Shown: positions 1 through 64,000 of the stretch, one piece after another
Layout of the letters: the number at the start of each line of letters is the position of its first letter
Position numbering within the stretch: position 1 is the stretch's first letter
From: Robertkochia solimangrovi
Lineage (GTDB): Bacteria > Bacteroidota > Bacteroidia > Flavobacteriales > Flavobacteriaceae
Direction of reading: 5' to 3'
DNA: 64,000 nt
Assembly: GCF_007279655.1 (NCBI RefSeq)
Contig: NZ_QKWN01000001.1
Span: 496,001-560,000, forward strand
Notes under the pieces: generated by a model
What the model was told of the DNA's origin: nothing
Databases searched by the model: none
Seen by the model: only the letters and a program-made list of their open reading frames with translations
Position numbers and translations under genes: made by a program

Positions 1-771
1 TCGGGTTTTCAATGCTACTGTATCGGGTAATAATTTGCTTATTTCCGGAATCAATGATTCAGGAACAATACCCTGTTTGAGCTTAAAATTGATGCCGGTG
101 ATCTGGGTGCTGTCTTTTTCCAATAGCGGCTGAATGGTAGCCAGTTTGGCAAAGACGTATTTCTTATCAAGATCCTCATTTACGGCATAGACGCCGGAAA
201 CTGTTACGGATAATTCGTTATAAGGCTTTTTCTGAGAGGTGATCCCGCCGGTCCCCGGTTTCGGAGCGAGGATTTTGAGCGGACTGCGGTAGTCGTTGAT
301 TCCGAGTCCTAACAGGTTCGCGACTCCAATTCCTGTAACCACCTGATACGGATCCTTATCCATCCAGGAACCGAAGTAAAGGATACTGTCGGTATCGGTC
401 ACCAGAGGGTAATTTTCATCAACGGCTTTTACCCATGCAACATGATTCTTTTGGTTGTGAGTTAGAAAGATCCTTTCCTCAATTTCTGTGGAATAATAAG
501 CAATACCTTCAATTGCTTTTATCTGTTCTGCCGTGTTTTCGTCGAAAGTAAAATATTTGCCTTCGGTAGTAACGGCTTTTAGATCGGGATCAAAGGTGTT
601 GGAAAAAGACAGACTAAAGGTTTTAAGTCCGGCAAAAGCAGAAAGTACAATGAATAAGGCAGCAGCCCCAATAACAATAACGAGAAAAGTAACCAGGTTA
701 ATGATATTGACGGCATTCTGGCTGCTTTTGGATACCAGGTATCGCTTAGCTATGTACAGGGCAATATTCAA
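1..771 (-). CDS. FtsX/LolC-type ABC transporter permease, N-terminal part (cut by window edge)
   Basis: Inner-membrane permease of the lipoprotein-releasing/MacB-like FtsX family; the family couples an ATPase to work on outer-membrane-bound or periplasmic substrates. The visible 257 codons start MNIALYIAKRYL and hold one N-terminal membrane helix (about residues 20-45, rich in V, I, A and F), followed by the start of a periplasmic MacB-PCD-like domain. The rest lies left of the window. I chose a TTG start at 771, three bases after the rbfA stop, because it precedes the family's usual amphipathic start and no ATG is available. It sits directly downstream of rbfA, an arrangement I recall from Flavobacteriaceae, so the two are probably co-transcribed. 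The substrate is unknown. Confidence 0.8.
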   Translation of the reverse strand, partial: MNIALYIAKRYLVSKSSQNAVNIINLVTFLVIVIGAAALFIVLSAFAGLKTFSLSFSNTFDPDLKAVTTEGKYFTFDENTAEQIKAIEGIAYYSTEIEERIFLTHNQKNHVAWVKAVDENYPLVTDTDSILYFGSWMDKDPYQVVTGIGVANLLGLGINDYRSPLKILAPKPGTGGITSQKKPYNELSVTVSGVYAVNEDLDKKYVFAKLATIQPLLEKDSTQITGINFKLKQGIVPESLIPEISKLLPDTVALKTR

Positions 772-774
772 TGC

Positions 775-1167
775 TTACGACTTCTTTCTTTTATCGAGGA
801 GATCCGGGTTTTGAATAGGATTGTCATTGCCTTTGAGGGAATTCTCGATACGGTCGATATATTCCAGGGAATCGTCAATATGGAATTCCAATTCGGGAAC
901 TCTTCTCAGTTGATTCTTAGTACGCAATGCAAGCTGATGCTTAATAAGAGGCTGATTGGAGCGCATACCCTCCAGCAATTCCTTTCCGTTGTCATGTGGA
1001 AAAATGCTTACATAAACTTTTGCGATCGAAAGGTCGGTGGTCACATTAACTTTTGTGACAGAGATCAGCGTTCCTGTCATTCCACCATCCTTAGCCGCTC
1101 TTTGCAGTATCTCGGCCAGATCTTTCTGTAAGACACCTGCGATTTTCTTCTGTCTTTGTGTTTCCAT
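775..1167 (-). CDS. rbfA: Ribosome-binding factor A
   Basis: RbfA is a small KH-like protein that binds the 30S subunit and helps mature the 5' end of 16S rRNA; it acts in the cytoplasm. The 130-aa product begins METQRQKKIAGVLQ, typical of the family, and carries the conserved region LISVTKVNVTTDLSIAKVYV near residues 34-53 and the HIDDSLEYIDRIE segment near residue 97. Length is normal. A TAnnTTTG-like element (TACTTTTG on the minus strand, + coordinates 1172-1179) lies only a few bases before the ATG, so either the transcript is nearly leaderless or another promoter is used. The permease gene follows with a three-base gap. Confidence 0.95.
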   Translation of the reverse strand: METQRQKKIAGVLQKDLAEILQRAAKDGGMTGTLISVTKVNVTTDLSIAKVYVSIFPHDNGKELLEGMRSNQPLIKHQLALRTKNQLRRVPELEFHIDDSLEYIDRIENSLKGNDNPIQNPDLLDKRKKS

Positions 1168-1462
1168 GGTACAAAAGTACTGATTAAAGATTAAGAATTA
1201 AGAATTATGGATTAATTGGGAAAGGGTTACAATATTTTGGTATGCTGACGCTTGGGGAAGTTACGATTCTGCCCACCGTAAGCAGGCCCGGCCACGGACC
1301 TTCGGCGAAGCCGGAGTGTTTCCCGAGAAAGGGGAGCGGGCTCAGTTTTTTTGGCTTCGCTAGCTCAGCATTTCTTGTCATTCATTGTCTCTGGTCAAAA
1401 ATGAAGCTCGCTAATGGTAGCTGTTAAGAATAATTAGATTGACTTATTAAATATCGGTGGAA

Positions 1463-1699
1463 TTATTCGTTTTCTTCGGGTTTGAAGAATTCGCATATAT
1501 CGATCTTGTAGTGCTGGGCGATGGCGTAGAGAGTTTTTACGGTCGGATTGCCTTCAGCTCTTTCGATACGACCGATCTGATTGGCGGATTTTCCGACCCA
1601 GTTTCCCAAATCCAGTTGGGAGATACCTTCCTCAGTTCTAAGTTTTTTGATCTTATCACCGATGGTCACATACAACTTATCTAACCCGTCCATTTCCAT
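1463..1699 (-). CDS. XRE-family helix-turn-helix regulator
   Basis: Small cytoplasmic DNA-binding protein of the Cro/cI-like XRE family, about 78 aa. The HTH core spans about residues 14-65: IGDKIKKLRTEEGISQLDLG followed by the recognition-helix region SANQIGRIERAEGNPTVKTL. There is no effector domain. An ATG at 1699 is preferred over the upstream GTG at 1738, because that GTG lies inside a perfect palindrome (1731-1752) likely to be an operator. The palindrome is about 32 bp upstream and overlaps a promoter reading away from the gene, so autoregulation is likely. The same palindrome and promoter recur before the SusC operon at 12.1 kb. Targets are inferred, not shown. Confidence 0.85.
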   Translation of the reverse strand: MEMDGLDKLYVTIGDKIKKLRTEEGISQLDLGNWVGKSANQIGRIERAEGNPTVKTLYAIAQHYKIDICEFFKPEENE

Positions 1700-1730
1700 A
1701 CTATAAAAGTTGTGATATTTTGAAAAAAAC

Positions 1731-1752
1731 ATCAACACATATATGTGTTGAT
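1731..1752. promoter_or_regulatory. 22-bp perfect palindrome, candidate XRE operator
   Basis: The sequence reads the same on both strands over 22 bp, with centre CACATATATGTG. It lies between the XRE gene (minus) and a plus-strand promoter. A 16-bp version recurs at 12120-12135 and a weaker copy at 41398-41413. Position next to a Cro/cI-like gene suggests the regulator's own binding site. Confidence 0.65.
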
Positions 1753-1759
1753 TAAAATT

Positions 1760-1774
1760 ATTTTCTATATTTGT
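1760..1774 (+). promoter_or_regulatory. Bacteroidota-type promoter, -7 element TATATTTG
   Basis: TATATTTG at 1766-1773 matches TAnnTTTG exactly. The -33 region is occupied by the palindrome at 1731-1752; a TTG is present at 1748-1750 but with a short 15-bp spacer. The 24 bases from 1751 to 1774 are identical to those upstream of the SusC leader (12137-12160). Confidence 0.65.
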
Positions 1775-2287
1775 AAGCGGATTACATATAAAAGCGAAGC
1801 TAATTCATGTAATACGCCTGTTTTATCTGTATTTATTTACAGAAAAATTCTACAAACGGAATTTCTGACCGATATGTAATTCCGGTAGTGAACCCGGGCA
1901 CTGCACGGAGCTGAAAATTCAAAATGTAGCCATAAGTATTCCACAATAAAGTTGCGGGGTAGGTTAACAGGTGTAGTGAATTAAGTTTATCGTTGTTAAT
2001 TTGATTTAGCGTGGTATGGCATGAAAAATATTTCTCTGCAAAGTCGCGATTGTGGAGCCGGGTTTTGCTATGCCTTTTTATGAAGGTAATCTAACCTAAA
2101 ATGCAATAGAAAATTTTATAAGTCTTTGAAAAACAATTATATAAATATAATAATTATTTAAACCAGCTAATAATTAATAACCGATGAATTTCAGTTCAGA
2201 TGCCATTTTTTTAACGGTGATGTTATATCATATACCCTATTGTTATAAAGAATTTTATGCTATAGAAAAATTGAAAGTTTACAGGAA
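1775..2287 (+). other. Probable long untranslated leader, no gene seen
   Basis: No convincing reading frame. If the promoter at 1766 is used, the transcript would begin near 1780 with a hairpin formed by ATTACAT (1781-1787) and ATGTAAT (1807-1813), extended by GCG/CGC outside one mismatch. The rest is AT-rich. It ends at a 32-codon membrane-peptide frame at 2288. Confidence 0.35.
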
Positions 2288-2386
2288 ATGAGAAAAAGCA
2301 ACAGGGATAAACTCATCGCTGTAGTACTGTTCATCCTTTATTTGTGTCTGGTGTTTTTATCCGTTTCCGTATTGGACTGGCCCTAA
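2288..2386 (+). CDS. Possible 32-aa single-helix membrane peptide
   Basis: An ATG after the purine-rich AACAGGAA-like stretch opens a 32-codon frame: a basic head MRKSNRDK, a hydrophobic helix LIAVVLFILYLCLVFLSV, and the tail DWP. This positive-inside layout is typical of real small membrane proteins, but I do not recognise the family. It is the only frame between the palindromic promoter at 1766 and the next gene, and has about a 500-base leader. It could also be chance. Confidence 0.35.
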   Translation: MRKSNRDKLIAVVLFILYLCLVFLSVSVLDWP

Positions 2387-2395
2387 CCTGTCTAC

Positions 2396-2431
2396 CCTGC
2401 GGTTATTTCAGCAATGTTGGAATGCCGCAGG
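2396..2431. terminator. Weak hairpin between converging genes
   Basis: CCTGCGG (2396-2402) pairs with CCGCAGG (2425-2431) over a 22-base loop. It lies between the small plus-strand frame and the minus-strand response regulator. There is no strong T-run on either side, so terminator function is uncertain. Confidence 0.3.
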
Positions 2432-2449
2432 TCTTTACCTGAAAGCAGA

Positions 2450-3115
2450 TTATATAAAGCCTTTTTCACGGGCTGCCTGTAAAAGCTGTCTGTCATCACC
2501 CTTGGCTGTATCGAAGATATCGATCAGTCGTTGCTTTCGTTTTACAATCGCGGCTCTGGATAGTGAAAGGAGTGATGATATTTCGCCCAAGGTGGCACCC
2601 TGGTCCAGATAAAAAAGGAGTTGACGATCGGGTTTGTCAATGATGAAGTCGTTGGAAAAGAATTTTCGGAACGAATGTAACACCCGATGGCTATAGAAGG
2701 GAGGTGATGTAAGCACTTTTTTAATGCCATTTCGTAGTTCCTCTGCACTCAAATCGTTCTTGACTATGAATCCGTCAGGATCGACCTGCTTGATAATATT
2801 CTGAATTCTGTAATGATCATTATAGGTGGTGATCATCATTATTTTCGTTTCCGGATGTGCTTTGCGAATCCTTAAACCGAGATCCTCTCCGGAGTATAGC
2901 TTTTCTTCAGGTAGTGGTGGTAACTGAATATCCAGAAAGATCAAATTATACATATAGGAATTCATAAAATGAACGGCAGTAGCTATATCATGGGCGCTGT
3001 CGAATTGCAGCGTGTCTTTTGGGAATATTTCTGTAGTTTCAACAGCATAGCGATAGGCCTCCGTGATGAGTGGATGATCATCTATCAACAATATTCTGAA
3101 AGGGGACTTTTTCAT
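2450..3115 (-). CDS. Two-component response regulator, REC plus HTH
   Basis: Cytoplasmic response regulator of 221 aa. The receiver domain (about residues 6-130) shows the acidic pair in LLIDDHP, the phospho-acceptor Asp in IFLDIQLP (about residue 62), and the conserved Lys in FIVKND (about 118). The C-terminus (about 150-221) is a LuxR-like but divergent HTH, with DQGATLGEISSLLSLSRAAI as the likely helix pair, and ends ARE-KGFI. Its start overlaps the end of the histidine kinase by 38 bases, so the two are translationally coupled and are almost certainly partners. A second protein of the same architecture lies at 40.0 kb; both end in a short GFI tail. Target genes are unknown. Confidence 0.9.
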   Translation of the reverse strand: MKKSPFRILLIDDHPLITEAYRYAVETTEIFPKDTLQFDSAHDIATAVHFMNSYMYNLIFLDIQLPPLPEEKLYSGEDLGLRIRKAHPETKIMMITTYNDHYRIQNIIKQVDPDGFIVKNDLSAEELRNGIKKVLTSPPFYSHRVLHSFRKFFSNDFIIDKPDRQLLFYLDQGATLGEISSLLSLSRAAIVKRKQRLIDIFDTAKGDDRQLLQAAREKGFI

Positions 3116-5150
3116 ATTGGTAGTTTTTTAAAGGTATCGTGATTATAAGTGTGGTGCCGAAATTTTCTTTTGATTTCAATTGCAGGTTTCCTTTCAGACG
3201 TCTGACCCGGTTTCGGATATTCTTTAATCCTATACCTTTTTCACTTTTCATAGACATCCCTTTACCATTATCCGAAATCTTCATTTCCAACATTTTATTC
3301 ATCATTTTAAAATGTACTTCAACGTTAGCCGCGTCGGCATGTTTGATTACGTTTTGTAAGGCTTCTCCAAGAATTCGATACAAATTCAGTTTAATCAGGT
3401 TATCTGGTAGGTTCCAATCTATCCTTTCATCGATCTCCAGTATATAATTGAAAAGTCCGACAGCACTTCTTTTTTTGATCAGACGTTCCACAATATGTTC
3501 GAATTCCAGTGGATATTCCGTCTGCAAATGTTCGAGATCATGGGAGAGTTCACGAATATCATTTTCGATTCGTTGTAATTCGATCAGATATAGATTGTGG
3601 GTACTGGCATCTTCCTCAGAACCGGTAAAATTCAGAAATCCCCAATGTAAACGTAGCGCAAAAAGATCACCGAGAATACTATCATGCATCACCTCTGAGA
3701 TTCTCTTCCGTTCCTGATTCCTGCCTTGTTGTAATCTTTCCTGGAGTTCAGTGGTCATGCGATATATCTGTTCATTGGCCTGTTGACGATCCGATTCAAG
3801 TGCCAATACCCGGTTTCTTGATCGTTGACGAAATAACAGGTAGAGGAGGCCTAGAACGATCAGAATGATTGCGCTGCTCGCTACCGTTCCAAACATTCCA
3901 TAACTCAACATCCGGTTCTCTTCGATATATCGATCTGTTTCAAATCGGATTCGGGTGAATTTATTCCGGGTATTTCTTTCCTGTGCCTTTAATTCTGTGG
4001 TTAACGAAATAAATCTTTCAAGGTATTGCTGTCTGTTCCGGGAATCATGTTTGGCCAGGAAAGCCGCTGCATCCAATATCTCGCGATTAAGTGAAATGGA
4101 ATTGGCAAGCGCATAGCTTTTTCGGGCATACTGAACGGCAGTACCCGTATCCTTACATTTTAAATAATGTTCGGCCAGATGTAGCTGACTCATGATGATT
4201 CCGGGTAGGTTAGCTATACGTTTGCGTATTTCCAGTGCTTTTAGCTGATCTTCGTGATAAAGACCGGAGTTAGAAATATGCATTCTGGAATAGGCCCGGT
4301 TGTCCAGTAAACGTGCATAAAGCGCGGAATCCGCACGCTGCTGATTATCCACATTCAATGCATGATTAAAATAGGTCAGGGCATTCTCATGATCACCGAG
4401 TTTCTGATATAGTAAACCAATATTATTGTAGTTGTAAATTTTTAATTTAGAATTATTGAACTTATTGTCAATGTATTTTTGTGCTTTTTTATGATAATTC
4501 AGGGATTTTTGAAATTCTTCTAATTCTAGATATATAACCCCTAAAAGATTATAACAATAATACAATTGTTGTTCTTTGGATTTTGTCTCAAATATTTTAA
4601 TGGCTTTGAATAGCAATATTTCTGCCTTCATATAATCAAATTGACGACTCAAAATTATTGCCATATTGTAGCTCATTTTGGCTTCATAGTATTTATGATT
4701 TATATTTTTAAAAATGGTATGCGCCTTTCTATAATGGTAATAAGAACTATCGTATATATTAAGATCTAAATAGTAAGCTCCATAATTCCAATGTGATTTA
4801 GCCAGAGTTAATGAATCATAAATTTTAGTAGCTGTTGTCGAGGCCCCCTTAATTGCTTGCTTGAATAATAAGCTATCTTTTGTTAGATAAGCATTGTATG
4901 TTAGAATTTCGAGGTATTTAGATTTAAATGAATCTGGAGGATATTTTGTTAAAAGTGTGTATGCTAAAAATAGCTTTTGATGCTTTTCTAATAGATTCAG
5001 ACTATCGTATTTAGAATCAGAAATTAATTGAATAATTTTTGCATGATGATTTTTTGAAATGAATTTTTCAGTAAAATTATTGTTATCACAACTGACTATT
5101 ATAAATAGAAGAATAATTAAATAGTATGAATGGCAAACAGAGTTGGGCAT
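3078..5150 (-). CDS. TPR-containing sensor histidine kinase (HisKA_3/NarX type)
   Basis: Membrane-anchored sensor kinase. A signal peptide ends in an FIIVSC lipobox-like motif, several TPR-like repeats cover about residues 40-370, a membrane helix lies near residue 430 (AIILIVLGLLYLLF), and a HisKA_3 dimerisation box follows near 487 (EVMHDSILGDL, with the phospho-His). The ATPase domain shows the N-box (EALQNVIKHAD), the G1 box DNGKGM, and a C-terminal GTTLIITIP. I use ATG 5150, not the TTG at 5189, because the latter would lie inside a terminator hairpin (5176-5206). TPR input domains in such Bacteroidota kinases sense unknown periplasmic signals. The cognate regulator gene overlaps its end. 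Confidence 0.9.
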   Translation of the reverse strand: MPNSVCHSYYLIILLFIIVSCDNNNFTEKFISKNHHAKIIQLISDSKYDSLNLLEKHQKLFLAYTLLTKYPPDSFKSKYLEILTYNAYLTKDSLLFKQAIKGASTTATKIYDSLTLAKSHWNYGAYYLDLNIYDSSYYHYRKAHTIFKNINHKYYEAKMSYNMAIILSRQFDYMKAEILLFKAIKIFETKSKEQQLYYCYNLLGVIYLELEEFQKSLNYHKKAQKYIDNKFNNSKLKIYNYNNIGLLYQKLGDHENALTYFNHALNVDNQQRADSALYARLLDNRAYSRMHISNSGLYHEDQLKALEIRKRIANLPGIIMSQLHLAEHYLKCKDTGTAVQYARKSYALANSISLNREILDAAAFLAKHDSRNRQQYLERFISLTTELKAQERNTRNKFTRIRFETDRYIEENRMLSYGMFGTVASSAIILIVLGLLYLLFRQRSRNRVLALESDRQQANEQIYRMTTELQERLQQGRNQERKRISEVMHDSILGDLFALRLHWGFLNFTGSEEDASTHNLYLIELQRIENDIRELSHDLEHLQTEYPLEFEHIVERLIKKRSAVGLFNYILEIDERIDWNLPDNLIKLNLYRILGEALQNVIKHADAANVEVHFKMMNKMLEMKISDNGKGMSMKSEKGIGLKNIRNRVRRLKGNLQLKSKENFGTTLIITIPLKNYQYEKVPFQNIVDR

Positions 5151-5174
5151 ATTACGATAGAGTACTAATGTAAT

Positions 5175-5206
5175 AAAAGCCTTTAACAATGTAGCATAAA
5201 GGCTTT
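5175..5206 (-). terminator. Rho-independent-like terminator after small lipoprotein gene
   Basis: AAAGCCTTTA (5176-5185) pairs with TAAAGGCTTT (5197-5206). On the minus strand the hairpin follows the stop of the lipoprotein gene at 5236 and is followed by a short T-rich stretch. Its presence argues against an HK start upstream of 5150. Confidence 0.6.
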
Positions 5207-5235
5207 ATTTAAATCAAATCATACACCAAAACTGT

Positions 5236-5397
5236 TTATTCATCATCTCTGTCATTGTCGATTCGTACACTACTATCATCCCCGGTTGCCTGAATGTTTG
5301 ATAAAATATCTTCTTGAGCATTCATTTCCGGATGTGTGCAGGAACTCATCACTAAGAGGGTTATTAATGCTGAAGTGATCATGGTGATTGTTTTCAT
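5236..5397 (-). CDS. Small lipoprotein, 53 aa, unknown function
   Basis: Exported lipoprotein precursor: MKTITMITSALITLLV then the lipobox VMSSC at about residue 19, giving a mature acidic peptide of about 35 aa that ends with several Asp residues (DNDRDDE). I chose the ATG at 5397 because only from there does the signal peptide start with a basic n-region; the longer frame adds an implausible tail. It lies upstream of the kinase gene and is separated by a terminator. No family is recognised; it may be a ligand or accessory of the sensor, which is speculation from position only. Confidence 0.6.
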   Translation of the reverse strand: MKTITMITSALITLLVMSSCTHPEMNAQEDILSNIQATGDDSSVRIDNDRDDE

Positions 5398-5757
5398 AAT
5401 AAAAGATTTAATGGTTATGTTACAAAAGCTAAAGTGATCGGCCATAGTGAGAAAAAGTGTCTTCCTTAAGATCTGAGTCATCGAACACCTGGTCAGGGAA
5501 GGCGTTTAAGATCAGATTCAAAGCGGCTCCGGTTTTATGTTTGAATTAAGCGAGTTATGTTCACCGCCAGCATTCAACACTTTTTCTACTGCCTATGACT
5601 TTGATTCTTCCTTTCAGAATTCAGAAAAACTTTTAAAACTTACTGAAAGAGATACTGCAATTTAGATTCTCGTTTCAGGATAGAAGTATTCAAGAAGTAT
5701 AAAAAAAGTATACACTGAACGTGAATGCCTAATAATCTACCCTGATGGTATACGGGT
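5398..5757. other. Intergenic region, nothing recognised
   Basis: AT-rich spacer between the small lipoprotein and the GH97 terminator. No plausible frame, RNA gene or repeat is visible. A near-match to the -7 consensus (TAGCTTTTG, minus strand, near 5420-5430) could serve the lipoprotein. Confidence 0.4.
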
Positions 5758-5796
5758 AAAAAAAATGCGGGAGTGAATAGTAAATTCACTCCCGCA
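5758..5796 (-). terminator. Strong terminator after GH97 gene
   Basis: TGCGGGAGTGAAT (5766-5778) pairs perfectly with ATTCACTCCCGCA (5784-5796) over a five-base loop. On the minus strand the hairpin is followed by eight consecutive T residues, as expected of an intrinsic terminator. Confidence 0.9.
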
Positions 5797-5822
5797 TCAT
5801 GACGATAAAGTCTTTCTTATTT

Positions 5823-7934
<2,112 letters not shown>

Positions 7935-8105
7935 TTATTGTTAAATAAGTTATTTCTACTGGAAAGCATTGACATCAGGTATCGTATTACTATTGACCTG
8001 ACGCTGTTGAACATTCATTTTGCTTTCCACGGTAAAGATACTAACATCTGCTTGACTCTGGTTTTAATGACCAGGAATTCCTTAAGGGGTATAGCAGTGG
8101 TAACC

Positions 8106-8438
8106 TTATAAATAAATGAATAGGGCAATCACCAGAATCATAATTATGAGCATACTTATAAGGTAGGCTGAGTTTAAAGTAGGAAAGCGCCGGAGTTTAT
8201 GATTAGTTGGTTCAGCGGTTGAGGCCTCACATAGGATTGTATCAAAAATTCGGTCGGCACTTTCCCTTTTCATTTTCGGAAGTTCCTGAAGCAGCGCTTC
8301 GATCTCTTCAATTTCCGGAAAAGCATCAGTAATTCGCTGAGCTCTGAAATAGGCGATCACCTGTTCCGTTTCTTCCGAAGAGCATAATCCTTTGATATAT
8401 TTCCGAAGTAAAATACTAATTTGAAATTCCTGTTCCAT
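8106..8438 (-). CDS. Anti-sigma-like membrane protein lacking a periplasmic domain
   Basis: A 110-aa protein whose N-terminal about 65 residues (ILLRKYIKGLCSSEETEQVI and onward) resemble the cytoplasmic sigma-binding region of Bacteroidota FecR-type anti-sigma factors. It then has one C-terminal membrane helix (YLISMLIIMILVIALFIYL) and stops there; the FecR periplasmic signalling domain is missing. It is either a truncated anti-sigma factor or a compact regulator. An ECF sigma gene lies 3 kb upstream on the same strand, with an unrelated three-gene operon between. Pairing with that sigma factor is inference. Confidence 0.55.
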   Translation of the reverse strand: MEQEFQISILLRKYIKGLCSSEETEQVIAYFRAQRITDAFPEIEEIEALLQELPKMKRESADRIFDTILCEASTAEPTNHKLRRFPTLNSAYLISMLIIMILVIALFIYL

Positions 8439-8510
8439 ACGATGAATTCATGTTAGTTCTATATGTATAATACAACTGAAATACGATATTGTACTATTCC
8501 TGCTTAAAAT

Positions 8511-8960
8511 TTATACGGAATGAATCAGTAACCATTCCCCCGTCAGTCTGTTTTCTTTTATAAGCCGGTATCCGTTTCGTTCATAGAATGCAATTAGCGA
8601 TTCATCTTCTATCGTCAACCAGAAAGTCTTTTGTGGAAAAATATGCTGCACATGCTGAAGCCATGCAGAACCCAGTCCTTTCCCTCTTTCAGTTTCCGGA
8701 ACCCAGATGTATCCGAGATAAACGGCTCCATGAAGAAACAGTTCCGAGGCGGTATTGGCAAAGGATTCCATTTCAGGAGCACTTTTGGTAAACAATAGAC
8801 CGCCCGCAACAATCCTCCCGTTTTCATCTCCGATAAACAGGGAGGTGTCTTTTTTATAGAGATCCCAGTCTGGAACGATCGATTCCTGCCAATCTGCCGG
8901 GAGCATAGCAAAGAATTCCTCAATTCGTTGATCGGCCTGATAGAATTTAATGATCTTCAT
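8511..8960 (-). CDS. GNAT-family N-acetyltransferase
   Basis: Cytoplasmic acetyl-CoA-dependent acyltransferase of the GNAT fold, about 149 aa. The acetyl-CoA loop is visible as ETERGKGLGSAWLQHV (Q/R-x-x-G-x-G/A signature), preceded by the beta-strand VYLGYIWV and followed by FYERNGYRLIKENR, a classic GNAT C-terminal motif. The start at 8960 (MKIIKFYQAD) gives an 11-base gap to the ATP-grasp gene; the longer frame would overlap it. It is the last gene of a DUF155–ATP-grasp–GNAT operon, so it may modify the product of the ATP-grasp ligase. The acceptor is unknown. Confidence 0.8.
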   Translation of the reverse strand: MKIIKFYQADQRIEEFFAMLPADWQESIVPDWDLYKKDTSLFIGDENGRIVAGGLLFTKSAPEMESFANTASELFLHGAVYLGYIWVPETERGKGLGSAWLQHVQHIFPQKTFWLTIEDESLIAFYERNGYRLIKENRLTGEWLLIHSV

Positions 8961-8971
8961 TGCTGTAAGGA

Positions 8972-10285
8972 TTACAGGAGTCCCCATGACCACAGGCGAT
9001 CCGAATCTTCAAGCCATCGGTCGCCAATATCATTGCGGTAATATCCATTGTTCACGATAATATTTGATATACGGTTATGCATCATTTTCTGGGCATCCTT
9101 CATCGTAACTCCTGTGCCGGTAACCAGTAATGCAATACCGGTATCACCAGTGATCAGCCATTCATCATTGATGCGTTTGACATGCATCGGATGTATGCCT
9201 TCTTTCATTTCTTTCTTAAACACGATCACGGCATCTTTTGAAAAGAGCTCGAAGGTCTTTTTATCCTCATAGGGGAAAGGAGGTACTACGATAAAGGAAC
9301 CCACCTGGAATCCTTTTTTGACCTGGATTGTGAAATTTTCTCCGGTGGCAACCTTATAAAGCATGTGACCAATAGGTTCAGTAATACCTGCACGCTGTAT
9401 ATAAATCTGAGGAAATCCGAACCGGGAAGTAAACTCCAGCGGATATATACCATTCCCGTTGACGATACAATTGAGATCGATATGACCTACAAAATTCTGC
9501 TTTCTAAGTGTCGTTTCGAATTTTTTCAGAGTAGCTTCAAAGATTGGTGAATCTTTGGACCAAAGCATGCTCGATCCCATCTCACCAGTTGAAACTCCCA
9601 ATTCTTTTGGAAAGAGCTTTTTATGTTCGAAGGTAATGTTCACCGGACTCAGAAATTCTTTTCCGTTAAAGAATCCGGAGGCGGAGACTTCGACACCCTT
9701 AACTTTCTTTTGTAGCTGAAAGTTGCCAAAATCATTGCCCCATGAACGCTCATAGGCGCGAAGAATGCGAATCACATCAGCGCCTTCATCATCCTGACCC
9801 ACGAAAAGCAATTGTTTATATTCCTGTGTCTCCCCACAAGGCTTGACCACATAGGCATCCGGATGTTTTTCTATGTAGCGAACCGCATCCTCGAAGTTTT
9901 CAAACTCTTTGGAAGGAAGGATCTTGATCTTAAGTTTCTTAAGTTCCTGTTGTCCGAAATCACGGTCGAGTTCGAGCAGATCGGTATAACGACTTCCGCC
10001 GAATACGATCTTACCGGAAGCACGGAGTTCTTCTGCTTCAGCACCATGACCGGTATAGTCGAATATTATGATATCTGCCCATTCGATATGTTTCTTCCAA
10101 TCAGTGGTGCGAGGAATGAAGCCGAGTCCGATCTCTCTGCAACTTCGGGCTTCGGTATACATTTTTACGGTATGGCCTTCCTGTTGTACGGCATAGGCGA
10201 TATCGAGAGATTCTCCCCATCGCGATACGAAAAGGAATTTACGTTTTATGTGGGGTTCCTGTTTTTTATTGTTCTTTCTTGTCAT
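8972..10285 (-). CDS. ATP-grasp ligase, PurD-like
   Basis: An ATP-grasp enzyme of 437 aa with the overall layout of phosphoribosylamine-glycine ligase: an N-terminal Rossmann-like region (KFLFVSRWGESLDIAYA), a hinge with GHGAEAEELRASGKIVFGGS, then the ATP-grasp fold with AYVVKPCG (ATP-binding Lys) and a Mg/ATP site around GHIDLNCIVNGNGIYPLEFT. ATP-grasp ligases join a carboxylate to an amine or thiol through an acylphosphate. It lies between DUF155 and GNAT genes and not in a purine operon, so it is probably not the housekeeping PurD. The ATG at 10285 is preferred over TTG 10294. The substrate is unknown; peptide-like or amino-acid ligation is possible. Confidence 0.75.
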   Translation of the reverse strand: MTRKNNKKQEPHIKRKFLFVSRWGESLDIAYAVQQEGHTVKMYTEARSCREIGLGFIPRTTDWKKHIEWADIIIFDYTGHGAEAEELRASGKIVFGGSRYTDLLELDRDFGQQELKKLKIKILPSKEFENFEDAVRYIEKHPDAYVVKPCGETQEYKQLLFVGQDDEGADVIRILRAYERSWGNDFGNFQLQKKVKGVEVSASGFFNGKEFLSPVNITFEHKKLFPKELGVSTGEMGSSMLWSKDSPIFEATLKKFETTLRKQNFVGHIDLNCIVNGNGIYPLEFTSRFGFPQIYIQRAGITEPIGHMLYKVATGENFTIQVKKGFQVGSFIVVPPFPYEDKKTFELFSKDAVIVFKKEMKEGIHPMHVKRINDEWLITGDTGIALLVTGTGVTMKDAQKMMHNRISNIIVNNGYYRNDIGDRWLEDSDRLWSWGLL

Positions 10286-10298
10286 TGGGGACAATGGT

Positions 10299-11075
10299 TT
10301 AATAGAATTTATTGATAAATGCGTCTAACACTTCAATGAGAATTAGTATAATGATGATCCATTCCAAGAGGGTGCTTTCGCGATGTTGCATGATATCTTT
10401 AAAGAGACCGAGATTTTCACTGATCACTCCGAGTTGATCTTCGAGATAATGCTGGCGTTCATTGATATCAAAATTCACTTTGAGTTCAGAATCAAGTTTG
10501 GTTAGGCCTTCATCTTCCCATGTCAGATCAGAATTATCAAGGATGTAAAGGTTCTCAGCTACCGAATTCTTGACATTGAGTACCCTTGCGATATAACGTA
10601 TCAGGCGGTTGCCACGAATGCTCAGCCTGCCTTTTTCTTCGAGATACGCAGTGTGAACCTTTGTGTCTTCGAGGATGGTTTCCACCGTTACGGTGAATCT
10701 ATCCAGCACTACAGAGGAAGCCAGATTGAGTAGTATTACCCTGACCGTATCACCGGAAAGTGTGGTGGTATGGATACAATCGAAAGTAACTTTGTTAAGG
10801 TGCGGATGTATTTCAACAAGGATCTCTTCGGAAATCGGATCCTCACGCAGGTCTTTGGCAAAAGGGATTACCTTCTGAGTGATATGGAACTGATCTTCGG
10901 GAGTCATATTAAAAAAGCCGAGAACACCATATTTGAAAATATAGAAATACCGGTTATCTCCGGTATGAAAGAAAAGTTTGTCACCATCGGCATCAATAGG
11001 CTTGAGTCCGAATAAGGATCGACAATTTCTAATTTGAATACTGCCAGCAATTTGTATGGCAACAGCATTGATCAT
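10299..11075 (-). CDS. RMD1/YagE-family (DUF155) membrane-anchored protein
   Basis: A 258-aa protein of the DUF155 family (yeast Rmd1/Sif2-like). The family shows a soluble domain followed by one C-terminal membrane helix; here the helix is LLEWIIIILILIEVLDAFI at the very end, in the characteristic family tail ESTLLEWIIIILI. Biochemical function is not established; eukaryotic members act at mitochondrial or vacuolar membranes. The stop lies 13 bases before the ATP-grasp start, so it is the first gene of a three-gene operon. The tail anchor could hold the ligase at the inner membrane, which is an inference from the operon. Confidence 0.8.
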   Translation of the reverse strand: MINAVAIQIAGSIQIRNCRSLFGLKPIDADGDKLFFHTGDNRYFYIFKYGVLGFFNMTPEDQFHITQKVIPFAKDLREDPISEEILVEIHPHLNKVTFDCIHTTTLSGDTVRVILLNLASSVVLDRFTVTVETILEDTKVHTAYLEEKGRLSIRGNRLIRYIARVLNVKNSVAENLYILDNSDLTWEDEGLTKLDSELKVNFDINERQHYLEDQLGVISENLGLFKDIMQHRESTLLEWIIIILILIEVLDAFINKFY

Positions 11076-11321
11076 GATTCAACAAGTGCCGGAGCAGGCT
11101 CATTACCGACACTAACATGCGGTAAACTCCATAAAAGACCATAAAGGAAATCAGTAAAGGGAAATCGGAAAAATGTTTTTCCAGATCAGGTAAGAGTGGT
11201 TATTGGCAACTGCTGTAACATACTCAGGGATAGCAGATCACATAAAATCAACTGTTATAGATATCGCAGCAAATGTATATAAAAAAAGGATTTAAAATCA
11301 CGGTGAAAATCAGAAATTAAT

Positions 11322-11909
11322 TTAGAGTATACTATCCTGAAGCCGCAGGAGTCCGCGAAGCGTAAAAAGCGCTTTACTCATCTGATTTTTTACGGTCGAA
11401 ATTGAAATGCCTAAGATGTGACTGATCTCTTCGTAGGTTTTTTGTTCTTCCCGTGAAAGTGTGAAAATTGTTTTTCTTTTTGGCGGTAGTTTCTGTATGA
11501 TGGCCTGATGTAATCTTTTACAATCCTGTTCTTCCAGGTGTCGGTCGGCAGCCGGAGAATATACAGGTGTGTGATAAAAGATCTTTTCTTTCATTTTTGA
11601 ACTTCTTGATGCTCTGGAAAGCATGTTGAAGGCAAGATTTCTGGAAATGGTAAACACAAAGGCCTTAAAGGAGGAGTTCGGATCAAGATTTTCGCGGTGT
11701 AACCAGATTCTTAGGAAAACTTCCTGAACGACCTCTTCTGCCAAAACTTCATTTTTCAACAGACTGAAGGAGAAGGCATAGATCTGTGGTCTGTATTTAT
11801 CATACAGATATCGGAATGCCCTTTCATTTCCGGAGATCAGATGTAGTACCATCAGTTTGTCAGAAGTGGGTGTTGGTATCGATATTTTGTTAAGATTGGA
11901 AGCTCCCAT
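11322..11909 (-). CDS. ECF sigma-70 factor (Bacteroidota family)
   Basis: An RNA polymerase sigma factor of 195 aa. Sigma region 2 spans about residues 28-95 (FRYLYDKYRPQIYAFSFSLL and EVVQEVFLRIWLHR), and region 4 spans about 135-190 with the HTH TYEEISHILGISISTVKNQM. Such factors usually pair with FecR anti-sigma proteins and drive SusC/D operons through TonB-dependent signalling. Here the divergent neighbour is a SusC operon, but no fecR gene is adjacent and the SusC lacks an obvious N-terminal signalling extension. The missing partner makes regulation unclear. Confidence 0.92.
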   Translation of the reverse strand: MGASNLNKISIPTPTSDKLMVLHLISGNERAFRYLYDKYRPQIYAFSFSLLKNEVLAEEVVQEVFLRIWLHRENLDPNSSFKAFVFTISRNLAFNMLSRASRSSKMKEKIFYHTPVYSPAADRHLEEQDCKRLHQAIIQKLPPKRKTIFTLSREEQKTYEEISHILGISISTVKNQMSKALFTLRGLLRLQDSIL

Positions 11910-12118
11910 GATTATTATATTGTCAATAATACCCTAGTTTATATTATCAAATATATAAAAAATATGATATAATAATTAATATATCGTAATATTATAAAAT
12001 AAAATCGGTTAAAAGGTAAAATTCGAAAAAAGGTAAGGTTGGCGGCATGTAACGAGTTGGCTTGCAGTGTGTAATTGTTAGAAGCATTATTGATTATTTA
12101 TAAAAAAAGGATGAAATT

Positions 12119-12160
12119 AAACACATATATGTGTTAATTAAAATTATTTTCTATATTTGT
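12119..12160 (+). promoter_or_regulatory. Palindrome plus TATATTTG promoter upstream of SusC operon
   Basis: AACACATATATGTGTT (12120-12135) is a 16-bp perfect palindrome with the same centre as that at 1731-1752. One differing base later, the 24 bases 12137-12160 are identical to 1751-1774 and include the -7 element TATATTTG (12152-12159). Together this is a 40-bp block with one mismatch shared with the XRE locus, implying common control by the XRE protein. Confidence 0.7.
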
Positions 12161-12260
12161 GAATGTGATACCTGGCGTTTATTTCTGCAGGCCGAACAAT
12201 GGGTATTGTGCTGTGGATCCTTGCATCCTGTTTCCGGAGAAAAATTACAGGACTAATAAG

Positions 12261-12431
12261 ATGGTGTACATACGCGACCATTATTGCTTTCCCTTGCCTT
12301 TCATGGAAAAGGCTGTTATGGAAGAAGGATTAAAACGAATTAAATCAAATACAAAAGCCTATGCTATAAATAATAATAATAGAAAAGCCTTCCTGAATGC
12401 TTTTGGTCGGGTACAGGAAGGCCGTAATTAA
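12261..12431 (+). CDS. Possible 56-aa leader peptide gene before susC
   Basis: A frame runs from 12159 to 12431, but its GTG start lies in the promoter, so if it is translated the first usable ATG after the predicted transcript start is 12261 (MVYIRDHYCFPLPFMEK...). The product would be about 56 aa, basic, with a run of Asn and no signal peptide. No family is recognised. A strong hairpin (12387-12422) lies inside the last third. It may instead be an untranslated regulatory leader. Confidence 0.25.
   Translation: MVYIRDHYCFPLPFMEKAVMEEGLKRIKSNTKAYAINNNNRKAFLNAFGRVQEGRN
12387..12422 (+). promoter_or_regulatory. Nine-bp perfect hairpin in the susC leader
   Basis: GCCTTCCTG (12387-12395) pairs perfectly with CAGGAAGGC (12414-12422) over an 18-base loop, about 40 bases before the susC ATG. 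No T-run follows directly, so it is more likely an RNA-stability or translation-control element than a terminator. Confidence 0.4.
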
Positions 12432-12464
12432 ATAAAACTACGTTTCATCTAACCATTCAAAATT

Positions 12465-15400
12465 ATGCAAAAAAACTGTGTAAAGAGGGAAAGGGTGCTT
12501 TTCATATGCATTATTCTCGCTCTTTCAATTTATTCGAAAGCACTATTTGGTGCTGATCATACTACTGAATTAATCAATAGTAGCTTCTATCAGGAATTGT
12601 CCATCTCCGGAACTGTGACCTCTGATGCGGGAATTCCAATACCAGGAGTGACCGTTAAGATATCCGGTTACTCCAAAGGTACTTTAACCGATCAGGATGG
12701 GTCGTATACGATAACTGTTCAATCTGGTGAATCGCTGGAGTACGCTTATCTTGGGTTTCAATCCCAGATCATTAAGATCATCGATCAAACCTTGGTGAAT
12801 GTACAACTGAAAGAATCAGTCACGGACCTTGATGCGGTTACTGTAAATGCCGGATATTATAAGGTTTCTGAAAGAGAAAGAACCGGAAATATTTCCAGTA
12901 TAACTTCACGGGAGATAGAAAAGCAGCCTGTTTCAAATGCCTTACAAGCCTTGCAGGGCCGTTTACCCGGAATCAATATCACACAAAATACCGGTGTGCC
13001 GGGGGGAGGGTATTTGGTAAATATCCGAGGGCTCAACAGTATATCCAGTGGTAATGATCCATTTTATATTATCGATGGAGTTCCCTTCATTTCAGAATCG
13101 ATAATCTTACTGGGAAATGAAGTCATCTCAGGTGCAAATCCTCTGAGTACAATTCATCCGGATGATATCGAAAGTATTGAGGTTTTGAAGGATGCGGATG
13201 CAACCGCTATATACGGGTCGCGAGGTGCGAACGGAGTTATTCTGATCACTACTAAAAAAGGGCGTACCGATGGGGTTCATTTCGAGGTTAGATCTATGAC
13301 CGGAATTGGAAATGTACCACGCAAGGTGTCACTGCTCACTACATCACAATATATTGAAATGAGACGTGAAGCCTTTGAGAATGATGGTGTGGTACCTGAT
13401 GGAATAAATGCTCCTGATCTAACGCTATGGGATCAGGAAAAGGATATCGACTGGCAAGAAAAGTTACTTGGCGGTAATGCTTATACCCATGATATAAGAA
13501 CATCTATTTCAGGAGGGAACAAGAATTCACAGTTTTCCGTAAGAGGAAATTATTATGATGAATCCACAGTATATCCGGGAGAGAAAGGGTATGATCGCTG
13601 GTCTGTGAATTCGGCTATCAATCACAGATCGGACGATAACAGATTTCAATTTTCAGCTTCTTCACTATTTTCCAGAGAAACCAATACCTTACCTTATATC
13701 GATGTTACCAGAGAAGCACTTACGTTACCTCCGAATGCTCCTGATTTTCTGAATGAAGATGGTACCCTGAACTTCTATACTGATGTATCCAATCCTTTTG
13801 TGTATCTGAAGCAGCCGTATAAGAGCATTACAAAAAATTTGCTATTGAACAGTCAGGTCTCCTACGAATTGCTACCCGGACTCTCGCTTAAGACCGGAAT
13901 AGGATATAATCTATTGAACAGAGATGAGATCCAAAGTCGACCAGGGTCAACAATTGATCCCTCCTCAACTACTCAACCCTCTTCCAGATTTGGAAAAGTA
14001 ACTTCCGAAAGTTGGATTTTTGAACCACAGTTACAGTTCGTGAAGGAATTTCAATCACTCAGATTAGATCTTCTGCTCGGGTCGACCTTCCAGGAAAGAA
14101 CCAATGAACTGCAAGAGCTTCAGGCAACAGGTTTTAGTAATGATCATTTTCTTAATAATCCATCTGCCGCCGCTGAGTTGAGTATTAGCAACTACGATCA
14201 TAATCAATACCGTTATACCGCTTTGTTCGGGAGGATAAATTTTAAATGGAGAGATCGGTATCTGCTGAATATTACCGGGAGAAGAGACGGTAGTAGTAGG
14301 TTTGGTCCCGACAAGCAATTTGCCAATTTCGGTGCGGTCGGAATGGCCTGGATCTTCAGTAAGGAATCTTTTCTGAACGAGAATCTTGATTTTATAAGCT
14401 TTGGGAAACTCAGAGGTAGTTTTGGGGTGACCGGCAATGATCAGATCGGAGATTATGAATATCTCGACAGCTATTCTCCGACTACGTATGCATATAATGG
14501 TATTAGCGGACTCTACCCTTCCAGGTTGTTTAATCCAGTTTATGGCTGGGAAAGGAATCGAAAGTTGGAGGTGGCTCTGGAATTGGGATTTTTAGAGGAT
14601 CGTATTTTATTGAACAGCGCCTATTACCGGAATCGTTCTGACAATCAATTAGTAGGTATTCCACTTCCGGGAAGTACTGGTTTTTCAACGATCAGAGCTA
14701 ATTTACCTGCTGAAATTGAAAATACCGGACTTGAATTCGATCTTAAGGTCACGCTATTGCATGGGGGTAAGTTCTATTGGAATTCTGGTTTTAACATCAG
14801 TTTTCCGAAGACGGAATTATTGAAATATCCGGGATTGGAATCTTCCTCCTTCGCAAATATTTATGAAGAAGGACAATCGTTATATATAAAGAGGAAAATT
14901 CACCTGACAGGCGTAAATCCGGAAACCGGAGTTTATGATTTTGAAGATGTAGATGGAGATGGTATGATCTTCGCTCCTAATGATCTTCAATCTATATATG
15001 AACTGTCTCAGGATTACTATGGCGGATTCGCAAATAGTTTTCAATGGGGTAACTGGAACCTGGACCTGTTATTTCAGTTTGTAAAGCAAACGGGTGTAAA
15101 ATACGCACATTATCTCGCTCCGGGATTCCTATACAATCAACCGTCCTTTGTTTTGGATCGTTGGCAACATTCCGGGGATGTAACAGAAGTTCAACGATTT
15201 ACACAATCTTATACGGATGCGGGTTATGCATATAGTACAGCCCAGGTTCAAAGTGATTATATCTATGAGGATGCCTCATTCATTCGATGGAAGAATGTAA
15301 ATCTATCATACCGACTATCTGTTAAGGGAGCAAAGATAAGTGACATACGGCTTTATTTTCAGGGTCAAAATTTGCTGACAATAACGAAATATAAAGGGTT

Positions 15401-15473
15401 GGACCCGGAAAATCAAGGTTTTAGACTTCCTCCCTTGCGTCGCTTTGTATTTGGAATTGAGATCAAAATCTAA
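12465..15473 (+). CDS. SusC/RagA-family TonB-dependent transporter
   Basis: An outer-membrane beta-barrel transporter of 1002 aa that works with the SusD lipoprotein to import glycans, peptides or other large ligands using TonB energy. After a signal peptide comes a carboxypeptidase-regulatory-like domain (about 45-125, SISGTVTSDAGIPIPGVTVK). The plug follows (about 150-265), with QALQGRLPGINI, the conserved FYIIDGVPF, and ESIEVLKDADATAIYGSRGA ending in ILITTKKG. The barrel fills the rest and ends FGIEIKI, a terminal beta-strand. It is first in a susC–susD–tlpA operon behind the palindromic promoter at 12.1 kb. No carbohydrate enzymes flank it, so a peptide or protein substrate is at least as likely as a glycan. 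Confidence 0.95.
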   Translation: MQKNCVKRERVLFICIILALSIYSKALFGADHTTELINSSFYQELSISGTVTSDAGIPIPGVTVKISGYSKGTLTDQDGSYTITVQSGESLEYAYLGFQSQIIKIIDQTLVNVQLKESVTDLDAVTVNAGYYKVSERERTGNISSITSREIEKQPVSNALQALQGRLPGINITQNTGVPGGGYLVNIRGLNSISSGNDPFYIIDGVPFISESIILLGNEVISGANPLSTIHPDDIESIEVLKDADATAIYGSRGANGVILITTKKGRTDGVHFEVRSMTGIGNVPRKVSLLTTSQYIEMRREAFENDGVVPDGINAPDLTLWDQEKDIDWQEKLLGGNAYTHDIRTSISGGNKNSQFSVRGNYYDESTVYPGEKGYDRWSVNSAINHRSDDNRFQFSASSLFSRETNTLPYIDVTREALTLPPNAPDFLNEDGTLNFYTDVSNPFVYLKQPYKSITKNLLLNSQVSYELLPGLSLKTGIGYNLLNRDEIQSRPGSTIDPSSTTQPSSRFGKVTSESWIFEPQLQFVKEFQSLRLDLLLGSTFQERTNELQELQATGFSNDHFLNNPSAAAELSISNYDHNQYRYTALFGRINFKWRDRYLLNITGRRDGSSRFGPDKQFANFGAVGMAWIFSKESFLNENLDFISFGKLRGSFGVTGNDQIGDYEYLDSYSPTTYAYNGISGLYPSRLFNPVYGWERNRKLEVALELGFLEDRILLNSAYYRNRSDNQLVGIPLPGSTGFSTIRANLPAEIENTGLEFDLKVTLLHGGKFYWNSGFNISFPKTELLKYPGLESSSFANIYEEGQSLYIKRKIHLTGVNPETGVYDFEDVDGDGMIFAPNDLQSIYELSQDYYGGFANSFQWGNWNLDLLFQFVKQTGVKYAHYLAPGFLYNQPSFVLDRWQHSGDVTEVQRFTQSYTDAGYAYSTAQVQSDYIYEDASFIRWKNVNLSYRLSVKGAKISDIRLYFQGQNLLTITKYKGLDPENQGFRLPPLRRFVFGIEIKI

Positions 15474-15500
15474 CCTTTAATTTAAAATCGATAATTGAAT

Positions 15501-16892
15501 ATGAAAAATATTGTTCAAAAAATATATTTCCAAAAATTGACTCCTGTGGTATTCGGAATCTTATTGATAACTGTGGGTTGTGAAAATTTTACGGAGACTG
15601 AACTCCCGCGTACAGAGATGAGTACTGAAAGTGTTTTTACTGATGAAAAATCAACTGAAGCTGTGATCTCCGGCATTTATAGTCGGATGATCAGTTCTTT
15701 GGGATTCGCAGGTGGATATTTCTATAGTATAACAAATCAGGCAGGTTTGTCTTCAGGAGAATTGATGAGTCTGAGGCCACCTAATGCCTTTCAGGATTTT
15801 ACCCTTACTTCTGATGATACTTCTATTAGCAATTATCTATGGAACGAACCCTATAGCTATATCTATACGGTTAACAATGTTTTGGAGGCAGTGGAAAATG
15901 ATAATCATAGTACTGCTGAGAATAGGAACAGAATCAGTGGAGAGGCACATTTTATTCGTGCATTCTGCTATTTTTATCTCATTAATATGTTCGGAGATGT
16001 GCCTTTACATCTGACTACCGATTATCAAAAGAATTCAACCGCGTCCCGGACTGACACTAAAGTGATCTATGATCAGATCATAAAAGATCTTCTCATTGCG
16101 GTTGCGTACCTCCCGGAAGATTATACGATCTATGGAGGTGAAAGGATCCGTCCGACAACTGCGGTTGCCAAAGCCTTTCTTTCCAGGGTGTATCTTTATA
16201 CTGAAAACTGGAATGAGGCAGAGCGATTGGCGGATGAAGTGATTAGAATGGATGGAATCTATGCACTTACAGAAGATCTGAACCAGGTATTTTTAAAGGA
16301 TAGCAAAGAGGCGATTTGGCAGCTGAAACCTGTCAGGTCCGGATTGAATACTTTCGAAGGGTTCTGGTTCATTCCCCCCGGAAATTTTGCGGTCTCGGCT
16401 GAAATAAGCGATGAACTATTAATGGCATTCGAATCGGGGGATAAACGGGTAGATGACTGGATCAATACTGCAGACAATGGTCAATTTTCATGGTCGTATC
16501 CATACAAATACAAGATACGTTCCGGAGCTATCGTATCAGAGTATTCGGTTGTGATAAGACTAGCAGAACTCTTGCTTATAAGGGCGGAAGCCAGGGCTCA
16601 AACGGGAAAATTTCAAGAGTCACTTTCCGATGTAAATATAATTAGGGACAGGGCTGGCTTATCAGCATTGGAATTTAGCACATCTGAAGCACTGTTGCAG
16701 GATATCTATAAGGAACGGGAATTGGAACTCTTTGCTGAATGGGGACATCGCTGGTTCGACCTCAAAAGAACCGGAAGGGCTGAAGAAGTGCTTGGAAGCA
16801 GACCAAACTGGAATGAATCCAGGCAATTGTATCCAATTCCATTGGATGAAATTACCAGAAACTCCAATATATCTCAGAATCCAGGTTATTGA
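15501..16892 (+). CDS. RagB/SusD-family substrate-binding lipoprotein
   Basis: A surface lipoprotein that caps the SusC barrel and captures substrate, 463 aa. The signal peptide ends with the lipobox ITVGC. The N-terminal region has the SusD-like ESVFTDEKSTEAVISGIY, the middle shows SGEAHFIRAFCYFYLINMFGDVP (a SusD hallmark), and the C-terminus has the RagB/SusD motif ELELFAEWGHRWFDLKRTGR followed by LYPIPLDEI. The ATG at 15501 is chosen over the TTG at 15495. It follows susC by 27 bases and precedes the thioredoxin gene by 26, so one transcript is expected. The ligand cannot be read from the sequence. Confidence 0.95.
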   Translation: MKNIVQKIYFQKLTPVVFGILLITVGCENFTETELPRTEMSTESVFTDEKSTEAVISGIYSRMISSLGFAGGYFYSITNQAGLSSGELMSLRPPNAFQDFTLTSDDTSISNYLWNEPYSYIYTVNNVLEAVENDNHSTAENRNRISGEAHFIRAFCYFYLINMFGDVPLHLTTDYQKNSTASRTDTKVIYDQIIKDLLIAVAYLPEDYTIYGGERIRPTTAVAKAFLSRVYLYTENWNEAERLADEVIRMDGIYALTEDLNQVFLKDSKEAIWQLKPVRSGLNTFEGFWFIPPGNFAVSAEISDELLMAFESGDKRVDDWINTADNGQFSWSYPYKYKIRSGAIVSEYSVVIRLAELLLIRAEARAQTGKFQESLSDVNIIRDRAGLSALEFSTSEALLQDIYKERELELFAEWGHRWFDLKRTGRAEEVLGSRPNWNESRQLYPIPLDEITRNSNISQNPGY

Positions 16893-16918
16893 AATTAGCG
16901 CTATAAAAATCATTGAAG

Positions 16919-18511
16919 ATGAAACTTAGAATATTGATATTACTGGTTCTTCAGTTCAGTTTCATTTCTTGTGCAAGAAATGTTAGGGAACGAAATGAAT
17001 CGGACAAGAATTGCGTAGTCATTAAAGGTCGCGTTGAAGGCGATGCTAAGAAATTTAAGAATATTAAGATCAATTTCGGTCATCTGTTTATGGTCAATCC
17101 AAAAATAAATGCGATCGACACCATGCTTAGTATTTCAAAAGGAGGGGACTTTTATTTTAAATCCGCTCCAATCGATAGACCCACACGTATCAATATCATT
17201 CCAAGTGCTGCTGATATGCATCCGGGAAATGCTAATTATACAAATTCACTACGAAATTATCTCGTGGAGCCAGGAGACAGTATCTTTATTAACATAAACC
17301 TGAATAATGATTTATTGGTTTGGGAGTTTTCTGGAAAAGGAGCAGCTAAATTTGAAGTGAAATGGGAATTTCAGGTGTTCTATCATACTTCTAAAAAAAC
17401 ATTTTTGAATAAGCAGGAACCGGTGAATTCTTGGGTAGAATATTATCAAAACTTATTTCGTACCGGGGATTCCCTAACTTCATGTTTTCAACATAGATTG
17501 AATAGATACAGAGACCGACTTTCACCCCAGACCTTTGAAGTTGTCCAGGCAGATTTTACCGGCAAGCTCAATTTCTTTTATAAGAATTTTTGGTTTGTCA
17601 GGAACAGTTACCTTACTCCGGAGAACCTTATGATTTTGCGAAAACTGTATGCATCCATATCCACCGAAGCGATGAGTAATGAAACAATGGCTCAATCCAT
17701 GGAAATGGTGAATTATTTAATTTATTATGAGATCATGGGGGCATTGCTGGATAACCCAAAGGATGAAGATTTATATTTTCAGAATATATTTAATCGGAAA
17801 TATGCCGAAATCTGTAATTTATTGCAAACGCATTATGACGGGCCATTGAGGGAGATGCTGATCATGAATTATCTTTTGAATAATTTTACAGGGGACACCA
17901 CCGGATGGAATAACTGTGCCATTAATAGTGTATCGTTTATACAATCTGAACCATTGAAATCGATATTTGAAAAGTTGAACAATCATCAGATAAAAGGATC
18001 CAAAGGTTATGACTTTTCCCTTCCTGATGCGCAAGGGGTTTACGTTGATCTTCATGATTTCAAAGGGAAAGTGGTATATCTGGAAATATGGTTTACCGGA
18101 TGTTCAGGCTGTATTGCATTGACCAAGGAAATCAAGGAAAAGCTTTATCCCCGGTTTCGCAATAATAAAGAGATTGTTTTTGTTACAGTTTGTGTGGATA
18201 AGGACAAACAAAAATGGCTGCACAGCTTAGCTACCGAACGATATTCTTCGCCCGATTTTGTAAACCTCTATACGGAAGGATCAGGACTAAAACATCCTTT
18301 TGCTAACTATTATAATGTAGCAGCTGCACCGACCACAATGGTCTTTGATAAACAAGGAAATATTTTTTCGAGTAGACCACCAAAGCACGGTAAAATGGAT
18401 GCATTAGAGGAGTTGCTCATGGAAGCGATAAATTTTGAACCACTCAAAGCAGATTCATCGAATAGCGAATCAGATGATCTTCATATAAGACAACCAGATA
18501 ATCAGCGATAA
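16919..18511 (+). CDS. TlpA-family thioredoxin lipoprotein
   Basis: A periplasmic, membrane-tethered thiol-disulfide protein of 530 aa. The signal peptide ends FSFISC, a lipobox. Residues about 25-200 form a beta-rich domain resembling the DUF4369-like N-terminus of Bacteroidota TlpA proteins, followed by a helical stretch. The C-terminal thioredoxin fold (about 365-500) holds the active site FTGCSGCIAL (Cys near 393 and 396) and the cis-Pro loop AAAPTTMVFD. The ATG at 16919 replaces the TTG at 16913. It is third in the SusCD operon, and its end overlaps the convergent gene at 18444 by 68 bases. Together with MauE across the junction it suggests disulfide chemistry on a secreted substrate. 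Confidence 0.85.
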   Translation: MKLRILILLVLQFSFISCARNVRERNESDKNCVVIKGRVEGDAKKFKNIKINFGHLFMVNPKINAIDTMLSISKGGDFYFKSAPIDRPTRINIIPSAADMHPGNANYTNSLRNYLVEPGDSIFININLNNDLLVWEFSGKGAAKFEVKWEFQVFYHTSKKTFLNKQEPVNSWVEYYQNLFRTGDSLTSCFQHRLNRYRDRLSPQTFEVVQADFTGKLNFFYKNFWFVRNSYLTPENLMILRKLYASISTEAMSNETMAQSMEMVNYLIYYEIMGALLDNPKDEDLYFQNIFNRKYAEICNLLQTHYDGPLREMLIMNYLLNNFTGDTTGWNNCAINSVSFIQSEPLKSIFEKLNNHQIKGSKGYDFSLPDAQGVYVDLHDFKGKVVYLEIWFTGCSGCIALTKEIKEKLYPRFRNNKEIVFVTVCVDKDKQKWLHSLATERYSSPDFVNLYTEGSGLKHPFANYYNVAAAPTTMVFDKQGNIFSSRPPKHGKMDALEELLMEAINFEPLKADSSNSESDDLHIRQPDNQR

Positions 18512-19493
18512 TAATGAAGTCGCGAACATTTTGATCTTTATATTCCGGAATATAAAAACTGTATAGATATGTATTGGATTGGAGCGAATAAATATCCACT
18601 ACAGTATTGTTCTGAAATGTTCGCGGCATTTCATTGGAAGCTCGGATCGCTGACTGAACAAATAAGTTGTTTCTACTAACTTGTCCTCTTACATTTACAA
18701 CTTTGTTCGGAGAGGAAAGCGTCGTTTTAACCTGATTATTTCTTTTGTAACTCCCAACAGCGATTCGGACATTTTGAATGTTATCTATGGTATGACCCGT
18801 TCCTAAAAGCTGTAGATCTGTATTCATGGTAAAAAATTCATTACGATACCGATACAGATATATAAATCGTTTATACATCGGATCATAAACTAAATCTCCT
18901 TCCGTACAAAATATGCCGTCTACCTGCTTTTTTAATAATCCAGGGCTGTTTATTACCTTGTTGCTATGCAAATTATACTTTAGAAGAATGCTTTGTTGCT
19001 TCTCAGGATCATAGGTTTTAAGAATTACACAGGTGCTGTCGATAGGATATAAATTCATGAAACCGGGATATACTCCTGCGATTCGTTTGAGTGATTGTGA
19101 AGAGAATGGAGTGAAGAAAATATTGGGAGAAATTCCTTCAGCCATGAAAATACCGGAGTCGCAGACCTTCATTTTTAATAATTTCCAGGCAATTTTTCCT
19201 TTATACAAAAGGTTTATCGGGATCGACCTGGTTTCATGATCTGTTGTTGAATAAACCGAATATGCCATTGAAATTCCAGCATTATGCATATAGATATCAT
19301 CACCGACATAACCAATCAGGTTCGTATTGTTTGTAATCGGCATGATCTTGAATTCCGATAATACGTGCGGCGGAAAAATGCGAACAAATCCGTTTTCAGG
19401 TAGTTTGGGACTCTTTGAAAACTCATAAATACCCATTACCATAATCAGGCTAAGCACTGCTGTAATGATCAAGTAGAATATTCTGTTTCTCAT
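18444..19493 (-). CDS. Membrane-anchored beta-propeller-like protein, unknown function
   Basis: A 349-aa protein with one N-terminal membrane anchor (MRNRIFYLIITAVLSLIMVMGIY) and a periplasmic body made of short beta-rich segments such as TDLQLLGTG, RFIYLYRYRNEFF and DFIIIADYLVVLYEDHL, which resemble propeller blades. I do not recognise a named family. It ends MNLL and overlaps the tlpA end on the opposite strand by 68 bases. It is the last gene of the MauE–DUF6520 operon, separated from DUF6520 by a hairpin that may lower its expression. It could be a receptor or scaffold for the small peptide, which is inference. Confidence 0.6.
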   Translation of the reverse strand: MRNRIFYLIITAVLSLIMVMGIYEFSKSPKLPENGFVRIFPPHVLSEFKIMPITNNTNLIGYVGDDIYMHNAGISMAYSVYSTTDHETRSIPINLLYKGKIAWKLLKMKVCDSGIFMAEGISPNIFFTPFSSQSLKRIAGVYPGFMNLYPIDSTCVILKTYDPEKQQSILLKYNLHSNKVINSPGLLKKQVDGIFCTEGDLVYDPMYKRFIYLYRYRNEFFTMNTDLQLLGTGHTIDNIQNVRIAVGSYKRNNQVKTTLSSPNKVVNVRGQVSRNNLFVQSAIRASNEMPRTFQNNTVVDIYSLQSNTYLYSFYIPEYKDQNVRDFIIIADYLVVLYEDHLIRYSMNLL

Positions 19494-19508
19494 TTTTATG
19501 GAATTAAA

Positions 19509-19536
19509 ACTCAGGAACTGCCTTCAGTTCCTGAGT
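19509..19536 (-). terminator. Hairpin between DUF6520 gene and downstream gene
   Basis: ACTCAGGAACTG (19509-19520) pairs with CAGTTCCTGAGT (19525-19536) over a four-base loop. On the minus strand it follows the DUF6520 stop by seven bases, with a weak T-run (TTTTAATT). It probably acts as a partial terminator or 3' stabiliser that lets the small peptide be made in excess. Confidence 0.55.
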
Positions 19537-19543
19537 GATTTAA

Positions 19544-19789
19544 TCAAGGCCGATAAGAAAGTACTACCGGCGTATTACAGGTACTTGCATTTTGTTTTTG
19601 CTCATACACGGTGAACGTACAGATGTCACCCGTATTTAACGGATCACAATCGGTAACAATACACGCAGATCCCTCTTGTTTGTAATATTGCTCCTGCATA
19701 TTTTCCGTTGCGGAATTTTTCCCGGCAAAGGCTGCCAGTACAGCAAGGAGTAATACACTACTACTCATTAAAACTTTAAGATTTTTCAT
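19544..19789 (-). CDS. DUF6520-type exported four-cysteine peptide
   Basis: A small exported protein of 81 aa: signal peptide MKNLKVLMSSSVLLLAVLAAFA followed by a mature peptide of about 59 residues. It has four cysteines (in SACIV, TDCDP, DICTF and STCNT), enough for two disulfides. The layout matches the DUF6520 family of Bacteroidota as I recall it; function is not established. It lies 15 bases downstream of the MauE-like gene and opposite a TlpA thioredoxin gene. Both neighbours are disulfide-pathway proteins, which suggests the peptide is their substrate. A hairpin directly follows the gene. Confidence 0.75.
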   Translation of the reverse strand: MKNLKVLMSSSVLLLAVLAAFAGKNSATENMQEQYYKQEGSACIVTDCDPLNTGDICTFTVYEQKQNASTCNTPVVLSYRP

Positions 19790-19804
19790 AATTCAAGTAT
19801 TTAA

Positions 19805-20323
19805 TCAATTGTACCTACTCTTTTCAAGGTTTTCGGTATCCCCTTCCTCATCGCGATAATATTTTGGTTTATTTTGATTTCGGCTTATCGGGGGGTGGAA
19901 TTTTGGATAGATGAGAATCGATAATATGCTGATCATTAGCAGGATCATATTGAATACAAGATGTGCTTTCCAATTCAACTTTTCAAGAATACCTCCACAG
20001 GAACAAGGGATATACGGACTAAGGTTCAAAATGATAAGGATGTATGCGGTAAACATTAACATCAGACTAAATGATAGATACATCGCTATTAGCCGATAAT
20101 GTGTTGTAAAAAGAGCTAAGGCTATTAATATTTCAAGAATGGGGATAACCCAAACCAAGATATCGGCCAGACTTGTAAGTACGGGTGATTGTGTAAGTTG
20201 TATTCGGAACTTATCAAACTCCAGCAATTTACTGACTGCCGCATATGCGAAAAGCAGAATGAAGATCATACAAGATACTTCGAAGATCAAATTCCGTAAC
20301 TTAATATGTTGAAATGTTTCCAT
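19805..20323 (-). CDS. MauE/DoxX-like redox-associated membrane protein
   Basis: A four-helix inner-membrane protein of 172 aa. Helices fall near residues 14-33, 47-67, 72-95 and 118-138; a CSCGG motif (about residues 109-113) sits in the loop before the last helix. The layout matches MauE, which together with the thioredoxin-like MauD is needed for disulfide-rich methylamine dehydrogenase small subunit. No mau structural genes are present here. The C-tail is hydrophilic (NQNKPKYYRDEEGDTENLEK). It is the first gene of the operon with DUF6520, so the likely role is thiol oxidation of that exported peptide. Confidence 0.8.
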   Translation of the reverse strand: METFQHIKLRNLIFEVSCMIFILLFAYAAVSKLLEFDKFRIQLTQSPVLTSLADILVWVIPILEILIALALFTTHYRLIAMYLSFSLMLMFTAYILIILNLSPYIPCSCGGILEKLNWKAHLVFNMILLMISILSILIYPKFHPPISRNQNKPKYYRDEEGDTENLEKSRYN

Positions 20324-20421
20324 AGGCAGTTGCTTTTATAATGTTAAAAGTACCAGAGGAAACATATTGTTTATGGAGCAAGATTTATACGAGACGGATT
20401 AACAAGGTAGGCGATCGTTGC

Positions 20422-21345
20422 TCATGAATTATTCTGACGGATCTCTCTGGGAGTAAAACCGTAGAATCTTTTGAATTCTTTCGAAAAGTGGGAAGTATAG
20501 CGAAAGCCGGTCATTTTTGAAATCTGTTTGAAAGGGGTTTCGGAATAAGCCACCAAGGCATAGGCTTTCCGGAGTCGTTCTTGTTTTAAATATTGAAATA
20601 CGGTAATTCCGAACATGCGTTTAAATCCATGTTTTAATTTAAATTCGTTGGTCCCGTATTCATGAGCCAATGTTCTCAGGGAAGGCAGGGGGATTTCAGG
20701 ATTTTTGCGAATCCGATCACTGATCGAGCGATATTTTGCAATATCCTCTCTTCGTATCCGGATCACTATTCCTTTATTAGTATTCCCTGAGATGGCCCTG
20801 GCGGTCTTAGGTATGGAAGGGGAAGCCTCAAAGGCTGTTATTACAAGATTACCGGTGTATTGACTGCCGTTTCTGAAATAGATCAGGCGACAACGGACCG
20901 GGAGATTGAGTCCGTTACGGCTTCTGAATATCAAAGACATCGACCGTTCGGATAATCCCCGGCCCGACCTCAGTCGCCCGCTGATCTTTACCCACTGATC
21001 AGTACATTCCGGCATAAGTATGGAAAGAATATGGCGCCCTGTCAATTCACGTCTTTCGAATCTCAGAAAGGCAGCACTGGCATCACTTAAGGTCAGGATC
21101 TCACCTTTTTCGTCCAGAACTATTAAAAATTGCACCAGGTAATGACGCGGATTTCGGTTATTCACGAATCCTTCATGCAAAAAAGCGTCCTGGATCTCTT
21201 CAGCCGCCATATTTACCAACGCTGAAAGTGCTTCCAGATCATCGTTCTTGTCACTTCGTTCTATTCTTGATGCCAGATTGCCCTGTGCCATTTCCAGTAA
21301 TTGACGAAATACACTTTTTAATCGCTTCGATTCCTCTGCTTCCAT
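20422..21345 (-). CDS. AraC-family regulator with HAMP-like and PAS domains
   Basis: A cytoplasmic transcription regulator of 307 aa. The N-terminal region (about 15-55, MAQGNLASRIERSDKNDDLEALS) looks like a HAMP helix pair with no membrane segment. A PAS domain follows (about 65-180, FLIVLDEKGEILTLSDASAA). The C-terminal AraC HTH spans about 205-305, with LRTLAHEYGTNEFKLKHGF as the first helix-turn-helix and FRYTSHFSKEFKRFYGFTPREIR as the second. It lies next to a STAS-like gene on the same strand and near the MauE operon, but the target is not evident. Confidence 0.88.
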   Translation of the reverse strand: MEAEESKRLKSVFRQLLEMAQGNLASRIERSDKNDDLEALSALVNMAAEEIQDAFLHEGFVNNRNPRHYLVQFLIVLDEKGEILTLSDASAAFLRFERRELTGRHILSILMPECTDQWVKISGRLRSGRGLSERSMSLIFRSRNGLNLPVRCRLIYFRNGSQYTGNLVITAFEASPSIPKTARAISGNTNKGIVIRIRREDIAKYRSISDRIRKNPEIPLPSLRTLAHEYGTNEFKLKHGFKRMFGITVFQYLKQERLRKAYALVAYSETPFKQISKMTGFRYTSHFSKEFKRFYGFTPREIRQNNS

Positions 21346-21467
21346 ATCGCATACTTATTGATTTCTGAAAAGATTTGGCTTTTGCAAAATAGAAGGATGG
21401 TCGAAGAGAAGTGTATTCCAAAAGTGTAAAAAAGATATATGAATGGATTACCCATACCATTTAGAAA

Positions 21468-21845
21468 TCACAGTTGATTTAATTGATAAAGCGCTGATCG
21501 TACCTCCTGAAATGAGCGTAAAAGAATTACTGTAAAAGGGGGTGGTTCATACATAAACTGCAGGTAGTATACCAGGGCTAATGGAGAAGGAGCGATAAAT
21601 ATCATTGCAGATATACCGTAAAGTCCTTCCCTTCGTAAAAATCTCCTCGCTTTTAGTGTGATTCCTTTTACACTACTGAGATCACAGATCATAGGGTAGG
21701 TCTGGCCGTTTTGAAGTATCATACGATAGGATACTATTTGGCTTGCCAGGATATAATCAATAGTAACAAACTCGCAGAAGACGACGTAGATAACATCCTT
21801 TTCCAACCATATCCGTACCTTTTCGCTTAAAATTTTTTCTGCCAT
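21468..21845 (-). CDS. STAS-like (DUF7793-type) protein
   Basis: A 125-aa cytoplasmic protein with alternating beta/alpha pattern: WLEKDVIYVVFCEFVTIDYI, a central QTYPMICDLSSVKGITLKARRFLRRE segment, then a hydrophobic strand (SAMIFIAPSPLALVYYL) and a C-terminal helix. This resembles the STAS/SEC14-like single-domain proteins of Bacteroidota (DUF7793 as I recall), which are thought to sense or relay a signal. It lies 122 bases upstream of the PAS-AraC gene in the same direction. No catalytic residues are visible. Confidence 0.6.
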   Translation of the reverse strand: MAEKILSEKVRIWLEKDVIYVVFCEFVTIDYILASQIVSYRMILQNGQTYPMICDLSSVKGITLKARRFLRREGLYGISAMIFIAPSPLALVYYLQFMYEPPPFTVILLRSFQEVRSALYQLNQL

Positions 21846-21933
21846 GGCTCATCTTTTCAAATTGCCTTGGCGGATGATGGGAAATTATAGCATCAAATGG
21901 AGTGATTAGGGAGGAAGAATTATATATAAGGGA

Positions 21934-24117
21934 TCATTTGGATAATGGGAGATCCCGAATTCTTGATCCTGTAGCTTTAAACAGCGCATTTGTTACAGCG
22001 GCGGCAGTGGGACCCTGTGCCGATTCACCTGCGCCCGAGGGGGGTAGATCCGGGCGGTCGATCACTGTAACTTCGATCTTTGGTATTTCCGGATACCGCA
22101 ACATTGGGTAAGAATACCAGTCGGTTGAGGTAATATGCTCACGATCAAAGGTGACCTGTTCCATCAACGTCCAGCTGGCGGATTGGATCATACCGCCCTC
22201 GGTCTGATTCTTCAGGCCGTCCGAATTGATACATTCTCCGGCTTCGATGACGCCCCACATGTGTTTGATCGCGGGTTTGTTTTCGGAGAACCCCACCAAA
22301 GCAGCAACGGCACAATAGGATGCGCTATTCTTATATCTCGCAAAACCAATTCCAAAACCTTCGCCAGATTCGGGGTTTACGGCAGTCGTCATCCTTTGTA
22401 ATTCCTTCAGGCAGTTGATCGCCCGTTCATCGTTAAGATGTCGTATTCTGAATTCAAACGGATCGGCTTTTGCTTTTGCGGCCAGTTCATTCATAAAACA
22501 TTCGATTCCGTATATATTCGCATAGGCACCCAGGCTTCGTAATGCCGATACCCGGAGCGGACCACTGAAACTATGAGAAGTAAGTTTAAAGTTGTCGAGA
22601 CTATATAAGGGTTCTGCATTTCTGATGGTTCCGCCTCTCCATCCGCCGCCTTGTGGAGCTTCAAAACCTTTGTCAAGATACCTGCCCGGCAGGAGATTGG
22701 CAGGATCGCCGTTCGCGGGCCTTGTACTGTGTGTGTCACTCCAAAGCTCATAGTTCCAGGAAGTGATCTTTCCGGTGGAATCCAGGGTCGCTTTATGTTC
22801 CATTAGCATGGCAGTACCATAAGGTTCCCAGGCATGTTCTTCCTGTCGCATCCATTGCAGACGTATGTGTCTGCCGGGAAACTCCATAGCCATGATCGCA
22901 GCCTCAGCAGCCACGTCATCGGCTGGATTATGACCATAACATCCGGAGCCGGGTACGCCTTTGATGTGTATATCGGTGACTGGAATATTCAGCATTTTTG
23001 CAATGGTCTCTCTCAATGGATAAACACCCTGACTATGACACCAGATATGCAATTTTTCTTTGTCAAATAAAGCGATCGCACAAGAGGGGCCATTCGAACC
23101 ATGCATGATCCAGGGCTTGGAATAGACGGCCTTATGTGTGATCTGAGCATTTTGCTGTGCCTCGGCTAAGTTGCCGTTTTCTACATCGGTTTGTGTGTCT
23201 GCCGGTAAGGATTTAATGTAATTAGTAAGGTTTTCGTATTGCGGCAGTTCTTTGGTGACATACCATTTACAGCGATCGGTCATTTTCTGCTGGAGTTGTA
23301 CTGCCTGGTATTCACCCTCGGTGATTATACCCAGGAAACTTCCTGATCGTACCAGTTTTAAAAATCCCGGTTCCAGGTCGAGCTCTTCTTGCCGAATGCT
23401 TTGCAAAACGGCTCCGTAAACCGGAGGACGCACAACCCGGGCATGGACCATTTCCGGGAATCGCATATCATGTATGTAAAAGGTTTCACCCCTGACCATC
23501 TTTTCAAGATCCGGTCTTTTTACCGGTTTACCTACAATATTCCGTTGGGTTTTGCCATAATATTCTTTTGGTTCATAGGCAGCGCGTTCTATCTGATTTC
23601 CCTGTAACAGTTCATGAAAATTTTTAACTTCTTCTCGTCCGCGTATTTGTCCGTCTTCTAATACCAATTCATTTACGGGTAATTTCATAGACGTTCCTGC
23701 GATCTCCATCAGAATCTCTCTGGCACAGGCTGCCGCCTGCCTGACCGACATGGCGGAAGTTTCAATGGAACGACTTCCTGCTGTGATCCCTTCATCCGGA
23801 GTGATCCCTGTTTCTGCCAGATGAATCGCAATCCTTGAAACAGGAATGTTCAACTCTTCTGCAGCGACCTGCATGATCGCAATAGAAATGCCTTGTCCGA
23901 GCTCCATCTTACCCGTGTAGATTTCGATACTACCATCTTCCAGCACCTGCAACCAGGAATCGATACGTTCGTTTTTTGGAGTATGTTCGAACACCATTGC
24001 CAGCTCCTTTTCGTTTTCAGTTAAGCAACTAAGGCTTCCAAATAGTGAAAATCCAATACTTACACTGCCCAGTTGTTTCATGAAATTCCTGCGTCCCGGC
24101 TTATTCGAATACTTCAT
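21934..24117 (-). CDS. Molybdopterin-binding subunit of an IorB-type oxidoreductase
   Basis: Large subunit (727 aa) of a xanthine-oxidase-family molybdenum hydroxylase resembling isoquinoline 1-oxidoreductase beta or membrane aldehyde dehydrogenases. A twin-arginine signal is present (GRRNFMKQLG), so export by Tat is likely. Features include EIYTGKMELGQGISIAIMQ, the RGETFYIHDM segment, GGGWRGG near the middle (molybdopterin contact) and a C-terminal ETDRPDLPPSGAGESAQGP-like end (actual VIDRPDLPPSGAGESAQG, holding the catalytic Glu typical of the family). It overlaps the 2Fe-2S subunit gene by four bases (ATGA), so the pair is translated together. The electron acceptor and substrate are unknown. 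Confidence 0.88.
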   Translation of the reverse strand: MKYSNKPGRRNFMKQLGSVSIGFSLFGSLSCLTENEKELAMVFEHTPKNERIDSWLQVLEDGSIEIYTGKMELGQGISIAIMQVAAEELNIPVSRIAIHLAETGITPDEGITAGSRSIETSAMSVRQAAACAREILMEIAGTSMKLPVNELVLEDGQIRGREEVKNFHELLQGNQIERAAYEPKEYYGKTQRNIVGKPVKRPDLEKMVRGETFYIHDMRFPEMVHARVVRPPVYGAVLQSIRQEELDLEPGFLKLVRSGSFLGIITEGEYQAVQLQQKMTDRCKWYVTKELPQYENLTNYIKSLPADTQTDVENGNLAEAQQNAQITHKAVYSKPWIMHGSNGPSCAIALFDKEKLHIWCHSQGVYPLRETIAKMLNIPVTDIHIKGVPGSGCYGHNPADDVAAEAAIMAMEFPGRHIRLQWMRQEEHAWEPYGTAMLMEHKATLDSTGKITSWNYELWSDTHSTRPANGDPANLLPGRYLDKGFEAPQGGGWRGGTIRNAEPLYSLDNFKLTSHSFSGPLRVSALRSLGAYANIYGIECFMNELAAKAKADPFEFRIRHLNDERAINCLKELQRMTTAVNPESGEGFGIGFARYKNSASYCAVAALVGFSENKPAIKHMWGVIEAGECINSDGLKNQTEGGMIQSASWTLMEQVTFDREHITSTDWYSYPMLRYPEIPKIEVTVIDRPDLPPSGAGESAQGPTAAAVTNALFKATGSRIRDLPLSK

Positions 24118-24575
24118 GGGGCTATAGATTTTTTAATGGCTTTTAGAATACGACAGTGTGTACCACAACGACAGATATTGATCTGTAATCGTTCTCTGAT
24201 TCGTCGCTCATCGGCCTCGGGCTCTTGCTCTGAAATAGAAACCCCCTGCATGATCATACCGTTCATGCAATAGCCACATTGAGCCGCTTGTTCGTCGATA
24301 AAGGCTTGCTGAACTTTATGCAGGTCACCATTTTTTGAAACCAAACCCTCAAGTGTTCGTATATCCTTTCCAGAAACCGCAGATACAGGTAGCATACAGG
24401 AAGGTTGTGCCTGACTGCCGATAAGCACCATGCAGGCACCACATTGCTGGAGTCCGCACCCGAATTTGGGTCCGTTCAATTCAAGTTCGTTTCGTAAAAC
24501 GTAGAGTAAAGGCGTATTGGGGTCAGCGGTGATGGTATGTGTCTCACCGTTTACCTTAATTTCAATGGTTTCCAT
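24114..24575 (-). CDS. 2Fe-2S subunit of an IorA-type oxidoreductase
   Basis: Small electron-transfer subunit (153 aa) partnering the molybdopterin subunit. The first plant-type 2Fe-2S cluster motif is CGLQQCGACMVL with a distal Cys in QAQPSC; the second, helical 2Fe-2S domain has CGYCMNGMIM and NICRCGTHCRI. The spacing fits IorA/CoxS-type proteins. It carries no signal peptide, so it would be exported with the Tat-tagged large subunit. It is upstream of, and overlaps, the large-subunit gene. No FAD subunit is nearby, which fits the IorAB branch. Confidence 0.93.
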   Translation of the reverse strand: METIEIKVNGETHTITADPNTPLLYVLRNELELNGPKFGCGLQQCGACMVLIGSQAQPSCMLPVSAVSGKDIRTLEGLVSKNGDLHKVQQAFIDEQAAQCGYCMNGMIMQGVSISEQEPEADERRIRERLQINICRCGTHCRILKAIKKSIAP

Positions 24576-24796
24576 AGAATCAGAATTTCACATCATAATT
24601 TACAGAAAACTAGAACGATAAACAAGTGACGGGAAGGCTCAGGTTTTGAAAATCATTTTTGGAGTTTTCAGAGGATAAGTATCGCAGATTGCATTTTGTT
24701 GGTATCCGTTTTAACAGGGCTTTTTAGTGATACAAATCATTTTTAGGACATCAACAAAGTCTTTTCGTAAATTACGTCAGTTTAAAAAAATAAGTA

Positions 24797-25603
24797 ATGT
24801 TAAAAATTATCAAGGGTACCCTTCTTTTCTGTTTTATAGTTATTATAACTCCCGTTCTTTCACAAAATACCGAATACAAAGAAGTTCATGAATTGTCTTA
24901 TCGTCAGGATGGAGATGATTATTCGAAACAACAATGTCTGCTCGATATCAGTTATCCCGTAGCTGTCGAGGATGCTCCTGTCGTTGTTTGGTTTCACGGT
25001 GGCGGACTCACCGGAGGACACCGGGAAGTGCCCGAGGTGCTTACCAAAAAAGGGGTTGTCGTTGTTGGCGTTGGCTACCGACTTTCACCCAGGGTCGAGG
25101 TGGTTGACTGTATCGATGATGCGGCTGCAGCGGTTGCCTGGGTGATAAAAAATATTTCAAAATATAATGGAGATCCAAATAAAGTCTTTGTCAGCGGGCA
25201 TAGTGCCGGAGGTTATCTGGTAAGCATGATCGGTTTTGACAGATCTTGGCTGCAAAAATATGGAGTACAGGCAGATCAATTGGCAGGGCTTATTCCTTTC
25301 AGCGGACATACCATCACACATTTTACAGAGCGTGAAAAACGAGGAATTCCCGGCACTCAGGCGATCGTTGATTCCCTTGCGCCTTTGTATCATGTGCGTA
25401 AAGATGCCCCACCGACCCTTTTGATCACCGGCGACCGGGAACTGGAAATGTTGGGACGTTATGAAGAGAATGCCTATTTCTATCGTATGCTTAAGGTGGT
25501 TGGGCATCCGGAGGTGGATATTATGGAGATGCAAGGCTATGACCATGGAATGACCTATCCGGCATTTCCGATATTGCTTAAGTTTATTAAGAATGGGTTG
25601 TAG
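24797..25603 (+). CDS. Secreted alpha/beta hydrolase (carboxylesterase)
   Basis: A secreted esterase of 268 aa with a signal peptide (MLKIIKGTLLFCFIVIITPVLSQ). The alpha/beta-hydrolase motifs are clear: oxyanion-hole FHGGGLTGG (about residue 74-82), nucleophile elbow VFVSGHSAGGYLV (Ser about 137) and a likely catalytic His in QGYDHGMTYP near the end. The region LLITGDRELE may supply the acidic residue. This belongs to the HSL/BD-FAE-like group acting on short-chain or acetyl esters, though the substrate is unknown. It is transcribed alone, divergent from the IorAB operon. Confidence 0.85.
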   Translation: MLKIIKGTLLFCFIVIITPVLSQNTEYKEVHELSYRQDGDDYSKQQCLLDISYPVAVEDAPVVVWFHGGGLTGGHREVPEVLTKKGVVVVGVGYRLSPRVEVVDCIDDAAAAVAWVIKNISKYNGDPNKVFVSGHSAGGYLVSMIGFDRSWLQKYGVQADQLAGLIPFSGHTITHFTEREKRGIPGTQAIVDSLAPLYHVRKDAPPTLLITGDRELEMLGRYEENAYFYRMLKVVGHPEVDIMEMQGYDHGMTYPAFPILLKFIKNGL

Positions 25604-25786
25604 GGTTTTAATCTTTTGGTCTGCTGCGCACTGAAAGTGACGATCTCCTGCCTTCGGCGGCGTCGAGTGTCGTCGCTATTTAAGTCCTTTAGCCCTAAAT
25701 GCTGGAGTGACCTGTGGTGGTAGTGTTCTTCGCAGGCTCAGGTTTTTTTGGGTATCTTCATGGTTAGAAATCAATCTTATAAAATC

Positions 25787-26161
25787 ATGAAATCATTATT
25801 GAAGCTGGAAGGGGTGGGGCTTTTGATCCTCTATGTGGTAACGTACTATTTTTTAGATTTTTCCTGGGGATATTTTGCCTTGTTATTTTTCGTGCCTGAC
25901 CTTGGATTCTTAGGTTACCTGATCAATCCGAAGATCGGTGCAGTTACGTATAATATTTTGCATCATCAGGGTTTGCTGGGGATCGTATTAGGCCTTGGAA
26001 TTCTGACGACATCCGACATAATTTTGGAAACAGCTTTGATTTTTCTGGCGCACTCAGCATTTGACCGGATCTTTGGTTATGGCTTAAAGTATAACGATAG
26101 CTTTCATCACACCCACCTGGGCTGGATAGGAAAGAATTCTGATCAGCGCGGACACGAATAA
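25787..26161 (+). CDS. DUF4260-family small membrane protein
   Basis: A four-helix integral membrane protein of about 124 aa. The N-terminal LKLEGVGLLILYVVTYYFL is followed by FFVPDLGFLGYLINPKIGAV, a DUF4260 hallmark, then LHHQGLLGIVLGLGI and HSAFDRIFGYGLKY. His residues cluster in the loops (NILHHQG, SFHHTHLGWIGK), which suggests metal or lipid-head contacts. No function is established. The ATG at 25787 is preferred to TTG/ATG upstream because it gives the usual family N-terminus. It precedes the tautomerase gene by 30 bases and may share its transcript. Confidence 0.75.
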   Translation: MKSLLKLEGVGLLILYVVTYYFLDFSWGYFALLFFVPDLGFLGYLINPKIGAVTYNILHHQGLLGIVLGLGILTTSDIILETALIFLAHSAFDRIFGYGLKYNDSFHHTHLGWIGKNSDQRGHE

Positions 26162-26191
26162 ATACATTTACAAGAATTAAAATTATATAGA

Positions 26192-26419
26192 ATGCCACAT
26201 ATCACGATTAAATTATATCCTGGTAAAACGGAGGAACAAAAAGAATCACTATCAAAGGCGATCGTTTCCGATATCATGGAGATCATGGGAAATTCGGAGG
26301 CTTCAGTATCCGTTGCCTTTGAGGAAGTGGAACCGGAACAATGGAAGGAAGTATATCGCGAGGAGATTCTCCCTAAAATGGACAGCCTTTATAAAAAGCC
26401 TGGGTATAATCCATTGTAG
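26192..26419 (+). CDS. pptA: 4-oxalocrotonate tautomerase-family enzyme, PptA-like
   Basis: A small tautomerase of 75 aa. The catalytic N-terminal Pro follows the initiator Met (MPHITIKLYPGKTEEQK). Similarity to E. coli PptA is strong along the whole length, including EVEPEQWKEVYREEILPKMDSLYKKPGYNPL against the PptA C-terminus. These enzymes catalyse keto-enol tautomerisation of small 2-oxo compounds; the natural substrate of PptA is not known. Length is right for the family. It lies downstream of the DUF4260 gene. Confidence 0.85.
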   Translation: MPHITIKLYPGKTEEQKESLSKAIVSDIMEIMGNSEASVSVAFEEVEPEQWKEVYREEILPKMDSLYKKPGYNPL

Positions 26420-26446
26420 GTTGAAATACAGTTCTTTAAGTGTTTT

Positions 26447-26473
26447 TTGGTGAAAATATTTTCTTTAAATTTG
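26447..26473 (+). promoter_or_regulatory. Promoter with TTG and TAAATTTG elements
   Basis: TAAATTTG at 26466-26473 matches TAnnTTTG, with TTG at 26447-26449 (16-bp spacer, slightly short). It lies 36 bases before the start of the secreted protein at 26510. Confidence 0.55.
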
Positions 26474-26509
26474 ATTTACGTATTAATCTGATAATCAAAT
26501 TTTTATATC

Positions 26510-26923
26510 ATGAAGACACTCTTAGTTGTTTCACTTTTTTTGATCACCACTTTCGTGAGTTATACCCAGGGAGATAATTGGATCAAACTGGCGGATAAGT
26601 ATGTCGCTTTTAAAACTGAAAAGGATAAAGTTTCTGTTTCCGGGAAGGAAAAATCGGTAGACAAGATCAAGATTACCTGCGTACAGGGAACGGTACAGAT
26701 CAAAAGTATAAAGATCGTAATGGCCAATGGAAAGGAAAAGGAATACGATGCTAAGGGTATTGGAGTAATGACTAAAGGGATGTCTTCCCTGAATTACAGT
26801 GTTCCCGATAAGGATGAAAAGATCAAATATATCGAATTGGAATATGATTCCAAGGGAAGTATTGTGACCAACAAGCGAGCCAAGGTAGAGATCTGGGGCA
26901 AGAAAGGTGGAGATGATGATTGA
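26510..26923 (+). CDS. Secreted small beta-rich protein, possibly DUF2541-like
   Basis: A secreted protein of 137 aa: signal peptide MKTLLVVSLFLITTFVSYTQ, then a body with alternating beta-strands (KIKITCVQGTVQIKSIKIVMANG and KIKYIELEYDSKGSIVTNKRAKVEIWG). The pattern of a W near the N-terminus (NWIKLADKYVAF), a shared Lys-rich core and an acidic tail (GGDDD) is reminiscent of DUF2541, but I am not sure. Preceded by a good promoter and followed by a convergent gene, it forms its own transcript. Function is unknown. Confidence 0.6.
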   Translation: MKTLLVVSLFLITTFVSYTQGDNWIKLADKYVAFKTEKDKVSVSGKEKSVDKIKITCVQGTVQIKSIKIVMANGKEKEYDAKGIGVMTKGMSSLNYSVPDKDEKIKYIELEYDSKGSIVTNKRAKVEIWGKKGGDDD

Positions 26924-26978
26924 TTATGCTAAAAGTGAATGCAGGTTTCTTTGAAGAAAGGTGCATTCCATTTCACTC

Positions 26979-27548
26979 TTAGTTTTCTATTTCAGTTACG
27001 TTTTGTTTGATACTATACCGTTCACTCTTATCGATAAATTCGTTTAAGAATTCCATTACCCGATCCCAATCGGTGTATTCGAAATCATGACTGGTATCGG
27101 TAGGACGACCTTCTTTTTTAGAGATCATCTTCATGATGAGCTTTTTAAAGTAATTGTATTCTGTATATTTTAATGCGCCGGCAATATGTTCAACCAGCAT
27201 TGGGTTCCATCCGGTATCTTTCAAATATTCATTGGCGATTCGTACTGCCTCCTTGTGCTCTTCTTCCAGTGTTGAAACAATAGCAAGACAAACAGAAAAG
27301 AATGCTCCGGGCATTTTGTTTAGCGCAGTAACATGCTTTTTGATATAATGGGTTACACCACTTTGATAATGTCCGATATGAATAGAGGCTCCAATGAGCA
27401 CAGCTTCGAAGTCATCTGCCGACGGCGGGTCCATGGTCGCATCGCAGATCTCAACACTATGACCTTTTTGTTCCAGGATGTTTCCCATAAATCTTGCGAT
27501 CTTGCGGGTTTGTCCTTCTGAGGTGCCATATACTATTAAAACTTTCAT
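26979..27548 (-). CDS. HemG-like flavodoxin-domain protein
   Basis: A cytoplasmic FMN-binding flavodoxin-fold protein of about 189 aa. The phosphate-binding loop is KVLIVYGTSEGQTRKIARF at the start, followed by AVLIGASIHIGHYQSGVTHYIKKH and FFSVCLAIVSTLEEEHKEA. These are typical of the flavodoxin-type protoporphyrinogen oxidase HemG or FldA-like relatives. Whether it oxidises protoporphyrinogen is not shown; no heme genes are nearby. ATG 27548 gives the standard MKVLIVYG start; the upstream extension is not needed. It converges on the secreted protein at 26510. Confidence 0.75.
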   Translation of the reverse strand: MKVLIVYGTSEGQTRKIARFMGNILEQKGHSVEICDATMDPPSADDFEAVLIGASIHIGHYQSGVTHYIKKHVTALNKMPGAFFSVCLAIVSTLEEEHKEAVRIANEYLKDTGWNPMLVEHIAGALKYTEYNYFKKLIMKMISKKEGRPTDTSHDFEYTDWDRVMEFLNEFIDKSERYSIKQNVTEIEN

Positions 27549-27722
27549 TTTTATTTTAAAGTAACTCAATAAAAACCGGATGTAAATTGATATAAATCAA
27601 TACGGGCGTGATTTTAATTAAAGGCGTTGTAAATCACCTCCGAACCTAAGGCAAGACTAAGAGGATTGGAACTTCTTTTAGATTCTGAATCTAACAGTTA
27701 AACTTATAAAGTTATTTGGTTC

Positions 27723-28559
27723 TCACTTGTTTTTGGTTCCCCAAGGGCAGCGTTTAACCAGATAGTTGATCGTACTTTGATACTGGTCAAGGGACGAACC
27801 AAATCCGTTTCGTTTCACATTGTAAAGGTTCTGACCCTGATCATTGAAGATGTTCATTTCGATCGTGGTATCATATTTTGTAAGCGTTGAGGTGCTGGTA
27901 CTACTGAATTCTTTACCGGAACTCTTTTTCTCTTTATCCTCTTTTTTTTCTTTGTCTTTATAGGTCGTGCTGGTGCTCCCGAAAGTAGAAGTGCCTTCAA
28001 AGTTGATATTCGCAGTTCCATACACTACGAATTCCACACCTAAAAGTTTTGCAACTTCCTGAGGCAGTTTTGTTTTGATAGTTTCCGCATTCAGATTATT
28101 CCTCAATAACAAAGCATTGGTGGTCATGGGATCCATGATAAGGATTCCACGGGTATTCTCTTTAAAGGAGTTTACCGTGGTATGCTGAATATCTTCACTC
28201 ATTTCCCGCGTGGTCAAAGATCCTTCATTTGAGATCATAACATAGGGTATGACCGCCAGTTTATTTCTTGAATCGCCCATAGGTGCCGTTGTGGTAGCAG
28301 CTGCCGGGGCCGCTTCATTGATCACCTGAGTTCTGCCACTGGCAAAGACGATCTTACTGATCTTAGCTTTTTCAAAGGTGTACTCTAAAGTCTCCCCTTT
28401 ATAAATAAACGTGATCGAGCTGGCTTCGATGGCTTTTACCGTTCCTTCGTTGACATCACCGTTTAACATATAGACCTTGTCTACATTCTCTTGCGCATAG
28501 ATATTTATGTTTATGAAAAGTAAAAATAAGGTTCCGAAAAAGACTGTAAATTGTTTCAT
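27723..28559 (-). CDS. Secreted protein with a CsgG-like middle domain, paralogue A
   Basis: A 278-aa secreted protein: signal peptide up to NIYAQ, an N-terminal short beta domain (about 30-75, KVYMLNGDVNEGTVKAIEAS), a linker rich in Ala and Thr, and a C-terminal domain (about 95-270). The latter includes MTTNALLLRNNLNAETIKTK followed by LPQEVAKLLGVEFVVYG, then a low-complexity stretch of Lys, Glu and Ser/Thr. The segment is related to TNAILQRNGVD...LPGELGAMLGVDALVMGD in the gene at 29241, across the tRNA. It vaguely resembles CsgG/curli or TolB-like secreted proteins. Function unknown. Confidence 0.6.
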   Translation of the reverse strand: MKQFTVFFGTLFLLFININIYAQENVDKVYMLNGDVNEGTVKAIEASSITFIYKGETLEYTFEKAKISKIVFASGRTQVINEAAPAAATTTAPMGDSRNKLAVIPYVMISNEGSLTTREMSEDIQHTTVNSFKENTRGILIMDPMTTNALLLRNNLNAETIKTKLPQEVAKLLGVEFVVYGTANINFEGTSTFGSTSTTYKDKEKKEDKEKKSSGKEFSSTSTSTLTKYDTTIEMNIFNDQGQNLYNVKRNGFGSSLDQYQSTINYLVKRCPWGTKNK

Positions 28560-28782
28560 TGTATACTGAAATATAGTTGATTACCTATAAAAATACATAA
28601 AAGAATTCAGATTAATTCACAAATGTTTTTAGACTTATTGTTCTAATGACCAGTCATAAGCGTAAAAGATCCGGAAGGGAAATTCTTAAGTAATTTGAAA
28701 TGTATAATGGAAAGTTTTGAGTGTGATTTCCTTAGGGTAGATAATGAAAAGATGATTTTTTACAAAATCAGATGAACCCCAA

Positions 28783-28811
28783 CAAAAAAGCCCTCCCATT
28801 CGGGAAGGCTT
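28783..28811 (-). terminator. Terminator downstream of the tRNA gene
   Basis: AAGCCCTCCC (28788-28797) pairs with GGGAAGGCTT (28802-28811), allowing one wobble. On the minus strand the hairpin is followed by TTTTTT, as expected of an intrinsic terminator ending the tRNA transcript. Confidence 0.8.
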
Positions 28812-28819
28812 GATTTTAC

Positions 28820-28896
28820 TGGTGGTCCCACCTGGGCTCGAACCAGGGACCACCTGATTATGAGTCAGGTGCTCTAACCAACTGAGCTATAGGACC
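28820..28896 (-). tRNA. tRNA with anticodon CAU (elongator Met or Ile2)
   Basis: The minus strand folds into a complete 77-nt tRNA with CCA encoded. The anticodon arm is CCTGA-CTCATAA-TCAGG, the T-arm contains GGTTCGAGCC, and the acceptor pairs GGTCCTA with TGGGACC plus A73. Anticodon CAU could be elongator Met or Ile2 with lysidine; C4-G69 and C5-G68 in the acceptor are features of TilS-recognised Ile2 in E. coli, so Ile2 is possible. Confidence 0.95.
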
Positions 28897-29240
28897 AATA
28901 AATATCGTTATTTAAGAACTTTTGCTATTTGACTCCTTAACCGGAGTGAAGGAGAAAAGCGGATGCAATATTACTACTATTTTTAAACTACTGCAAGGTT
29001 TTAATTAAAATGATCTTTTAAAAATTATTGCGAATCTAAGAAAATTGTAAAACTAACGGATAACCAATATTAAGGATATTTCTATTGATTACCTGCTTTA
29101 AATCAATCACATAGCAAATTTTACACTTTTCATGAAATCAGAATTGTTAATAAGTCTTTATTGCAGAGTAAGAAAATATTTACGAAAGTAGTTCATGATG
29201 CTTTATATTTAGCCTGAATTCAATAAATAAATACCTAAAA
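28897..29240. other. Intergenic region, one candidate promoter
   Basis: AT-rich spacer with no reading frame. TATATTTA at 29204-29211 resembles the -7 consensus with one mismatch and lies 29 bases before the plus-strand gene at 29241. The tRNA promoter must also lie here, reading minus, but I see no clear match. Confidence 0.4.
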
Positions 29241-29879
29241 ATGAGAAAATTTTTACTTCTTTTCTCTGTATTCGTATTGCAATATGGATACAGTCAGACC
29301 CATTTGTATGTTCATGAAGATGCTGAACATTATGTAGCAGAAACTAACATTATCGCAATTTTACCTTTTGATGTGGAAGTTAAGTTACGTCCAAATGCCA
29401 TGAAGAAACTTACCGCTGAACAATTGGTAGAAATGGAAAAAGCCGAAGGCCTGGACGTTCAAAGGGCTATGTATTCATGGTTTCTAAAACGCAAGAAAAG
29501 AGGTGATATGCGTATTGAAGTATTGTCACCGCAAAAGACAAATGCGATTCTACAGAGAAATGGGGTTGATCTTCATAATTTAGATAAATATTTGCCCGGT
29601 GAATTGGGGGCAATGCTAGGTGTAGATGCTCTGGTTATGGGAGACCTTGAAACCTCTAAACCAATGTCTGACGGTGCCAGCATTGTTGTTGGAGCATTAT
29701 TTGGCTTTTTTGGTTCTACCAACAAAGGCGTAATTAATCTCGATATCGTTCATACCGCTGATGAAACGCTGGTGGTGAATTATAATAAGAAAGTATCAGG
29801 TAGCCTGGGTTCCAGTTCTGAAGACATGATCAATGTCCTGATGCGAAAAGTAACCAGACGTATACCTTATACGGGTTAA
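29241..29879 (+). CDS. Secreted CsgG/TolB-like protein, paralogue B
   Basis: A 212-aa secreted protein with signal peptide MRKFLLLFSVFVLQYGYSQ. The body starts with ETNIIAILPFDVEVKLRPN, a pattern seen in CsgG/TolB-like domains that begin with an IAVLPF strand, and continues with KTNAILQRNGVDLHNLDKYL and LPGELGAMLGVDALVMGDLE. That latter pair aligns with the gene at 27723. A Gly-rich segment (IVVGALFGFFGSTNKG) follows. It is divergent from the tRNA and ends at a strong terminator. Function unknown; a role in envelope stress or secretion is a guess. Confidence 0.6.
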   Translation: MRKFLLLFSVFVLQYGYSQTHLYVHEDAEHYVAETNIIAILPFDVEVKLRPNAMKKLTAEQLVEMEKAEGLDVQRAMYSWFLKRKKRGDMRIEVLSPQKTNAILQRNGVDLHNLDKYLPGELGAMLGVDALVMGDLETSKPMSDGASIVVGALFGFFGSTNKGVINLDIVHTADETLVVNYNKKVSGSLGSSSEDMINVLMRKVTRRIPYTG

Positions 29880-29899
29880 AACTAATATAACATTTTATA

Positions 29900-29929
29900 A
29901 AGTCCGGATAATTGTTTCCGGACTTTTTT
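29900..29929 (+). terminator. Strong intrinsic terminator
   Basis: AAGTCCGGA (29900-29908) pairs with TCCGGACTT (29916-29924) over seven bases and is followed by a T-run (TTTTTT). It ends the transcript of the gene at 29241. Confidence 0.9.
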
Positions 29930-30085
29930 ATTATACTCATAGCTTTAAACGATAGCGGTGTTGCTTGATGTTTAGTTCTATAAGCACTACTAACACCACA
30001 ATTGATTCATAGTTACTATCATAAGGTATAGTTCATTATAGTCCTTTCTTAACGTAAATTTCTGATTTCTATCCTTAAAAGGAGT

Positions 30086-30093
30086 TAATTTTG
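30086..30093 (+). promoter_or_regulatory. -7 element TAATTTTG before nitroreductase gene
   Basis: TAATTTTG exactly matches TAnnTTTG and is followed by GCACCCG, a context common at Flavobacterial start sites. The ATG at 30117 is 24 bases downstream. No good -33 TTG is visible. Confidence 0.55.
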
Positions 30094-30116
30094 CACCCGA
30101 ATTAAAAACCTGAATC

Positions 30117-30749
30117 ATGAGTCTTATAGATAATTTGAAATGGCGCTATGCCGCTAAGAAGATGAACGGGGAAAAGATACCTCAGGAAAAACTTGATTAT
30201 ATCCTGGAGGCTACCCGCTTATCTCCCTCATCATCCGGATTGCAACCCTACAAGGTTTTTGTGATCTCCAATCCTGAATTACTGGAAAAGATCAGAGGAA
30301 TAGCCTGGGATCAAAGCCAGGTAACCGATTGTTCTCATCTGTTAGTCTTTGCAGCATGGGATGGTTACAGCGAAGAGCGTGTTTCTTCCGTATTCAACTA
30401 TACCATGGATGAGCGAGGACTTCCACATAGCACTATGGATGAGTATAAGGAGCGTTTGATGGGTCTCTATAAACCCCTTGGGAAAGAATGGCAGGCAACG
30501 CATGCTGCAAAGCAGAGTTATATAGCTTTCGCTATGGCGATCGCTGCTGCGGCTGAACAAAAAGTTGATGCTACTCCAATGGAAGGATTCCTTCCGGAGG
30601 AATTGGATAAAATCCTTGAACTGGATAAATACGGACTTAAAAGTACGCTTTTGCTTACCCTTGGTTACCGTGATGCGGACAACGACTGGTTGGTGAATAT
30701 GAAAAAAGTTCGTACGCCTAAAGATGAATTCTTTGTAGAGATCGATTAA
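30117..30749 (+). CDS. NfsB-like nitroreductase/NAD(P)H oxidoreductase
   Basis: A cytoplasmic FMN-dependent oxidoreductase of 210 aa in the nitroreductase fold (NfsB-type). FMN contacts are visible in KWRYAAKKMNGEKIPQEKLD at the N-terminus, ATRLSPSSSGLQPYKVFVIS (the Ser-rich FMN loop) and the C-terminal dimer region LKSTLLLTLGYRDADND. These enzymes reduce quinones or nitroaromatics with NAD(P)H. Length is normal. It has its own promoter and is followed by a hairpin, so it is monocistronic. Confidence 0.88.
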   Translation: MSLIDNLKWRYAAKKMNGEKIPQEKLDYILEATRLSPSSSGLQPYKVFVISNPELLEKIRGIAWDQSQVTDCSHLLVFAAWDGYSEERVSSVFNYTMDERGLPHSTMDEYKERLMGLYKPLGKEWQATHAAKQSYIAFAMAIAAAAEQKVDATPMEGFLPEELDKILELDKYGLKSTLLLTLGYRDADNDWLVNMKKVRTPKDEFFVEID

Positions 30750-30780
30750 CATTCGATCATTTCATACAACTTATAAATTA

Positions 30781-30808
30781 GAAACTCCCGGCTTACACCG
30801 GGAGTTTC
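30781..30808 (+). terminator. Hairpin after nitroreductase gene
   Basis: GAAACTCCCGG (30781-30791) pairs perfectly with CCGGGAGTTTC (30798-30808) over six bases, about 30 bases after the stop. The following sequence lacks a strong T-run (ATCCCCC), so termination may be partial. Confidence 0.6.
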
Positions 30809-31047
30809 ATCCCCCAAACCTCGTCTAGTAATTGCACTAAACGCAGTGTTTATTTTAAAATCAAATTTGATACTAACAAATATTAAAAAGATTACGCGTT
30901 TTTCGTTACGGAATTCCGTAAATAACAGATAATTTCACAATAAATTTAATATTTATTCATATAATATTCGAAATTGATAAGATATCTTTAAAAGTTAGGG
31001 AACGATTATTATAAGCATATTCGTTTTACTATCAGACTACTAAGGTG

Positions 31048-34000
31048 CTATTCAGAAAGGTTCAAATAGGATGCCACCGACCTTTCATTATGTCTGAATC
31101 TTTTTTCAGATCTATAAAAATTTTTCTCTTTTTTTTCTAAAAGTTCATTTCGCCCACTAAATTTTACTCTTTTGGCACTGCTTTCTTGTGGGGTTGAGAT
31201 GAATAATTCCCAGCGACCCGAACGAACTGCTTCTTTATGGTAGGGCCATGGATCACTCATATCGATGCCATGAGCCTGACTATGGCAATAAGCAATGATG
31301 ATCGAAGGTCCGTCATAAGCCTCAGCCTCAGTAAATGCTTTTAACATTTGATCCGGATCGGCACCCATAGATACTGAGGCTACATAAACATGGTCGTATT
31401 GCATCGCCATGGCACCCAGATTTTTTTTTGCCTGTTTTTTCCCTTTGGAAGCCAGGCGTGCCTTTGCACCTGCAGGAGTTGCTTTGGAGGCTTGCCCTCC
31501 CGTATTATCGTAAACTTCATTGTCCAGCACCAGGATATTAACATTCGCTCCAGAAGCCAGAACGTGATCGAGTCCGCCAAAGCCGATATCATAAGCCCAA
31601 CCATCACCACCAACGATCCAGATACTTTTCTTTATCAGCGCATCTGCCTGGCTAAGTAAATTTCCTGCCTGGGGGTGGTCACTATCCTTTAATGCTATTT
31701 TCAGTCGCTCCACGCGAGCTCGCTGCTGGCGTATACCTTCTTCCGTTGATTGGTCCGCTTCCAACAGATCGAAGACCCTATCGAAATCCAGAAACGGTAG
31801 CATTTGTAACAACAGATTTCGTGCAGCTCTTTCCCTGGAATTCGCAGATAATCTGAAGCCGAGTCCGAATTCAGCATTATCCTCGAATAATGAATTTGAC
31901 CATGCCGGCCCTTTACCCTCTTTATTACTGCGCCATGGCAACGCTGATGGGATTCCTCCGAAAATTGAGCTCGATCCGGTAGCATTGGCGATAAGAAGCC
32001 GATCCCCGAACATTTGTGTCAGCAATTTTATATATGGTGATTCACCGCAACCGGGGTCACATTTCGGATAGCGGAATAAGGGTTCCTGTAATTGCTGTAG
32101 GGGTAGATAGGTCGCCTCGATCTCGGTCCTGTCAATTTCGGGTAACTGTTCGAAGTGTTTCCAATTTTCCATTTGTTCTTCCTGATCACCTTTTCTAGCG
32201 GTCATCATCAAAGCCTTTGCAGGACATGCATTTTCACAGTTACCGCATCCTGTACACTGATCTGGATTTACCTGTATGGTCATCTGGTCATAACCGGTCA
32301 TTGCATAATTTTTATTGACCGGAGCTGATTTCCATCCAACGGGTGTTTTTACAGAATCCTGATCAAATACCTTAACCCGGATACTGCCTTGTGGACATGC
32401 CAGCGTACAGGCGCCGCATTGGATACAGGCCTCTGGATCCCAATCGGGGATCATTCCATTATTACAAGTCAGGGATGCAATGGTATTGTCTGTTATATAG
32501 GTTCCGTCAACCGGAAACATACCGACAGGAGCTTTATTTCCTTCTCCCGCCAGTAGTATTTCCATCAAGGTTCGGGGACTCGTAACCGGTGTATTGTTTT
32601 TTCTTTCTTGTTGCTGACCAGGGTCTGTAAGCACTAGCTTGTTAAGGGATGTGGGAACTGTATCATTATCGATCAGTTCCAATACGGCAAGGAACAACGC
32701 ATTTAAACTAGCATTCTTTTGACCGATACTGTAAAGGCGCACATGTTTTTTATTGAATTCATAAAGAACTTCCTGGGAGCATCCCTTCTTGAATTCTGAT
32801 TTTAATGCTTCATTGATGATCAAAACGCCTCCTTCGCGCATGCGTCCCGGTAGTGTTTTTATCTGAGAGTAATGCAGTTCACTACAGAGAATGAACTTAG
32901 CTTCCTCGATGAGATAGGGTGCCTTAACCGGTTCTTTGGCAATTCGTATATGGGAAGTTAGCACTGGAAATGATTTGATGTAATCGCATTCGGTATAACG
33001 CTGTACGTACCTGTTGGTTCCTAATTTTTGTGTGAGATACTGTAGTCCTTTCAGATCACCTTCTTTTCTGCCATGAAGTAATATTATTTCATCATTACCG
33101 GTATGGAGGTTTGGTATAGGCTTTTCTGAAATATGGCTTTGATGCTGATCATCGTCAATTCCTATGGTAAAGCCATTCTTAATTTCACCGGAATTTAAAG
33201 AATCAAAGATCGCAGCTACCATTCCAGGGGTGAACTCTTTGGAGGAGAGTCCGTATCTGCCTCCGATAATACGGGGAAGGGTCTTTTGATTGCCTTCCTG
33301 AAAGGCATGGGTAAGTGTTTGTACGACATCCAGATAAAGCGGTTCTCCGGTGGATCCCGATTCTTTCGTTCTGTCAAGTACTGCAATATTTTTACAGGTT
33401 GCCGGAATAGCTTTCAGGAAATGCTCAGCGCTAAAAGGACGGTAGAGCCTTACTCTTATCATACCATATCGTGATCCGTTTTGATTCAAATGAGCGATGG
33501 TTGCTGCTATAGTCTCAGTAGAAGACCCCATGGAAATGATAAGGTTTTCTGCTTTTGGATGACCGAGGTATTCAAAGATCTGATATGCTCTTCCTGTAAG
33601 TTTATTAAAGGAATCCATGGTTTCCTGAACGATGCCTGCACATAAATCATAATATTTTGTAGCGGCTTCACGACCTTGAAAATAGCTTTCAGGGCCTTGT
33701 GCGGTACCTCTGATCACTGGATTTTCCGGAGAGAGCGCACGATTCCTGTGTGCTGTGATGTCACTTGAGTCTATCATAGCTCGTATAATTTTATTATCGG
33801 CCACTTCAATCTTATTGAATTCATGAGAGGTGCGAAAGCCGTCAAAGAAATGCACGAATGGCACCCGTGACCGTAGGGTGGCTGCCTGTGCGATCAGGGC
33901 CATATCCTGGGCTTCCTGAACACCGGATGAGCCTAATATTGCATATCCCGATTGACGAATAGCCATGATATCAGAATGATCTCCGAACACTGAGAGTGCA

Positions 34001-34359
34001 TGGGTGGCGATAGTTCTTGTCGCTACATGAATAACATTGGGAGTGAGTTCTCCGGCGATTTTGTACATATTGGGTAACATTAATAATAACCCCTGCGAAG
34101 CGGTGAAAGTTGTGGCCAGGGATCCCGTTTGCAAGGCTCCGTGTAACGTACCTGCTACTCCGCCTTCACTTTGCATGCTGATGACCTCAGGAACGTTTCC
34201 AAAGCAGTTCTGTGTTTTATCGGCATACCATTCTTCTGCTATCTCAGCCATGGGTGTGGCCGGTGTGATCGGATAAACCGGCATGATCTCATTGGTTTGA
34301 TAGGCGATTCGGGCAACCGCATGATTTGCGCTGGTAACGGTATATTTTGTTGTTTTCAT
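31048..34359 (-). CDS. nifJ: Pyruvate:ferredoxin (flavodoxin) oxidoreductase with altered cluster ligands
   Basis: A 1103-aa single-chain NifJ/PFOR: pyruvate + CoA to acetyl-CoA + CO2 with reduction of ferredoxin or flavodoxin. Domains run in the usual order, with N-terminal YPITPATPMAEIAEEW, two ferredoxin-like 4Fe-4S motifs (CIQCGACTLACPQ near residue 650; CTGCGNCENACPA near 708) and TPP site GGDGWAYDIGFGGLDHVL plus LVLDNEVYDNTGGQ. Unusual: the proximal-cluster ligands of Desulfovibrio PFOR are not kept. The SGACSGCGE motif is CDPGCGE (near 770), ATGCSS is ATGSSS (near 796), and the distal Cys region reads AYCHSQAHG. The last hydrophilic tail is about 70 residues and ends NLSE. It follows osmC across a terminator. 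Confidence 0.88.
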   Translation of the reverse strand: MKTTKYTVTSANHAVARIAYQTNEIMPVYPITPATPMAEIAEEWYADKTQNCFGNVPEVISMQSEGGVAGTLHGALQTGSLATTFTASQGLLLMLPNMYKIAGELTPNVIHVATRTIATHALSVFGDHSDIMAIRQSGYAILGSSGVQEAQDMALIAQAATLRSRVPFVHFFDGFRTSHEFNKIEVADNKIIRAMIDSSDITAHRNRALSPENPVIRGTAQGPESYFQGREAATKYYDLCAGIVQETMDSFNKLTGRAYQIFEYLGHPKAENLIISMGSSTETIAATIAHLNQNGSRYGMIRVRLYRPFSAEHFLKAIPATCKNIAVLDRTKESGSTGEPLYLDVVQTLTHAFQEGNQKTLPRIIGGRYGLSSKEFTPGMVAAIFDSLNSGEIKNGFTIGIDDDQHQSHISEKPIPNLHTGNDEIILLHGRKEGDLKGLQYLTQKLGTNRYVQRYTECDYIKSFPVLTSHIRIAKEPVKAPYLIEEAKFILCSELHYSQIKTLPGRMREGGVLIINEALKSEFKKGCSQEVLYEFNKKHVRLYSIGQKNASLNALFLAVLELIDNDTVPTSLNKLVLTDPGQQQERKNNTPVTSPRTLMEILLAGEGNKAPVGMFPVDGTYITDNTIASLTCNNGMIPDWDPEACIQCGACTLACPQGSIRVKVFDQDSVKTPVGWKSAPVNKNYAMTGYDQMTIQVNPDQCTGCGNCENACPAKALMMTARKGDQEEQMENWKHFEQLPEIDRTEIEATYLPLQQLQEPLFRYPKCDPGCGESPYIKLLTQMFGDRLLIANATGSSSIFGGIPSALPWRSNKEGKGPAWSNSLFEDNAEFGLGFRLSANSRERAARNLLLQMLPFLDFDRVFDLLEADQSTEEGIRQQRARVERLKIALKDSDHPQAGNLLSQADALIKKSIWIVGGDGWAYDIGFGGLDHVLASGANVNILVLDNEVYDNTGGQASKATPAGAKARLASKGKKQAKKNLGAMAMQYDHVYVASVSMGADPDQMLKAFTEAEAYDGPSIIIAYCHSQAHGIDMSDPWPYHKEAVRSGRWELFISTPQESSAKRVKFSGRNELLEKKEKNFYRSEKRFRHNERSVASYLNLSE

Positions 34360-34390
34360 GTTTTTAGTGCTAAAGGATGGGAGGGGAAAG

Positions 34391-34422
34391 AAAAAATGGT
34401 CGCTTACGGGCGACCATTTTTT
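34391..34422. terminator. Bidirectional terminator between osmC and nifJ
   Basis: Positions 34391-34403 (AAAAAATGGTCGC) pair with 34410-34422 (GCGACCATTTTTT) over a six-base loop. T-runs flank both sides, so it can stop the osmC transcript (minus). NifJ starts just 32 bases further, with no evident promoter of its own in that gap, so it probably depends on read-through. Confidence 0.85.
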
Positions 34423-34431
34423 ACTGTAAGC

Positions 34432-34983
34432 TTACTTAACGATCTCGATCTTTACCGGTGTCGGATTTGTAATGATGTCGAGTACCGGTGAAAATCTGGC
34501 AAGATTTTCAAGTTGTTCGGTAGTGGCGTCAGATTTCACTTTAAGTTTTACGGTGATACCGTCAAAACCTTTTCGCACCTCCGGATCGAGTCCCAGGAAT
34601 CCGTGCAGGTCACATCCTGCAGTCAGGCTGGACTCAGCACTTTCGATTTCGATTCCATTGGCAGCAGCATGATAGGTCATCGCTCCGGTTAAACAGGAAG
34701 CTAAAGCATGCATAACTACTTCGGCAGGTGTGGCCGCAAGGTCATTTCCAAGTAATACGTTCGGGTGGTCACATTCCATGGTGAACACTTCCTTGCGGGT
34801 AGTGTCTTCTTGTCCGGCTCCATAGAACCCTTTTACACTACTAACACAATGTCCGCCATCGATCCAGTTATTTTTTGCTCTGAATTCGAACTTAGCCAGT
34901 TCTGGCTGTTCCTGAATGTGTCCGATGGTTTCTACCAGTTGATCTACGTTTACTCCGTTTTTAACATTTTTTGATGCAATCAT
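34432..34983 (-). CDS. OsmC-family peroxiredoxin
   Basis: An OsmC/Ohr-superfamily protein of 183 aa that reduces organic peroxides through a Cys pair. Family features: IDGGHCVSSVKGFYGAGQED early, the central helix EVVMHALASCLTGAMTYHAA with the second Cys (about residue 107) and the C-terminal AGCDLHGFLGLDPEVRKGFD and VKLKVKSD. ATG at 34983 is used rather than the upstream frame. Upstream lies a near-consensus sigma-54 promoter (35028-35042) and three TCACG-N6-CGTGA dyads, next to a sigma-54 activator gene, so expression is likely under that activator. Peroxide detoxification would fit beside the oxygen-sensitive NifJ. Confidence 0.85.
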   Translation of the reverse strand: MIASKNVKNGVNVDQLVETIGHIQEQPELAKFEFRAKNNWIDGGHCVSSVKGFYGAGQEDTTRKEVFTMECDHPNVLLGNDLAATPAEVVMHALASCLTGAMTYHAAANGIEIESAESSLTAGCDLHGFLGLDPEVRKGFDGITVKLKVKSDATTEQLENLARFSPVLDIITNPTPVKIEIVK

Positions 34984-35027
34984 TTTGATTAAATTTAAAG
35001 TTGAACAATTTTGTTGCAACTCATAAA

Positions 35028-35042
35028 ACCATTTGCGTGCCA
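35028..35042 (-). promoter_or_regulatory. Near-consensus sigma-54 promoter before osmC
   Basis: Minus-strand TGGCACGCAAATGGT carries the full -24 block TGGCACG, and GG-N10-GT spacing; the -12 GC of the consensus is GT here. The start of transcription would be near 35016, about 33 bases before the osmC ATG. Enhancer-like dyads lie 60-115 bases upstream. Confidence 0.65.
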
Positions 35043-35100
35043 AAAATGATAAAACCCAGTAAATAAAGGGGTTTCGAAGGTTTTTATAGATTTGAAGAAC

Positions 35101-35156
35101 TCACGTAATCTCGTGTATTCACGAATTTTCGTGAGATTATTTATGAGATCTCGTGA
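35101..35156. promoter_or_regulatory. Three tandem TCACG-N6-CGTGA dyads, candidate UAS
   Basis: The best dyad is TCACGAATTTTCGTGA (35119-35134, 7-bp arms). A second is TCACGTAATCTCGTGT (35101-35116, one mismatch), and a third at 35141-35156 keeps CGTGA but has a degraded left half. Centres are 18 and 22 bp apart. They lie just after the activator's stop and 85-140 bp upstream of the predicted osmC start, as expected of enhancer-binding-protein sites. Confidence 0.65.
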
Positions 35157-35158
35157 AA

Positions 35159-37006
35159 TTAAAGGGGTCTTGAGATCCCAAGTGCTTTCATTCGGGACGA
35201 AAGTGTGGTGGGAGGAATATTCAGTAACGCAGCTGCTCCGTTCTTGCCGGATATTCTCCAGGATGTTCGCTTTAAGGCTTTTCGGATATTCTTAATTTCC
35301 AATGCCTGCATTTCTTCAGCGGTAAGTATTGTATCTTCGGCGGGAGCAACAGAATCCGATGGTTTGGAAGCACCCGGAAGTATGGTATGCCAGTGCACTT
35401 TTCCTGAGCCAGCCAGTATTACTGCTCTTTCTACCAGGTTTTGTAATTCCCTGACATTTCCCGGCCATGAATAGGCGAGTAATTGTTCCCTGTCGGTTTC
35501 CGATAAGCTGAATGTCGGGATATTCATCTTAGCAGTATAATGAGCTATCATCGTGTTTGCGATCAAACAAATATCGTTACCACGGTCGCGGAGTGGGGGT
35601 ACTTTAATCGGAAAAACATTGAGACGATAGTAAAGATCTTCCCTGAACTCATGCTGACGGGAACGTTCGAGCAGATCACGGTGAGTTGCGGCGATGATAC
35701 GAACATCTATCTTGATGGTTTCAGAACTTCCTACCGGTTCAAATTCCCGTTCCTGAATCACTCTTAATAGTTTGGGTTGAAGATTCAAAGGAAGTTCACC
35801 GATCTCATCCAGGAAGATGGTGCCTTTGTCGGCCAGCTGAAACCTACCTTTTCTACTACTCACGGCTCCTGTAAAAGCACCTTTTTCATGTCCGAACAAT
35901 TCGCTTTCTATGAGATTCTCCGGAATAGCACCGCAATTGATCCGTATAAGGGGGTGTGCATTTCTATGGCTTTCATGGTGTATGGCTCGTGCAACCAATT
36001 CTTTTCCGGTACCCGTTTCTCCTGTGATCAATACATTGGCATCGGTTCTGGCTACCTTACCGATCATTTTAATGACCTCTTTCATTGAAGGAGCTTCTCC
36101 AATGATGCCATGATTGTTGGTGAGTTCACGTATTTCATTTTCCAGATATTGCGTCTGTGAAGTGAGGAGACGTATATTATCTTCATTCTTGAGTCTCTCT
36201 TCAATACTTCTCAGGATCAGGATATAAAACGTTTCCGAATCGGTGCCACTTTTGCTGAGCGTAGCTTCACAGAGAGCGGTAGTGTCGTTGGAGCCGATCA
36301 CCTTAAGCGGGAATTTGAAAAAAATGCTGTCGCTGGCAGCTACTTTTTCAAATTTGTCACGGATCTGTTCTTCTAGTACGGTGGAGGAAGTTTCATCGAA
36401 GAAGTAAAGAATATTTCGTTGCAAGACATCGCTATTTTCCAGTATTGATTCTGCGGCATGGTTGGTATGAACAATCCTGAAATTCTTATCGAACATAAGA
36501 ATGGCATCCATGGCGCCATTGATCAGTGTATTCATACGCAGGTTGGCATTTTCAAGGGCTTTCCCGGAGGTTGCCAGTTGTTCCTGAATAATATCGAGAT
36601 CACGGTGTCTTTTGATGAGTACCGATAGAATGCCTTGTGAAAATCCCTGATCGGAAGCCATCAATTCCATAAATATTTCGCGTGTGGCAGTCATAAATTT
36701 GCTGTCTCCCGCTGCACTTACGGTGGTAGATCTGCGTTGTCTGTCGATCATGGCATATTCTCCGAAACACTCCCCGGATTCCAGATATCCATAAATATGG
36801 GTGTTGTCATGAATCATGACTTTGCCTTCCAGAATAACATAGAGGGTATCGCCTTCATCTCCTTTTTCAAAGATGACATCGCCTTTATCTACAGTGATGA
36901 TCGAGGCCATTTCACAAAAGCGAAACAGGGAATCATGAGCCACTTCTGCAAACAATGAAGTTTTAGAAAGAAAGCTACAGATATCATTTACTTGTTTATC
37001 GGCCAT
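35159..37006 (-). CDS. Sigma-54 activator with cyclic-nucleotide-binding and PAS domains
   Basis: A cytoplasmic enhancer-binding protein of 615 aa. Domains in order: CRP-like cyclic-nucleotide-binding domain (about 10-125) with the phosphate cassette [18 protein letters not shown], keeping both FGE and the Arg of RRST, so nucleotide binding is plausible; a PAS-like region (about 155-270); an AAA+ domain (about 300-530) with Walker [14 protein letters not shown] (near 332), GAFTGA (near 379) and Walker [10 protein letters not shown]; and a Fis-type HTH (about 590-612, [20 protein letters not shown]). GAFTGA means it contacts sigma-54. Its stop is three bases from the dyad cluster. A class III cyclase lies 87 bases upstream on the same strand, probably its signal source. 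Confidence 0.93.
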
Positions 37007-37093
37007 GATAACAGAAAGGATGAAGTACCATTTTTATAAAGATAGAAATAATCCGCTTTTCTTGAATGTTGGTTGCTTTCGCCTGAATATTCA

Positions 37094-39130
37094 TCATGGT
37101 TCGCTAATGCCATGTTCTTTTAATAGTTGATTATAGCGTTCTGTTCCTTTCAAATAATTAAAGAAGTACAGATGATCGTCATTAAAAAGTGTCGTTTTAT
37201 TTCTGGTTGTATCTAAATAATAATAAACACTGTCGTTGAGTTCGATTCCGGCGAAGACTACTGCGATTCGATGGTTTTCCAATCTGCTGCCATCCTTCGC
37301 TTTGATCTCCTTTATAGTCTTTAACGCACTCAACGTGTCGCCAGTCTGACCATAGGAATAACCGAGAAAGCGGAAATAGGCAGGGTCATCTTCGGCCAGT
37401 TCGGTTAATACGGGAATCGCTTTCTTATAATCAGGTTTTGACATATAAAGGCGCATATACAACCTGTTCATCGTAAACCTGTCGGCTTCTTCATATTCAT
37501 TTTCAATCTTTCCGATAAGGTCTTCAGCATCCTTATACTTTGCATTGAATATAAGGGCGCTAAAATAATTGGTAGCGGCAGCAAACGAAAGTGGATCGAG
37601 CTTATATGCAATCTCAGCTTGTTCCAATTGACGCTCATACTGATCTGTGTAGTAGAAAAATGTGGCGTATTGATATCTGGCGGTAACATCGTTCGGCGAT
37701 AGGCTGATCGCTTTTTCAAAAGCCTCTTTGGCGGCTTCGTATTGTTTCTGATGATTAAGTAATAATCCTTTTACCGTATAGATTCGGGTAAGTTTATTAT
37801 TAAGTTTTTCGGCTTTCCGCAGGTAGATCTCCGCTTTTTCTGTTGCTTCTTCTGGATCAGCACCTCCGTAATACGTTTGAAGAAATGTGGAATTCGCGAT
37901 CTCAGCATAGGCTTCCGCATAGTTTGTATCGATGGCGATAGCCTTTTCGTAATATTCAATGCTCTTGGCGATACTTTCGCGGGTTCTTTTATCAGCTTCA
38001 TTTCTGCCTTTGAGAAAGAATTCATAAGCCTGAATGTTTTCTGTGGGGATCGTAGCAAGATTTTCAATATCCTCATTACTGATGTTCAGTTCCAGTGCCA
38101 TGGCGATCTTTTGCGCAACCTCGGCCTGTACTGAAAGTATATTAACCAGGGTCCGGTCGTAATTATCAGCCCAGATATGCTCATCGTTTCTGGCATCGAT
38201 AAGTTGAGCCGAAACCCGGATGTCATTTCCGAATTTTCGAAGACTTCCGTCAAGCACATAATTAACACCCAGTTCTTTCGCGATTTCGGGGATGGTCTTG
38301 GAAGAGTTCTTATAATGCATCACCGATGTTCTTGAGATCACGTGAATATCTTTTAGCTTTGACAACTGCGTAAGGATGTCCTCTGTGATTCCATCGGAAA
38401 AAATGTCGTTTTCCAGCTGATTGCTGAGGTTCTTGAAAGGAAGCACGGCGATGGAAAAGTCTCCTTCCCGGGCTGCCGGTCTCAAATATTCTACATAAAT
38501 GATCGAAGCCAATGCTATAAGTAATGAAATGATCAGGATGAGTCCTCCTCTGGAAAGTTTCTTAGGTCTTCCCGAACGGATGCTTCCTGATCTCAGTTTT
38601 CCCTTGATTTTTTTGGCATCCGGAATAGTCAGACCTTTATTGGCCAAAGCGAAGATCGGCATGGTGCCCTCCACATTTTTCAGCTCATAGGCATCCAGGA
38701 ATTTGAATTCGAATTGTTCGTGATTTCGGGTTTGGTCATGGACCTTATCAGAAATCAGTACACTGCCGGGAATGGCACAGGATTCAATTCTGGAGGCAAT
38801 ATTAACGGCATTTCCGATTATATCATCTTTGGAAGTGATAATATCCCCTACGTGGATACCGATCCGAACAGGGATGACCGGTGATTCCTGAAAGGCTTGT
38901 TGCATTTCAATGGCACAGGCTACGGCTTCTACACTGCTTCGGAATATGCTTAGCGTACCATCGCCGAAATACTGGATGATCTTTCCGTTATACTTCCCTG
39001 TCAGGGTATTAAAGATCTCTCTGTGTTTTTCGCGGATCAGAACCGCTTCGCTTTCATTCTGATGCATTAATTTGGTATACCCTTCAATGTCGGTGAACAT
39101 TATGGCGGCCAGTTGTCTCTTTTCTGCCAT
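37094..39130 (-). CDS. Class III nucleotide cyclase with membrane segment and TPR/TolB-like domain
   Basis: A 678-aa protein. The class III catalytic domain is at the N-terminus (about 1-165): metal-binding Asp in IMFTDIEGYTKLM and in FGDGTLSIF, and the transition-state Asn/Arg in GNAVNIASRIES. The usual adenine-selecting Lys of the VVKxxGD motif is Gln here (IIQYFGD), so the product may not be cAMP or the base choice may be relaxed. A membrane helix follows (LILIISLLIALASIIYV, about 195), then a FlgO/TolB-like segment beginning SIAVLPFKNLSNQLENDIFS and several TPR repeats to the end. ATG at 39130 is preferred over 39184. The neighbour is a cyclic-nucleotide-binding activator. Confidence 0.85.
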   Translation of the reverse strand: MAEKRQLAAIMFTDIEGYTKLMHQNESEAVLIREKHREIFNTLTGKYNGKIIQYFGDGTLSIFRSSVEAVACAIEMQQAFQESPVIPVRIGIHVGDIITSKDDIIGNAVNIASRIESCAIPGSVLISDKVHDQTRNHEQFEFKFLDAYELKNVEGTMPIFALANKGLTIPDAKKIKGKLRSGSIRSGRPKKLSRGGLILIISLLIALASIIYVEYLRPAAREGDFSIAVLPFKNLSNQLENDIFSDGITEDILTQLSKLKDIHVISRTSVMHYKNSSKTIPEIAKELGVNYVLDGSLRKFGNDIRVSAQLIDARNDEHIWADNYDRTLVNILSVQAEVAQKIAMALELNISNEDIENLATIPTENIQAYEFFLKGRNEADKRTRESIAKSIEYYEKAIAIDTNYAEAYAEIANSTFLQTYYGGADPEEATEKAEIYLRKAEKLNNKLTRIYTVKGLLLNHQKQYEAAKEAFEKAISLSPNDVTARYQYATFFYYTDQYERQLEQAEIAYKLDPLSFAAATNYFSALIFNAKYKDAEDLIGKIENEYEEADRFTMNRLYMRLYMSKPDYKKAIPVLTELAEDDPAYFRFLGYSYGQTGDTLSALKTIKEIKAKDGSRLENHRIAVVFAGIELNDSVYYYLDTTRNKTTLFNDDHLYFFNYLKGTERYNQLLKEHGISEP

Positions 39131-39909
39131 TATTAGATCGGATAGGTTGGTCTTGTAAGTTAAAGATAGTGAATTGTTTATCATGATAGGTCAGCTAATT
39201 TTAATCGGCCTTACTTTACAGAATAGGCCACCATCTTAGCGGAATAGGTTGCGCTTTGGTTTCTTTCGATCTTTAAAAGAAAATAGGGATGTGTATTCAT
39301 CGTATGAAGTCTTCATCTCATTCAAAAGTGTATAGCACACCTGAAAATTGCCTGACATAGTCGTAGCGATATCAGATGGTCAGTTTTATAGCTATCCAAC
39401 TATCTTTTAATAGATAAAATTGTGTTAAATGTGTTCAAAGAGGCTATTAAATTATCCTTTGGAAAGTGAAAGCAGTATTCCGGTAATAGCCAAAAAGTTA
39501 GGGCTGCCAGTATAACCATTATATGTGTTTAAATGTTGTTTTAACGTTGTTAAACGGCATTTTTCACCTCCGTTTCATAACCTATATCATTGTTCGGTTT
39601 GAAAAATGCATCTATATTTGAGATATGGACCTCTTTATATCAGCTACTGCTGTTACTAATTTTATATGGCTTCTTATACTATTTTCATAACCGAAACGTA
39701 TGGGTAAAAAGCAGGTAGCCTGGCGGCGTACATCAGGCTTCCGGAGGTAATGGAAATGCCAGTTGTACAGTGTTTAGCTGCTTCAAGTGGTATAGCTGAG
39801 TTGGCAGGGTCTGATAATGATGGTTCTATATATTTCAAAGCGTTAGAACCTTCTGGCAGAACAAAATGATAATACGGTCGTCATTGCTTTCAGATAGGTA
39901 GTGATCTGA
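39131..39909 (+). other. Intergenic region with eroded frames and an inverted repeat
   Basis: No intact gene. TTTAAC-GTT-GTTAAA (39540-39554) is a 6-bp-arm dyad. At 39750 a frame MEMPVVQCLAASS... of 39 codons follows a GGAGG-like site but is not convincing. A frame near 39862 reads NDNTVVIAF and then meets stops; with the fragment after 39910 it suggests leftovers of a histidine-kinase gene. Confidence 0.35.
39590..39620 (+). promoter_or_regulatory. TTG-N20-TATATTTG promoter
   Basis: TTG at 39590-39592 and TATATTTG at 39613-39620 with a 20-bp spacer match the Bacteroidota pattern well. The start site would be near 39627, giving a leader of almost 390 bases before the response regulator at 40015. 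The dyad at 39540-39554 lies just upstream. Confidence 0.65.
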
Positions 39910-40014
39910 GGAGATCTACCCTACGATACGGAAAACCGTATAAATATCGCAGGAGTAAATATTAGTTTTGAATCGGCAGTAGATGCCGGGTTTAGTACAA
40001 AAATTACGTTTTAA
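39910..40014 (+). pseudogene. C-terminal remnant of a sensor histidine kinase
   Basis: An open stretch without start codon reads GDLPYDTENRINIAGVNISF, then ESAVDAGFSTKITF and a TAA that abuts the ATG of the response regulator. The pattern fits the end of a HATPase_c domain (ENRI...G...ISFES...G...TKITF; compare NRVRRLKGNLQLKSKENFGT in the kinase at 3.1 kb). The upstream frame has two stops (39892-39909 area). So the kinase that once paired with the regulator at 40015 seems deleted or decayed. This reading is inference from a short alignment. Confidence 0.5.
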
Positions 40015-40680
40015 ATGTTTAGAAAAGTTTTAATCGCAGATGATCTCGGAAGTATAAATGCTGGGGTAAGGTCTGTCGCCGAATCTTTGGGGATTGCAGA
40101 AGTCGATCAGGTACAATATTGTGATGATGCCTGGTTAAAGCTGAAAAAGGGAGTAACTGACGGGGCCCCATACGATCTTCTGATCACGGATCTTTCATTT
40201 AAATCAGACCATAGAGAACAACGCCTCCATAGCGGCGATGATCTTATTGCTGAAGCAAAGCAATATTTTCCTGAATTAAAAGTGATCGCCTATTCCATGG
40301 AAGATCGTTTACAAAGAATCAGAATACTTTGTAATAATTTCGGACTTGACGGATATGTATGTAAGGGAAGACGTGGTTTACAGGAATTGGAGATGGCTAT
40401 CGGTGCAGTCTATGATGCTCAGAACTATTTGTCGCCTGAAGTTTCTCAAGCCCTTCATCCGAGGTCTGATCTCGAGGTGGAAGAATTCGATGTCGAACTG
40501 ATCAAACAACTTTCACTTGGGCTTTCTCAGGATGATATCAGCAAATTATTCAGAGCGCATCATATATCCCCAAGCAGTCTTAGTTCTATTGAAAAGCGTA
40601 TCAATAAACTGAAGATTCAGTTTAAAGCGAACAATGCGATTCACCTGGTGGCGATCTTTAAGGATCTTGGGTTCATTTAA
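40015..40680 (+). CDS. Orphan response regulator, REC plus HTH
   Basis: A 221-aa response regulator of the same make-up as the one at 2450. The receiver (about 4-130) has VLIADDLG with the acidic pair, phospho-Asp in LLITDLSF (about residue 60) and Lys in YVCKGRRG (about 118). The C-terminus (about 155-221) is a LuxR-like HTH, with KQLSLGLSQDDISKLFRAHH as the first part and SSIEKRINKLKIQFKANNAI after it. No intact kinase is adjacent; a kinase remnant ends at the base before its ATG. It converges on the gene at 40685, four bases away. Confidence 0.88.
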   Translation: MFRKVLIADDLGSINAGVRSVAESLGIAEVDQVQYCDDAWLKLKKGVTDGAPYDLLITDLSFKSDHREQRLHSGDDLIAEAKQYFPELKVIAYSMEDRLQRIRILCNNFGLDGYVCKGRRGLQELEMAIGAVYDAQNYLSPEVSQALHPRSDLEVEEFDVELIKQLSLGLSQDDISKLFRAHHISPSSLSSIEKRINKLKIQFKANNAIHLVAIFKDLGFI

Positions 40681-40684
40681 AGGC

Positions 40685-40984
40685 TCATTTCATGCAAACT
40701 GTGATGTCGAAGTAAAAATCAACCTCACTAACGTCGCCGTCAATGGCAGAAAGCATATGAATAACATCCATAGGTTTTCCGTTTATTCGGATTAGCTTAT
40801 GGCCTAAATGTTGTAATACCATATTATTCAGGAGGGCTATGTATTTTATAGTGATATATTCCACCTCGTGGGCACCATAAAAGTCATCGGTAATAATAAT
40901 GGCGTTCTCAGGGGAACTTCCATCACCACCGTCAATAGGAAGGTCCTTTCCGAACCGGATCTTAATCATTTCTTTTAAATTCAT
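40685..40984 (-). CDS. Conserved-looking 99-aa protein, unknown
   Basis: A small acidic protein with a basic head (MNLKEMIKIRFGKDLPIDGG), a central strand-rich segment (EYITIKYIALLNNMVLQHLG) and the end SEVDFYFDITVCMK. Unknown family; no signal peptide or membrane segment, so cytoplasmic. Clean codon use and a start ATG with AT-rich upstream support a real gene. It ends four bases from the stop of the response regulator, which converges on it. Confidence 0.6.
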   Translation of the reverse strand: MNLKEMIKIRFGKDLPIDGGDGSSPENAIIITDDFYGAHEVEYITIKYIALLNNMVLQHLGHKLIRINGKPMDVIHMLSAIDGDVSEVDFYFDITVCMK

Positions 40985-41110
40985 TACAGTGTAGTGTTAT
41001 GAATTTAAATTAAATATAATTATGCTGAAGGTCATTACGGTTTTCCGTATGAGAAGAAAATAAAAAGTCTAAATTCAGATTTATTCGTTAAAAGAGATTC
41101 TTTTTTAAAA

Positions 41111-41350
41111 TTAGTCTTCCCATCCGCAAAGTGTGCGTTTAAGTTCACGGGCTTCCTTAAGGGTTGTTTCATAGACCTTTGTGGAACAATTACTAAGCCC
41201 ACGGCATTTCGGTGTTAAATGGTATTTCTTACTGGAAGGGCCTTTGCAAATATATACCTTGGTTTCACTACTTCCGAAGGAAAATAGAAATACCGAAGCA
41301 ACAATAAGGAACCCCTGAGTAAGGTATTTACCTTTCAGGTGCTTTATCAT
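41111..41350 (-). CDS. Secreted small protein with a Cys/His motif
   Basis: A 79-aa exported protein with a signal-like head (KHLKGKYLTQGFLIVASVFLFSFG). The mature part has VYICKGPSSKKYHLTPKCRG, then LSNCSTKVYETTLKEARELKRTLCGWED. The pattern K-Y-H...C-R-G-L...C...T-L-x-E-A...C-G is shared with small metal- or thiol-binding domains of Bacteroidota. A weak palindrome (41398-41413), similar to the candidate XRE operator, lies 48 bp upstream. The ATG at 41350 is used rather than TTG 41356. Function unknown. Confidence 0.6.
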   Translation of the reverse strand: MIKHLKGKYLTQGFLIVASVFLFSFGSSETKVYICKGPSSKKYHLTPKCRGLSNCSTKVYETTLKEARELKRTLCGWED

Positions 41351-41397
41351 GATCAAGGATTTATTGATGGCTAATGTATGAAAAAGATGTCAAAACA

Positions 41398-41413
41398 CAA
41401 CATATATGTGTTG
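41398..41413. promoter_or_regulatory. Imperfect copy of the ACATATATGT palindrome
   Basis: CAACATATATGTGTTG keeps the central 10-bp palindrome ACATATATGT and the right half ATGTGTTG of the site at 1731-1752, but the left half lacks one AC. It lies upstream of the small secreted protein gene at 41111-41350, and could be a third regulator site. Confidence 0.35.
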
Positions 41414-41475
41414 AAAATTTTTTAAACATATCAACCTCCACTTCAGATCATCGACATTATGAAAGGAAAGTTTGA

Positions 41476-41928
41476 TTATTCCAAAACGGCATATCCAAAA
41501 TTCACCGAAAATTCAACACACCAAACGATGAGATATTTGTGAGTTTCGAAATTGACATTTTCAGGGATGTCATACGTGTAATTTCCTTCGAGTCCTTTTA
41601 ATTCCCCCAGTGTGATATAATCAGTTGCATTTTCATCGGTGGCCAGATACAGCTCCAGTAGGGGGCCATCATCAGATTTGAAATCAGAAAGCGAAATTTC
41701 AGTCATTTCATTGTTGACACTCGCTTTTCCTTCCGTGTCGTGAGCCACGCTGATAAAATCACCCATAAGTAGGGAATCATCTTCTGTCATGGAATCATCC
41801 TCCTCATCCATGGCCATTTCATCCGGAGTGTTTACCGTGGGATTATTAACAGGAGAACTATCATCAGAGCTGCTACAGGAGATGGTGATGGCATATAAAA
41901 TAACCAGCAATAAAAGCAAAGATCTCAT
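41476..41928 (-). CDS. DM13-domain lipoprotein
   Basis: A 150-aa lipoprotein: signal peptide up to the lipobox TISCSS, a Ser/Pro/Asp/Glu-rich linker (about 20-55), then a DM13 domain (about 58-150). DM13 signatures are GDFISVAHDTEGKASV, LSDFKSDDGPLLELYLA, and LGELKGLEGNYTYDIPENVN with the conserved IVWC near the end (HKYLIVWCVEFSVNFGYAVL). DM13 is thought to act in redox or electron transfer through its Cys. No partner gene is adjacent. Confidence 0.85.
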   Translation of the reverse strand: MRSLLLLLVILYAITISCSSSDDSSPVNNPTVNTPDEMAMDEEDDSMTEDDSLLMGDFISVAHDTEGKASVNNEMTEISLSDFKSDDGPLLELYLATDENATDYITLGELKGLEGNYTYDIPENVNFETHKYLIVWCVEFSVNFGYAVLE

Positions 41929-42066
41929 AGGGTTGGTGTATTGGTTACTTTAATTGGGTCGGGGATCCTGAAGTATCCTTACAGATCAACGTATGTTACA
42001 TTTGCTGAAGTGTGCATTACAGCGGTTTAGTGGTTCAGAAAAATCAGGTCTGTGAAACTACCTCGA

Positions 42067-42273
42067 TCAATCACAGGTTTGCTGACACTCAGCATTCATT
42101 TTATCGAGATATGCACGGGTATATTTATCAGGGTTGTCATCTACATCCTGTGGCGTGTACGGTTGTTTTAGATATTGACCGACTTCTGTATAATACCTGC
42201 AATCACAGGTTTCGTCTTTTTCACAACTATTGGTTAGTAAGAGTATGCAAAGCAGGGTAAAAATCTTCTTCAT
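42067..42273 (-). CDS. Small Cys-rich lipoprotein
   Basis: A 68-aa lipoprotein: MKKIFTLLCILLLTNSC with lipobox TNSC and a mature part of about 50 residues carrying four further Cys in ETCDCRYY and ECQQTCD. The family is not recognised. The Cys spacing (CDC at one end, CxxxC at the other) suggests a disulfide-stabilised fold or metal binding. It lies between the DM13 lipoprotein and the amidohydrolase, same strand. Confidence 0.6.
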   Translation of the reverse strand: MKKIFTLLCILLLTNSCEKDETCDCRYYTEVGQYLKQPYTPQDVDDNPDKYTRAYLDKMNAECQQTCD

Positions 42274-42403
42274 AAGCATTTCTGTAATCCGGATAGCTAA
42301 GTGTTAAGGAGCGCCTATCCGCTAATCATCAAAAATACTGCTGTGACTTAAGCTTTGGGTTAAGTCAATATTACCTAAGTTTTAAGAAATATCTGTTGTT
42401 AAT

Positions 42404-43423
42404 TTAACGTTGTGATCGTTTGCGGTACATTGTACTGACTTCGCGGTAATGCGAAATGATCTGCTCTTCTTTAAGGCGGAGGAAACGCGCAGCATTATGA
42501 TACAAGATATTATATTTCTCCTCATTGTCCAGCCATCCGATATCATAGACCACCCTAAGGTTTTGTTCTATCGTGCCCGTGTAATCAGACCCGAACATCA
42601 ATCGGTCTCCGAGACCTTCCTCGTAAAGTAAACGAAGATTAGGTTCCCATATTTGTTTAGGCATCATAATACAGATAGCTGAAAAATCGCAATACACCTG
42701 TGGATATTTCTTCATTAAGGCGATAGCTTCTTCGGTATAACCCCCTCCGTAATGCATAAGGATAATCCTTAGATTCGGATATTTTTCAAGAATGGGTGCC
42801 AGTAGTTCAGGATTCGCGAATTGCGGACTGTAGTTTGGTCGCTCCTTTTCATCGACTTTCGGTGGGCCTGTATCGCTGTGTACTCCAACTGGCAGATCCA
42901 TATCTGCAGCAAACTTCCAATAGGGTTCCAGTCTTATATCCGTGGGGGGGATTCCATAATAATTGTATACGGATTCTCCGAGAATTTTCAGCTCATATTT
43001 TTCATAGAGTTCTTTTAATTCGTCGTAGGTAAAAAATTCTTTTTCACAGGGTGATTCCATTTCAACCAGTTTACTGCATGGGAATTGGAGTCCGCCCCAG
43101 AAATCTTCGTCTGCTTCAGCATAGAGTCCGGCATACTTGGCAGTCCCGCCAGCAAGGGCGAGCACTACATTGTTCTGTTCCATTTCCTGCTGAGTCCATT
43201 TTAATTTCAATTGATCAAGGGAATCACCTTCTGTCAAACCTTGAGGATTATAGGCTTCATTTCCTTCATATCCTTTGGTCAGATGCATATGGACATCGAT
43301 CACGGGTCTGCCTCTCATGAATTGTTCAAAGGTTTGGAAGGTTGATGGATTCGCCGTCATGATCAAATACCCTCCACTGAAAGCGAGGGCAAAAACTAAA
43401 AGCCTGAGTAATTGTATCTTCAT
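42404..43423 (-). CDS. Secreted amidohydrolase-family protein
   Basis: A 339-aa TIM-barrel hydrolase of the amidohydrolase_2 type with an N-terminal signal or anchor (LLRLLVFALAFSGGYLIM). Metal-binding motifs: IDVHMHLTKG at the first strand, GVHSDTGP (His about 176), ILMHYGGGYTEEA and GSDYTG (Asp) near the end. Substrate unknown; family members include decarboxylases and lactonases acting on aromatic or sugar acids. It is exported, unlike most of the family. No enzyme partner is adjacent. Confidence 0.8.
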   Translation of the reverse strand: MKIQLLRLLVFALAFSGGYLIMTANPSTFQTFEQFMRGRPVIDVHMHLTKGYEGNEAYNPQGLTEGDSLDQLKLKWTQQEMEQNNVVLALAGGTAKYAGLYAEADEDFWGGLQFPCSKLVEMESPCEKEFFTYDELKELYEKYELKILGESVYNYYGIPPTDIRLEPYWKFAADMDLPVGVHSDTGPPKVDEKERPNYSPQFANPELLAPILEKYPNLRIILMHYGGGYTEEAIALMKKYPQVYCDFSAICIMMPKQIWEPNLRLLYEEGLGDRLMFGSDYTGTIEQNLRVVYDIGWLDNEEKYNILYHNAARFLRLKEEQIISHYREVSTMYRKRSQR

Positions 43424-43537
43424 CAGAAATTGCTATTGAATCAATTAAATTAAAGAAATACCCGCTTTAAACCTATTATTAAGGATAAGTTTCGATGTTT
43501 GACCTATGAATACTGAAAAAACACTATTATTTAAATC

Positions 43538-44518
43538 TTACTCCAGCAACCGTAGAAGATCCGACTTAGAAACAGTTAGGAGTCCTGCGGCCGGCAATCT
43601 TTTGGTGAGCTCGCGCCAGTTTGTATCTTCTGCATAGATCTTCTTTAGCATCGGGAGTGCATCGTCGGTCTTGCCATCATTTGCAAGTGTAATCGCTGTC
43701 CAGTACTGCATTTCGAGATTGTCGGGAAACATCTCCATAGCCGCATTATATTCTGTCATGGCTTTATCCATCTGAAGTTTTTCCACATAGAGGTCTCCTT
43801 TATTCATATGTTCATAGGCTCTGTGGACTTTCAGCAATCTTTCGAGCTCTGCGATGGGGTTGGTATGATCATCTACCCGAAGATCTACCAATCGATCATT
43901 CCAGGGTTCTTCACTCGCTTTTCCCGGTACGACTAAAAGAGCAGCAGATTGTTTTCCTCTGATATCTCCTCCCGCGTTCTGCGCTGCTTTTAATACGTAT
44001 ACCATACGTTCGGCGAGGGGCATGGTTTCACTTTCATTCCATGCTTTCACCATGGCAGGTACCACCTTGTTATTAAGCATCATGTTGGCCTGAACTGAGA
44101 AATTTTCCCCATGGCTGTCACCGGCATCTTTGATACAACTTTTACCGGTATGCACCGCAGTCCTGCCATGGGTGTCGAGTATTGCCAATTGCCGGAATTC
44201 CCTTCCTTCGTCGGTAGCGAGCAAAGCCTTCACGGCGTCCTCCGGAGATTTTCCTTGCTTCAAAAGTGTTAGGCCACGCGGACCAAAGGATTTGTTTATA
44301 AATGACTGTGTAGCGATAACGCCAACACCCGCTTCTCCCCAGGCAACGGAAGTTCCCACTGCGAACCAGTGACTTTGAACCGCCACCGCCATTTCGCCGG
44401 TACGGGCGTCGCGGGCGACAATTGAAAAAGTATGGGCCAACGGATCAGCTGGCTTTTCCTGAGCAACGGAAAAATTGCAAATAGCAAACAGAAGAGCGAG
44501 GGAAAATAAATGTTTCAT
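43538..44518 (-). CDS. Secreted DUF1028 protein with TPR-like C-terminus
   Basis: A 326-aa secreted protein (signal peptide MKHLFSLALLFAICNFSVAQ). Residues about 28-225 match DUF1028: HTFSIVARDARTGEMAVAVQS, GTSVAWGEAGVGVIATQSFI and GKSPEDAVKALLATDEGREF, an Ntn-hydrolase-like fold. The C-terminal part (about 240-326) is helical with TPR-like repeats. The role of DUF1028 is not settled; a peptidoglycan or nucleoside link has been suggested for some. It lies between the amidohydrolase and the YbbP gene. Confidence 0.85.
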   Translation of the reverse strand: MKHLFSLALLFAICNFSVAQEKPADPLAHTFSIVARDARTGEMAVAVQSHWFAVGTSVAWGEAGVGVIATQSFINKSFGPRGLTLLKQGKSPEDAVKALLATDEGREFRQLAILDTHGRTAVHTGKSCIKDAGDSHGENFSVQANMMLNNKVVPAMVKAWNESETMPLAERMVYVLKAAQNAGGDIRGKQSAALLVVPGKASEEPWNDRLVDLRVDDHTNPIAELERLLKVHRAYEHMNKGDLYVEKLQMDKAMTEYNAAMEMFPDNLEMQYWTAITLANDGKTDDALPMLKKIYAEDTNWRELTKRLPAAGLLTVSKSDLLRLLE

Positions 44519-44539
44519 ATGGATGGTTTTGGTAGTTGA

Positions 44540-47074
44540 TCATTTTTTTAAAATCTGTAATGGCGGACTAGTAATTACGCTTCTGCTGTTCGTAACACCG
44601 ATAAGGAGTATTAAAAGTGTAACGGTAGGCAGCAAAACGACAAACGGGAATAATGAGGGGGTAAAGGTAGTTTCGAACATATACACCGCCAGTAACTGAC
44701 TTGCGAGAAGGGAGAGTAGGATTCCGGATAATGCACCTAATAATCCCAGATAAAGATATTCAAGTGCAACAATGGAAAGTATCTGTTTACCTCGTGCACC
44801 TATAGTTCTGAGGAGAACACTTTCTTTGATCCTTTGATATTTACTGCTTCTGATGGATCCCAACAATACGATAATTCCGGTGATGATACTGAAAGAAGCC
44901 ATGAACTTGATGATCCAGGAGATCTTGTCTAGCAGATCCTCGATTACAGAGACGACCTGTCTCAGATCCAGAATAGAGATATTTGGATAGGCTGAAACTA
45001 GTTTCTTTTGCAGGTTCGCGGCACTTTCCGGAGTGGCAGATTTGCTGGTGATCACACGAAATTGTGGGGCATTTTCAAGTACACCGACCGGGAATACGAT
45101 CGAAAAATTGGGCTGCATCCTACTCCAGTCAACTTTTCTTATTCCGGCGATCCGGGTATTCATCATCAATCCCTGCACATTGAACTTCACGGTATCCCCG
45201 ACGTTGACCATCGCACTTTCCGCAAAATTTCGGCTTACCGTTACCGGAATCATTTCCCGTGAGGAAACAGCAGGGACGAATTCACCTTCTTCCAGTACTT
45301 CTGTATCTATCATGTGATCGCGATAGGTTACCCTGAATTCGTGATTAAGGATCCAGCGATTAATATGGGAAGTGGTATCCTTCCGTATAAGATCAGCGGG
45401 TTTGCCATGGAGCTCGGCTACGCGCATGGTGATGATCGGTATATTGTCAAGTACCGGATTTCCCGTTTCCTCAATGGTGTTAACAACCGCTTCTGACTGG
45501 TTCGATTGTACATCGAGAAGTACAATGTTCGGACTGGCTGAATCATTCTTTATGGAAGCCTCGGCAAGCAGCAGGTCACCTGAAAAATAAAGGGTACTTA
45601 TCAGGAAAGTACCGGTTCCGATGGCCAGTATGAGTATAAGGGTCTGGTTTTGTGGTCTGAACAAATTGAGCAAACTCTGCCGGGCTTCGAAACTCCATTG
45701 AGAGGGGAAAAAACGTTTCACAAGTTTGATAAAAATTCTTCCGATTCCACTCAGGATTCCAAAAGTGACTGCAACACCGGCGATAAATGACAGGGCATAT
45801 TTCCAGCTTCCCAACAGCCAGTAACATATGAGCAGTAGTGTAATTACGATACTGGCGATCACATAAAATCCGGTGCGACCGGCTCCTTTGGTGTTCTCAT
45901 CACTGACCCTCAGCACCTGAAGTGGAGATACCTGCCATGTACTAATCAAGGGATGTAGTGCAAAGAGTATCGCCATCAGCATACCAAGTAAAATACCGGT
46001 TAGAATGGCACGGGGAGAAATGGAGATCACCAGGTCAACCGGGATGAGGTCATGCAACAGGTATGGAAAAAGATACTGAAGCATCACTCCTATAGCACTT
46101 CCTATAATACCACCGCAGAGTCCGATGAATCCAACCTGGATCAGATAGATCATAAAGCTCTGCTCCTTGCTGGCGCCGATACATTTGAGCATAGCAATAG
46201 AGGGAAGTTTTTCTCTTATATACAATTGGATCGAACTGGCCACCCCTACACATCCGAGGAGTAAGGCTATAAATGCTACCAGATTCAGGAATTTACCAAA
46301 ATTTTCATAGCGTCTTCCAAGTCGTTGGCTGGTAGAATTATGTGTGTCAAGATCGGCATCTTCGGCATCCAATACCGGGTCGATCTTCTTATCCAGTTCC
46401 TCCAGATCTGTATCGGGGCCGGATTTAAAATAAAATTCATAGTTCACACGGCTGCCCAATTGAATAAGTCCGCTTTCTTCGGCTGCTTTCAGAGGGATGA
46501 TGACAGGTGGGGCAATGGCTCCAAAAAAGGTTGAACTTCCCGGTACGGAAATAAGGGATCCGGCTATTCTTAATTTACTTCTTCCGAGTTTGATGCTGTC
46601 TCCCGGCTTTAGTCCGAATTGTAACATCAGCGTCGCATCTACGAGTGCTGTATTATCCTCTTGGTAGGATTCTGCTGCTGCTGCCGGATCGGTTTCCAGT
46701 TTACCATAAACCGGGAATTGTCCTGAGAAACCTCTGACCTCAACTAGTTTTGTGGAGGATGTAGAAGAAAATGCCGCCATGGAAGAAAAGCTTGTCTCCT
46801 CAGCCTGGGGATTCAGAGAGTCTATAATATGTCTGACCTTTTCATTCGGATAATTATCACTATCGATAGTATAGTCGGCACCCATCAATGCTTTTGATTG
46901 TAGTGCAATATTATTGTTCAGGTTGTCACCGAAAGATTGAATGGAAACCAGTGCAGCGATTCCAAGAACGATGGAAGCCATGAACAGTGCAATCTTGCTA
47001 ACACCTGATCTGCCATCCCGCCAGGCCATTTTAAAAATCCATGCTAATCCGGGTTTAGAGTGCTTTTTACCCAT
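44540..47074 (-). CDS. ybbP: YbbP-type FtsX-family ABC permease
   Basis: An 844-aa FtsX-family permease: an N-terminal helix (KIALFMASIVLGIAALVSIQ), a large periplasmic domain, then three helices, a further pair and a second periplasmic domain with C-terminal helices (LGLLGALSGILLSLLAS and FPFVVLLPTVTLLILLIG). Length and the two-module layout fit YbbP. It overlaps the ATPase gene by eight bases (ATGGGTAA), so the two are translationally coupled. With the divergent TesA-like esterase gene it reproduces the ybbA–ybbP/tesA arrangement of E. coli; the complex is thought to extract or release hydrophobic compounds from the membrane. Confidence 0.88.
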   Translation of the reverse strand: MGKKHSKPGLAWIFKMAWRDGRSGVSKIALFMASIVLGIAALVSIQSFGDNLNNNIALQSKALMGADYTIDSDNYPNEKVRHIIDSLNPQAEETSFSSMAAFSSTSSTKLVEVRGFSGQFPVYGKLETDPAAAAESYQEDNTALVDATLMLQFGLKPGDSIKLGRSKLRIAGSLISVPGSSTFFGAIAPPVIIPLKAAEESGLIQLGSRVNYEFYFKSGPDTDLEELDKKIDPVLDAEDADLDTHNSTSQRLGRRYENFGKFLNLVAFIALLLGCVGVASSIQLYIREKLPSIAMLKCIGASKEQSFMIYLIQVGFIGLCGGIIGSAIGVMLQYLFPYLLHDLIPVDLVISISPRAILTGILLGMLMAILFALHPLISTWQVSPLQVLRVSDENTKGAGRTGFYVIASIVITLLLICYWLLGSWKYALSFIAGVAVTFGILSGIGRIFIKLVKRFFPSQWSFEARQSLLNLFRPQNQTLILILAIGTGTFLISTLYFSGDLLLAEASIKNDSASPNIVLLDVQSNQSEAVVNTIEETGNPVLDNIPIITMRVAELHGKPADLIRKDTTSHINRWILNHEFRVTYRDHMIDTEVLEEGEFVPAVSSREMIPVTVSRNFAESAMVNVGDTVKFNVQGLMMNTRIAGIRKVDWSRMQPNFSIVFPVGVLENAPQFRVITSKSATPESAANLQKKLVSAYPNISILDLRQVVSVIEDLLDKISWIIKFMASFSIITGIIVLLGSIRSSKYQRIKESVLLRTIGARGKQILSIVALEYLYLGLLGALSGILLSLLASQLLAVYMFETTFTPSLFPFVVLLPTVTLLILLIGVTNSRSVITSPPLQILKK

Positions 47075-47756
47075 GAGCAACCGAAATTTCGTCAGCGATC
47101 TTTCCTCCCCGTATCCTCAGAATATGATCGGTCTTTTGTGCGAGTTCCATATCATGAGTAACGATGACCAGTGTGGTTCCCGCCTGGTTGTTTAGGTCAA
47201 ATAGCAGCTCGATAATCCGGATTCCGGTATCGGAATCCAGATTTCCGGTAGGTTCATCGGAGAATAGTATTTCCGGATCATTGGCAAAAGCACGGGCTAA
47301 TGCAATTCGTTGTTGTTCACCTCCTGATAATTGTGAAGGGTAATGGTGTCCGCGATCCGATAATCCGACCTTCTCAAGGAGTTCAAGACCTTTTGATCTT
47401 GCGTTCTTATCACCGAGAAGTTCAAGAGGAATAATGATGTTTTCTAATGCTGTGAGAGTGGGGAATAATTGAAAATCCTGAAACACGAAGCCAACCTTTT
47501 GGTTACGAAGCATTGCTCTTTCGTTCTCATTCATTTTTGTCAGATCCTCTCCACAGAGAACGATCTTTCCATCATCGGCATAATCGAGTCCGGCACATAA
47601 TCCTAACAAGGTGGTCTTTCCGCTTCCAGAGGGGCCTACGATAGAGAATGTCTCTCCTTTTTTGATTTCAAAGCTGATGTTATCAAGTACTTTTAACCTG
47701 TTGTTTCCGTTGGCATACGATTTACTCAGGTTATCGATCGTTAAAATTTTATCCAT
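47067..47756 (-). CDS. ybbA: YbbA/LolD-type ABC ATPase
   Basis: ATPase (229 aa) of the MacB/LolD group. Walker A is GPSGSGKTTLL, the Q-loop FVFQDFQLFPTL, the signature YPSQLSGGEQQRIALARAF, Walker B EILFSDEPTGNLD and switch His in VIVTHDMELA. The start MDKILTIDNLSKSY (47756) is standard and the longer frame is rejected. It drives YbbP in the next gene, with which it overlaps. It is divergent from the esterase gene, whose ATG lies 45 bases away, so both share one control region. Confidence 0.93.
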   Translation of the reverse strand: MDKILTIDNLSKSYANGNNRLKVLDNISFEIKKGETFSIVGPSGSGKTTLLGLCAGLDYADDGKIVLCGEDLTKMNENERAMLRNQKVGFVFQDFQLFPTLTALENIIIPLELLGDKNARSKGLELLEKVGLSDRGHHYPSQLSGGEQQRIALARAFANDPEILFSDEPTGNLDSDTGIRIIELLFDLNNQAGTTLVIVTHDMELAQKTDHILRIRGGKIADEISVAHG

Positions 47757-47801
47757 CTTTTGTAATTTGCGGGATATGCATTGGTTAAACAAATTAAGGA
47801 A

Positions 47802-48527
47802 ATGATTTTGAATAGATCGGTTTATAGAATGTTAATGGTGGTTTCCGGGATGTTTTTATGTGCCCTGACTGCCTGTAAGGATTCAGAAAAAAAGGAAAAC
47901 AGCACAGAAAGTTCTGTGGAGAATACATTAGAAAAGCAGGAAGATGCGATAATATCGGAGGTAGAAGCAAAAAAAGGCACCATCCTGTTTTTTGGAAATA
48001 GCCTTACAGCGGGTATGGGTTTGGCTCCCGAAGAATCATTTCCTGCGCTTATTCAAAAGAAGATAGATTCATTAGATTTACCCTATACGGTGGTGAATGC
48101 CGGTCTTAGTGGTGAAACCACGGCAGCCGGGAAGAACCGGCTTGACTGGGTGCTGGACCAACCCGTGGCTGTTTTTGTATTGGAACTGGGAGCTAATGAC
48201 GGACTCCGGGGGATTCCTTTATCCGAAACGCGTGCGAATCTTCAGGAAATCATCGATAAGGTGCGTGCCAAAAGCGAAAATACTGACATTATACTGGCCG
48301 GTATGCAATTACCTCCCAATCTGGGTGTTGAATATACCGAAGAGTTTAAAAATATATTTCCGGAGTTGGCAGTGAAAAACGAGGTGAAACTGATTCCATT
48401 CTTATTAAAGGATGTGGCTGCTATTCCGGAGTTGAATCAGAATGATGGGATCCATCCGACTGCTGAAGGACAGAAGATCGTCGCTGGTAATGTTTGGGAA
48501 GTTTTGAATGGATTATTACATCAGTGA
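47802..48527 (+). CDS. tesA: TesA-like SGNH esterase lipoprotein
   Basis: A 241-aa periplasmic lipoprotein (lipobox ALTAC) with an SGNH hydrolase domain: block I TILFFGNSLTAGMGL (the Ser is in GNSLT), block II/III with VVNAGLSGETTAAGKNRL (Gly) and LELGANDGLRG (Asn), and block V NDGIHPTAEGQ (Asp, His). TesA hydrolyses acyl esters or thioesters in the periplasm. The gene is divergent from ybbA–ybbP, as in E. coli. The ATG at 47802 is preferred over TTG 47781 because it gives a good signal peptide. A terminator shared with the Fn3 gene follows. Confidence 0.9.
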   Translation: MILNRSVYRMLMVVSGMFLCALTACKDSEKKENSTESSVENTLEKQEDAIISEVEAKKGTILFFGNSLTAGMGLAPEESFPALIQKKIDSLDLPYTVVNAGLSGETTAAGKNRLDWVLDQPVAVFVLELGANDGLRGIPLSETRANLQEIIDKVRAKSENTDIILAGMQLPPNLGVEYTEEFKNIFPELAVKNEVKLIPFLLKDVAAIPELNQNDGIHPTAEGQKIVAGNVWEVLNGLLHQ

Positions 48528-48582
48528 TTCTGAATGCAACTTATCGAACCGTTAAAGATTCATTCATATGACCGTAAAAATA

Positions 48583-48610
48583 AAAAGCCACCTCATTTGA
48601 GGTGGCTTTT
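48583..48610. terminator. Bidirectional terminator between esterase and Fn3 gene
   Basis: AAAAGCCACCTC (48583-48594) pairs with GAGGTGGCTTTT (48599-48610) over a four-base loop. T-runs on both sides fit intrinsic termination for both converging genes. Confidence 0.88.
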
Positions 48611-48646
48611 CCATAGCTACTATTATTTATTCGACCTGCCTTAGAT

Positions 48647-51418
48647 CTAATTAAATGGGATGATCTTGTCAATGATGTGTAACACACCGTTGGTTGCCTG
48701 AATGTCTTTTGTAACAATCTTGGCAGAACCGTTGATGATATATTCACCATTGGCATTCTTGGTGATAGTGATTTGGTTGTCGACTCCGGCCTGAATAGTG
48801 CCTTTTTCGACAAGTTGTTCAGCTGTGAACGCACCACCCGCCACGTGATCGATGATTAAGTAGGTCAATTCAGACCCTTCCGGAAGCGGACCGTAGCTAT
48901 CAAATGCAGCGTTGTTCGGGGCAAACACTGTATAAGGACCATCTTCCTCAAGGGTGCGATCTACTTCAAGAGTGGTCAGGAACTCTTCGAGTTTAGATAG
49001 TTCCGGACGCTCTTCGATTAACTCACTCAATTTCTTTGTAGGAGCTTCAGTAAGTGTGGTTACTGTTACCTGATTGCTTTGAGAAGACATGTTTCCGGCT
49101 TCGTCAAAGGCGTACACTACAAAGTTATAGTTTGTTCCAGCCGTTAACCCTGTTACATTGAAGTACGTGTTACCGGTGGTTGTTCCTACCTTAGATCCAT
49201 TCTGATGGATCTCATATCCTGTTACAGCTTTGTTATCGGTAGCAGCATTCCAGTTAAGGGTCAATGATGATTCCTTAATGTTGCTGGCCTTTAGGCCGCT
49301 AACGGCTGTCGGAGCTTCTGTATCCGCAGCTTCTTTTGTTGTCACCTCAAGTACGTCGCTTACTGCACCTTGGTTTCCTGCTGCATCCTTAGCTCTTACG
49401 GTGATCTGGTACACAGTTCCACCGTTCAATCCATCCAGTGTAAAGGCAGTTCCCTCAGTCACATTTCCTTTTACGGCACCGTTTACAAGTACATCGTAAG
49501 ATGCGATACCGATATTGTCGGTTGCCGCAGTCCATTTGATCGTGATACTGTTTTCAGTGATGGTTACTGCTTGCAATCCGGTTACCTTGGATGGCGCCTC
49601 CGTATCCTCTACAGCTTTTGTGGTAGGAGACACAATGTTACTGGCTTCAGAGGCATTACCTGCAGCATCTTTAGCGACAACTTTGAATGTGTATTTGGTA
49701 GCACCTTCAAGTTCAGTGATCGTAACGGTAACTTTGTCACCGGTCACGGTTTTAACCACAGCACCATTCTGGTAAACATCGTATGCTGTTACACCAACAT
49801 TGTCTTCGGATGCCTTCCAGGTTAAGGTTACCGCGCTTTCAGTGATGTTTGATGCAGCGAGGTTTGCAGGAGCCGTTGGTGCCTCTTTATCTTCTCCGGC
49901 CTTAGTAGTAGCAGATACGATGTTACTTGCCTCAGATGCATTATCAGCAGCATCTTTAGCTACGACTTTGAAATTGTATTTTGTATCCGCATCAAGTCCG
50001 GTAATCGTAACGGTAACTTTATCACCAGTCACGGTTTTAACCACGGCACCATTCTGGTATATGTCGTATGCTGTTACACCAACATTGTCTTCGGATGCTT
50101 TCCAGGTTAAGGTTACAGCACTTTCAGTGATATTTGATGCAGTCAGGTTTGCGGGTGCTGTTGGCACTTCTTTATCTTCTCCGGCCTTTGTGGTAGGAGA
50201 TACTACATTACTCGCGTCTGAGTTATTGCCAGCTTCATCTTTAGCTACGACTTTGAAGTTGTATTTAGTACCTGACTCGAGACCGCTGATCACAACGGTG
50301 TTCTTATCTGCAGTCACCGTTTTAACGAGTGTACCATTCTGATAGATATCGTAAGCGGTCACCGCTACATTATCCTCAGATGCATTCCAGGTCAACGTCA
50401 CTTCTGTTTCTGTGATGTTTGAAGCTGCAAGGTTCGCAGGAGCCGTTGGGGCCTCAGTATCTGCACTTACCTTTGTCTGTACAGTTACCACATTACTCGC
50501 CTCAGAAGCATTCTTGGCAGCATCTCTGGCAACTACTTTGAATTTATACTCTTTTCCTGATTCCAGTGCGTTTATAACTATTGTAGTAGCCGTTGCATCC
50601 TCAAGAGTTTTGACGATAGTACCGTTTTGATAGATATCATAAGCAAATACCGCTACATTATCTTCGGATGCTTTCCAGGTTAGCTTCACTGACGTTGCAG
50701 TGATCTCACTGGCTGTGAGGTTCGAAGGAGCTGTTGGCGCTTCAGTATCTTTTAATTCATTGGTTTTTACAGTAACAATGTTACTGGCTTCAGATGCATT
50801 ATCGGCAGCATCTTTAGCAATAACCTTGAACTTGTATTCCGTCACCGACTCAAGTCCGTCGATAGAAATCGTGGTTACGTCACCTTCAACAGTTTTAACG
50901 ACTTTATCATCCTGTAATATATCATACGTATTTACGCCGACATTGTCTTCAGCGGCAGTCCAGCTCAGTTTTACTGAATTTGCGGTAATATTACTCGCTT
51001 TAAGTGCCGTAGGGGCGGAAGGAGCTTCAGTATCTTTTTCAGCAGCCGTGGTAACGTTGAGCAATTCACCTTCATCAGAGAAATTGCCTGCGCTGTCTTT
51101 AGCCAAAACTGTAAATTGATATTTTGTGCTGCTTTCCAGGTCGGATACCTTATAGGTAGTTTCTCCATCGGAATATCCAATGCTCTCTCCATCCTTATAT
51201 ACTTCATAATTCGTCACTTCAACATTATCCGTTGAAGCATCCCATGAAAGAGTAACAGAATTGGTAGTTATCTGTGTAGCGATGAGACCGAAAACTGCGC
51301 TTGGGGCTTCTTTATCTGAAGGTTTAATCAGATCTTCAAAATCTTCGGTTTCACACGAAACAAAAATTGAGGCAATAATTGAGAATAGGGCCATGCCTCT
51401 CAGTAGGTTAAATTTCAT
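48647..51418 (-). CDS. Lipoprotein with eight Fn3 domains and a C-terminal fasciclin domain
   Basis: A 923-aa surface lipoprotein (lipobox FVSC). Eight fibronectin type III domains follow, each about 95 aa and each starting with a motif such as APTAPANL and with NITESAVTLTWKASEDNV and YDIYQNG within. Domains 5 and 6 are nearly identical. A fasciclin (FAS1) domain closes the protein (about 795-923): SELIEERPELSKLEEFLTTL, then GPYTVFAPNNAAFDS and NGVLHIIDKIIPFN. It is likely displayed outside and binds glycan or protein partners for attachment or gliding; this is inference. DNA repeats make copy-number change by recombination likely. Confidence 0.9.
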   Translation of the reverse strand: MKFNLLRGMALFSIIASIFVSCETEDFEDLIKPSDKEAPSAVFGLIATQITTNSVTLSWDASTDNVEVTNYEVYKDGESIGYSDGETTYKVSDLESSTKYQFTVLAKDSAGNFSDEGELLNVTTAAEKDTEAPSAPTALKASNITANSVKLSWTAAEDNVGVNTYDILQDDKVVKTVEGDVTTISIDGLESVTEYKFKVIAKDAADNASEASNIVTVKTNELKDTEAPTAPSNLTASEITATSVKLTWKASEDNVAVFAYDIYQNGTIVKTLEDATATTIVINALESGKEYKFKVVARDAAKNASEASNVVTVQTKVSADTEAPTAPANLAASNITETEVTLTWNASEDNVAVTAYDIYQNGTLVKTVTADKNTVVISGLESGTKYNFKVVAKDEAGNNSDASNVVSPTTKAGEDKEVPTAPANLTASNITESAVTLTWKASEDNVGVTAYDIYQNGAVVKTVTGDKVTVTITGLDADTKYNFKVVAKDAADNASEASNIVSATTKAGEDKEAPTAPANLAASNITESAVTLTWKASEDNVGVTAYDVYQNGAVVKTVTGDKVTVTITELEGATKYTFKVVAKDAAGNASEASNIVSPTTKAVEDTEAPSKVTGLQAVTITENSITIKWTAATDNIGIASYDVLVNGAVKGNVTEGTAFTLDGLNGGTVYQITVRAKDAAGNQGAVSDVLEVTTKEAADTEAPTAVSGLKASNIKESSLTLNWNAATDNKAVTGYEIHQNGSKVGTTTGNTYFNVTGLTAGTNYNFVVYAFDEAGNMSSQSNQVTVTTLTEAPTKKLSELIEERPELSKLEEFLTTLEVDRTLEEDGPYTVFAPNNAAFDSYGPLPEGSELTYLIIDHVAGGAFTAEQLVEKGTIQAGVDNQITITKNANGEYIINGSAKIVTKDIQATNGVLHIIDKIIPFN
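49055..51310. repeat. DNA-level tandem repeats of Fn3 units, about 285 bp each
   Basis: The Fn3-coding stretch repeats with a 285-bp period in the centre. For example ACGGTTTTAA occurs at 49746 and at 50031, each followed by near-identical text. The 49.7-50.3 kb units are the most alike, while outer ones have diverged. Recent duplication or gene conversion is suggested. Confidence 0.8.
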
Positions 51419-52122
51419 AAATTTTTCTTTAGTTAAATTTATTAATCGGGGCTTCCTTAAAATTGCACTTCTGCAATCGACATTAATAGTTTTACGGGCA
51501 AAAACTATTTTCGGATCTCAATAATTCTAACTTTAACATTTGCAGTTGTAAGTTACGTTAAATCAGTCTAATAAGCTAATTTTCTACGCAAATGACTCTT
51601 AAATATGACAGTAATTAGGAAAAAACTCACAGTTTTGAGTATGAAGTAAAATATTTTCTATGTTTTATCGACGAAATGCATGTCTATATCGACCAAATAA
51701 CCACCTGAAAAGGCATTTTAGTATGGATTTTTTTTTGAAAACTTACCCGAAAAAGTATTTTCGGAAGATCCAAAATCTGATTTTAAGAAGAAATTGCGGT
51801 GGTTAAACAGGAGTTTCTTAGGTGAAGATCCATTCCTGTTAGGTCATATTTTATTTCAGACCCGAGGCACTGATACCGAAGAGGGTGCTGTTATGCGGTC
51901 TGAAGTTCTGCTGAAATTGGTTAAATGCTATATACTGGTTGTCGAATCTTGTAGGAAAACCATAATCATCGGTATATTATCGTAATATAACGTGTAGTTT
52001 ATCCTTGTTTTTGTGTATTTTATCAGGCGGCTGACACAAATATGGTAGGAATATTCAATTTTTGCTGATGATAGCGCTAAATATCGAATAATCAGTAAAG
52101 TACTACTAATATTCCTTTTGTA
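51419..52122. other. Intergenic region, no gene recognised
   Basis: An AT-rich 700-bp spacer between divergent genes for surface proteins. The 63-codon frame at 51794-51985 has no recognisable start context or composition and is not called. No RNA gene, repeat or clear promoter is visible; TAGTTTTTG (minus strand, near 51500-51510) is a near-match to a -7 element for the Fn3 gene. Confidence 0.45.
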
Positions 52123-54063
52123 ATGAACGTATCGCGACTGCGGGTTCTTCTTCTATTACTTCCTTGGCTGTTCAACTTCGGTTATTCCCAGGATCATCGT
52201 TTGAGGAGAGCCGACGAAACATATGAGCAGCTCGATTTTATAAAGGCGATCCGTCTTTATGAACGTCTGTTGCATAAAGGATATCGTTCTGAAACCATCT
52301 ACGAAAATCTTGGTAATTCCTATTATTATACTTCTTCTTATGAAGAAGCTGCAAAGACTTACCGTCTCCTTTTCGGAATGTCCCGGGAACTGAAATCCGA
52401 TTATTATTTCAGATATGCGCAATCCTTGAGATCTTCAGGACGTTATCAGGCTGCAGATTCAGTAATGCAGGATTATTATCAAAAAAATAGTGCAGTAGCA
52501 GTAGATTCTTCCGCAATTACCGGAGATTACCGTGAAAGGATTCGCAGGGTTTCCGGACGCTATGCGGTTACCAATCTTCCTTTCAATTCCGAATACTCTG
52601 ATTTTGGAGCAATCTATAAAAAGGACCGTGTGATTTTTACTTCGGCCAGAGATACAGGGTTCCTCGCAAAGAAAAGACATAGTTGGGACTATCGCACTTT
52701 TCTTGATCTCTACAGTATACCTTCCGACGGAAAAGGACATTTCGGGGTTCCTGCAAAGTTATCGAAGGAACTCAACAATCGGTTCCATGAAAGCAATGCT
52801 ATTTTTACCAGGGATGGTAAACGCATGTTCTATACCCGAAATTACTACGAAGGAAGACGTGCAGGTCGCGATGATGCCGGGATTACACGCCTGATGATCT
52901 ATACGGCTAAACTGGATGATAAAGGAGAGTGGGTTGATGTACACCCGATCTCCATTTGTGAAAAAGGATATTCTACGGCTCATCCAGCGTTAAGTCCGGA
53001 CGAAAAGTATCTGTTCTTTGCATCCGACAGATCCGGATCCCTTGGGCAATCAGATATTTTCTATGCGGCAATTCTCGGTGATGATGAGTTTGGAGAAGTA
53101 AAGCCACTGAAGGGAGCGGTTAATACCGGAGGACGTGAATCATTTCCCTTTATAGGGGATGACGGACAACTGTATTTTGCCAGTGACGGACATCCTGGTC
53201 TGGGAGGGTATGATATCTTTACTGCCGAACTCAACGATGATATGTATGCTGTTCATGTTACTAATATCGGGGCGCCTGTGAACAGTCGGTGGGATGATTT
53301 TTCGGTTTCACTTAACCCGGGTTCGCGAGAAGGATTTTTTGCAAGTAACCGGGAAGGAGGAAAAGGAAGCGATGATATTTATTCCCTGGTGAAAGTTGAG
53401 AAACTTCGTGACCTGAAAGGAGTTTTACAGGATAGTACTGCGCGGGTACCTATTGCCGGGATACCGGTTGAGTTACGGTCTAAAGACAGCCTGTTATATA
53501 GCGTGGTAACCGACAGCCTGGGTGCATATAGCTTTCCGGATCTAAAGGAGGATTCGGAGTATGTGATCCGTGTTGATCAGAAAGAATATGAATTAAAGGA
53601 AATTCAGGTACCTGAAGGCAATGATAAAAGATTTGATGCCAATCTCAATCCGGTGAATGCTTCTGCAACTCTGGAAGAGCTTTTAGATTTCGATGCTATC
53701 TATTTTGCTTTCGACCGGTCAGATATCAATGCATCTTCTGCTTCGGAACTCGATAAGCTTGTTGCTTATATGAAAGAAAATGATGGGTTGGTGCTGAACA
53801 TCACTTCTCATACGGATAGCAGAGGAGCGGCTGCTTATAATCTGAAATTATCCGAACGCAGGGCGCAGGCTACCCGTGATTATCTGGTTGCGAATGGTAT
53901 CTCAAAAGATCGTATCGAAGCGATTGGGATGGGTGAGAAAGAACTAATCAACGAATGTGGAGATGGGGTGAAATGTTCTGCTGCGAGTCATCGTGAGAAC
54001 AGGAGGTCAGAATTTCAACTGTATCGACAGACCTCCGAAACCATGAACGGAAACGGAGGCTGA
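52123..54063 (+). CDS. OmpA-family protein with TPR and PD40 repeats
   Basis: A 646-aa outer-membrane-associated protein. The order is signal peptide (LLLLPWLFNFGYSQ), TPR-like repeats (about 25-125), PD40/WD40-like beta-propeller repeats (about 150-420: GAIYKKDRVIFTSARD; LSPDEKYLFFASDRSGSLGQ), a carboxypeptidase-regulatory-like domain (about 425-510) and an OmpA peptidoglycan-binding domain (about 525-640: IYFAFDRSDINASSASELDK, then NITSHTDSRGAAAYN and SERRAQATRDYLVANGI). Such proteins are PorE-like T9SS components or gliding-related. No PorP/SprF gene is adjacent, so a T9SS role is possible but not shown. Confidence 0.88.
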   Translation: MNVSRLRVLLLLLPWLFNFGYSQDHRLRRADETYEQLDFIKAIRLYERLLHKGYRSETIYENLGNSYYYTSSYEEAAKTYRLLFGMSRELKSDYYFRYAQSLRSSGRYQAADSVMQDYYQKNSAVAVDSSAITGDYRERIRRVSGRYAVTNLPFNSEYSDFGAIYKKDRVIFTSARDTGFLAKKRHSWDYRTFLDLYSIPSDGKGHFGVPAKLSKELNNRFHESNAIFTRDGKRMFYTRNYYEGRRAGRDDAGITRLMIYTAKLDDKGEWVDVHPISICEKGYSTAHPALSPDEKYLFFASDRSGSLGQSDIFYAAILGDDEFGEVKPLKGAVNTGGRESFPFIGDDGQLYFASDGHPGLGGYDIFTAELNDDMYAVHVTNIGAPVNSRWDDFSVSLNPGSREGFFASNREGGKGSDDIYSLVKVEKLRDLKGVLQDSTARVPIAGIPVELRSKDSLLYSVVTDSLGAYSFPDLKEDSEYVIRVDQKEYELKEIQVPEGNDKRFDANLNPVNASATLEELLDFDAIYFAFDRSDINASSASELDKLVAYMKENDGLVLNITSHTDSRGAAAYNLKLSERRAQATRDYLVANGISKDRIEAIGMGEKELINECGDGVKCSAASHRENRRSEFQLYRQTSETMNGNGG

Positions 54064-54070
54064 TCGGCTT

Positions 54071-54661
54071 TTAAGAGCGAAGTTCCATCAGGCGGGCCAC
54101 ATATTTACCCACTACATCAAATTCCAGATTGACTTCGGTTCCTATTGTATATTGATTGAAGATCGTATGATCATAAGTGTAAGGAATGATGGCAACACTA
54201 AAGCTGTCTTTGTTGGAATCAACAACTGTAAGGCTGGTTCCGTCAATAGTGATCGAACCTTTTTCAATGGTCATATTACTTTTTGACGGGTCATAGGTGA
54301 ACGTAAATCTCCAGCTACCTTCTTCATTAGCGATCGCTGTACAGATCCCGGTTTGGTCAACATGTCCCTGTACGATATGTCCGTCGAGACGATCTCCGAG
54401 TTTCATAGCTCTTTCCAGATTTACTTTTTGTCCGGCTTTAAGAGATCCGAGTGCCGTTTTGTTAAGGGTTTCCTGTATAGCGGTAACGCGATAGGTATCA
54501 CCTTCGATAGCTACGACTGTAAGGCAAACCCCGTTATGGGAGACACTTTGATCGATCTTTAGTTCATGGGTGATATTGCTCTTAATCGTAATATGGAGGT
54601 TCTCCTGTTCCTTTTCCAGTGATATGATCTCACCTAACTCTTCTATTATTCCGGTAAACAT
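54071..54661 (-). CDS. ribE: Riboflavin synthase alpha subunit
   Basis: Converts two 6,7-dimethyl-8-ribityllumazines to riboflavin. The 196-aa protein starts MFTGIIEELGEI, the universal riboflavin synthase start, and has two lumazine-binding barrels: VCLTVVAIEGDTYRVTAIQETLNKT (first) and TSLTVVDSNKDSFSVAIIPYT (second), with the conserved GDRLDGHIVQGHVD between them. Length is right. It is divergent from pdxA across a 110-bp gap. No FMN riboswitch is visible upstream. Confidence 0.95.
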   Translation of the reverse strand: MFTGIIEELGEIISLEKEQENLHITIKSNITHELKIDQSVSHNGVCLTVVAIEGDTYRVTAIQETLNKTALGSLKAGQKVNLERAMKLGDRLDGHIVQGHVDQTGICTAIANEEGSWRFTFTYDPSKSNMTIEKGSITIDGTSLTVVDSNKDSFSVAIIPYTYDHTIFNQYTIGTEVNLEFDVVGKYVARLMELRS

Positions 54662-54772
54662 TCTATTTTATTAGTTAAATTTGCGTAATTGCAGCAGCAA
54701 TTTATGAGGGTATAAAGATACGGAAAGCTTTGCCCTGTAAAAAGGCAATTTAATAGAATAAAAGCATTGCAT

Positions 54773-55819
54773 ATGAAAAATGATGAACCTATCAGAGTAG
54801 GGATCTCTGTAGGCGACCTGAACGGGATCGGTTGTGAGATCATCCTGAAGACCTTTGAGGATAACCGCATGCTTGATTTTTGTACACCGGTGATCTTCGC
54901 TTCCACCAAGGTAATGTCATATCAGCGAAAATTGCTGAATATCAATATGGCCTATCATGGAGTGGATAAATCGGAGAACATAGTGGATGGTAAGATCAAT
55001 ATAGTTAATGTCTGGAAGGAGACACCGAATATAGAGCCGGGAAAAGAAACTTCGGAAGGAGGTAAGTACGCATTTCTTTCATTGAAGGCGGCTACCGAAG
55101 CACTGAAAAAGGATCAGATCGATGTATTGGTGACCGCACCGATCAATAAGCATAATATTCAATCGGATAAATTCAAATTTCCGGGACATACCGATTATCT
55201 GGCCAAAGAACTGGAAGGGGAATCCCTTATGTTTATGGTTACCGATGATCTTAAGGTAGGATTGATGACCGATCATGTGCCGGTTAAGGATGTTAGCAAG
55301 GTGATTAATGCGAAACTTATCCGTAAAAAATTACAGCTGATCAATGCATCACTGATCACCGATTTCGGAATCCGCAGACCGAAGATCGCCGTTTTAGGGA
55401 TCAATCCACATTCTGGAGATAACGGAGTGATCGGAAAAGAGGATGATGAGGTGTTGAGACCGGTAATCACAAAGATGAATGAAGAGGGTATGTTGGTTTA
55501 CGGGCCATATTCTGCCGATAGTTTCTTTGGAACAGGAAATTATAAGAAATTCGATGCTGTACTGGCTGCATATCACGATCAGGGACTCATTCCATTTAAG
55601 ACCCTTTCTTTCGGGAGAGGGGTAAACTATACGGCCGGACTCAGGAAAGTGAGGACGTCACCAGACCATGGTACTGCTTATGAGATCGCCGGAAAAGGCG
55701 AGGCAGATCACCATTCTTTCGAGGAGGCGGTTTTTACTGCGATTAGTATTTTCAGAAACAGAGAAGAATACGCGGAATTGACCGAAAATCCTTTGAAAAA
55801 GCTATCTGTAAAGTTATAA
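54773..55819 (+). CDS. pdxA: 4-hydroxythreonine-4-phosphate dehydrogenase
   Basis: An NAD-dependent enzyme of pyridoxal-phosphate synthesis, 348 aa. Signatures: PIRVGISVGDLNGIGCEIIL at the start; substrate and metal sites in APINKHNI, FPGHTDYLAKE (His about 136), GLMTDHVPVKD and AYHDQGLIPFK (His about 268); and the end TSPDHGTAYEIAGKGEADH. The ATG at 54773 is taken, since TTG 54767 adds only MH. It precedes DUF177 and rpmF in the conserved Flavobacterial cluster. Confidence 0.95.
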   Translation: MKNDEPIRVGISVGDLNGIGCEIILKTFEDNRMLDFCTPVIFASTKVMSYQRKLLNINMAYHGVDKSENIVDGKINIVNVWKETPNIEPGKETSEGGKYAFLSLKAATEALKKDQIDVLVTAPINKHNIQSDKFKFPGHTDYLAKELEGESLMFMVTDDLKVGLMTDHVPVKDVSKVINAKLIRKKLQLINASLITDFGIRRPKIAVLGINPHSGDNGVIGKEDDEVLRPVITKMNEEGMLVYGPYSADSFFGTGNYKKFDAVLAAYHDQGLIPFKTLSFGRGVNYTAGLRKVRTSPDHGTAYEIAGKGEADHHSFEEAVFTAISIFRNREEYAELTENPLKKLSVKL

Positions 55820-55862
55820 ACAAAAAAAAGTTGATAACATTACTATGATTTATAAAATTTTA

Positions 55863-55870
55863 TATCTTTG
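55863..55870 (+). promoter_or_regulatory. -7 element TATCTTTG before DUF177–rpmF
   Basis: TATCTTTG matches TAnnTTTG and is followed by GCACCCG, as at 30.09 kb. It would start transcription near 55878, about 40 bases before the DUF177 ATG. No TTG with correct spacing is seen upstream. Confidence 0.55.
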
Positions 55871-55917
55871 CACCCGCCTTATCTCTAAGGAGATGGCAAT
55901 TAAAACTGTTGTTTAAA

Positions 55918-56454
55918 ATGATGAAGCTAAAGGAGTTCGATATTCCTTTTGTAGGATTGAAACAAGGTAAACACCAGTTTGAGTATCAAATTGACAAGTC
56001 GTTCTTTGCTGCTTTTGAGTATACCGAGTTCAACGATGCGAAAGTAGAAGTTGAGATTGAGCTACAAAAAGGGAGCACGATGCTGGAGCTGTTCTTTAAG
56101 GCGAAGGGTTCAGTTAATGTTAACTGTGATCTTTCCAATGAGCCATTTGACCAGAAGGTGAAGGGAAAACTTCATCTGGTGGTTAAGTTTGGTGAAGAAT
56201 ACAATGATGAAAATGAGGAGTTGCTCATCATTCCGTTCGGAGAACATCAGATTAACGTCGCGCAGTATGTTTATGAACTGATCGTATTATCGGTTCCTGC
56301 GAAACGGGTTCATCCCGGTATCAAAGACGGAACTTTGTCAACGGAAATATTACAAAAGCTCGAAGAGTTTCAACCGAAGGAAGATAATAAAAAATATGAC
56401 GGGGATACAGATCCTCGTTGGGACACATTGAAGAAACTATTAACGGATAAATAA
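55918..56454 (+). CDS. DUF177 (YceD-type) protein
   Basis: A 178-aa cytoplasmic protein of the DUF177 family, nearly always encoded just before rpmF; E. coli YceD and plant homologues are linked to 23S rRNA processing. Features include [20 protein letters not shown], the Cys-containing [20 protein letters not shown] and the acidic ending [14 protein letters not shown]. Start is ATG 55918 or the next codon; the TTG at 55909 is rejected. The rpmF ATG lies eight bases after the stop. Confidence 0.88.
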
Positions 56455-56462
56455 GATTTAAA

Positions 56463-56660
56463 ATGGCACATCCTAAGAGAAGACAGTCCAGTACAAGGAG
56501 AGATAAAAGAAGAACGCACTATAAGGCGTCGATGCCTCAAATTGCTACTGACCCTACTACAGGTGAATCGCACGTTTATCACAGAGCACACTGGCATGAA
56601 GGTAAGCTTTACTACAGAGGTCAGGTACTCATCGATAACACTACAGAAGAAGTAGCGTAA
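56463..56660 (+). CDS. rpmF: 50S ribosomal protein L32
   Basis: A basic 65-aa ribosomal protein starting [20 protein letters not shown], the L32 signature, with [19 protein letters not shown] after it. No Cys4 zinc site is visible; the His-rich middle ([10 protein letters not shown]) suggests a zinc-free form. It follows DUF177 and ends at a terminator. Confidence 0.96.
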
Positions 56661-56682
56661 CGATATCAGAAGATAAAAAGTT

Positions 56683-56711
56683 AAAACTCTCACGGTGGTG
56701 AGAGTTTTTTT
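56683..56711 (+). terminator. Intrinsic terminator after rpmF
   Basis: AAAACTCTCAC (56683-56693) pairs with GTGAGAGTTTT (56698-56708) with a short loop and a run of T after it (TTTTTTT). Confidence 0.9.
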
Positions 56712-56831
56712 ATACAAAACTTTTGTATCCGTCAAAAACAATTTATTTTGCGCCATTATTCGGATAAAAATTAGTAATTTCGACTAATTTTTATCGAATT
56801 TTGCACGTTTTTGTCCAAAACTTAGCGAATT

Positions 56832-57827
56832 ATGAGTGAACTAAAAGCCGCTATCTCGGCTGTGGGAGCTTACGTTCCCGAATTTGTGTTGACGAATCAG
56901 ATGTTGGAGAGCATGGTGGAGACCAATGATGAATGGATCACTTCCAGAACCGGCATTAAACAACGTCACATATTAAAAGAAGAAGGTAAGGGAACTTCTT
57001 TCCTTGCTATTAAAGCCGCAGAAGACCTACTTAATAAAAGCGGACTTGATCCTAAAGAAATAGATATGGTAATCGTAGCTACAGCTACGCCCGATCTTCC
57101 CGTTGCTGCAACCGCAGCTTATGTCGCTTCTGAAATCGGAGCAACGAATGCATTCGCTTATGACCTGCAGGCTGCATGTTCCAGTTTTTTATACGGAATG
57201 TCTACAGCAGCAGCTTATATCGAATCAGGAAGATATACCAAAGTATTACTGATCGGTGCGGATAAGATGTCGTCAATCATTGACTATACTGACCGTACGA
57301 CCTGTATTATTTTTGGTGACGGTGCCGGGGCTGTTCTTTTCGAACCGAACACCGAAGGACTCGGACTTCAGGATGAATATCTCAGAAGTGACGGACATGG
57401 AAGAGAGTTTTTGAATATCGAAGCCGGAGGATCTATTTTACCGACAACAGCGCAAACTGTTCAGGAAGGAAGGCATTTCGTTCACCAGGATGGAAAGACC
57501 GTATTTAAATTCGCGGTTTCCAATATGGCTGATGTTGCCGAAAAGATCATGGTACGCAACAATCTTACCAGGGATGACGTTCAATGGCTGGTACCTCACC
57601 AGGCAAATAAGAGGATCATCGATGCAACAGCCAATCGCGTTAATTTGGATGCTGAAAAGGTAATGATCAATATTCATAAGTATGGAAATACGACTTCCGC
57701 AACCCTTCCCTTGTTGCTCAATGATTATGAGAAACAATTGAAAAAAGGTGACAATCTTATCTTTGCCGCTTTTGGAGGAGGATTTACCTGGGGGTCTATT
57801 TACCTGAAGTGGGCTTATAACTCTTAA
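56832..57827 (+). CDS. fabH: 3-oxoacyl-ACP synthase III
   Basis: Starts fatty-acid synthesis by condensing acetyl-CoA (or branched acyl-CoA) with malonyl-ACP. The 331-aa protein shows the catalytic Cys in DLQAACSSFLYG (about 116), the His in LVPHQANKRI (about 256) and the Asn in YGNTTSATLPL (about 286). DEWITSRTGIKQRH near residue 35 and FGDGAGAVLFEP near 170 are typical. It heads fabH–accB–accC, with a 31-base gap to accB, so one operon is likely. Confidence 0.97.
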   Translation: MSELKAAISAVGAYVPEFVLTNQMLESMVETNDEWITSRTGIKQRHILKEEGKGTSFLAIKAAEDLLNKSGLDPKEIDMVIVATATPDLPVAATAAYVASEIGATNAFAYDLQAACSSFLYGMSTAAAYIESGRYTKVLLIGADKMSSIIDYTDRTTCIIFGDGAGAVLFEPNTEGLGLQDEYLRSDGHGREFLNIEAGGSILPTTAQTVQEGRHFVHQDGKTVFKFAVSNMADVAEKIMVRNNLTRDDVQWLVPHQANKRIIDATANRVNLDAEKVMINIHKYGNTTSATLPLLLNDYEKQLKKGDNLIFAAFGGGFTWGSIYLKWAYNS

Positions 57828-57858
57828 AAACAAATACACTAAAACTAATAGAGGAATC

Positions 57859-58356
57859 ATGGATTTAAAAGAAATTCAAAGTTTAATCAAATTCGTGGCT
57901 AGATCCGGCGCAAGCGAAGTAAAGCTTGAAATGGAAGATGTAAAGATCACCATTAAAACCGGCGGAGATGATGAGAAAAGAGGTGAAACAACCACCTATG
58001 TTCAACAGATCCCCGTTAATCAGGCTATGCCACAGCCTCAGATGCTACCTCAAACTTCAGCTCCGGCCCCTGCCGCTGAAACTCCGGCTCCTGCCGCAAC
58101 AGAGGAAAACAGTAAATATATCACGATCAAATCTCCGATCATCGGTACGTTCTATCGCAGACCTTCTCCGGATAAACCTAACTTTGTAGAAGTTGGTGAT
58201 ACCATATCTCAGGGTGACGTTCTGTGTATTATTGAAGCGATGAAGTTATTTAATGAGATCGAATCGGAAATTTCCGGAAAGGTTGTTAAAATTTTGGCTG
58301 AGGAATCTTCACCTGTTGAATTCGATCAGCCTTTATTTTTGGTAGATCCCTCATAA
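57859..58356 (+). CDS. accB: Biotin carboxyl carrier protein of acetyl-CoA carboxylase
   Basis: Carries biotin between carboxylase and transferase parts of acetyl-CoA carboxylase. The 165-aa protein begins MDLKEIQSLIKFVARSGASE and holds a Pro/Ala-rich linker (APAPAAETPAPAA, about 72-86) before the biotinyl domain, where the target Lys lies in CIIEAMKLFNEIE (about 129). The thumb PRPSPDKPNF-like insertion (RRPSPDKPNFVEVGD) is normal for AccB. It is followed by accC after 74 bases. Confidence 0.97.
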   Translation: MDLKEIQSLIKFVARSGASEVKLEMEDVKITIKTGGDDEKRGETTTYVQQIPVNQAMPQPQMLPQTSAPAPAAETPAPAATEENSKYITIKSPIIGTFYRRPSPDKPNFVEVGDTISQGDVLCIIEAMKLFNEIESEISGKVVKILAEESSPVEFDQPLFLVDPS

Positions 58357-58430
58357 GTTTAATCATATTATCCAAGCTCCAAATCATCCCCCGGATGTGT
58401 TTGTTTTTTGAGATATGAAAATTGCGTGAT

Positions 58431-59786
58431 ATGTTTAAAAAAATTCTAATTGCAAACAGAGGTGAGATCGCACTACGTGTGATCAGAACCTGCAAGGAGA
58501 TGGGGATCAAAACCGTTGCGGTTTATTCCAAAGCCGATGAGGAAAGCCTTCATGTGCGTTTCGCAGATGAGGCTGTATGTATAGGTCCGCCCCCGTCGAA
58601 AGACTCTTATCTGAAAATTTCCAATATAATCGCTGCAGCAGAGATCACGAATGCAGATGCTATCCATCCTGGATATGGCTTCCTTTCTGAAAATGCTAAT
58701 TTTTCAAGAATTTGTAAGGAACACGGTATTAAATTTATCGGTGCATCTCCTGAAATGATCGAAAAGATGGGAGATAAGGCTTCGGCCAAGGCGACCATGA
58801 AAGCTGCTAAAGTACCTACCGTTCCCGGTTCAGATGGAATCCTTGAATCTTATGAGGAGGCTATAAAAGTAGCCCGTGAAATGGGATATCCTGTTATGCT
58901 GAAAGCTACTGCCGGAGGTGGTGGTAAAGGAATGCGTGCAGTATGGAAGGAAGAAGACCTGCAGAAAGCACTTGCCAGTGCACAACAAGAAGCCGGTGCA
59001 GCCTTCGGAAACGATGGTATGTACATGGAAAAACTCATCGAAGAACCTCGCCATATCGAGATTCAGGTAGTAGGTGATCAGTATGGAAAAGCATGTCACC
59101 TTTCTGAAAGAGATTGTTCCGTACAACGTCGTCATCAGAAACTGACTGAGGAAACACCTTCTCCTTTTATGACCGATGAACTTCGTGATCAAATGGGTAA
59201 GGCAGCCGTTAAAGCTGCGGAATTCATCAAATATGAAGGTGCCGGTACTGTTGAATTCCTGGTAGATAAACACAGGAATTTCTATTTCATGGAAATGAAT
59301 ACACGTATTCAGGTAGAACACCCGATCACAGAACAGGTGATCGATTATGACCTGATCCGTGAACAGATCATGGTAGCTGCCGGAGTACCGATCTCTGGTA
59401 AGAACTACATTCCAAAATTACATTCTATCGAGTGCCGTATCAATGCGGAAGATCCTTATAATGACTTCCGCCCGTCTCCGGGAAGAATTACTACCCTACA
59501 TGCTCCGGGAGGGCATGGAGTACGTCTCGATACACACGTTTATGGTGGTTATGTGATTCCGCCGAATTACGATTCGATGATCGCTAAACTGATCACTACC
59601 GCACAAACCCGTGAGGAAGCGATCAATAAAATGAAACGCGCTCTTGATGAATTCGTAATTGAAGGTATTAAAACGACTATTCCTTTTCACAGACAATTGA
59701 TGGATGAGCCTGATTATATCGCAGGAAATTATACCACCAAGTTTATGGAAACTTTTAAAATGAATCCTCCTTCAGAAGAAGCCTGA
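58431..59786 (+). CDS. accC: Biotin carboxylase
   Basis: ATP-dependent carboxylation of biotin on AccB, 451 aa. It starts [20 protein letters not shown] and shows [13 protein letters not shown], the Gly-rich ATP lid [35 protein letters not shown] and [18 protein letters not shown] with the catalytic Arg and Glu residues. Length is right. The ATG at 58431 is preferred to TTG 58422. It ends the operon at a strong terminator. Confidence 0.97.
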
Positions 59787-59831
59787 GGCATTCATTGAGT
59801 GTAAGATTTAAATTGAAAGTTATATATATTT

Positions 59832-59864
59832 GGCAGGTTAGCATGCGCTAACCTGCCTTTTTTT
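59832..59864 (+). terminator. Strong terminator after accC
   Basis: GGCAGGTTAGC (59832-59842) pairs perfectly with GCTAACCTGCC (59847-59857) over four bases and is followed by seven T. It ends the fabH operon; its T-run touches the stop of the convergent pseudogene. Confidence 0.95.
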
Positions 59865-61039
59865 ATTCAGAAAGCCGTGCCAGCTTACGGCCCGTATGAC
59901 TGCCCAACGCAATACCCATGCCGCTGAGGCGAACGCCGCAATATACATTTTCGGAGAGTTGCCGTAAGATCGGCAGTTTGGATTCTCCGACCCCCATGAT
60001 ACCGCTCCAGCGATGATCGATGGTGAAATCGGTCTCCGGAAGGATCACCTCTCTCAAGAGCGTTTCCAGTTTGTTTTGAATCAAAGGTGTTTCCCCGAAT
60101 TCTTCGGTTTGTTCTCCTCCAATATCCAGATTCCTACCTCCGCCGAACAAAACACGACCATTTATATTCCTGAAATAATAGTATCCCTGATCGATATGAA
60201 AGGTGCCTTTGAATTTGAGTTTGGGAATTACTGAGGTGATCAATACTTGTGCTCTCGCCGGTTTGATCTCGTCATCGAGCAGGTTCCTGGCGAAGCCATT
60301 GGTCGCAACGAAAAGTTTTCCGGACTGGAAACCACCGAGATCAGTCTCAAGGTGAACCTGGTTGTTCAGCTCTTCGAAGGTATGCAGGGTTACCCCATAA
60401 AGTATATGGATCGATTCACTGATGCATTTACGATGCAGTTGGCTCATCATCATTCCAGTATCGATCTGGCCTTCATAGGCACTGTAAAGCATATGATCCT
60501 GAATACGTCGGAATCCGAACTTATTCTCCTTAACCTCGAATACCTTTTTTCCAAAGACAGGCTTCAGGATCTTATTGAGACGTTTCCGGTTCTCCAGGCA
60601 GGCTTCGAAAAATTCAGGATCTCCCTTTATAAAGAGTTCGTAGCCGCCATAGTTCTTATAGCCAATATTTTTATCGCCAAGGTTCTGACGTAAGAGCTGA
60701 ATGCCTTTATAACGCATTTCGACAAGGCTCCGCATTTCATCTTCAGTATGCTGGTTCATATCACTTAGCAGCTCTGAAGCGCTGCCAAAACAAGCGAAAC
60801 CTGCATTCTTTGTACTGGCCCCTTTAGGTAATAGGCCGCGTTCCAATACCACGATCTTGGCTTTAGGCTCACGCTTGCGCAGCGCAAGTGCACAATTGAG
60901 TCCTACAATGCCCGCTCCCAGGACTACATGATCGACCTTACTGAGATACGTTTTGAGTTCCCACCAGGATAGTTCGTGGTTACCCTACCCCTCTGTGCGA
61001 TCCTGGCTCAGAGGGAATGTTTTTTATGGTTGTTTTCAT
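59863..61039 (-). pseudogene. FAD-dependent (DAO-family) oxidoreductase, frameshifted
   Basis: A D-amino-acid-oxidase-like FAD enzyme. The 3' part (59863 to about 60960) reads with no gap: HVVLGAGIVGLNCALALRKR holds the GxGxxG FAD motif, then VVLERGLLPKGASTKNAGFA and near the end ENVYCGVRLSGMGIALGS. There is no start codon in this frame: it opens after a TAG, at GNHELSWWELKTY. An ATG at 61039 opens MKTTIKNIPSEPGSHRGVG and stops with TAA, in the neighbouring frame. Dropping one C of the run at 60983-60985 joins the two as ...HRGVGNHELSWW..., so a single-base insertion broke the gene or is a sequencing error. Confidence 0.75.
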
Positions 61040-61347
61040 TCGTAGCATATAATTTGCTTTAAATAATGTCATACGAAGCCTCCTTTAAGGTCTAAATCGG
61101 TGAATTTTTACAGTTGGGGGAATTCGTAATACTTAAAGATAAGTTTTTTGGTCGATTTTTTCAGAATGTATTTTTAAGTATGTTAAGCGCTGATATACAA
61201 TGTTATATGAAATGAGATTCGCTGGGGTATTCATCAATTGTATAATCGGTCCTCTACTAGAGTGAATTCGTTTTTAAAAATTAACAGAATTATCAAGCAA
61301 CCTTTTGTGGTTTTCTGCATTTACTAGAAAAGAACTTAAACTTGAAT
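61040..61347. other. Intergenic region, nothing recognised
   Basis: AT-rich spacer between the divergent pseudogene and lipoprotein gene. No clear promoter, RNA or repeat; promoters for both genes must lie here but I see no exact TAnnTTTG match. Confidence 0.4.
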
Positions 61348-61869
61348 ATGATGAAAATGAATTTTTTCAGAACTTCTGCCATCACGTGTATGGCAATATT
61401 TGCTTTGGGGTGTAATAATGATGATACCAATGAATGCGATCAGAACTTTACCGGTGCACTGCAAACGGAGGAACAGGATTTGGTAGGAGAGTGGCGTCTA
61501 ACCTCTGCAACAGCTGAGGATGAGATCGATCTTACCGATGATGGTGAAGAGAATCCAACGACCGATCTTTTCATACAATTTGAGGAATGTCAGCGGGATA
61601 TAGCATATAACTTCGAGAGCGACCGTGATTTTACGTATCTGATCGGGTATAATAATACCGAATGCGAAAGTAGTCGTGATGGTATTGCCGGTACCTGGAA
61701 ATATGAAGCAGGAGTGTTGAGTATCCGTTCCGGATGTTCCTTTGGAAATATGGTAATCACGCTTAACGATAGTGATACTGCCTTCACCATCTCCGAGGTG
61801 AACCGAATCAGAGACGTTCAGAATGTAGTTGTGGAAACAACGATCACGTATACGTATACCCGATACTAA
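61348..61869 (+). CDS. Lipocalin-like lipoprotein
   Basis: A 173-aa lipoprotein (lipobox ALGC, then NNDDTNECDQ). The body opens with LVGEWRLTSAT, the typical lipocalin-like/DUF5004 start in Bacteroidota, then shows Cys pairs (EECQRD, TECES, SGCSF), GTWKYEAGVLSI and VEITITYTY-type strands (actual VVETTITYTYTRY). It may bind a small hydrophobic ligand; no direct evidence. The ATG at 61348 is used rather than TTG 61342. Confidence 0.7.
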   Translation: MMKMNFFRTSAITCMAIFALGCNNDDTNECDQNFTGALQTEEQDLVGEWRLTSATAEDEIDLTDDGEENPTTDLFIQFEECQRDIAYNFESDRDFTYLIGYNNTECESSRDGIAGTWKYEAGVLSIRSGCSFGNMVITLNDSDTAFTISEVNRIRDVQNVVVETTITYTYTRY

Positions 61870-61950
61870 GGTTCAGAGGTTAAACATTTAGATTTATCGG
61901 TATTAAAAGGGACTTTTCGTAAATTCGGGAAGTCCTTTTCGCATTTAAAA

Positions 61951-62418
61951 ATGAAGAATTCAGAAGTATCAAAAGCTACCATCATCCTGTTTTGCCGTGA
62001 ACAGCTGGCCAGGGATATCTCCGGGATAAGAACGCAATTGCTGGACATAGAGGAAGCACTTTCGGGTGAGACAAAAAGTACGGCCGGTGACAAGCATGAA
62101 ACGGGAAGGGCTATGCTTCAGTTAGATCGTGAACAATTAGGGGAAAGGCTACTCAAAGCAGAGAAAGCACAACAAGAATTCGAACGATTATTGTATGGAT
62201 CCGATCCGAAGGAGTTGTACATACGGCCTGGGAAACTGGTTTGTACCGACAAAGGCTATTTTTTTATCGGACCTCCCTTGGGGAAACTGAATATAGATGA
62301 TGTTCACGTATTTGCGATCTCTCCGGGTTCTCCCTTAGCTATAGCATTCATGGGGAGAGGGGCTGGTGATCATTTAGATTTTCGGGAAACTATTTACCGG
62401 ATCATTTCGGTTGATTAA
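61951..62418 (+). CDS. GreA/GreB-like coiled-coil protein
   Basis: A 155-aa cytoplasmic protein with an N-terminal helical hairpin (about 10-95, ILFCREQLARDISGIRTQLL and QLDREQLGERLLKAEKAQQE) and a C-terminal globular part with PGKLVCTDKGYFFIGPPLGKL and ISPGSPLAIAFMGRGAGD. The latter resembles the GreA/GreB FKBP-like end (S/D-SPLG-x-A-L-x-G). Gre factors restart backtracked RNA polymerase; whether this one does is unproven, as its coiled-coil tip lacks the usual paired acidic residues as far as I can judge. It overlaps the convergent ABC gene by 17 bases. Confidence 0.65.
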   Translation: MKNSEVSKATIILFCREQLARDISGIRTQLLDIEEALSGETKSTAGDKHETGRAMLQLDREQLGERLLKAEKAQQEFERLLYGSDPKELYIRPGKLVCTDKGYFFIGPPLGKLNIDDVHVFAISPGSPLAIAFMGRGAGDHLDFRETIYRIISVD

Positions 62419-63376
62419 GACGGCTTTTGATCAGGGACGCATTAGCCGACAATTGTAATCGGGAGCCAGGCTCAACCGGAGCTTTTGTTTTGAACAATAT
62501 CTTTTTTCGGCCACAATTTGCTTCCGTAAGGTAACCATTACCTTCGTAAAAGGACTGGCGTATAGTTACGGGGACTCCGCCGTTCTTCACAGCAAAAAGC
62601 TCTTCTGGATATAAGAGTACCTTATCTTTAGGATCTCCTTCAAAATATTTCATGGAAATATCATTGACTTCACCGAAAAGTCCGGCCACATATTTATTCT
62701 TCGGAAACTGATACAGGTTATAAGGAGTGTCCAGCGCTACGGGCTGGCCTTTTTTAAGTACAAGGGTGCGGTCTGAGTAGGATAAGCTATCGGTGTTTTC
62801 ATGGGTTGCAACGATACAACTGATCTTATTTTCCCTCAGATAACTGAACAATTGCCTTCTGAGTTTGTTCTTTTTATTATTATCGATATTGCTGAATGGT
62901 TCATCGAGCAATAACAGTTTTGGTTCTTTGGCTAACACTCTGGCCAGGGCGATACGTTGTTGTTGACCGCCGCTTAGTTCATTTGGTTTTTTGCCGGTAT
63001 GATCCTGCATGTCCACCAACTCCAGAAGTTCCTGTATACGCGCCTTTTTCTTTTTTAGATAGAAGTTGGAGAGGTATTTGCCGATATGTTCTTCAATGGT
63101 CAATGTATGCTGCAGGTCAAAATCCTGAGCCTGATATTTCATAAAGTCTTCTCCCGGAACCAGATGGTATAGCGGACCCAGAAGTTTCTCACCGTTCCAG
63201 GTTAGTTCACCTTGATCCACATGAAGTAATCCATAGATGATTTTAAGTAAGGTGCTTTTACCGGATCCGCTTTCACCGATGATCGAGAGCTGTTCTCCCG
63301 CCGTTAGTTCGAAGTTGATCTTGTGCAACACTCTGCGGTCATCATAACTAAAACTCAGATTGGAAACTTTCAGCAT
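62402..63376 (-). CDS. ABC transporter ATPase with C-terminal TOBE-like region
   Basis: A 324-aa ATPase. Walker A is GESGSGKSTLLKI, the Q-loop KYQAQDFDLQHT, the signature PNELSGGQQQRIALARVL, Walker B KLLLLDEPFSNID and switch His CIVATHEN. After about residue 235 a TOBE-like region follows (PEELFAVKNGG...). This fits the FbpC/PotA iron- or spermidine-type importers, but no permease or binding protein is adjacent, so the partners must lie elsewhere. It overlaps the GreA-like gene by 17 bases, tail to tail. Confidence 0.85.
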   Translation of the reverse strand: MLKVSNLSFSYDDRRVLHKINFELTAGEQLSIIGESGSGKSTLLKIIYGLLHVDQGELTWNGEKLLGPLYHLVPGEDFMKYQAQDFDLQHTLTIEEHIGKYLSNFYLKKKKARIQELLELVDMQDHTGKKPNELSGGQQQRIALARVLAKEPKLLLLDEPFSNIDNNKKNKLRRQLFSYLRENKISCIVATHENTDSLSYSDRTLVLKKGQPVALDTPYNLYQFPKNKYVAGLFGEVNDISMKYFEGDPKDKVLLYPEELFAVKNGGVPVTIRQSFYEGNGYLTEANCGRKKILFKTKAPVEPGSRLQLSANASLIKSRLNQPK

Positions 63377-63482
63377 ATCTTGTAGAATAGATGCAATATT
63401 ACTAATATAATTATGAACAAACAGGATTCCTTCAGCAGTAAAACACGGCTAAAATTATTCTCCGGATTCTCTTTAAATTAAA

Positions 63483-63507
63483 AAGCCGCCTGATCATCAG
63501 GCGGCTT
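63483..63507 (-). terminator. Terminator of the prolyl oligopeptidase gene
   Basis: AAGCCGCCTGA (63483-63493) pairs with TCAGGCGGCTT (63497-63507) over three bases. On the minus strand it is followed by TTTTTAATTT, as in an intrinsic terminator. Confidence 0.9.
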
Positions 63508-63533
63508 GCGCATATTTAAGTAAACCATCGGTT

Positions 63534-64000
63534 CTACCCTTTCAGCTTATTCAGAACTGCCTTATTAGGAAGTTCAGTATAACCCATATTGTAAAAGGTA
63601 AATCCGAAGATATCGGCATATTGCTCTATGGTCTTGCTTACGGGAGTTCCCGCACCATGACCGGCATTTGTTTCAATTCTGATAAGTACAGGGTTATCAC
63701 CTGCTTGTTTTTCCTGAAGTTCTGCTGCAAATTTAAAGCTGTGCGCCGGTACTACACGATCATCATGGTCACCGGTGGTCACCAGGGTTGCAGGATATAC
63801 GGTTCCTGCTTTAACATTATGCACCGGTGAATATCCTTTCAGATATTCGAACATTTCCTTGCTGTCTTCTGCAGTTCCGTAATCGTAGGCCCAGCCCGCA
63901 CCAGCGGTAAAGGTATGATAACGCAGCATATCCATGACGCCAACAGCAGGTAGGGCAACTTTCATCAGGTCCGGACGTTGTGTCATCGTCGCACCTACCA
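63534..64000 (-). CDS. Prolyl oligopeptidase (S9 family), C-terminal part
   Basis: Only the last about 155 residues are inside the window. They belong to the alpha/beta-hydrolase end of a POP-type serine peptidase that cuts after Pro in short peptides: [14 protein letters not shown], then [27 protein letters not shown] with the catalytic Asp, and [20 protein letters not shown] with the catalytic His. The Ser elbow and propeller lie beyond the window. The 3' end at 63534 is followed by a terminator. Confidence 0.92.

Follow-up and report, generated by a model that had tools for sequence, protein, structure and literature searches.

What does a SusC/SusD importer of the outer membrane have to do with a small exported cysteine peptide and a MauE-like membrane protein? 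This question is raised by two converging operons of Robertkochia solimangrovi, which lie in the stretch of DNA analysed here (the window: 64,000 nt of NZ_QKWN01000001.1, positions 496,001 to 560,000; all coordinates are those of the window). Many SusCD pairs lack sugar enzymes, and for most of these no substrate has been assigned.

Layout of the locus

The genes for SusC, SusD and a TlpA-like protein (12465-18511, forward strand) converge on those for MauE, a DUF6520 peptide and a propeller (20323-18444, reverse strand), with a tail-to-tail overlap of 68 bp between the genes for TlpA and the propeller (Table 1). The families of SusC, SusD, TlpA, MauE and DUF6520 are assigned by matches above curated Pfam or NCBIfam cut-offs. 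The genes that the first-pass annotation had named, their families and the convergence of the two operons are thereby confirmed by profiles, coordinates and strands. The AraC-type regulator is matched in 13/38 and 24/79 related loci (two locus sets), and the DUF7793 gene in 9/38 and 19/79.

The window's SusCD operon consists of SusC, SusD and TlpA only, with no carbohydrate-active enzyme inside it, unlike the operon of a polysaccharide utilization locus. The further statement of the annotation, that no carbohydrate enzymes are nearby, was too strong, since 5823-7931 holds a gene of glycoside hydrolase family 97, approximately 4.5 kb before SusC and on the opposite strand. Four genes and one doubtful ORF separate it from SusC.

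Table 1. Genes of the two converging operons and their neighbours, in window coordinates.
Product	Position	Strand	Length (aa)	Basis
SusC-type TonB-dependent outer-membrane protein	12465..15473	+	1002	TIGR04056, 702.9 bits; SusC tree
SusD-type lipoprotein lid	15495..16892	+	465	PF14322, PF07980; lipobox-like ITVGC (sequence reading)
TlpA/redoxin-like protein	16913..18511	+	532	PF13905, PF08534; GCSGC active-site motif; lipobox-like FISC (sequence reading)
Membrane-anchored propeller	18444..19493	-	349	Alignment with 26 relatives; fold of fused relative
DUF6520 four-cysteine peptide, predicted to be exported	19544..19789	-	81	PF20130, 31 bits (cut-off 25.4)
MauE-like membrane protein	19805..20323	-	172	PF07291, 105 bits; PCSCGG
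PAS + AraC-type protein, probable regulator	20422..21345	-	307	PF12833, PF13426
DUF7793 protein, adjoins the AraC gene	21468..21845	-	125	PF25056

Two operons, one system

SusC genes are numerous, with at least 45 per genome in four genomes, which would allow two unrelated operons to converge by chance, but the relatives of the locus speak against this. From 45 DUF6520 matches, 40 loci were fetched, excluding the window itself, the second peptide of the G385 locus and partial matches in long frames (G160, G092, G159). MauE adjoins DUF6520 in 38 of these 40 loci, and a convergent SusD is found in all 36 that have at least 6 kb of downstream DNA. Among 81 Flavobacterium genomes, the MauE–propeller and the peptide are both present in the same 41, and the peptide gene lies directly behind the MauE–propeller in 71/71 kept places (median gap 109 bp; 81 rows, of which ten were excluded as partial, six being MauE or edge halves whose genes were already listed and four lone or broken pieces). 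The last four, partial MauE/propeller rows, have no peptide nearby.

Seen from the importer, 64 of the 68 SusD genes of at least 490 bits in the Flavobacterium genomes face a peptide no more than 8 kb away, always on the opposite strand; this score line was set after the gap between 495 and 453 bits had been seen, and when no line is applied, 65/91 SusD rows have a peptide within 8 kb. Fifteen of the 23 rows below the line were fetched. In contrast, none of 20 control SusCD loci (18-19 kb, from four genomes including the window's) carries a profile match to MauE, propeller, S9, zincin, TlpA or peptide. Furthermore, the window SusC and 67 other SusCs from propeller cassettes form a branch of their own in the SusC tree (support 0.991), which holds 0/30 background SusCs, these being the best-scoring 30 and not a random draw, and 8/9 SusCs from MauE–peptide loci that lack the propeller sit on a different branch. 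Because of the 64/68 against 0/20, a chance neighbourhood is refuted for the family, and we consider it extremely unlikely that the two operons are unrelated. Both operons are one conserved system, as the annotation had supposed.

The set varies in its details. Its content is kept while its order is permuted, from MauE–peptide–propeller (window, L040) to MauE–propeller–peptide (Flavobacterium) and peptide–MauE–propeller (L050, L057); the fetched G loci and the named loci overlap, as they include the same contigs. MauE and peptide occur with no propeller in 11/38 loci. Six cassettes keep the peptide and MauE–propeller although no SusD is matched within 8 kb of them on the same contig, and no peptide was found at the cassette-type SusCD–S9 genes of G413 and G398:C22. 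An extra S9 search brought mostly S9 genes of approximately 950 aa, and among five regions fetched from it, two contain the cassette (L233, L236) and three an S9 gene without SusD (L234, L235, L237). A literature search covering few subscription journals returned no description of the gene set and nothing on DUF6520 or NVEALA, and just one unrelated mention for DUF4221/BF3164/BVU_1028.

MauE and the propeller

MauE and propeller are fused into one protein in 25/40 DUF6520 loci and in 61/79 propeller loci, and PCSCGG is invariant in 41 fused relatives. The loop carrying this motif probably lies on the periplasmic side. Both the fusions and the invariant motif are compatible with a role of MauE in forming the disulfides of the peptide.

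The window's anchored beta-rich protein matches no Pfam or NCBIfam profile, and a PDB sequence search with the propeller gave no match. It aligns with 26 relatives at 23-29% identity, with 19 invariant columns, and a fused relative is modelled as a propeller. The best aligned structural match of this model is a DUF4221 protein (Z 19.5), with NHL propellers close behind, and the heavy chain of methylamine dehydrogenase appears at Foldseek ranks 41, 46 and 47, among many generic propeller matches. With DUF4221 as the best match, the likeness to methylamine dehydrogenase probably comes down to MauE. The window's DUF6520 protein contains no tryptophan, and hence would not be a small subunit with a tryptophan-derived cofactor. 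With a propeller closest to DUF4221 and such a peptide, a methylamine-dehydrogenase-like enzyme is not supported.

A peptidase in the place of TlpA

Among the 36 DUF6520 loci long enough to be judged, the facing operon carries an S9 peptidase 25 times, a met-zincin twice and a TlpA-like gene nine times. A peptidase is its third gene in 27/36 and 66/73 loci (two locus sets). The TlpA-like gene precedes SusC in most of the nine, but follows SusD in the window, at a place where relatives carry S9, met-zincin or S8. The window TlpA stands where most relatives have a peptidase, and it is a minority variant.

Where no MauE–propeller adjoins a SusCD–S9 locus, a small peptide with one to four cysteines, predicted to be exported, faces the importer in 9/9 loci read, and none was seen beside three S9 genes that lack SusD. 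This regularity suggests that the core pairing is that of an exported peptide with SusCD–peptidase, to which the MauE–propeller looks like a helper. Since some facing peptides have a single cysteine, disulfides are probably not the tie between peptide and SusCD, a candidate link that is weakened by the peptides with one or two cysteines.

These counts bear on the proposal of the first-pass annotation that DUF6520 may be matured by MauE and TlpA, as a disulfide protein is by MauE and MauD in methylamine dehydrogenase biogenesis, and on its check, co-occurrence with both. For MauE the co-occurrence comes out strongly, and its fusions and PCSCGG would suit a part in maturation. TlpA is a partner in a minority of loci, and it is ruled out as an obligatory one by the nine loci against 27 with a peptidase. 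That the two proteins act jointly in forming the peptide's disulfides and sorting them is very doubtful, even though the window TlpA keeps GCSGC and MauE is so regularly adjacent, since most facing operons have a peptidase instead and the place of the peptide can be taken by one with one or two cysteines.

The DUF6520 peptide

The window peptide has its cysteines at positions 43, 48, 57 and 71, and these four are invariant in 48 aligned peptides; in some peptide sets, selected at at least three cysteines and at least 70 aa, the cysteine count is partly a matter of choice, which leaves the alignment-based count unaffected. Conservation is higher in the leader than in the mature part (mean identity 0.434 vs 0.304). 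After the last cysteine, a tail L[YFW][RK] is found in 72 of 104 peptides, picked by the same two limits, where shuffled tails lead one to expect 2.3. The predicted structure was poor (pLDDT 60.5) and was set aside, and the best hit of a PDB sequence search had an E of 0.82. Neither the window peptide nor G000 has a match to the NVEALA family (PF14055).

When the other parts are accounted for, divergence of the mature peptide follows that of the propeller (r 0.187, p 0.002) and SusC (r 0.185, p 0.008), both weak correlations from ten uncorrected tests that ignore shared ancestry, and it does not follow S9 (r -0.017), SusD or MauE. The window, which has no S9, is excluded from these partial correlations.

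One may ask whether the peptide leaves the cell at all. It has an N-terminal export signal only, and it could stay in the periplasm as an accessory subunit, chaperone or inhibitor of the peptidase (or TlpA) and SusCD; the cassette would then import foreign peptides like RagAB, and MauE–propeller would merely fold the helper. The operon is of the peptide-uptake type (SusCD plus peptidase), and SusCD–peptidase loci of Flavobacterium collinsii are assigned to oligopeptides in PMC10132118. The presence of a facing peptide at every SusCD–S9 locus of the kind described above, and at none of the S9 genes without SusD, would also suit such a helper, and the conserved tail could dock in an enzyme. However, one peptide family going with four unrelated enzymes (S9, met-zincin, S8, TlpA) is odd for a specific inhibitor, the divergence of the peptide does not follow that of S9, and tandem arrays, with five peptides beside one SusCD–S9 set in G440, suit a subunit poorly. 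We regard a purely periplasmic role as unlikely.

With their conserved leader, variable mature part and tandem copies, these small disulfide peptides, predicted to be exported, are also reminiscent of bacteriocins, and relaxase genes lie near 30/69 cassette copies. The peptide might be an antimicrobial, against which SusCD and the adjoining peptidase or reductase protect the producer by uptake and destruction. Yet the loci read gave no match to a dedicated exporter, and cassettes without a matching SusD keep the peptide, which would leave a toxin without protection unless its target differs. The NCBIfam bacteriocin model JUQZ, which stems from a Brevibacillus peptide, scores 13.2 bits (E 0.08) against a cut-off of 40 and was set aside. 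An antimicrobial is improbable.

Proposed mechanism

Our preferred reading, tentative but distinctly possible, is that the periplasmic maturation of the peptide falls to MauE–propeller, and its handling to SusCD together with the peptidase or TlpA. Judging from its N-terminus, the DUF6520 pre-peptide would be exported through the inner membrane. MauE, with its CxC loop probably facing the periplasm, may help to form the two disulfides, and the propeller docked on MauE may hold or fold the peptide, as fusion and strict adjacency would suit. The mature peptide would then be the dedicated ligand or substrate of the facing importer, and in the periplasm the third enzyme would either degrade it (peptidase) or, in the window, open its disulfides (TlpA-like reductase).

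This could amount to a peptide exchange, in which a self-made disulfide-bonded peptide is released, retaken by the cell's own TonB-dependent SusCD and degraded or reduced, with conjugative spread among Flavobacteriaceae. We consider this wider version rather unlikely. For either version, no outer-membrane crossing route for the peptide was identified. Making and then retaking a peptide could serve a signal, a cargo carrier or a lure.

Relation to known systems

RagAB of Porphyromonas gingivalis and BT2263-2264 of Bacteroides thetaiotaomicron are SusCD importers of oligopeptides, according to PMC10132118. Like RagAB, the window has a TonB-dependent SusC barrel and a SusD lipoprotein in one operon by profile match. 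No sugar enzyme belongs to the operon in either case, and a peptidase adjoins in most cassette relatives. As differences, TlpA takes the place of the peptidase in the window, and the cassette's own exported peptide faces the operon with MauE and propeller. We know of no such self-encoded peptide with MauE and propeller described beside RagAB.

The mau cluster likewise brings together a MauE family membrane protein, a small disulfide protein and a propeller. However, the window proteins scanned showed neither a quinone-cofactor subunit nor MauG nor a copper protein, the cassette propeller is closest in fold to DUF4221, and most third enzymes are peptidases. NVEALA–DUF4221 sets of Bacteroidota resemble the cassette in that the gene of a small exported cysteine peptide has a propeller gene with the same fold as its neighbour: in G238 a DUF4221 gene stands between two NVEALA genes, and such peptides were read by eye beside DUF4221 genes in 4/15 further regions. 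Peptides and propellers belong to different sequence families, though, and these regions have no profile match to MauE, the cassette-type propeller or SusD.

Candidate RiPP clusters of Streptomyces from decRiPPter, in which MauE adjoins a cysteine-rich precursor peptide and is proposed to modify it (PMC7794033), share this adjacency. They come from another phylum, their precursors have at least eight of a certain residue, and the accessible part of that article mentions neither SusCD nor a propeller.

Significance

A whole SusC branch is tied, gene by gene, to a small peptide, predicted to be exported, that is encoded beside it. Spread on conjugative elements would mean that recipients gain something from the cassette. 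If the reading is true, MauE would have a defined client outside methylamine dehydrogenase, and the undescribed MauE-fused propeller a use. Should the peptide prove to be the ligand, the neighbouring gene would reveal what a large class of orphan importers takes as substrate.

Gene content and conservation of the cassette

In the window, a SusC-SusD-TlpA operon faces a MauE-DUF6520-propeller operon in convergent arrangement (listed below), the propeller being a 349-aa membrane-anchored protein, and the ends of the TlpA and propeller genes overlap by 68 bp. The ECF sigma factor was matched in the window alone among 120 loci. A doubtful 90-aa ORF (12159-12431), for which no convincing family match was found, lies between it and SusC.

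Features of the window (coordinates are window positions)
Feature	Position	Strand	Basis
GH97 glycoside hydrolase gene, near SusC operon	5823-7931		
ECF sigma factor gene	11322-11909	divergent from SusC	family profile match
SusC	12465-15473	+	family profile match
SusD	15495-16892	+	family profile match
TlpA-like redoxin	16913-18511	+	family profile match
349-aa protein (propeller)	19493-18444	-	no family match
DUF6520 protein (peptide)	19789-19544	-	family profile match
MauE	20323-19805	-	family profile match
AraC-type regulator with PAS domain and DUF7793 gene	before MauE	-	family profile matches

A PF20130 (DUF6520) search at E 0.001 matched 35 of 392 Bacteroidota genomes, 26 of them over the family cut-off, and 40 of the 45 DUF6520 places were retrieved together with 6-kb flanks. 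The first-pass annotation had suggested, by analogy, that the four-cysteine peptide may be matured by MauE and TlpA. MauE held up as a neighbor (38/40 loci), whereas TlpA did not: of 36 facing operons, 25 have an S9 peptidase as their third gene, nine a TlpA-like gene and two a met-zincin. The propeller is found in 27 of the 40 loci, fused to MauE in 25, and in loci with at least 6 kb downstream a convergent SusD was present in 36/36 and SusC in 35/36.

An alignment of the propeller family recovered 419 relatives in named genomes, of which the best 79 loci, mainly from Flavobacterium and Flavivirga, were used; this set overlaps with the DUF6520 set. A peptide candidate (at least three cysteines and at least 70 aa) was near the propeller in 77/79, and the 73 loci with enough DNA had convergent SusD in 67 and SusC in 69. 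Their facing operons carry S9 in 64 cases, zincin in two and no match in seven, and one locus (L040) combines a thioredoxin-like protein with an S8 peptidase; in most loci lacking the propeller, TlpA precedes SusC. The facing operon contains a peptidase or TlpA, and since the peptidase predominates in related operons, the TlpA of the window is the less common version.

Linkage of the two operons

Among 81 Flavobacterium genomes, the MauE-propeller and the peptide profile match the same 41. In all 71 of 81 MauE-propeller rows that were retained (four of the ten dropped were lone or broken pieces with no peptide nearby), a same-strand peptide gene lies directly behind MauE-propeller (median gap 109 bp, maximum 220), and 77/78 peptide places are within 4 kb of it. 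With a line at 490 bits, chosen after the scores had been seen, 64/68 SusD genes at or above it have a peptide within 8 kb, on the opposite strand every time, as compared to 1/23 below it. None of 20 control SusCD loci (18-19 kb; four genomes, eight loci being from the window's genome) matched a profile of MauE, the propeller, S9, zincin, TlpA or the peptide. MauE and the propeller are one unit, and the SusCD operon and MauE-propeller-peptide form one linked set.

Propeller cassettes also have a dedicated SusC branch. When 107 SusCs were placed in a tree, the 68 encoded by propeller cassettes, the window's among them, formed one branch (support 0.991) that contains none of the 30 best-scoring background SusCs, and 8/9 SusCs of loci lacking the propeller fall on a different one.

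Of 15 weaker SusD loci that were fetched, nine carry S9, and a small exported peptide gene faces all nine; a facing peptide was not seen on inspection of the six lacking S9. These nine SusCD-S9 loci (L198-L206) have no MauE next to them and lie beyond the cassette branch; their peptides have one to four cysteines, that of L202 counted from an internal start. Cysteine numbers are 4, 4, 4, 2, 2 and 2 in two genomes with MauE-propeller elsewhere (G385, G407), and 1, 1 and 1 in a genome lacking it (G430; two loci are near copies). In these very few genomes, this fits MauE-propeller serving peptides with paired cysteines. One genome (G413) speaks against a strict pairing: it carries a cassette-type SusCD-S9, but MauE-propeller is absent and a peptide was not found.

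The peptide and the MauE-propeller

An alignment of 48 peptides shows all four cysteines to be invariant, and 101 of 104 distinct candidates have exactly four after residue 25, though the filter itself demanded three. L[YFW][RK] follows the last cysteine in 72/104 candidates (2.3 expected from shuffled tails). Mean identity across 44 cassettes is higher in the leader (0.434) than in the mature part (0.304), the reverse of what would be expected for ordinary signal peptides. The peptide fold model was poor (pLDDT 60.5). One genome (G440) has five consecutive peptide genes, a row of DUF6520 genes (L194, 9428-11855) before a single SusCD-S9 set.

Distances were compared for 44 dereplicated of 56 complete cassettes, leaving out the window, which lacks S9. 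In partial correlations holding the other parts constant (ten tests, p values uncorrected, kinship ignored), mature peptide distances track those of the propeller (r 0.187, p 0.002) and of SusC (r 0.185, p 0.008), but not those of S9 (-0.017), SusD (0.043) or MauE (0.088), and leader distances follow SusC (0.228, p 0.006) and SusD (0.162, p 0.004). This covariation hints that the peptide may touch the propeller and SusC.

The model of a fused MauE-propeller from Flavobacterium limi (L054; pLDDT 87.6, pTM 0.84) has helices at 7-140, a long helix at 147-177 and strands from 190 onward. PCSCGG, invariant in 41 fused sequences, sits in a loop between a helix ending at 99 and one starting at 116; by helix count, this loop would be periplasmic if the propeller is. 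The best structural match of the propeller is 3s9j, a Bacteroides vulgatus DUF4221 protein (Z 19.5, rmsd 3.5, 290 residues). Because NHL propellers score close behind (up to Z 18.2), the fold is established and the family is not. Foldseek placed heavy chains of methylamine dehydrogenase at ranks 41, 46 and 47.

Mobility

Of 69 named loci of at least 15 kb, 30 have a relaxase gene no farther than about 6 kb from MauE-propeller. Near-identical copies occur in different species: Flavobacterium sp. IB48 shares a 21-kb stretch with F. frigidimaris at 99.94% identity, and F. cupreum one of 11.6 kb with F. geliluteum at 99.96%. The cassette is often cargo of conjugative elements; in the window, relaxase-type genes were not found within 9-24 kb of it. 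Relaxase, MobC/NikA-like and TraG-like genes often adjoin the cassette (L053, L063, L084, L088, L188-L191 and others).

S9 is reduced to its C-terminal part in eight loci (L187, L188, L189, L190, L074, L089, L106 and L110, the last identical to L192). Its homology begins at the same codons in all eight, GL[IM]|GHSFGG, the catalytic serine motif, and a shortened TraG piece follows in L188, L189, L190, L074 and L191. A shared short site may guide recombination.

Discussion

Two known cases bear comparison: SusCD importers that take up oligopeptides (PMC10132118; PMC9723704; PMC11817032) and, in Streptomyces, candidate RiPP clusters that include MauE (PMC7794033). DUF6520 itself was not mentioned in the literature searched. 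In our model, MauE-propeller would mature the peptide, and SusCD plus the enzyme would handle it.

Similar pairs occur at DUF4221 genes. One such gene is flanked by two NVEALA peptide genes (G238, L167), and in a raw count by eye, in 4/15 further regions (L175, L180, L182, L183), small exported cysteine peptides adjoin DUF4221 genes; the DUF4221 genes with such neighbors encode propeller lipoproteins. Propellers paired with small exported peptides thus recur in Bacteroidota.
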